Below are positions 1 to 23,450 of a DNA stretch of 23,450 nucleotides, piece by piece; the first letter of the stretch is position 1; the number at the start of each line of letters is the position of its first letter. A program made the position numbers and the translations under genes. Origin of the DNA: a virus; the IMG/VR virus record IMGVR_UViG_3300034374_002585, positions 1 to 23,450 of that record. One strand, given 5' to 3'. The notes beneath the pieces were generated by a model that was not told the DNA's origin, made no database searches, and saw only the letters and a list, made by a program, of their open reading frames with translations.

Positions 1-1
1 C

Positions 2-688
2 GTTAATGTAACGCCTACTATTTATAGATTATGGTTACAACACAAAAAGCCTATACCGGTATGGTTTGGAACAGACTATGTTCGTGAAGCATACGAGGGA
101 TGCCCACTTATAGAGGTGATTGATTCACCAAAAGGCAAAAAGATGGCTTCAAGTGCAATGATATGTACTAACAACTCTATGCCTGACTACAAGTGGGTGC
201 AGAATATTGTATTTGGGAATATTGACGAAACAGCAAAGGGTATAGTGCATATTGACCCTAAATGGGATGAATTATACTATGGCATGGCAAAAGAAACGGG
301 TGGGTATACCGTATTCTTATTCGGTAGTGGCAATGAATCTCCTACATACGTTGCAAGCAAAAGCCCCGATTTAGAGGTATACAACCGGCTTGCAAAAGAA
401 AGCTATTCGATATTTACAGGTAGTGCTAATGATATGGCAAGAGTAGACAGAATAATCGGAGCGTTTAAAGGTGTTTGCATAGGCAATATTCGGCAATCCA
501 TAGCACTAATAAGACACGCAGAAAGGGTTGTAGCAAATGATACGGGGCTTGCTCACATTGCAGGGGTTCTAAATAAAGAACTTCACGTTATGTTTAAGGA
601 TACGCTTCTTCCAAAGAATGCGAATATGGGTCAAAACACGCTATATTACACTAAGGGAACTTGGGATAAATTACACTTTACCAAATAA
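2..688 (+). CDS. Glycosyltransferase family 9-like protein (5' end missing)
   Basis: The frame is open to the left edge of the window, so this is the C-terminal 228 residues of a longer protein; the GTG at 116 is only an internal codon. The last third carries ANDTGLAHIAG (about bases 533-565), which resembles the nucleotide-sugar-binding signature of the C-terminal domain of GT-B family 9 enzymes (heptosyltransferase-like). A preceding strand ending VFLFGSGNE also fits that fold. Such enzymes transfer a sugar from a nucleotide donor; the acceptor here is unknown and could be a host surface glycan, a virion protein or modified DNA. It ends 15 bases before the small terminase start, and its stop codon lies inside an inverted repeat at 673-693. 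Family is fairly likely; substrate is not inferable. Confidence 0.7.
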   Translation, partial: VNVTPTIYRLWLQHKKPIPVWFGTDYVREAYEGCPLIEVIDSPKGKKMASSAMICTNNSMPDYKWVQNIVFGNIDETAKGIVHIDPKWDELYYGMAKETGGYTVFLFGSGNESPTYVASKSPDLEVYNRLAKESYSIFTGSANDMARVDRIIGAFKGVCIGNIRQSIALIRHAERVVANDTGLAHIAGVLNKELHVMFKDTLLPKNANMGQNTLYYTKGTWDKLHFTK

Positions 689-700
689 AGTGTCTTTATA
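673..700 (+). promoter_or_regulatory. Inverted repeat plus GTGTCTTTATA motif before the small terminase gene
   Basis: ACACTTTA at 673-680 and TAAAGTGT at 686-693 form a perfect 8-bp inverted repeat with a 5-base spacer. It overlaps GTGTCTTTATA at 690-700, which stands 14 bases before the ATG at 704. The same motif recurs before five other transcription units in this window. It could be a phage promoter, an operator or a 5' leader element. Function is inferred from recurrence only. Confidence 0.5.
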
Positions 701-703
701 GGT

Positions 704-1282
704 ATGGGAGAATATTACGAACGTAAAAACCCGCCTGGTAAGAAACGTGGTCCTAAACCCGAATACTTTACCGAAGAAAGGCGTAAGGAAATGGCTGAAA
801 GGGGTAAAAGAGGGGCATTAAGTCCTTCGAGAGAATTAACCCTTGAAAAGCAGCGCATATCTAAGAAGAAGAAGTTTATCAAGGCGTATCAGAAGCATAG
901 AGGTATGAAAACGGCTGCTTGTGAAGCGTGTAAAATGGGTTACACAACCTATCAGCAATGGAGGAAGGAAGACCCCGAATTTGATAGGCAGCTTACCGAG
1001 ATAGACGAAATGGTCTTAGACCAAGTAGAAACAAAGCTGTTAGAACTGATTGATGGTCCTACCGAGCAGAAGTTAGATGTTAAGGGCAATGTTCACGACC
1101 TTAAATTAGCACCTAATGTAAAGGCAGTTCAATACTACCTTGACACTAAGGGCAAGAACAGGGGTTATGGAAAGACCTTAAATATACCCGATGGCGGTAT
1201 TCAGATAGTTTTAACACCAGCACAACCTAAACAAGTAGACAATGCCAATACCATCCCCATCGAAGGGCGACAAGAAGAGTGA
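704..1282 (+). CDS. terS: Terminase small subunit
   Basis: A 192-residue, strongly basic protein. Residues 1-55 are a Lys/Arg-rich tail (for example KKRGPKP). Residues 56-118 form a predicted helical helix-turn-helix segment (FIKAYQKHRGMKTAACEACK, then a Y-x-x-W turn and PEFDRQLTEIDEM) followed by an oligomerisation-type helix. Near residues 139-155 is NVKAVQYYLDTKGKNRGYG, which I recognise from phage small terminases of this class. The protein would recognise phage DNA and load the packaging motor. The ATG follows the GTGTCTTTATA motif closely. Position two genes before the large terminase supports the call. Confidence 0.8.
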   Translation: MGEYYERKNPPGKKRGPKPEYFTEERRKEMAERGKRGALSPSRELTLEKQRISKKKKFIKAYQKHRGMKTAACEACKMGYTTYQQWRKEDPEFDRQLTEIDEMVLDQVETKLLELIDGPTEQKLDVKGNVHDLKLAPNVKAVQYYLDTKGKNRGYGKTLNIPDGGIQIVLTPAQPKQVDNANTIPIEGRQEE

Positions 1283-1385
1283 TTTTATCACACGATGTAT
1301 GACTAACCCTACAATGGGTAAGGAATACCCTGATGCTAAACAACGTTATGCCGTATGCAATAGTCAGTACGAAAGGGATAAGTGA
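1242..1385 (+). CDS. Small conserved phage ORF between the terminase subunits
   Basis: A 47-residue ORF starting at the ATG at 1242 and ending TGA at 1383-1385. It overlaps the end of the small terminase gene in another frame and overlaps the GTG start of the large terminase by 4 bases. Bases 1286-1381 are otherwise uncovered, which favours a real gene. The sequence reads FITRCMTNPTMGKEYPDAKQ then RYAVCNSQYE; the pattern C-M, EYPD, QR and AVC is one I associate with small segments of phage head-morphogenesis proteins. The internal ATG at 1299 is an alternative start giving 28 residues. Role unknown; the two cysteines could bind metal, but that is speculation. Confidence 0.6.
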   Translation: MPIPSPSKGDKKSDFITRCMTNPTMGKEYPDAKQRYAVCNSQYERDK

Positions 1386-2635
1386 GCGGAGTAGCTGAAA
1401 TACAATATACGCCTGTATTTATGCGTAATTGGCAATCAGAGGAATCTATTGTCATAAACAGAGGAGGCACAAGATCGAGCAAGTCGTATTCTGTCTGTCA
1501 GCAGCTACTTGTTTGGCTGCTTACCGGTCAGATAACGGAGAACAAGTACATTCATCATGGGGTAGCTTCCGTAGTTCGTAAGTTCGGGGCTACCCTTGAT
1601 AGAACTATTCTGCGTGATTTTAAAGATGTAATAGACACCTTTGGTCATGCCCACATGATAGAGTACAATATCACTAAGCGTGAGTTTAAGTATTCTGACC
1701 AAATGGGAACACGCATAGTAGAGTTCTTTGGTGCTGATGACCAACAGAAGATAAGGGGTAGTAAGCGACAGATACTTTACTGCAATGAAGCAAACGAACT
1801 GAACTGGGATACCGAGTTCTTTCAGCTTCGTATGCGTACCACAGAGAAGATTATCATTGACTTTAACCCCGATAGTGAGTTCGTGTGGATTAAGACCGAG
1901 TTAGAGGACAAAAAGGACATAACAAAGGAAGATGGCACACCAATGATTCCAGGTGGCTGCAAAGTTCTTGTAAGCACGTTCAGAGATAACCCATTCTTAG
2001 AGCCTTTGATTGTGCAGCAGATTGAGATGATGAAGTACGAAGACCCTATCAAGTGGCGAGTGTACGGAGAGGGCGAGTACGGAATCACAGAAGGCATGGT
2101 GTTTAGCAAGTATGACATCACGCAGAAGATACCCGAAGGGGCTAAGTTCTTGGGATACGGATTGGATTTCGGATACTCTAATGACCCGACCGTTCTTATT
2201 GGTGGTTGGGTTGCCGATGGCGAATTGTACGTTAAGGAGATATTCAGAAAGGTTGGCATGACCAATCAAGACATAGCCTTAGAATTAGGCTTGCATAGCG
2301 TAAATAAGACCGATGAGATATACGCAGACAGCAGCGAGCCTAAGAGCATAGAAGAACTTAGCAGAATGGGGTGGAGCATTAGCGGTGTAACGAAGGGGCG
2401 TGATAGTATTAGGGTCGGTATAGATATAATGAAGCGGTATCAGATATGGATACATTATTTGAGCGAAGACTTGATTAAAGAGTTCAGAGGGTACAGATGG
2501 GATACCGATAAAGATGGTAAGCCACTAAGCCCCGAAAGACCAAAAGGCGGGCAAGATCACGGAATTGATGGGGTACGCTATCTCTGCATGGCTAAATTAG
2601 CAAAGCCGCAGTATAGGAAATACAAAATATACTAA
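1382..2635 (+). CDS. terL: Terminase large subunit (packaging ATPase and nuclease)
   Basis: A 417-residue, full-length motor protein. The N-terminal ATPase has a Walker A variant RGGTRSSKS (residues 27-35) and a Walker B strand with catalytic acid in ILYCNEANE (131-139). The C-terminal RNase H-like nuclease shows its expected acidic residues: D262 in LDFGYSNDP, D316 in YADSSEP, and D392/D396 in DHGIDGVRY. This resembles the PBSX-type (Terminase_3/6C) family. It cuts concatemeric phage DNA and pumps it into the prohead through the portal. The GTG at 1382 is chosen because it overlaps the upstream 47-aa ORF by 4 bases and gives the usual length. The stop codon abuts the next gene's ATG with no gap. 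Confidence 0.93.
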   Translation: MSGVAEIQYTPVFMRNWQSEESIVINRGGTRSSKSYSVCQQLLVWLLTGQITENKYIHHGVASVVRKFGATLDRTILRDFKDVIDTFGHAHMIEYNITKREFKYSDQMGTRIVEFFGADDQQKIRGSKRQILYCNEANELNWDTEFFQLRMRTTEKIIIDFNPDSEFVWIKTELEDKKDITKEDGTPMIPGGCKVLVSTFRDNPFLEPLIVQQIEMMKYEDPIKWRVYGEGEYGITEGMVFSKYDITQKIPEGAKFLGYGLDFGYSNDPTVLIGGWVADGELYVKEIFRKVGMTNQDIALELGLHSVNKTDEIYADSSEPKSIEELSRMGWSISGVTKGRDSIRVGIDIMKRYQIWIHYLSEDLIKEFRGYRWDTDKDGKPLSPERPKGGQDHGIDGVRYLCMAKLAKPQYRKYKIY

Positions 2636-3367
2636 ATGAAATTATCAGAAATGACAATAAAAAGGTACTACGAGTACCTTGAAGTTCTTGACAGCGAGAA
2701 TAACCTTGATGTAAAGGTAAAGAAAGCAGCCTTTATAACCAAGAAGCCGTACTTAGAAGTGCGCAATAATATGGTTTGGACTGAAATAGAAAAGAACTCA
2801 AATAAGTTTGACCTCATTACAGACGATTTAAAGAAAGAAATACCTTCGGGTAATATAAAGATAGGGGATAGGGTATTTAAGTGCGTCTATGAGCCTGAAA
2901 AGATGATTGCGGGGCAATTTATAGACTTTATGGAAACCACTAAGAAGTATGCTGGCAATCCTCACAACTTTCACGCTGTTTTAGCTGTGATGTGCTACGA
3001 GGGTAAGGAATACGATGGGGTTAAGAATAGTGAGAAGGAAGAGTTGTTCTTAAACGAACTCACTATGGGTGTAGCTTATCCATACGCTTTTTTTTTGCAC
3101 GCTCGTTTGAAGGTCTTAAACAACTATATTCTCCCTTATTTGGAGCGAGAGTTCAAGTCGAGGATGACGAGGGAGATATTAAAGAAGAGAGTTTTGCAGA
3201 GAGATGGGGCTGGTTTATACTATTGGAGAGGCTTTGTAAGATTCACCGAAAGAACATGGATGAGATTACGAACATTGGTGTCGTTGAGTTTCTTAATTGG
3301 TGGTCTTATATTAAAGAGAGCGATGACTTGGATAGGAAACGCCTTCGTGAGCAAGAAAGACAAATGA
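2636..3367 (+). CDS. Tail assembly chaperone, zero-frame product (gpG-like)
   Basis: The first about 150 residues look like Bacteroidota tail assembly chaperones: MKLSEMTIKRYYEYLEVLD, a predicted helical core, a strand ending FKCVYEP, then AGQFIDF and a helix with HAVLAVMCY. At bases 3088-3096 there is a run of nine T read GCT TTT TTT TTG. After it the zero frame turns into an unnaturally basic tail (RMTREILKKRVLQRDG) that does not look like folded protein, and stops at 3367. The -1 frame reads a convincing domain to 3375. I infer that this gene makes two products, as lambda G and GT do, both shielding the tape measure before tail polymerisation. Alternatively a T was lost in sequencing and the gene is simply one 246-residue ORF. 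The ATG directly follows the terL stop. Confidence 0.7.
   Translation: MKLSEMTIKRYYEYLEVLDSENNLDVKVKKAAFITKKPYLEVRNNMVWTEIEKNSNKFDLITDDLKKEIPSGNIKIGDRVFKCVYEPEKMIAGQFIDFMETTKKYAGNPHNFHAVLAVMCYEGKEYDGVKNSEKEELFLNELTMGVAYPYAFFLHARLKVLNNYILPYLEREFKSRMTREILKKRVLQRDGAGLYYWRGFVRFTERTWMRLRTLVSLSFLIGGLILKRAMTWIGNAFVSKKDK
3088..3097 (+). promoter_or_regulatory. Candidate -1 ribosomal frameshift site
   Basis: Nine T followed by G. In the zero frame the codons GCT TTT TTT TTG give two overlapping X-XXY-YYZ heptamers, T TTT TTT (3088-3094) and T TTT TTG (3091-3097), either of which allows both tRNAs to re-pair one base back. A slip here joins the chaperone N-terminus to the open -1 frame. No stimulatory stem-loop was identified by eye downstream. 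Confidence 0.55.
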
Positions 3368-3375
3368 AGCACTAA
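3094..3375 (+). CDS. Tail assembly chaperone C-terminal extension in the -1 frame (gpT-like part)
   Basis: Read from 3094 in the frame one base behind the upstream gene, 93 codons run to TAA at 3373-3375; that frame is open from 3031. The product reads FARSFEGLKQLYSPLFGARV, an acidic linker, then SFAERWGWFILLERLCKIHR and NIGVVEFLNWWSYIKESDD, closing with a charged helix. The RWGW, then helix, then L-N-W-x-x-Y layout matches what I know of C-terminal parts of Bacteroidota tail chaperones, whereas the overlapping zero-frame tail has no such pattern. The expected fusion is about 246 residues. In the lambda system the equivalent extension contacts the tape measure. Expression depends on frameshifting or on a one-base sequence error. 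Confidence 0.65.
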   Translation, partial: FARSFEGLKQLYSPLFGARVQVEDDEGDIKEESFAERWGWFILLERLCKIHRKNMDEITNIGVVEFLNWWSYIKESDDLDRKRLREQERQMKH

Positions 3376-3379
3376 CATG

Positions 3380-3409
3380 GTATATAGCACATTAAAACGT
3401 GCTATATAC
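3380..3409. repeat. Perfect 11-bp stem-loop after the methyltransferase gene
   Basis: GTATATAGCAC (3380-3390) and GTGCTATATAC (3399-3409) are perfect inverse complements around the 8-base loop ATTAAAAC. It begins 17 bases beyond the stop of the minus-strand methyltransferase and 5 bases beyond the plus-strand chaperone stop. Neither strand has a T tract after it, so a classical intrinsic terminator is unlikely. A close relative lies at 4174-4203 on the other side of the methyltransferase gene. Confidence 0.75.
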
Positions 3410-3426
3410 ACTTGTAATTGATAAAA

Positions 3427-4143
3427 TTAAAAAAGCCCTCCGCACTCGTTCACATTATTGATTGAGTAATCGAAAACCTTTTTATCCAATTCGCTGCCTA
3501 AATAATTTTTATTTTGCCCTATACAAGTTTTTGCGAAATTTCCACTTCCGCTAAATGGCTCAACTACTAAACCATTTTCTGGGCAATAGCATTTAATCAG
3601 TATATCGTAAAGTTCTTGTGGCTTACTTGGTATCTTTCCTGTATGTGGTTTGTTAAAGTGCAAATGGTCACGCAACCAAACACCATCTTTACTTTTTTCA
3701 AATTGCTTTCCATCTTCCTCATATCCTTCAAAGACTTTTTTACTTCTCTTAAAGTCTTTTGTGTTTTCAGAGTAATCAATTCCTGTCCGTTCGTTAAAGA
3801 AACTTTTTTTACTATCCACAACACAATGATATATTTTTTGATGTGATACCAAAGGCATTCTATTAGAAACCCATGCACCGCCATTTGTAAAAGTCCAAAC
3901 TATCTCACGTCTAAAAATATGGTTTACTTCATTCCTTAATTCAAAATCAAAAGGTTGTTTAGTAAAGCAAAGAATATTACCTGTTTGTTTTAAAACTCTA
4001 ACCGCTTGAACAATTAACCCATCAGCACAATATTTATCCCAATCTTGATAATTAGGATCAAGTATTACTAAATCAACGCTTTCATCCTCTAACTCGAAAA
4101 GCAAATCAAAAGCATCTTTGTTGTATATCTTATTTATTTCCAT
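3427..4143 (-). CDS. DNA adenine/cytosine-N4 methyltransferase, beta-class order
   Basis: A 238-residue amino-methyltransferase. Motif IV is DPNY at residues 29-32 (in VDLVILDPNYQDW), and the S-adenosylmethionine-binding motif I is EPFSGSG at 195-201. The order IV then I, with a variable middle region, defines the beta class (N6_N4_Mtase family), and the length is normal for a stand-alone phage enzyme. The usual motif is DPPY; Asn at position 31 is unusual. No restriction endonuclease is adjacent, so it is probably an orphan enzyme that protects phage DNA or alters regulation. It lies against the direction of the virion genes, is visibly richer in A+T than they are, and is bracketed by two similar stem-loops, which suggests later acquisition. 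Target sequence unknown. Confidence 0.85.
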   Translation of the reverse strand: MEINKIYNKDAFDLLFELEDESVDLVILDPNYQDWDKYCADGLIVQAVRVLKQTGNILCFTKQPFDFELRNEVNHIFRREIVWTFTNGGAWVSNRMPLVSHQKIYHCVVDSKKSFFNERTGIDYSENTKDFKRSKKVFEGYEEDGKQFEKSKDGVWLRDHLHFNKPHTGKIPSKPQELYDILIKCYCPENGLVVEPFSGSGNFAKTCIGQNKNYLGSELDKKVFDYSINNVNECGGLF

Positions 4144-4173
4144 CGCTTTTTTTATTTAACTACTTACAACAAC

Positions 4174-4203
4174 GTATAAAGTGCATTAAAAAGCACCTTA
4201 TAC
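4174..4203. repeat. 11-bp stem-loop between the two minus-strand genes
   Basis: GTATAAAGTGC (4174-4184) pairs with GCACCTTATAC (4193-4203) at 10 of 11 positions around the loop ATTAAAAA. Stem length, ends and loop match the element at 3380-3409 closely. Outside it, AACG (4171-4174) and CGTT (4208-4211) could extend an imperfect hairpin. It lies 32 bases past the stop of the minus-strand gene at 4236-4511 and before the methyltransferase start. Confidence 0.65.
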
Positions 4204-4235
4204 AAACCGTTAATGCAAATATACACAAAAACTTA

Positions 4236-4511
4236 TTACGACAAAATATAATTCCTTTGTGCTTCTTTTACCTTAGACATTACTTCTTCTTTTGATAGCG
4301 GAGTTTGCACTTCCTCCATAGTAAGTTCTAATACGCTGCCTTCCAGGTCTGAATCATCACTTAAATCATACACTTGAATAATGTGCTGTGCGTTTATGTA
4401 TCTATCCTCTACTGCATCAACTCCTGATGCGTTAAGGTCTAAGATCATCTCTAAATCGTTTTCTTCACCTTCTAATCTGATGCAATAATAAACCGGTATT
4501 CTAATAAACAT
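4236..4511 (-). CDS. Hypothetical acidic protein
   Basis: A 91-residue acidic protein that I do not recognise. It begins MFIRIPVYYCIRLEGEENDL, suggesting a short beta-rich N-terminal part, and has an acidic centre with DLSDDSDLEGSVLELTMEEV and a helical, basic C-terminus (KEEVMSKVKEAQRNYILS). There is no signal peptide or membrane segment. The start is supported by the GTGTCTTTATA motif on the minus strand about 21 bases upstream. It reads in the same direction as the methyltransferase, about 90 bases ahead of it, and may be co-transcribed with it. A small accessory or host-takeover protein is possible, but nothing in the sequence shows it. Confidence 0.6.
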   Translation of the reverse strand: MFIRIPVYYCIRLEGEENDLEMILDLNASGVDAVEDRYINAQHIIQVYDLSDDSDLEGSVLELTMEEVQTPLSKEEVMSKVKEAQRNYILS

Positions 4512-4532
4512 AGTCTTTTTTTATAAAGACAC
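4512..4532 (-). promoter_or_regulatory. GTGTCTTTATA motif before the minus-strand gene
   Basis: On the minus strand GTGTCTTTATA starts at 4532 and is followed by seven A and GACT before the ATG ending at 4509. GTCTTT (4513-4518) and AAAGAC (4525-4530) form an inverted repeat. It abuts the divergent plus-strand promoter beginning at 4533, so one factor bound here could affect both directions. Confidence 0.5.
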
Positions 4533-4563
4533 TTGCATGATAAAATAGAATGCTTTATATTTG
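4533..4563 (+). promoter_or_regulatory. Bacteroidota-type promoter
   Basis: TTG at 4533-4535, a 20-base spacer, and TATATTTG at 4556-4563 match the Bacteroidota housekeeping promoter (-33 TTG, -7 TAnnTTTG). Transcription should begin near 4568-4572 and run into the non-coding region before the tail module. This is the best host-type promoter in the window. Confidence 0.7.
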
Positions 4564-4567
4564 CAGC

Positions 4568-4855
4568 AATATAGGTTTCCCGAAAGGGGGTTTTTTTAAC
4601 ATAATCAAAGACTGCTACGCTTAGGCAGAGGAAGAGCGAAGTTCGCAGCATAAGGGGATGGCGTTCATGGTTCGGATACCTAACGACACCGAACAGAGAG
4701 TACCATCAGGCAACGATGGAGGGATGCACAAACAAATGTCGTAGCAAAGGTCATGGATGCCTAACATTTTCCGCTTTGCGGGGTGATTACGACCGAGAAC
4801 TCATGTTCAAGCAGTTTCACTCTCCCTTATTGCAATAACATTTAAGGGGGGCTTA
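4568..4855 (+). ncRNA. Candidate structured non-coding RNA, unidentified
   Basis: No convincing protein gene lies between 4512 and 4963. About 290 bases behind the promoter are richer in G+C than the flanks and can form several stems. 4579-4581 pairs with 4586-4588 around GAAA, followed by seven T. A long-range helix pairs TGCTACG (4613-4619) with CGTAGCA (4740-4746), extended by GAC/GTC (4610-4612 with 4750-4752). Nested inside it, GATGG (4657-4661) pairs with CCATC (4703-4707), enclosing GTTCGG (4670-4675) with CCGAAC (4689-4694). AGGCA (4708-4712) with TGCCT (4758-4762) would make a pseudoknot. CCGC/GCGG lies at 4771-4781 and GAAC/GTTC at 4797-4808. An 8-bp stem (4822-4829 with 4843-4850) closes the region. 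It does not match tRNA, tmRNA, 6S or RNase P RNA as I know them. Confidence 0.5.
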
Positions 4856-4859
4856 AAAC

Positions 4860-4948
4860 TCCCTCGAATCTATATTAAGCAGGTTTCTTATAGTATTCAG
4901 TTATAAATAGTATAGATATAGACTATAAGTTTAACTATACAGAAATAT
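4860..4948. other. AT-rich gene-free leader before the tail module
   Basis: Between the candidate RNA and the motif at 4949 the sequence is very A+T-rich, with repeated ATAGTAT-like words and a possible GTATAG (4909-4914) with CTATAC (4935-4940) pairing. I see no gene and no classical promoter here. It may be an upstream promoter region or the 5' leader of the tail transcript. Confidence 0.4.
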
Positions 4949-4963
4949 GTGTCTTTATAGTAA
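4949..4963 (+). promoter_or_regulatory. GTGTCTTTATAGTAA motif before the tail module
   Basis: GTGTCTTTATAGTAA ends directly at the ATG at 4964. There is no Shine-Dalgarno sequence. This copy shows most clearly that the motif is tied to the start of the gene; transcription starting inside it would give a nearly leaderless message. Confidence 0.5.
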
Positions 4964-6325
4964 ATGGCTATTAGTATAGAACAAGAACCGAGTAATACAC
5001 TCTATGTTCCGATAAACAATCCAGTAGAGTATTTAGTATCATCTACGAGTACATCACAGAACAACTTTAAGTTAAGTTGTAAGATAGTTGTAAACGGAAC
5101 AGAAGTTAAAGAGTTAAAGTATGATGTAATACCTTCTACTGCGTATGTGATAGCGGAGATACAAAGGATACTGCAAGGCTTTGCCTCTGATGGAGAAGAG
5201 AACTTAGTAAACGAAGAATCAGAAGCTAAGATAGAAACAGACATGAAAGATACTGCAAGAGCAGTCTTTCAAGAGTGGTATTCTTCAAGCACTACATCTA
5301 ACCCTACATATCAAGGCACACAAGCAAGTGGGGCTGTGTTCTATATTTGGAACGGAGCATTTAAGTACAGAGAGTGGCAGAATAATGATTGGCATCAATA
5401 CAGCGTAGATGCACGCCCTTCCGTTCAAGGAAGTACCAAAGCATTAACAGCATTCACTAATTACAGAAGTGGTTTTACAACAAGTGGGTCTTCCGGGTTT
5501 CCAATAACCGATTTGTCAGCAGCTGACAAGTTTAAGAAGATAACCCCAACACAGCTATCAAGGCTTGTATGGCTAATGTATGATGTAAGTGGAAGTCATC
5601 AATTTATTGCATATTACACATTCTACGCACCAGACTTTTCGGCTGCTGCAAACAACCCTTACGGGGCAGATATTTTAAATAGCAACACCTACATAGCAAA
5701 CGTAGTAAACGGATTTAACGTAGTCAGCAAAAACTTTGACTTAGACAAGTTAAAGACATCAAGCAATTACAATTTTACATCCAATCAGCTTACAACTATA
5801 AACGATACAAGCGTAAAGTATTTTAGCGTATACCTAACATCAGCTTTATACTCTGAAACCGTTGCATACCTATACGAAATAGATTGGAACGCTTGCTCTA
5901 AATATGACAGCTACGAAATACATTGGCTAAACCACTTAGGCGGTTGGGATAGCTGGGTGTTTGATAAGCGATCTGATAAGCAGATAATCACGCAAAGAGA
6001 TTGGTACACGCAGCCAGTTACACGAAGAATAGTCAGCGATACTATTATTCACGATTCTTATGCTCGCAAGAAAAAGCAGTATTACACAGAAATATCTGAA
6101 CGATATACCATAAATAGCGGCATCCTTAAAGATTGGGAGTACGATGGATTAATAGACCTATTGCAAAGCCCGAAGGTATATTGGCGGCATCCTGATTACG
6201 GGTTTATTGCCATTAACATATTAGAGAAAGAAACCATACAAGTGCCAAGACAAGTAAACGAAAAGGCGTACAATCTAAACTTCGTATTTGAGATAGATAA
6301 CCAGGATAAGCTGCAAGGGCAATGA
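4964..6325 (+). CDS. Bacteroidota phage tail structural protein (distal tail/baseplate type)
   Basis: A 453-residue protein of a type I associate with Bacteroidota siphophage tails. It has no signal peptide or membrane segment. The C-terminal third holds the recognisable part: EIHWLNHLGGWDSWVFDKRS, then a strand-rich stretch with QYYTEISERYTINSGILKDW and a helix before SPKVYWRHPDYGF, ending with a series of strands. This looks like a beta-sandwich tail subunit. The middle is rich in Ser, Thr and aromatic residues. It overlaps the next gene by ATGA at 6322-6325, and both lie upstream of the tape measure, so a place in the distal tail is the best guess. The exact role is inferred from context. 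Confidence 0.6.
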   Translation: MAISIEQEPSNTLYVPINNPVEYLVSSTSTSQNNFKLSCKIVVNGTEVKELKYDVIPSTAYVIAEIQRILQGFASDGEENLVNEESEAKIETDMKDTARAVFQEWYSSSTTSNPTYQGTQASGAVFYIWNGAFKYREWQNNDWHQYSVDARPSVQGSTKALTAFTNYRSGFTTSGSSGFPITDLSAADKFKKITPTQLSRLVWLMYDVSGSHQFIAYYTFYAPDFSAAANNPYGADILNSNTYIANVVNGFNVVSKNFDLDKLKTSSNYNFTSNQLTTINDTSVKYFSVYLTSALYSETVAYLYEIDWNACSKYDSYEIHWLNHLGGWDSWVFDKRSDKQIITQRDWYTQPVTRRIVSDTIIHDSYARKKKQYYTEISERYTINSGILKDWEYDGLIDLLQSPKVYWRHPDYGFIAINILEKETIQVPRQVNEKAYNLNFVFEIDNQDKLQGQ

Positions 6326-9228
6326 TAAACTTACGGATTAACGGATACAATATGCCCGTTCTTTTTGATGAGAGTGGAGTACGGCTAAATAAGAAGATTT
6401 ACGACATTGAAGATATTGGTAGTAGGTGGGGTGATTATAGCAAGACAATCCGTGTAGCAAGCAGCCCCGAATCAGACGAAATATTCAGCTACTACTTTAA
6501 CGTAAACTCTTCGATACAGAGTACAGACGAAAACTTTGCACCTGACTTCAACCCTAACCTTAAAGCCCCTGCAAGTATTTATGTAGAGGGCATTCCGGTC
6601 ATAGATGGTTACGCACAACTAAATAGGGTAACGTATAGCAATGAGCATAACATCGTTTACCACTTAACGGTTTATAGCAGCTTTAAGAACTTCTTTGAAG
6701 ACATAGAGAATAAGTTTCTGCGAGATTTAGACTTATCTGACTTAGATCATACTTATAGCGTTCCTAACATAACAGGAAGTTGGAGTACGGTGAACAGCAC
6801 GGGTGGCTATGTTTACCCTATGATAGACTATGGGTTAGATAACACGGGCTTTTGGAGAGATAAAGACTTTAAGCCTGCCGTATTTGCAAAGCAGTATTGG
6901 GATAGAATATTTAACGAAGCGGGCTACACATACACATCGGAGTTCCTAAATTCAGACCCTTTTGATAGGCTTATTGTGCCTGCTGAATACAATATAGAGT
7001 TATCAGACGAAACGATAGCAGATAGGCAGTTTTATGTGGGTAGAAGCACGACAGACCAGACCATAAATACAACAATTAGTAAAAGCACAACTGTTTGGGG
7101 GACTGTTACATCGCAGCTTGTGTTTAATGACGATAGCGGAAACTACTATAATACTAACGGAAGCAAATACAGCACGGTAAACGGGATATTTACGCCAGCA
7201 ACTTGGGGTGGGCTATACAAGTTTAAAGCTAAAATAAAGGCTAAACTTAAATATGTGGGTGCCGGCGTAATTGGAAGTTACTTCAAATACACAAACGATA
7301 TAGGGGTTGTTCTGTACGACAATCTCAACACAACAGGCGTAGTAGTAGCAAAAGCTACAATAGACGGACTTGATTTCGCACCTGGACTTATCAGTACAAA
7401 TGATTTTAGTGCATCATCTACAATAACATTTGAAACCCCTCCAATAAGAGTTACTAAGAATCACAGCATTTATTTAGTTCCTTTCATACCAAATGAATGG
7501 CATGTTCAATTAGATTCTCTTTCAGAATTAGACTTTGTGCTTGAAACTACATCAGAGTTTGGTGGCGTTCTTGCAGAAACCACAACTGCAATAGGGGAAG
7601 ATATTGAAATGTCGCAAGTTGCACCCGAAGATTTCAAGCAAAAGGACTACATAAAGTCTATTATAGAAATGTTTAACCTCTATGTAGAGGTAGATGAAGA
7701 CAACTTACAAAATCTAATAATAGAACCTCGTGACAACTTCTTTTCAGACGAAAAGGTGAACATCACAGAACTGATAGATGTAGGTCGTGAGCAAGAGATA
7801 GAGCCTATGTCTTTGCTTAAAGGTAATAGGTACGAGTGGTCATACCAAGAGGACAATGACCATGAGAATAAGGTCTACAAGTATATGTGGCAAGAAGACT
7901 ATGGTATGTATCGTAAAGACGTACTTAACGACTTCTTGTACGAAACAAAAAAAGTTAGCGTAGGCTTTGCACCTACCCCACTAATAAACTACCCCAAGAA
8001 CTCGCATCAAGGTGGTGATGACAGAATAATATCTGCTATCAAGTTTGAGGATGCCTTGACCGGAAAGAACAAAAGTAAACAAAAGCCGAGAATACTATAT
8101 TGGGGTGGTTTAATCACGACAAACGACCCATTTAGACTTATACCCACAGATGGCACAGCAGTACCATATTGGATTATAAACAGCTACCCATACGCAGGGC
8201 ATTTAGACAACCCTTACACACCTACCATAGACATCTGCTTCGGTACTCCAAGAAGTGTATTCTACGACAATGTGATAGGTGGTATAGGCGATTTAGAATA
8301 CACCGATGCTAACTTGTATAATGTGTATTGGAGAAGGTGGATACAAGAAATTACCGACAAGGAAAGCAAGGTGCTAACGTGCTATGTGAAACTTAACCCA
8401 ATAGACTACTACAACCTTGACTTCCGTAAGCTATACTTTATCAAAGATGCTACCTACCGATTGCTCGAAGTTATGGACTACGACTTACAAGGTGGCAGTA
8501 CAACCAAGTGTAAGTTCTTAAAATGGAATCCAAAGCAGCAGCACTTCGTTAATCGTGGTGCATTCAATGGCGGTAGAGGAACGATCGGTGGTGGCGATGA
8601 CCCGATTCCAGGTTTCATGCGTGTACTAACTGGCAACAAACTTGACAGGTATGCGGATAGTGTAAACATAGGAAATGGCGGTGAAGAGTTCCAATACTTT
8701 AAAGGCTTTGTTTACGGAGAAAACAATATAGGCGGCAATGTAAAGGCTTCTATATTCAATAGCAACAATAACGAAGTTAGGGGCGATAATGCCTTCTTAG
8801 TAAATACCGATGGCAGGATAGTTCAAGGAGATGAAGCGTGGATTAACAACATATTTGTAGAGAAGTACGCTGAAATAGTTTTAGATTCAGGTCAAATTGC
8901 AGACACATTCAGCAGCTACCTTGCCGTATTACCCGAATTACCGAGTAATCAATACTATCAGATAAACAAGGTAGTTTCATTCTACGACTACAACGGAACA
9001 CCATACGCATTTGGTGGGCAGTTTGTACTTGCTACCACTACCACAAATAGCACACTTGCTACTGGCACAAACGCAATAGCGGGTGCAGCAGACAAATACT
9101 TGCTATGGACTTTAAGCACTAACCCACTTGACTTCGGTGAAGGCGTAAGCATCATCAATAACGTAGAAGATGCCGAAGCGGGTGGAGATTTAACAATTAA
9201 AATATACTATCAAATAATAGAGTTCTAA
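6322..9228 (+). CDS. Large tail protein with fibre-like C-terminal region
   Basis: A 968-residue protein. The N-terminus (MINLRINGYNMPVLFDE, then IGSRWGDYSKTIRVASSPE and a NVNSSIQS segment) matches a Bacteroidota tail protein pattern in which a short strand-rich motif is followed by the S/T-K-T/S-I/F pattern. The long centre is beta-rich with many aromatic residues. Around residues 750-830 a Gly-rich linker (GGRGTIGGGDDP) leads into repeats of the GENNIGGNVKASIFNSNNNE kind, typical of fibre shafts. The last 100 residues form a small beta domain resembling those closing Bacteroidota phage fibres. It may combine a tail-tip hub with a receptor-facing end. It is joined by ATGA upstream and TAATG downstream (overlap at 9228). 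Confidence 0.6.
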   Translation: MINLRINGYNMPVLFDESGVRLNKKIYDIEDIGSRWGDYSKTIRVASSPESDEIFSYYFNVNSSIQSTDENFAPDFNPNLKAPASIYVEGIPVIDGYAQLNRVTYSNEHNIVYHLTVYSSFKNFFEDIENKFLRDLDLSDLDHTYSVPNITGSWSTVNSTGGYVYPMIDYGLDNTGFWRDKDFKPAVFAKQYWDRIFNEAGYTYTSEFLNSDPFDRLIVPAEYNIELSDETIADRQFYVGRSTTDQTINTTISKSTTVWGTVTSQLVFNDDSGNYYNTNGSKYSTVNGIFTPATWGGLYKFKAKIKAKLKYVGAGVIGSYFKYTNDIGVVLYDNLNTTGVVVAKATIDGLDFAPGLISTNDFSASSTITFETPPIRVTKNHSIYLVPFIPNEWHVQLDSLSELDFVLETTSEFGGVLAETTTAIGEDIEMSQVAPEDFKQKDYIKSIIEMFNLYVEVDEDNLQNLIIEPRDNFFSDEKVNITELIDVGREQEIEPMSLLKGNRYEWSYQEDNDHENKVYKYMWQEDYGMYRKDVLNDFLYETKKVSVGFAPTPLINYPKNSHQGGDDRIISAIKFEDALTGKNKSKQKPRILYWGGLITTNDPFRLIPTDGTAVPYWIINSYPYAGHLDNPYTPTIDICFGTPRSVFYDNVIGGIGDLEYTDANLYNVYWRRWIQEITDKESKVLTCYVKLNPIDYYNLDFRKLYFIKDATYRLLEVMDYDLQGGSTTKCKFLKWNPKQQHFVNRGAFNGGRGTIGGGDDPIPGFMRVLTGNKLDRYADSVNIGNGGEEFQYFKGFVYGENNIGGNVKASIFNSNNNEVRGDNAFLVNTDGRIVQGDEAWINNIFVEKYAEIVLDSGQIADTFSSYLAVLPELPSNQYYQINKVVSFYDYNGTPYAFGGQFVLATTTTNSTLATGTNAIAGAADKYLLWTLSTNPLDFGEGVSIINNVEDAEAGGDLTIKIYYQIIEF

Positions 9229-11159
9229 TGGCTGCAAATTACGAAGAAATATTAAAGCTGATTGTCGATGCTGGCGAGAGTGTAAACACTATTGAGGGGC
9301 TTAAAAAGCGCATAGATGAACTGAAAAAGGAAATGGCTACCATGACTATTGGTGGACAGGACTATGTAGCTACAAAGCAAAAGGTAGATCAGCTTTCAAA
9401 AGCGCAAAGGGATTTAGCAAGTTCAAGCAAAGATGTATCTCAATCTACAAATCAAGCAAGAACACAAGTTAAGAACTTTGGCGATACATCAGCAGCAGCC
9501 ACAGCATCATTACTTGCATTAGGTTACGCTTTCTCTGATATGGGGCAGTTCGGAATGGGCTTCTCACAAGGTATTAGAGCCATAGCAAACAACTTGTCTT
9601 CTCTGTCCATATCAATGGTATTGTTGCAGCAAGAAGCAAAGGCTACTGGGAAATCCATGCGAACCTTGCTCTCTACTGCAATCAGAGGTCCATACGGACT
9701 TATTGTAGGGTTTCAGCTTGTGATTGGTCTTATAGACTTGTGGGCTAATTCACAGCGCAAAGCAAAAGAGGAAACAAAAAGTCTTACAGAATCATTTGAA
9801 GAGCAAGCGCAAAGGCTTGAAGTGTTAAAGGGTGCGTTAGATGCATCTTTGGGCGAAAATCAATATAAAGTTGCCCTTGAAACCTTAAACGATGAAATGG
9901 GTAGGTCTATTGAACTTACTGGTGATTTAGCAATAGACACAGAAAACTACACAAAATATTTAAACCTTTCAGCAGAAGCTGCTCTTCTTGCTGCGAAAGC
10001 GCAGAAAAAATTACAAGAAATACAAAATCCAGAATTAGGCTTTTGGCAAGAAGCATTGATAAGAGTTAAAAACTTTTATTCATGGCAATCATTAGCAAGG
10101 GATCTCGGCAAGGCTTATCAAGAAGAAAGGGGTGGATTAGAAGAAGAATATAATGAAATACTTAGAGAGCAAGCCGAGTTAGAATTAAAGTTACAAGAGT
10201 TAAGAAAGAAGGAGGATAATGATAAAAAGGAAAAAAGATTAAAGAAAGAAAAGAAAGCCTACTTTGACCTAAACGAAGAACTCCAAGAGTACCTTGATAA
10301 ACTAAATGATTTAGAAAAGCAGCTTAGCGATGATATAGCCAAAAAAGACAGAGAGTTATACATAGATAGCCTTTCAGAAGAACAGCAAGAGATAGCGAAG
10401 GTTGTAGAAGAATATAAAGAACTGATAAAAGTTGCAGAAGAAATAGCCATAATGAAAGGTGTTGGCGTTATGTACTCGGAAACTTCTGAAATATACAAAC
10501 GACAAGAGGAAGAGATAAATAGGATACGAAAAAAGTACGCTGATAAGAGAGCAGAACAAGAAAAGGAGGATGCAAGGAAAAGGAGGGCAGAGCAATTAAA
10601 ACAAGTAAACACGCAGTTAGATGACGAAGAAGATGCAAGTAAAAGGGCATTAGATAGAATACACCAAACAGAGCAAGCTAAACTGCAAGCTGCATCTAAC
10701 ACCTTCGGTTTTCTTATTGCAATGAATCAAGCCTTCGCTGGGAAAACGGAAGCAGAGCAAAGAAAAGCGTTTAATCGTGATAAAGCACTTCGTGTGGCGC
10801 AAGCTACTATTGACACCTACGCAGCAGCTAACGCTGCTCTTGCAGCGGGTGGTGGTACTCCATTAGGATTTTCAATGATGGCAGCAGCAATCGCAGCAGG
10901 ATTAGCTAATGTTACAACCATATTGTCGCAGCAGTTTAATGGTGGCAGTTCTTCTGCTCCATCAGCAAATGGAGGGGGTATTCAAGGTGGCTACCCATAC
11001 CCAATGTCAGGGTTTAGCACGATTGACCCGCAGTTTCCAGATAGAACAGGAAGCCTTAATATTATACCGAGAACGCAGCGCATTGTAGTCTTAGAATCAG
11101 ACATCACGGGCGCACAGAAAACGAGTATTGATAGGGAGCAGAAAGCAAAAGTCGGATAA
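9228..11159 (+). CDS. Tape measure protein
   Basis: A 643-residue, mostly helical protein. An N-terminal coiled coil (about residues 20-75) is followed by an Ala/Gly-rich hydrophobic region around 85-170 with likely membrane-active helices (GPYGLIVGFQLVIGLIDLWA). A highly charged coiled coil covers about 190-480 (for example KKEDNDKKEKRLKKEKKAY), then a second Ala/Gly-rich hydrophobic stretch near 525-560 (FSMMAAAIAAGLANVTTIL). This layout is typical of tape measures, which set tail length and help DNA enter the cell. At about 1.5 A per residue the tail would be roughly 100 nm. It overlaps the previous stop through TAATG, so the two are probably coupled in translation. Its chaperone gene is almost 6 kb upstream, an unusual separation. 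Confidence 0.8.
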   Translation: MAANYEEILKLIVDAGESVNTIEGLKKRIDELKKEMATMTIGGQDYVATKQKVDQLSKAQRDLASSSKDVSQSTNQARTQVKNFGDTSAAATASLLALGYAFSDMGQFGMGFSQGIRAIANNLSSLSISMVLLQQEAKATGKSMRTLLSTAIRGPYGLIVGFQLVIGLIDLWANSQRKAKEETKSLTESFEEQAQRLEVLKGALDASLGENQYKVALETLNDEMGRSIELTGDLAIDTENYTKYLNLSAEAALLAAKAQKKLQEIQNPELGFWQEALIRVKNFYSWQSLARDLGKAYQEERGGLEEEYNEILREQAELELKLQELRKKEDNDKKEKRLKKEKKAYFDLNEELQEYLDKLNDLEKQLSDDIAKKDRELYIDSLSEEQQEIAKVVEEYKELIKVAEEIAIMKGVGVMYSETSEIYKRQEEEINRIRKKYADKRAEQEKEDARKRRAEQLKQVNTQLDDEEDASKRALDRIHQTEQAKLQAASNTFGFLIAMNQAFAGKTEAEQRKAFNRDKALRVAQATIDTYAAANAALAAGGGTPLGFSMMAAAIAAGLANVTTILSQQFNGGSSSAPSANGGGIQGGYPYPMSGFSTIDPQFPDRTGSLNIIPRTQRIVVLESDITGAQKTSIDREQKAKVG

Positions 11160-11171
11160 AAAATAAAGTTA

Positions 11172-11190
11172 GTGTCTTTAAGAATAGATT
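11172..11190 (+). promoter_or_regulatory. GTGTCTTTA motif before the protease gene
   Basis: GTGTCTTTA (11172-11180) lies 19 bases before the ATG at 11191, in the short gap after the tape measure. The right half is degenerate (AGAATAGA). It marks the start of the head module. Confidence 0.45.
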
Positions 11191-12180
11191 ATGTTACCAA
11201 TATTTGAACTTATAATGAATGGGGAAGAAGATGGCGTAAGCCTGGTTTCTTTTGTAGATAGCCCCGCAATGAAATCTAATTGGGTTGCTTTTAGCGACAT
11301 TAAAGAGGAATTGTTTAGCATACAGTCTAAGCAAGAAGAACTAATGTCTGAAAAGATATTCTTCTCCGACTATCCAAAAAGTGCAATATCAAATGCTAAA
11401 CGTGCCATCAAGCACAAGGAAGAGAACGGCAGCGATTGTGGTACGCAAGTGGGTTGGATTCGTGCAAGACAGATAGCGCAAGGCAAGTCTTTCGATGAGG
11501 CTATGATTAAGCGCATTTTCAGCTTCCTAAGCAGAGCAAAAACCTACGATCAGGGGAAGTACTTTGATGATGATGGCAAGGAAATATGTGGCAGCATCAT
11601 GTATGATGCGTGGGGTGGTGATAGCATGAAGACTTGGGCAGAAAGCAAACTTAATCAGTTAGAGCGCAAGAGAGAAAGCATGAGCAGACAAGAGTACGCC
11701 TTTCAGATACAATCAGAAGAAAAGCGTATTGTTAGTGGTGCGATACTTTTAGCAGACTTTCCAGTATTAAGGGTAGACGAAGAAGGGAAGCCCTATTATG
11801 TAGTTCTCCGTAGAGATACGATAGAGAAGGTAATGCAGAAGTTCTTTAAGGAAGGCAGACACATAGGCAGCAACAAAGACCATAACAAAGAAGACATGGT
11901 ACGGAACGCCTATATGTTTGAAAGCTACATGATAGACAGAGAGCGTGGTGTAAACCCACCCAAAGGCTTTGAGTTTGCCAAAGATGGCAGTTGGTTCGGA
12001 AGCTATAAGATAGATGACGAAGAAACGTGGATAGAAGCCAAGTCCGGTAAGTTTAACGGATTCAGCATAGAAGGTGCATTTGAGATGAAGCCAGTAGAGT
12101 TTGCAGAAGAGCAGAATAAAGAAGCAGAACTGCTAAGTGCATTAAAGCAATTAGAATCAGCACTTTACAAACAAAATTAA
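11191..12180 (+). CDS. XkdF-like prohead maturation protease with N-terminal helical domain
   Basis: A 329-residue protein in two parts. Residues about 55-150 form a helical module with YPKSAISNAKRAIKHKEENG, CGTQVGWIRARQIAQGKSF, and CGSIMYDAWGG followed by WAESKL; I recognise this unit from phage head proteins, but its role is uncertain. From about 175 to 305 comes an XkdF/peptidase S78-like protease core: RIVSGAILLADFPVLR, candidate catalytic His231 in SNKDHNKE, and candidate nucleophile Ser292 in FNGFSIEG. Such enzymes trim scaffold and capsid protein during head maturation. The position directly before the scaffold-like and capsid genes agrees with that. The protease family is fairly sure; the catalytic residues are proposed from spacing only. 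Confidence 0.75.
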   Translation: MLPIFELIMNGEEDGVSLVSFVDSPAMKSNWVAFSDIKEELFSIQSKQEELMSEKIFFSDYPKSAISNAKRAIKHKEENGSDCGTQVGWIRARQIAQGKSFDEAMIKRIFSFLSRAKTYDQGKYFDDDGKEICGSIMYDAWGGDSMKTWAESKLNQLERKRESMSRQEYAFQIQSEEKRIVSGAILLADFPVLRVDEEGKPYYVVLRRDTIEKVMQKFFKEGRHIGSNKDHNKEDMVRNAYMFESYMIDRERGVNPPKGFEFAKDGSWFGSYKIDDEETWIEAKSGKFNGFSIEGAFEMKPVEFAEEQNKEAELLSALKQLESALYKQN

Positions 12181-12199
12181 ACAACTAATTTATATACAA

Positions 12200-12216
12200 G
12201 TCTTTAATAGTAAAGA
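12200..12216 (+). promoter_or_regulatory. GTCTTTA / TAAAGA inverted motif before the scaffold gene
   Basis: GTCTTTA (12200-12206) and TAAAGA (12211-12216) form an imperfect palindrome 4-20 bases before the ATG at 12220. It is a variant of the recurring start-proximal element, with ATAG between the arms. Confidence 0.45.
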
Positions 12217-12219
12217 ATC

Positions 12220-12792
12220 ATGGATTACAAAAAAGAAATAATTGAAACCCTAAACAAGATTCAAGCACTTTTCGCTAAGGAGAAAGAAGTGGAGTACCAA
12301 AAAGCCCGCACAATGGATGGAACTATGGTTGCTTGGAGTGATGAAACACTCACCGCAGGCAGCAAGTTTTATGTAATGTCGGGTGAAGGGGTAGTAGCTG
12401 CCGATTCAGGGCAGTATGAGTTGGAGAATGGCGATATTGTGGTAGTAGAATCAGGGGCAGTAACAGATTTGTTAATGAAACAACACGAAGAAATGAACCA
12501 GTTTAACGAAGTAGAGTTCAAAGAAGAACTCAACAAGCAGCTTGACGAAAGGCTTACCGCAATCGAAGCCAAATTCGCAGAATCATTAGAAACCTACACC
12601 GCCAAACTTGAAGCGTTGGAAGTAAAACTTTCAGAGAACAAGAATGCACAGGTAGAGGAAGTAATTAGTGCCGTAAACAGCCTTAAAGCTGAATTGAGCA
12701 AAGTACCGACAGAAGAGCCTACTCGTAAGCCTTCTGTTGAGTTTGCAGAGCAAGGCAAGTACGCAGCAATCTTTAACCAACTTAAAAAGTAA
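12220..12792 (+). CDS. Putative capsid scaffold or accessory head protein
   Basis: A 190-residue acidic protein. Residues 25-85 form a small beta domain of a kind frequent in phage head regions: DGTMVAWSDETLTAGSKFYV, then SGQYELENGDIVVVESGAVT. From about 86 to 160 there is a continuous predicted coiled coil (EELNKQLDERLTAIEAKFAE and KLEALEVKLSENK), and the C-terminus ends with a short basic helix. An acidic coiled-coil protein between the maturation protease and the major capsid protein is the classic place for a scaffold, and the protease would be expected to cleave it. The start is supported by the palindromic motif just upstream. Function is inferred from composition and position. Confidence 0.6.
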   Translation: MDYKKEIIETLNKIQALFAKEKEVEYQKARTMDGTMVAWSDETLTAGSKFYVMSGEGVVAADSGQYELENGDIVVVESGAVTDLLMKQHEEMNQFNEVEFKEELNKQLDERLTAIEAKFAESLETYTAKLEALEVKLSENKNAQVEEVISAVNSLKAELSKVPTEEPTRKPSVEFAEQGKYAAIFNQLKK

Positions 12793-12813
12793 AACCACCA
12801 ATAAAACAGAAAA

Positions 12814-13746
12814 ATGAGTTTTAACGTATCATCATTAACCAACTATATCAATGAGCAGTCCACCGAACTCATTGGTAGATCGTTCTTTGAATCAAGGAGC
12901 GCACGTTATTTCGGTGGGCTTCAAACAGGGATCAAAACCAGCGATGCCCTTCAACTGCTTGCCGTAGATGCTGTGCCGCTATCTGATTCATCTTGTGGGT
13001 TCAACCCAAGTGGTAGTGCTACTTTTACGCAGCGCAACATCACCGTGGGGAACATCAAATATCAAGACGAACTTTGCCCCAAAGACTTGCGTGCTATGTG
13101 GACACAAATCTTGCTTAGACCAGGTGCTAATGCTGAAAATGAAGAACTGACTTTCGCTAATCAGATTTCAGACCTTTTGGTAAGCCTTATTCACGAACAC
13201 GTTGAAGTTTTGGACTGGCAGGGAGATACCACAAGCGGTAGTGAATACCTTAACAAGTACGATGGTCTTATCAAGATTATCGGTGCTGCATCAGGAGTAG
13301 TTTCGGGTAACACCACATCTGCCACCGCCTTCACTTCATCTAACGCTATCGCAGTAGTAAACGCAATGTGCGATGCTGCTCCTGCTAAGATCAAGACTAA
13401 GGGTGACAAGGTGTTGTTTATGGGAACAGACTTCTTCGACATCTATGTAAACGCATTGATGGCTGCTAACTTGTTCCACACCAACGCTACCGAGTGGGCT
13501 AACTACGAATTGGTAGTACCTGGAAAGAACGTTAAGGTTGTAGGAGTTCACGGACTTGACAGCACTAACAGAATGTTCTTAGGTCGCACACCACACATCT
13601 TCTTGGGAACTGACTTGGTTAGCGACATGGAAGAGTTCAAGATGTGGTATTCGATGGATGATGACAATATCAAGTACAGCGTTAAGTTCAAGCGTGGGGT
13701 ACAAGTAGCTTACCCTAACGAGATTGTTCAGTTCACCTTAGTTTAA
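12814..13746 (+). CDS. Major capsid protein (HK97-like)
   Basis: A 310-residue protein directly after the scaffold-like gene. The sequence fits HK97-fold capsid proteins of Bacteroidota phages: an N-terminal helical arm, then FTQRNITVGNIKYQDELCPK (about residues 71-90), a long helix around FANQISDLLVSLIHEHVEVL, a D-W-Q-G turn, and a C-terminal half with KVLFMGTDFFDIYVN and VKVVGVHGLDSTNRMFLGRT, ending in strands. It would form the icosahedral shell. The leader (AATAAAACAGAAAA) is A-rich with no Shine-Dalgarno, normal for the host phylum. It is 21 bases from the upstream stop and probably shares its transcript. Confidence 0.85.
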   Translation: MSFNVSSLTNYINEQSTELIGRSFFESRSARYFGGLQTGIKTSDALQLLAVDAVPLSDSSCGFNPSGSATFTQRNITVGNIKYQDELCPKDLRAMWTQILLRPGANAENEELTFANQISDLLVSLIHEHVEVLDWQGDTTSGSEYLNKYDGLIKIIGAASGVVSGNTTSATAFTSSNAIAVVNAMCDAAPAKIKTKGDKVLFMGTDFFDIYVNALMAANLFHTNATEWANYELVVPGKNVKVVGVHGLDSTNRMFLGRTPHIFLGTDLVSDMEEFKMWYSMDDDNIKYSVKFKRGVQVAYPNEIVQFTLV

Positions 13747-13747
13747 T

Positions 13748-13757
13748 AGGAAGGAGG
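13748..13757 (+). promoter_or_regulatory. Strong Shine-Dalgarno sequence
   Basis: AGGAAGGAGG ends 7 bases before the ATG at 13765. Nearly all other genes here have A-rich leaders with no such site, so this ribosome binding site stands out; it may serve the high output needed for the tail tube subunit. Confidence 0.6.
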
Positions 13758-13764
13758 ACTAAGC

Positions 13765-14280
13765 ATGGCTTGTAATTTAACACAAGGATTTACCGTAGGC
13801 TGTAAAGATAGTATCGGTGGTATCAAAAAGCTGTTCTTTCGTGAGTTCAGTTCTATTGCCACCGTTACTACCAACACAACCGGTACGGTAACAGACATAG
13901 ACGATGGCTCTCCTGCTGCCGACTTCTATACCTATGAGTGCGTGAAGGAAACTTCAAATGCAAGTGAAACCATACAAGTTAGCGTTGAGAACGGAACTGT
14001 GGTTTACGAGCAGAGCGTAACTTATGTATTGAACAAGAGCGAGCAAGCGAAGCGCAACGAGATAAAGCTATTAGCACAAGCAAGGCTGATGTGTATTGCA
14101 TTAGATTCAAACGACAACTATTGGTTGTACGGAGAAGTAAGCGGTCTTGATTTGACTGGCGATAGCCAAATCACACTTGGTCAGGCTTTCTCTGACAGAA
14201 ACGGGTATAGTCTTACCTTTATGGGTAAAGAACCCGAACCCGCAAGGCTTGTCCTTTCATCAGCATTCACGGCTGTATAA
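13765..14280 (+). CDS. Major tail protein (tail tube)
   Basis: A 171-residue protein of a family I recognise in Bacteroidota siphophages. It begins MACNLTQGFTVGCKDSIGGI, continues with strands (KKLFFREFSS), then ENGTVVYEQSVTYVLNKSEQ before a helix (EIKLLAQARLMCIAL), and closes with GEVSGLDLTGDSQ and GYSLTFMGKEPEPA. This strand-rich layout with one helix fits the tail tube fold. Many copies would stack into the tail. It follows the major capsid gene and ends just before a strong intrinsic terminator at 14301-14330, so it is the last gene of the head unit. The strong Shine-Dalgarno sequence agrees with high expression. The name comes from family resemblance and position. Confidence 0.75.
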   Translation: MACNLTQGFTVGCKDSIGGIKKLFFREFSSIATVTTNTTGTVTDIDDGSPAADFYTYECVKETSNASETIQVSVENGTVVYEQSVTYVLNKSEQAKRNEIKLLAQARLMCIALDSNDNYWLYGEVSGLDLTGDSQITLGQAFSDRNGYSLTFMGKEPEPARLVLSSAFTAV

Positions 14281-14300
14281 TTTAGAACCATTCCAAATTA

Positions 14301-14330
14301 AGGGGGTAGCTGAAAAGTTACCCCTTTTTT
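14301..14330 (+). terminator. Intrinsic terminator after the tail tube gene
   Basis: AGGGGGTAGCT (14301-14311) pairs with AGTTACCCCTT (14316-14326) around GAAA, with two G-T wobbles, followed by a T run to 14330. It closes the head-module transcript. Confidence 0.85.
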
Positions 14331-14332
14331 AT

Positions 14333-14340
14333 TACCTTTG
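14333..14340 (+). promoter_or_regulatory. Bacteroidota -7 element
   Basis: TACCTTTG fits TAnnTTTG and stands 5 bases before the ATG at 14346, so the message would be leaderless or nearly so. The -33 region is overlapped by the terminator stem, where only CTG (14310-14312) stands about 20 bases upstream, so this promoter is less certain than the one at 4533. Confidence 0.5.
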
Positions 14341-14345
14341 AACCT

Positions 14346-14531
14346 ATGAATATACAAAAACAAAACGAACTGAACGTATTGGGCAATCTGATGTTTCAGA
14401 ATATGCTTAATACACTTTCCCCTTTCACGGAAGAAGAGAAAGAGTACATTTTAGATGGCGTTAGTGATTTAATAGAAGATCACTTAAAGGACATGGAGTT
14501 GGAGCGAAGCTATAATGCTTCCAATAATTAA
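14346..14531 (+). CDS. Small hypothetical protein
   Basis: A 61-residue acidic, helical protein (MNIQKQNELNVLGNLMFQNM, then SPFTEEEKEYILDGVSDLIE and a charged C-terminus). I do not recognise it. There is no membrane segment or signal. It has its own terminator-promoter arrangement: a strong terminator ends at 14330, a -7 element lies at 14333-14340, and T runs follow at 14543-14550. This suggests independent, possibly early, expression compared with the virion genes around it. A regulatory or anti-host role is possible, but nothing in the sequence shows one. Confidence 0.6.
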   Translation: MNIQKQNELNVLGNLMFQNMLNTLSPFTEEEKEYILDGVSDLIEDHLKDMELERSYNASNN

Positions 14532-14560
14532 TTGCCAATTTGGTTTTTTTATACATATAT

Positions 14561-14597
14561 GGGGCTGTGATACATTATGTTAATCAGCCCCTTTTTT
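14561..14597 (+). terminator. Intrinsic terminator
   Basis: GGGGCTG (14561-14567) pairs with CAGCCCC (14585-14591) around a 17-base loop, followed by six T (14592-14597). It would end the short transcript of the gene at 14346. It also makes the ATG at 14577, inside the loop, an unlikely start for the next gene. Confidence 0.75.
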
Positions 14598-14606
14598 GAT
14601 ACGAAT

Positions 14607-14792
14607 ATGGACTACGCTAAAATAGATAACATAAAGATTTCGGGCGTTGAGGTAAAAGACTATCCCGACTTCTGCGATGCCTACATTGAATCAGCAGACT
14701 ATGATGGCAGATCTATGACAGAAGAAGAGTTAGACGAACTGAATGACGATAGAGATTTCGTGCATCAGCAACTTTGGGATTGGCTGCGCTAA
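14607..14792 (+). CDS. Small conserved phage protein of unknown function
   Basis: A 61-residue acidic protein beginning MDYAKIDNIKISGVEVKDYP, then DFCDAYIESADYDGRSMTEE, and ending FVHQQLWDWLR. The pattern DYPDFCDAYIESADY, a short linker, EEELDELN and a closing helix is one I recall from small conserved proteins in many phages, without a known role. The frame is open from an earlier ATG at 14577, but that lies inside the terminator loop at 14561-14591, so I choose the ATG at 14607. It ends against the 3' end of the reverse-strand nuclease gene with a 4-base overlap. Confidence 0.65.
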   Translation: MDYAKIDNIKISGVEVKDYPDFCDAYIESADYDGRSMTEEELDELNDDRDFVHQQLWDWLR

Positions 14793-15121
14793 GTTAGTGC
14801 CGCAATGGCAGAATCAATGTCATAGACTATCGCATATTTCGTTCCGGTAGCGATAAACCCATTCATACACTCCCTTTCACCATCTGTAAGCAAGCCTTCT
14901 AAATAGAGGGCTTTTTCATTGCCAGTCATTTTAAAGAACTTCTTAGGGAAGTTATCTCCATCCTTTATCTCCATAGGTGTAACTTTACCCCGATAGGAAA
15001 CAAGAATATCAAAGGCATTTTTAATCTGATGTGTATGCACAACGTGCGCCCCTATTGACCTTAACGCATTTACAATCTCCTTTTGATTGCTATCTACTTT
15101 TGCTACTCTACGAAAACTCAT
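14789..15121 (-). CDS. PD-(D/E)XK nuclease-like protein (VRR-NUC/Hjc type)
   Basis: A 110-residue small nuclease. From MSFRRVAKVDSNQKEIVNAL it has the N-terminal helix, a histidine-containing strand, then Asp38 in FDILV and E51-x-K53 in TPMEIKDG, which together form the D...E-x-K metal site. A later helix and a strand with ATGTKYAIVYDIDSAIAAL complete the fold. This resembles the small phage proteins with a (K/R)DxNxxEIVxALRxxGA opening. It may cut branched or flapped DNA during replication or packaging; substrate not inferable. The frame extends upstream to 15214, but those codons pass through the palindrome at 15138-15158, so the ATG at 15121 is the better start. It lies against the virion genes. 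Confidence 0.75.
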   Translation of the reverse strand: MSFRRVAKVDSNQKEIVNALRSIGAHVVHTHQIKNAFDILVSYRGKVTPMEIKDGDNFPKKFFKMTGNEKALYLEGLLTDGERECMNGFIATGTKYAIVYDIDSAIAALT

Positions 15122-15137
15122 GCACTTTTTTATTTTA

Positions 15138-15158
15138 GTGTCTTTATAGTAAAGACAC
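15138..15158. promoter_or_regulatory. Perfect palindromic copy of the start-proximal motif between divergent genes
   Basis: GTGTCTTTA (15138-15146), TAG, TAAAGACAC (15150-15158): both 9-bp arms are exact inverse complements. It lies between the nuclease start on the minus strand (15121) and the TTG start on the plus strand (15161). A perfect palindrome in a divergent gap is the pattern expected of a site for a dimeric regulator, or of two back-to-back promoters. Confidence 0.6.
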
Positions 15159-15160
15159 CC

Positions 15161-15553
15161 TTGATAGTAATTAATCAAAATACCACAAACAACATCGTAG
15201 TTACCGTAACGCAAGATACGGATACCACATACAACTATTACCTATTTGTATTCAGTTCGCTGTTTAATGCAGATACGGTTAAGTTCACATCGCAAGATAC
15301 ATCACAATATCCTGAAAGGTATAATCTGTTTGCAGTTACATCTATGACGAGTGCAAACACAACCGGTAGTCAAGTTTATTTTGAGTACGAAGGCGATTAT
15401 AAGTACACGATTTATGGCAAGACAACCAACGATCTTGACATACCGCAAAACGACAGACTATTAGAAACAGGATTTGCAAGAGTGCAAGGAACAACAATAA
15501 CTAATCAAAGTCCGAATTTAGAATACGACAATGAAGGATACGACCCCGACTAA
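15161..15553 (+). CDS. Bacteroidota phage structural protein (MIVINQN family)
   Basis: A 130-residue beta-rich protein. I place the start at TTG 15161 because the product then begins MIVINQNTTNNIVVTVTQ, a beginning I know from a common family in Bacteroidota phages, and because the palindromic motif lies just before it; the frame stays open back to an ATG at 15083. Later parts also match that family: YYLFVFSSLFNADTVKF, DTSQYPERYNLFAV, an immunoglobulin-like strand EYEGDYKYTIYGKTT, and a C-terminus ending EYDNEGYDPD. It overlaps the portal start by 23 bases. Its usual place beside head or tail genes suggests a virion component, with no proven role that I know of. Confidence 0.65.
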   Translation: MIVINQNTTNNIVVTVTQDTDTTYNYYLFVFSSLFNADTVKFTSQDTSQYPERYNLFAVTSMTSANTTGSQVYFEYEGDYKYTIYGKTTNDLDIPQNDRLLETGFARVQGTTITNQSPNLEYDNEGYDPD

Positions 15554-17492
15554 AAATAGGTATAGTGGCTCAAAAGTCATCGAACTCAAACAATACTTCG
15601 TGCCAAAGGTGCAAGAAGTTAGAGGAAAGAAGTGGGTGTACTGGGGAGAAAATAATGATTTCCCCCAATACCTCATCGACCTCTATAATCAAAGTGCCGT
15701 GCATAATGCCCTTGTCAATGGCAAAGTGTCTTATCTGAAAGGTAAGGGCTTAATGGTAAAGCGTGAGGGCATCAGCCAGGTAGATGCTGCGAAAGCTATT
15801 GACTTTGTTTCTTCTGCTAATGAACACGAAGATTGGTATAGCTTAATGGCAAAGCTGTTTATGGACAATGAGTTGTTCAATGGCTATGGCATAGAAGTAA
15901 TCAGAAGGCGTGGTGGTGGATACAATTTCTACCACATAGATTTCAGCAGACTAAGATTCAGCGAAGACGAAAAGACTATCTTTTATAGCGATAATTGGCT
16001 TGATAAGTACGGCAACAGAAACTACCGACCTACGATAAAGGAGTACAAGTTGTTTGACCCTTATGATGAGAATCAGAAACGTGGTCTTATCATTCATCGG
16101 GAACACAGACCTGAAATGAACCACTACCCACTTCCTATCTATCAAGGGGCATTGGCAGCTATTGAAACAACCGTAGAGATAGCAAACTACCACCTCAATA
16201 ACATTAAGAACGGATTTAGTGCGGGTACGCTGATTAGCTTTAACAACGGAGTACCTGAAACAGAAGAAGAGCAAGAGTTCATCGAAAGAGAACTTGAACG
16301 CAAGTTTACTGGCAGTGAAAACGCTAACCGCTTCGTGATGGTGTTCAGCCCTTCTAAGGAAGCAGCACCCACCATAGAGCGATTAATGGCTAACGACCTT
16401 GACAAGCAGTTTGACATGGTAGAGAAGAACGTTCAGCAGAATATCTTTACCGGTCATCAAGTTACTTCACCTATGCTATTCGGTGTTCGTGTAGCAACGC
16501 AGTTAGGTGGTCGTGATGAAATTGCCGTATCATACGAAACCTTTAAGAAAACGTACATACACAACCGCCAAAAGCCTATCCTAAGAACGCTTAACAAGAT
16601 AGCAAGGGTATTCGGTGATGTGAACGCAACTTACCTAATAGACGAATTAAAGCCAGTAGATATAGGCGTTCCATTTAGCGAAAATGTCATCATGGAACAT
16701 CTTGATAGGGATGAGATAAGAAAGCTGCTTAATGACCGCTATGACATGAATCTAACCCTTGAAAGTCAAGAGCAAGTTGCAATGTCAGATGTTAAAGTCA
16801 ATTTCAGCGATTTAGAGGCAGCTATGGCAGACTATCTTGAAGGCAAGGGAGTAGAAGTACCACAAGAAGCAAGACTGCTCACAGATAGCGTTTATTTGCG
16901 TTCTGATGAAGGGTATACAGAGCCTAACGAATTGTTTAAGTTTCAAGAGGAACTTAGTCCATTTGCATTGACATTATTAGGTCTTATTGCAGCATCACCT
17001 GATTTAAGTTACACCGATCTTAGTGCGGCTACTGATACCCCATTAGAAAGCATTTGGGAAATGGGTGGTTTGCTGATGGCATTAGGTTACATCACAAGAG
17101 AAGGTAGTGCTACAAGAGTAACAAGGCGTGGCAAGAATGCCGCCAAGTTGATGAATGCTCCTAATAACATCAAGATCATGTTTGAGTACAACCTTAGAGA
17201 TGATGCAGCCCCATTAAAGCCAGGCAGTAGAAGTAGGCAGTTTTGTCAGCGAATGATGGCACAGACAGCCAACGGAAGGCTTTACACCATAGAAGAGATA
17301 GATGAGATGCGTAACGACATGAAAGCTGACTTTGCTCCCGAAGTAACAGATGTATTTTTAAGCAGAGGTGGATGGTATAGAGAGCCAGGAAGTGTAGCAG
17401 CAGTACCATTTTGCAGACATGAATGGAAGCAAGTGGTAGTAGTAGTAGACGAACAAGGAAACCCAATTTACAGAGCAGATGGCAACGAATAA
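15531..17492 (+). CDS. Portal protein with added winged-helix and Cys/His C-terminal segments
   Basis: A 653-residue protein. The first about 420 residues look like a portal: WVYWGENNDFPQYLIDLYNQ, SAVHNALVNGKVSYLKGKGL, a clip region, the RLMANDLDKQFD stretch and a helix before TSPMLFGV. It would form the ring through which DNA is packed. Residues about 473-542 look like a winged helix (LTLLGLIAASPDLSYTDLSA, then ITREGSATRVTRRGKNAAKL). From about 550 follows FEYNLRDDAAPLKPGSRSRQ, then FCQRMM, an RGGWYREPG turn and FCRHEWKQ near 627; the Cys and His suggest a metal site. That end is a Bacteroidota portal feature I have seen before. It lies 2.3 kb after the tail tube gene, not before the capsid gene. 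Confidence 0.8.
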   Translation: MKDTTPTKNRYSGSKVIELKQYFVPKVQEVRGKKWVYWGENNDFPQYLIDLYNQSAVHNALVNGKVSYLKGKGLMVKREGISQVDAAKAIDFVSSANEHEDWYSLMAKLFMDNELFNGYGIEVIRRRGGGYNFYHIDFSRLRFSEDEKTIFYSDNWLDKYGNRNYRPTIKEYKLFDPYDENQKRGLIIHREHRPEMNHYPLPIYQGALAAIETTVEIANYHLNNIKNGFSAGTLISFNNGVPETEEEQEFIERELERKFTGSENANRFVMVFSPSKEAAPTIERLMANDLDKQFDMVEKNVQQNIFTGHQVTSPMLFGVRVATQLGGRDEIAVSYETFKKTYIHNRQKPILRTLNKIARVFGDVNATYLIDELKPVDIGVPFSENVIMEHLDRDEIRKLLNDRYDMNLTLESQEQVAMSDVKVNFSDLEAAMADYLEGKGVEVPQEARLLTDSVYLRSDEGYTEPNELFKFQEELSPFALTLLGLIAASPDLSYTDLSAATDTPLESIWEMGGLLMALGYITREGSATRVTRRGKNAAKLMNAPNNIKIMFEYNLRDDAAPLKPGSRSRQFCQRMMAQTANGRLYTIEEIDEMRNDMKADFAPEVTDVFLSRGGWYREPGSVAAVPFCRHEWKQVVVVVDEQGNPIYRADGNE

Positions 17493-18051
17493 ATTATTAA
17501 TGACACCCGCTTACTTTAAGCGGCACACGGTAATAGACGAGAACGTAAACTCGGAGTACATTACCCCCGTAATTGAACTATGTCAAGACACATTTGTGCA
17601 AGAGATAGTAGGAACTGGATTGTACGAAGAATTGCTTAGTCAGATACCTAATAGTCTAACATCCTTAAACACCACCTTAATGAATAAGTTGCTCCCTGCA
17701 ATGAAGTGGTGGGTGAGTGCAAAGTTAATTAGGCGTATCACTTACAAGTTTGGCAATATAGGGATGAAGGAGTACGAAGATGAGAACTACATCACCCCTT
17801 CAAGCAAGACCATTGACAGCATGGAAGAAGAGTACATGAATTGGGCAGAGTTCTACGCCAATCGTGCTACCCTATACTTGATAGAGAATAACACATCTTA
17901 CCCATTGTACGACAATCCTGGCGATGGCATAGACAAGATACACCCTAACAGAAATCAGTTTAAGTCAGCTATATTCTTAGGGGGCAGAAGAGGTAAGTGT
18001 AATGACATAGATGTGGATTATGGAGATAGGTATAACGTATGTAAGAAATGA
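17479..18051 (+). CDS. Head-tail connector/head completion protein (DUF6712-like)
   Basis: A 190-residue, mostly helical protein directly after the portal and overlapping it by 14 bases. It begins MATNKLLMTPAYFKRHTVID and continues with a short helix around ITPVIELCQDTFVQEIVGTG, a helix LMNKLLPAMKWWVSAKLIRR, then a tyrosine-rich C-terminus. Length, position and the helix pattern fit the DUF6712-type connectors of Bacteroidota phages, equivalent to gp6-like head-tail adaptors. It probably sits below the portal. ATG 17500 is an alternative start. Its stop overlaps the next small ORF by ATGA. Confidence 0.65.
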   Translation: MATNKLLMTPAYFKRHTVIDENVNSEYITPVIELCQDTFVQEIVGTGLYEELLSQIPNSLTSLNTTLMNKLLPAMKWWVSAKLIRRITYKFGNIGMKEYEDENYITPSSKTIDSMEEEYMNWAEFYANRATLYLIENNTSYPLYDNPGDGIDKIHPNRNQFKSAIFLGGRRGKCNDIDVDYGDRYNVCKK

Positions 18052-18185
18052 AAAAAGTACCATTCAAGCATCTGTTAAAGTTAAAGAAGTACATAGAAAA
18101 AGAAGAACGTGGCATTAAGCGTAACATACAATCGGATAATAGACTTAGCGGAGAACTTCGGAACTCGGCACGCACAGATAAGTGA
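18048..18185 (+). CDS. Small basic ORF, possibly a gene
   Basis: A 45-residue ORF starting at the ATG in the ATGA overlap with the connector gene and ending TGA at 18183. It reads MKKVPFKHLLKLKKYIEKEE, then RGIKRN and a less regular tail. The opening is a convincing amphipathic basic helix, but the last 20 residues lie over the start of the next gene in another frame and may be a by-product. The 77-base overlap with the gene at 18109 is unusually long for this compact genome. It could be a small real protein or only a bridge for translational coupling. Confidence 0.4.
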   Translation: MKKVPFKHLLKLKKYIEKEERGIKRNIQSDNRLSGELRNSARTDK

Positions 18186-18738
18186 GTTTCAAGTAGGTTC
18201 TGAACCTATTGACATTGACTGGAAGAAAAAGACCAATGGTGTTTACTTCTTGTTCGACATCACCAATATAGTGCCGGCTATACACGAAATAACTTACGAG
18301 TTAAGCTGTGTATTTATGGACATAAACAATAAAGGGGAAGAACTTGTAGGCTACGAGCAGCAGACCCGAACAAACATCCATAACGACACGATGCTGATTG
18401 CATTAGACTTTATCAGCTTTCTGCGTGGAGTAAGTAGTGGTAGTGATTCCACAAACTGCGTTAATATCTACGAAGACATAGATGTAAACTTTAACACAGT
18501 AAGCATAGAGCCTTTTGATAGCAAAGGCAGAACAAGCTATGTAGGTCAGGCTTTAACAATGAGCATTAAAGCACCTTACGATTACGACAGAGCAAGTTTA
18601 CCATTCGATATAACAAGTGGCGCAGTAGTGCCTACAACTCCTTACAACGTGCCATTTAGCGTGTATGTAGAAGGCGTATTGCAGCAGACATTAAACATCA
18701 ACGTAGCCGAAGACGAAACAATTAATATCAACCTATAA
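18109..18738 (+). CDS. Probable tail terminator/completion protein
   Basis: A 209-residue protein starting at GTG 18109. The N-terminus (MALSVTYNRIIDLAENFGTR, then HAQISEFQVGSEPID) and a strand-helix-strand core with YELSCVFMDI, NDTMLIALDFISFLR and VNIYEDIDVNFN fit the small alpha/beta proteins that terminate siphophage tails (gpU-like), which in Bacteroidota phages lie after the connector. An ending with AVVPTTPYNVPFSVYVEGVL and a run of strands is extra. The assignment rests on position and predicted fold, not on a strong motif. The GTG is the first plausible start in frame. Its stop overlaps the fibre ATG as TAATG. Confidence 0.45.
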   Translation: MALSVTYNRIIDLAENFGTRHAQISEFQVGSEPIDIDWKKKTNGVYFLFDITNIVPAIHEITYELSCVFMDINNKGEELVGYEQQTRTNIHNDTMLIALDFISFLRGVSSGSDSTNCVNIYEDIDVNFNTVSIEPFDSKGRTSYVGQALTMSIKAPYDYDRASLPFDITSGAVVPTTPYNVPFSVYVEGVLQQTLNINVAEDETININL

Positions 18739-20582
18739 TGGCGATAACAATAAACGTAAACTTAGACGAGATACTGCAAGCGTTAAAAGATGACCTTGAC
18801 TTCACAGGCAATGCAGATAAGTATATCAAAGTAAATGCAACGGCAGATGGCTTTGAATTTGCAGCCGTAAGCGGTGGTGGTGTAACCACGTTAGAGGGGT
18901 TGAGTGGTGCGATAAACTTAGTAGCAGGCACGAATGTAACCATCACAGATAACGGCACGGACAGCATCACCATATCATCCACAGCGGCAGTAAGCGATGG
19001 CGATAAAGGCGATATAACCGTAAGTGCATCAGGTGCAACGTGGACAATAGATAATGATGCAGTAACGACAGCCAAGATAGCCGATGCTAATGTGACCTTT
19101 GCTAAGATTGAAGACATCAGCACATCTCACTTTCTTGGAAGGCATACAGCAGGAAGTGGCAGCGTTCAGCAAGTTAGCGCAACACAGGCAAGAAGTATAT
19201 TGAATGTCGAAGATGGTGCAGAGGTAAACAACATATCAGACGCAAATGCCACCGACTTGACAGATGGTGGTGATAGCACACTACACTACCATAGTTCAGA
19301 TAGAGATAGAGCAAACCACACAGGCACACAGCTACTCTCAACCATATCTGATGTAACGGCAAGTGCTGCGGAAGTCAATATCCTTGATGGTGCTACACTA
19401 ACAACTACCGAGTTAAACTACGTTGATGGCGTTACTTCGGGAATACAAACGCAGTTAGATGGAAAGGCAAGTTTATCAGGTGCAACGTTCACAGGTGCGG
19501 TAAATGTAAATGCTAACTTAGCAGTAGACACAGACACGCTATTTGTAGATAGCGCAAATAATAGGGTGGGGGTAGGGACGAGTAGTCCAAGTGTAAAATT
19601 TGAGATAAAAGACCCAAGTAGCACAGATGCCTTTCAATTTTCACCAAACACGAATAGTGGTGTTTTAGAATATGCTGGCGGCAGTTTAAGAATTACAGGG
19701 GCATCTGTTTACAACCCAACTATCGAGTTTAACGTTGCAACAGGCATTTCATTAAGAAGGCGTGGCAGTACAGAATGGTTAAATATAGCTGCTGCAACAG
19801 GCAATGTAGGTATAAACAACACTTCACCATCTGCAATGCTTGACATTGTTTCAAATGCTACTGATAAAATCGGTCAAATCATCCAAGCAGCCGCAGGGCA
19901 GACTGCTAATTTGCAAGAGTGGAGAGATAGTAGTAGTACTAATAGGATGTGGGTGACACCAAGTGGAGATAATATTGGATTCAATGTTAATGGCGCAACC
20001 ATTACATTAGGTACTTATTTCTCTCTTTTTCAGATTAGTTCGTCAAGTTCATTTAGAAGTTTGCTTGCAACTGGATTTGGAAGTTATGAATTTAGACCAT
20101 CAACAGGCAATGCTTATAGCTTGTACGCTTCTCCAACAGGGGCTTATGTTGGCAACGGAACTAAATTAGCATCTTCAATACTTCAACTTAATAGCACCAC
20201 ACAAGGATTTCTACCCCCTGTAATGACAGGCGCACAAGTCGAAGCAATAAGCAGCCCTGCCGAAGGGCTGATTGAATATGCAACAGACTCAGGCAGCACA
20301 GATGTAACAAGCAAGGGGCTGTATGTTTACGATGGTTCAAACTTTGGTAAGTTAATCACATCAATAAACGGCAATGTAAATCTAACATCACCCACCACAT
20401 CAAGCATACCGCTATCGGTACAAGCAGCCGCAGGGCAGACTGCTAATTTGTTGGAGATAAACAGCAGTAGTGGAAGCGGTGGTGATTTGTTTAGGGTGGA
20501 GGATGATGGACGTATTGTATCAAAAGGGCAAGAAATATTAGATCAATCACAAATAGTTTTAAACGCACAAGTATTTTCATAA
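18738..20582 (+). CDS. Tail fibre protein
   Basis: A 614-residue, repetitive, Ser/Thr/Asn/Gly-rich protein with features common in phage fibres: an N-terminal adaptor (MAITINVNLDEILQALKDDL), then SGAINLVAGTNVTITDNGTD and ATWTIDNDAVTTAKIADANV segments, a DSTLHYHSSDRDRANHTGTQ module, the coil-like LDGATLTTTELNYVDGVTSG, and VGVGTSSPSVKFEIKD blocks frequent in fibre shafts. A QAAAGQTANL segment occurs twice, encoded by an exact 30-bp repeat (19884-19913 and 20421-20450). No intramolecular chaperone (S74) domain is seen at the C-terminus. It probably forms a trimeric fibre for host binding. Confidence 0.75.
   Translation: MAITINVNLDEILQALKDDLDFTGNADKYIKVNATADGFEFAAVSGGGVTTLEGLSGAINLVAGTNVTITDNGTDSITISSTAAVSDGDKGDITVSASGATWTIDNDAVTTAKIADANVTFAKIEDISTSHFLGRHTAGSGSVQQVSATQARSILNVEDGAEVNNISDANATDLTDGGDSTLHYHSSDRDRANHTGTQLLSTISDVTASAAEVNILDGATLTTTELNYVDGVTSGIQTQLDGKASLSGATFTGAVNVNANLAVDTDTLFVDSANNRVGVGTSSPSVKFEIKDPSSTDAFQFSPNTNSGVLEYAGGSLRITGASVYNPTIEFNVATGISLRRRGSTEWLNIAAATGNVGINNTSPSAMLDIVSNATDKIGQIIQAAAGQTANLQEWRDSSSTNRMWVTPSGDNIGFNVNGATITLGTYFSLFQISSSSSFRSLLATGFGSYEFRPSTGNAYSLYASPTGAYVGNGTKLASSILQLNSTTQGFLPPVMTGAQVEAISSPAEGLIEYATDSGSTDVTSKGLYVYDGSNFGKLITSINGNVNLTSPTTSSIPLSVQAAAGQTANLLEINSSSGSGGDLFRVEDDGRIVSKGQEILDQSQIVLNAQVFS
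19884..20450 (+). repeat. Exact 30-bp direct repeat within the fibre gene
   Basis: Bases 19884-19913 and 20421-20450 are identical over 30 bases and in the same frame, both encoding QAAAGQTANL. The spacing is 537 bases. Identity at the DNA level over a protein motif suggests a recent internal duplication or a recombination point within the fibre gene. Confidence 0.8.
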
Positions 20583-20583
20583 A

Positions 20584-20934
20584 ATGGCAACAATAACTAA
20601 ACACATTCTATCGGGCAGCACATACGGGCAACCGATAAGCGTGGCTGCAACAGGCACGCCAGGCACAACCATCCACACCACAGGCACATCAGCGACAATC
20701 ATTGATGAAATATGGTTGTATGCAACCAATAATGATACGCTTGCAAGATATTTAACAATAGAGTATGGTGCTGGCGATATAACTTTGTCAATACCTTCAA
20801 AATCAGGATTAACTATTATTTTGGCAGGGTTGGTTTTAACAGGTAGTGGTTCGGTAGGTACTGCGGTAAAGGCATTTGCAAGTTCAGCAAATCAAATAGA
20901 ATTAAGTGGATATGTAAACAGAATAACACCATGA
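20584..20934 (+). CDS. Small Bacteroidota phage virion protein beside the fibre
   Basis: A 116-residue beta-rich protein of a family I recognise: MATITKHILSGSTYGQPISV, then TTIHTTGTSATIIDEIWLYA, LTIEYGAG, SIPSKSGLTIILAGLVLTGS and a final strand GYVNRITP. Similar small proteins sit beside fibre or adhesin genes in Bacteroidota phages. It has no signal peptide. It follows the fibre stop by one base and overlaps the next gene by ATGA (20931-20934). It may be a fibre tip or head decoration protein; the sequence alone does not decide. Confidence 0.6.
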   Translation: MATITKHILSGSTYGQPISVAATGTPGTTIHTTGTSATIIDEIWLYATNNDTLARYLTIEYGAGDITLSIPSKSGLTIILAGLVLTGSGSVGTAVKAFASSANQIELSGYVNRITP

Positions 20935-21797
20935 GCAATGCAAGGTTTGGTTTGAGAGTTAGAAGTGGTCAAATTAGCGATTTAATAGAAGGTACAGCCA
21001 TTCCACCGCCACTACTTGATGAATTTCCTAACGCTGCTGCTGCATACTCTTTACGAAAGTTGAGAACAGCGTACACAGGCAGCGCAATAAGGGTAAGGAG
21101 AAGTAGCGATAATGCAGAACAAGACATTGGTTTTGACTCATTTAACAATTTAGATACATCTACTTTAAGTACATTTGTAGGTGCTAATAATGGCTTTGTA
21201 ACGACTTGGTATGATCAATCAGGAAATAGCAATAATGCCACACAAGCTGCAGCAGGGGATCAACCGAAAGTAGTAGATGCAGGGGTTTTAGTAACGGAGA
21301 ATGGCAATCCTGCTATTGATTTTGACGGCTCATCTAATGAGTTAACTTCGTCATCTACAATTACCAATGAATTTGTATCAATATTTGGCGTATTTAAAAC
21401 TGAAAAGAGTACTGGGAATCAATATTTGTTTGGCGTAACTAATGAAACAACAGGAACTCGGAGAGCGTCATGGATTAGTGGAACTAATTATTACTCAAGT
21501 GGATTTAGTTCGAATTTATTAATATCGGCTATTTCAATAAACACGCAATATTTAGGAGTCAATTTTTTTGATAATGATTTAAATCAAATAAGTGGCGCAA
21601 TAAATGGTAGCTATGTATCACCGTCATCATTAACTTTAAATAATTTATCATCACCAATTATTGGTATTGGCAATGGAGGCACATTTTCTGAATACCAAGA
21701 CGGGAAAATTCAAGAAGCAATTATCTACGATTCCGATCAATCTGCCAACCGTACAGGAATTGAAACAAATATAAATGACTACTATGAGATATATTAA
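20931..21797 (+). CDS. Tail adhesin with arabinofuranosidase-like and concanavalin-like domain
   Basis: A 288-residue protein. Residues about 35-135 match the catalytic-type fold of alpha-L-arabinofuranosidase B (ArabFuran-catal): AAYSLRKLRTAYTGSAIRVR, NAEQDIGFDSF, then TTWYDQSGNSNNATQAA and NPAIDFDGSSNEL. The C-terminal half is a jelly-roll of the concanavalin/LamG kind (FVSIFGVFKTEKST onwards, closing YQDGKIQEAIIYDSD). The pattern is widespread in Bacteroidota phage adhesins and is probably used for sugar binding; whether it still cuts glycan is unclear. It stands between the small virion protein and the next tail-region gene. The end overlaps the next gene. Confidence 0.7.
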   Translation: MSNARFGLRVRSGQISDLIEGTAIPPPLLDEFPNAAAAYSLRKLRTAYTGSAIRVRRSSDNAEQDIGFDSFNNLDTSTLSTFVGANNGFVTTWYDQSGNSNNATQAAAGDQPKVVDAGVLVTENGNPAIDFDGSSNELTSSSTITNEFVSIFGVFKTEKSTGNQYLFGVTNETTGTRRASWISGTNYYSSGFSSNLLISAISINTQYLGVNFFDNDLNQISGAINGSYVSPSSLTLNNLSSPIIGIGNGGTFSEYQDGKIQEAIIYDSDQSANRTGIETNINDYYEIY

Positions 21798-22197
21798 AGT
21801 CAGACCTGACAGCACACGCACAAGCTATGAGCGTGCGTTAGAGATAAGTAAAGAGTTGTTTAACATATCACGCCCTTTGCCTATCAAAGATGAACACGAT
21901 GAAACGCAGTATTTGTTTGGGTGGATTGAGCATCCCAACTCAACAGATGATATAACTACTGCATTGTGCATTAATGACATCAATCAAATCATACCTGTTC
22001 ACCCTGACAAAGACTTGACTGCGTTGATAGGATTGTTTGAAGAATTAACACAGCAAGAGAAAGATGCGCTTGCAAGCTACATCAGTTCACAGCAATCCTT
22101 TCCATTCGCCAACATCATACCATCAGACACCCAAGTATTCACACACGAAGAAATGGATGCAGATGGATGGTTTCCAATAATAGAAGAAATAGTATAA
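21775..22197 (+). CDS. Hypothetical protein downstream of the adhesin
   Basis: A 140-residue acidic protein that I do not recognise. It has a strand-rich first half (RYIKVRPDSTRTSYERALEI, then TQYLFGWIEHPNSTDDITTA) and a helical middle (ALIGLFEELTQQEKDALASY). It starts inside the end of the adhesin gene; ATG 21784 is an equally good start and gives MRYIKVRPD. The location after an adhesin suggests a fibre accessory or chaperone, but no motif confirms it. Confidence 0.6.
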   Translation: MTTMRYIKVRPDSTRTSYERALEISKELFNISRPLPIKDEHDETQYLFGWIEHPNSTDDITTALCINDINQIIPVHPDKDLTALIGLFEELTQQEKDALASYISSQQSFPFANIIPSDTQVFTHEEMDADGWFPIIEEIV

Positions 22198-22204
22198 CAC
22201 AATA

Positions 22205-22582
22205 ATGGCACACTTAAAATCAACAAAAACAGCAAACGTACCACTAACAGCAACAATCAGCGTAGAGTGTACACCCGAAGTAATGATAGGCGTATTGCAA
22301 AAGCCTGATGGCTCTTATGCAGCATACGGCTACCACTTCTACACAGAAGAAACGATTGACGAAAACAACGAAGTAACATCGTCAATTACAAGAACAATTC
22401 TTAACTTTGAAGAACCATTGCCCGAAGAAGTGGTAAATCAACTCGCTCAACTTGTGGACACCACAGGAATGAGCGAAACAGAACGCAGACACGCTCAACT
22501 TGTGGTAGGTGCAAAAGCTATCCTATCACAGAAGAAGCATTGGGGATTGACGGGGGATGACTATCAGGAAGTAACTAATTAA
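22205..22582 (+). CDS. Hypothetical protein
   Basis: A 125-residue protein of unknown function that begins MAHLKSTKTANVPLTATISV, has a strand-rich first half (VMIGVLQKPDGSYAAYGYHF) and a helical C-terminal half with EEVVNQLAQLVDTTGMSETE and RRHAQLVVGAKAILSQKKHW. It has no signal or membrane segment. It is 7 bases after the previous stop and 7 bases before the next small gene, so all belong to one transcript between the adhesin and the lysis-type genes. A virion or fibre-associated role is only a positional guess. Confidence 0.6.
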   Translation: MAHLKSTKTANVPLTATISVECTPEVMIGVLQKPDGSYAAYGYHFYTEETIDENNEVTSSITRTILNFEEPLPEEVVNQLAQLVDTTGMSETERRHAQLVVGAKAILSQKKHWGLTGDDYQEVTN

Positions 22583-22589
22583 TATAACT

Positions 22590-22727
22590 ATGGATAAATT
22601 GAAAGCATGGCAAGTGATTGACCAAGTAGTAGGTCAGGTAACAGCAACAAGACAACAGCACGTTGAACTGCAAATGGCTCTACAAGCCTTAAAACCACTA
22701 CCAGAAGATGAAGAAGCTGCTGAATAG
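22590..22727 (+). CDS. Small hypothetical protein
   Basis: A 45-residue ORF beginning MDKLKAWQVIDQVVGQVTAT and ending RQQHVELQMALQALKPLPED plus an acidic tail. It reads as one amphipathic helix, begins 7 bases after the previous stop, and overlaps the next gene start (22708) by 20 bases, which is the normal packing here. Small helical proteins of this kind often stand before lysis genes in phages. Function unknown. Confidence 0.6.
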   Translation: MDKLKAWQVIDQVVGQVTATRQQHVELQMALQALKPLPEDEEAAE

Positions 22728-23085
22728 TGTAGTATTGTTTATAGTGGCAGTAGCACTCGCTGCTGCCCTATTCCCTATCAGCTTTGTCATTACCTTCATC
22801 ACAAGGCTAAATACAGCCTTTCTAAGCGACTTTTTTTACAGCTTAGCGTTAGGTATTGATAAGGTGGGCAATGTTGTCTTACAAGTGCTTTTAAACAAAT
22901 TCGCGATATCGTCGCATAAATCGCTCAAATCGTATCGTTTCGGCAACATTAATGACACAATAAGCTATGCACTTGCTAAGAATTGGAAGGTGGGCAACTT
23001 GACAAGGTTAGGGTGGTTGCTTGTAAATCTATTGGAGTGGTTAGATGAAGGACATATGGAGAAATCACTTAAACGACATTACTAA
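22708..23085 (+). CDS. Membrane-anchored protein beside the holin
   Basis: A 125-residue protein with an N-terminal membrane segment (MKKLLNSVVLFIVAVALAAA, continuing LFPISFVITFITRLNTAF), then DKVGNVVLQVLLNKF, a segment SYRFGNINDTISYALAKNWK, and a C-terminal helix with LGWLLVNLLEWLDEGHMEKS. I recognise the IDxxGNV ... FGNxxxTIS pattern from a Bacteroidota phage protein usually found just before a holin. It overlaps the holin start by 1 base (TAATG). It may be a lysis accessory protein; no proven role is known to me. Confidence 0.6.
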   Translation: MKKLLNSVVLFIVAVALAAALFPISFVITFITRLNTAFLSDFFYSLALGIDKVGNVVLQVLLNKFAISSHKSLKSYRFGNINDTISYALAKNWKVGNLTRLGWLLVNLLEWLDEGHMEKSLKRHY

Positions 23086-23450
23086 TGAACGAATTTACTG
23101 CAAAGCATTTGACAGCAATGAGCATAGCCATAGGGGCAGCATTAACGCCTGCTGTTCCTATTATCATCTTTACAGGGGTGCTGATATTCACCGACACAAT
23201 CACAGGGGTGTGGGCATCTTATAAGCGTGGAGATAAGATAACAAGCAAGGCACTCGGTAGAACGGTAACTAAGATGATGTTGTATAGCATTGCTATATTT
23301 CTGACCTTTGGCTTTGAGATAATGTTTCCAGCATTGCAAGTAGTACACATAGGGCAGATAGCATCAGGCTATATCTGCCTTGTTGAGTTGAAAAGTGTGT
23401 TTGAAAACATCAGCGATATAACAGGGCTGAACATCTGGTCGCACTTGGTC
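23085..23450 (+). CDS. Holin, toxin-secretion/phage lysis type (3' end missing)
   Basis: An ORF of at least 122 codons with no stop before the window end. Hydrophobic segments lie at about residues 11-42 (MSIAIGAALTPAVPIIIFTG, then VLIFTDTITGVW), 64-82 (MMLYSIAIFLTFGFEIMF) and 90-101. After the first hairpin comes ASYKRGDKITSKALGRTVTK, where a D-x-x-x-G-x-x-x-x-x-K/R-x-G-x-x-x-x-S-x-x-x pattern is characteristic of the phage holin/toxin secretion (TcdE/Hol44-like, Phage_holin_4) family. Such proteins open the inner membrane to release endolysin; an endolysin gene is expected just beyond the window. The start overlaps the upstream stop as TAATG. Confidence 0.8.
   Translation, partial: MNEFTAKHLTAMSIAIGAALTPAVPIIIFTGVLIFTDTITGVWASYKRGDKITSKALGRTVTKMMLYSIAIFLTFGFEIMFPALQVVHIGQIASGYICLVELKSVFENISDITGLNIWSHLV

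Follow-up and report, generated by a model that had tools for sequence, protein, structure and literature searches.

The locus studied here raises the question of what a tailed phage keeps in a gene-free stretch, at positions 4512-4963, between a minus-strand gene for 91 amino acids and a plus-strand tail gene for 453 amino acids. The window, by which we mean the whole 23,450-base stretch of a virus record that was analyzed, carries terminase, tail tape measure, protease and structural genes, and the TANNTTTG type of promoter found in it indicates a host among the Bacteroidota. The initial annotation had proposed a promoter-driven structured RNA of unclassified type for the gene-free stretch, and had remarked that part of it is richer in G+C. 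The latter holds: the G+C content is 46.5% for 4599-4882 and 51% in the core, compared to 27% and 21% in the flanks. The window has no tRNA or tmRNA gene. A predicted structure of the 91-amino-acid neighbor gave an unusable model (pLDDT 45).

Comparison with a related phage was informative. L004 is from a diverged phage, uncultured like that of the window, and shares 77% protein identity with the window for the terminase, 60% for the tail protein and 31% for the 91-amino-acid neighbor. A homologous element lies at the syntenic position in L004, in front of its version of the tail gene. The conserved element covers about 284 nt on the plus strand (4599-4882; counterpart at about 5591-5892 of L004) and is 73.4% identical over 271 aligned bases. 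At the DNA level, this equals the conservation of the terL gene (73.2%) and exceeds that of the two flanking genes (47% and 63%). The linker between the RNA and the tail gene start, about 82 nt in the window and about 110 nt in L004, is not conserved in sequence. A sister contig, L001, is nearly identical to the window (fully so over 4101-5000) and therefore adds nothing to the comparison. Counts of covariation are limited accordingly, since only two distinct sequences of the RNA are known, those of the window and of L004.

The region is non-coding. A conserved reading frame, which the initial annotation had named as an outcome that would speak against an RNA, is absent: substitutions are spread over the three phases (25/91, 26/91 and 21/89), stops occur in every plus-strand frame of the window region, and most insertions and deletions between the window and L004 are single bases. 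A protein-coding gene was rejected on these grounds. A DNA repeat or the template of a diversity-generating retroelement (DGR) was likewise rejected, as blastn and nhmmer find no second copy in the window or in the homologous loci searched. The element also lies outside every Rfam family tested, in agreement with the earlier view that its class is unfamiliar: Rfam 15 (4227 families) gave no match at the gathering threshold in the window or the homologous phage contigs, and permissive scans of both RNA copies returned only unrelated chance matches (best E 1.1).

Is the element a structured RNA? The folding energy of the window sequence alone does not speak to this. For 4568-4870 it has a z-score of -1.14, with 14 of 100 shuffles as good, and for the trimmed region 4600-4864 a z-score of -1.44; as values of -1.1 to -1.5 are within chance, we dropped folding energy as evidence for structure. 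The RNAalifold energy of the alignment between the window and L004 has a z-score of -6.1 against column shuffles, none of which (0 of 300) did as well. In an unbiased enumeration of the helices common to both sequences, the top hits were P5 and PK1, with four double changes each and each anchored by invariant neighbors. None of 1500 shuffles that preserved conservation contained two helices (of at least 5 bp) with at least four double changes each, nor did any of 50 control windows taken from alignments of coding sequence between the two phages. The full structure has nine helices, in which all 50 pairs are kept in both sequences and 13 show double, compensatory changes; when the partners are slid by 1-3 columns, 34-49% are paired, with at most two double changes. 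Since sharing was one of the grounds on which the structure was selected, the retention of all 50 pairs is not independent evidence on its own; the shuffles and the coding controls are. Compensatory changes that preserve helices, the general mark of a structured non-coding RNA, are thus present, and we regard it as almost certain that the gene-free stretch encodes such an RNA.

The helices, all on the plus strand, are arranged as follows. P1 is a hairpin (4612-4616/4624-4628) with an invariant loop, ACGCUUA, and two double changes; P2 is a small hairpin, GCGA/UCGC (4636-4646), which is invariant in both phages and therefore beyond a covariation test. P3 is a long-range helix of 9 bp (4660-4668/4753-4761) with one double change and with its G.U wobbles kept. 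The hairpin P4 (4671-4675/4689-4693) also has one double change, and its loop (4683-4688) pairs with 4737-4742 to form the 6-bp pseudoknot PK1, which reads ACGACA/UGUCGU in the window and GUCGCA/UGCGAC in L004, a total of four double changes. The hairpin P5 (4703-4707/4715-4719) has double changes in four of its five pairs, from CCAUC/GAUGG in the window to CACGA/UCGUG in L004. P6 (4744-4749/4774-4779, one double change) forms a second pseudoknot with P3, which is conserved, with weaker covariation than P5 and PK1. As P6 interlocks with P3, the core, as modeled from the two sequences, is a double pseudoknot. Further downstream, the short hairpin P7 (4804-4813; three pairs, UCAA loop) varies on one side only, and the stable 3' hairpin P8 (4821-4827/4845-4851), which has no U-tract after it, shows three one-sided changes compatible with G.U pairing; no double changes bear on P2, P7 or P8. 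Two further pairings are candidates, both of them without covariation: the P1 loop GCUUA (4619-4623) with UAAGC (4877-4881), and the P2 loop (4640-4644) with 4797-4801.

About half of the stems drawn in the initial annotation turned out to be wrong, and the pseudoknotted core was not among them. Its inner stem at 4670-4694 and its 3' hairpin at 4822-4850 are kept in L004. The long-range helix (4613-4619/4740-4746) and the outer stem (4657-4661/4703-4707) had to be abandoned because they are broken in L004, where 2 of 7 and 1 of 5 pairs are kept; the strands involved belong to P1, P5, PK1 and P6. For the remainder, the picture is mixed. The hairpin at 4771-4781 is kept in L004, but is unvaried and competes with a better-supported helix, the hairpin at 4797-4808 keeps three of its four pairs, and the pseudoknot that had been proposed between 4708-4712 and 4758-4762 keeps four of five pairs, but lacks covariation and overlaps the conserved P3.

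The structure also bears on whether the conserved unit is RNA at all. An intergenic, conserved stretch might instead act at the DNA level, as a packaging site, replication origin or attachment site. The compensatory double changes, which include those of a pseudoknot, the retention of G.U pairs on the plus strand and the conserved promoter make this highly improbable. The G.U pairs kept in P3 fit the plus strand as the functional one.

The promoter that the initial annotation had recognized is present in both phages. A pattern scan places a host-type (Bacteroidota sigma-ABfr) promoter, TTG-N20-TATATTTG, at 4533-4563 on the plus strand, with a counterpart at 5544-5573 of L004 that has an N19 spacer, and it is kept although the surrounding sequence is poorly conserved. 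The published Flavobacterium consensus is TANNTTTG, with a G at -5 (PMC6847099), and from the match to this consensus, transcription is predicted to start near 4568 in the window and near 5578 in L004. Covariation, conservation equal to that of the terminase gene and the conserved host-type promoter together support the earlier proposal of a promoter-driven structured RNA of unclassified type. The first part of the predicted transcript, a 5' leader at 4568-4598 on the plus strand, holds a 5-bp terminator-like hairpin (4577-4590) with U7, which is not conserved in L004. This hairpin and its seven U follow right after the predicted RNA start, too near to it for ordinary termination.

A second kind of motif stands before the tail gene. 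A phage-specific promoter-like sequence, GTGTCTTTATA, lies at 4949-4963 on the plus strand, outside the RNA and directly before the tail gene start at 4964, and both phages have this sequence or a close form of it immediately ahead of that gene. Six exact copies of the nonamer GTGTCTTTA are present in the window, compared to 0.27 expected, and every one precedes a gene start; in the L004 phage, too, the nonamer precedes genes. A YATTTT-like block often lies 12-18 nt upstream of the motif. The sites of the GTGTCTTTATA motif lie 6-29 bases before gene starts. In the window they are at 690, 4949, 11172 and 15138 (plus strand) and at 4531 and 15157 (minus strand); further sites are at 6002, 9142 and 12847 and, on the minus strand, 5456 and 12379 of contig L007, and at 5768 of L080. 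Some gene starts are so close to the motif that the mRNAs would be leaderless, and at 15138-15158 the motif forms a palindrome common to divergent genes. The minus-strand site at 5456 of L007, a contig of the homologous phage, faces a gene-poor stretch of about 0.9 kb (4570-5450) that is partly richer in G+C and has no Rfam match. From its position and recurrence, we infer that the GTGTCTTTA motif is a phage promoter, although it could be another signal at gene starts. If it is a promoter, the RNA would be a unit of its own under host control.

These observations bear on the choice, left open by the initial annotation, between a stand-alone RNA and a leader of the tail operon. As a cis-acting 5' leader, the RNA would be part of a transcript that runs on from 4568 and would control elongation, attenuation or translation. 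In both phages it does lie on the same strand as the tail gene and only 82 nt (window) or about 110 nt (L004) upstream of it, and neither has a clear intrinsic terminator in between, so that transcription could run into the tail operon. In the window, a terminator-like hairpin sits at the extreme 5' end, and competition between two GGAUGC stretches for GGCGUUC could permit a switch. HK022 put RNAs and EAR antitermination leaders are structured RNAs that directly follow a promoter and precede a long operon, and the present RNA is like them in this respect. It is, however, larger than these and pseudoknotted, shows no sequence relation to them that we could find, and precedes an operon with a promoter-like motif of its own, at 4949, which is common to other operons of the phage. 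Moreover, the linker is not conserved, the 5' hairpin is absent in L004, and the same tail operon occurs in distant relatives that lack the element. A leader is therefore a possible but rather doubtful explanation. The conserved promoter in both phages and the phage-specific motif of the tail gene favor an independent RNA, and we consider the RNA probably to be stand-alone.

How widespread is the element? In distant relatives of the tail gene, which are 38-40% identical to it, the site is a short gap that lacks the element, so that the RNA looks like an accessory element of a single phage lineage. Searches for a third copy gave none: scans of viral and genome contigs with conserved motifs recovered only the two known elements and chance or coding matches, and protein-guided searches by the tail and terminase genes were likewise negative. 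Blast searches of phage and plasmid collections found no RNA relative, only a 33-base chance match in a cyanophage. A covariance model found no copy in 395 Bacteroidota genomes, a sample that has no relative of the tail protein either, and none in 42 viral contigs with related terminase or tail genes, some of which are fragments; the model was built from two sequences and may miss distant copies. No conserved antisense targets were found in the phage genomes, where the matches in the second phage were the RNA itself.

With its site between packaging and tail genes, the RNA is positioned as a moron cassette would be. Small minus-strand genes adjoin it in both phages; in the window, one of them is a DNA methyltransferase gene with a host-type promoter, while L004 carries, beside a gene for 92 amino acids, a different small gene that is not a methyltransferase. 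Two Mom-family (DNA modification) proteins are encoded by the homologous phage, at L167 2982-3674 and L168 5512-6297; one is a strong match, the other diverged. The terminase genes are preceded by glycosyltransferase-like genes, Glyco_transf_9 in the window (2-688) and Glycos_transf_1 in the second phage (L007 7118-8272).

In both phages the terminase genes lie on one side of the RNA and the tail genes on the other, which might suggest a packaging or assembly RNA that works with the terminase or procapsid, as the pRNA of phi29 does. The two are alike as phage non-coding RNAs. However, the present phage has a different terminase family, the ordinary Terminase_3, none of whose members is known to depend on an RNA, and there is no Rfam match. 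The promoter is of host type, unlike the phage motif before the terminase gene, and the 42 viral contigs mentioned above, some of them fragments, have no such RNA at the sensitivity of the model. We consider a packaging role improbable. Most improbable of all is that the RNA serves a retroelement or an RNA-guided nuclease as guide or template (DGR, retron or omega RNA), an idea that the pseudoknotted scaffold and similar size might bring to mind: among the scanned proteins, which cover part of the genes of both phages, no reverse transcriptase, TnpB or IscB was recognized, and the phages have no repeat copy elsewhere and the RNA no Rfam match.

Two further comparisons concern the fold. In the order of its P3 and P6 strands, the RNA recalls the P3/P7 pseudoknot in the core of group I introns. 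We nevertheless rejected a group I intron, since permissive scans gave no Rfam match, no guanosine-site consensus was recognized and the element does not lie inside a gene; the 3' strands of P3 and P6 are only 12 nt apart, and no hairpin like P8 of group I introns lies there. ROOL and GOLLD RNAs are phage-encoded, non-coding and heavily structured with pseudoknots, and their function is not known (PMC12286853). The present RNA is like them in all of the former respects, but at about 280 nt is smaller than the ROOL studied (659 nt) and many GOLLD RNAs (>800 nt). Assembly into homo-oligomers is a further trait of these two families. They often occur near tRNA islands, while the contigs of the two present phages have no tRNA genes, and as the family models do not match, the likeness that the initial annotation had suggested is one of type, not of homology.

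Together, these data lead us to lean, by a modest degree of confidence, towards an independent, compactly folded non-coding RNA of a Bacteroidota phage lineage that is transcribed early by the host enzyme and acts in trans. An RNA of about 280-315 nt would be made from its own promoter by host RNA polymerase, probably early in infection, and would exist as a separate molecule. It may then work in trans; the likeliest mode is that the pseudoknotted core (P3-P6 with PK1), together with single-stranded segments that are invariant, binds a protein of the host or the phage. Our leading guess is a decoy or inhibitor of a host factor, because the neighbor on the other strand of the window is a DNA methyltransferase driven by a host-type promoter. 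More tentatively, the RNA might represent a new class of independent double-pseudoknot phage RNAs, made early by host polymerase, whose target in trans would be a host factor, for example a component of defense or transcription.

The element is a candidate for a new RNA family among the orphan structured RNAs of phages. It would add a family that is absent from Rfam, from a phage lineage without close relatives in the phage records searched. Size is part of the reason why orphan phage RNAs of the ROOL and GOLLD type are still unexplained; the present RNA is small. It is also compact and backed by covariation, and its promoter is defined and its start predicted, so that its fold and its partners would be directly testable.
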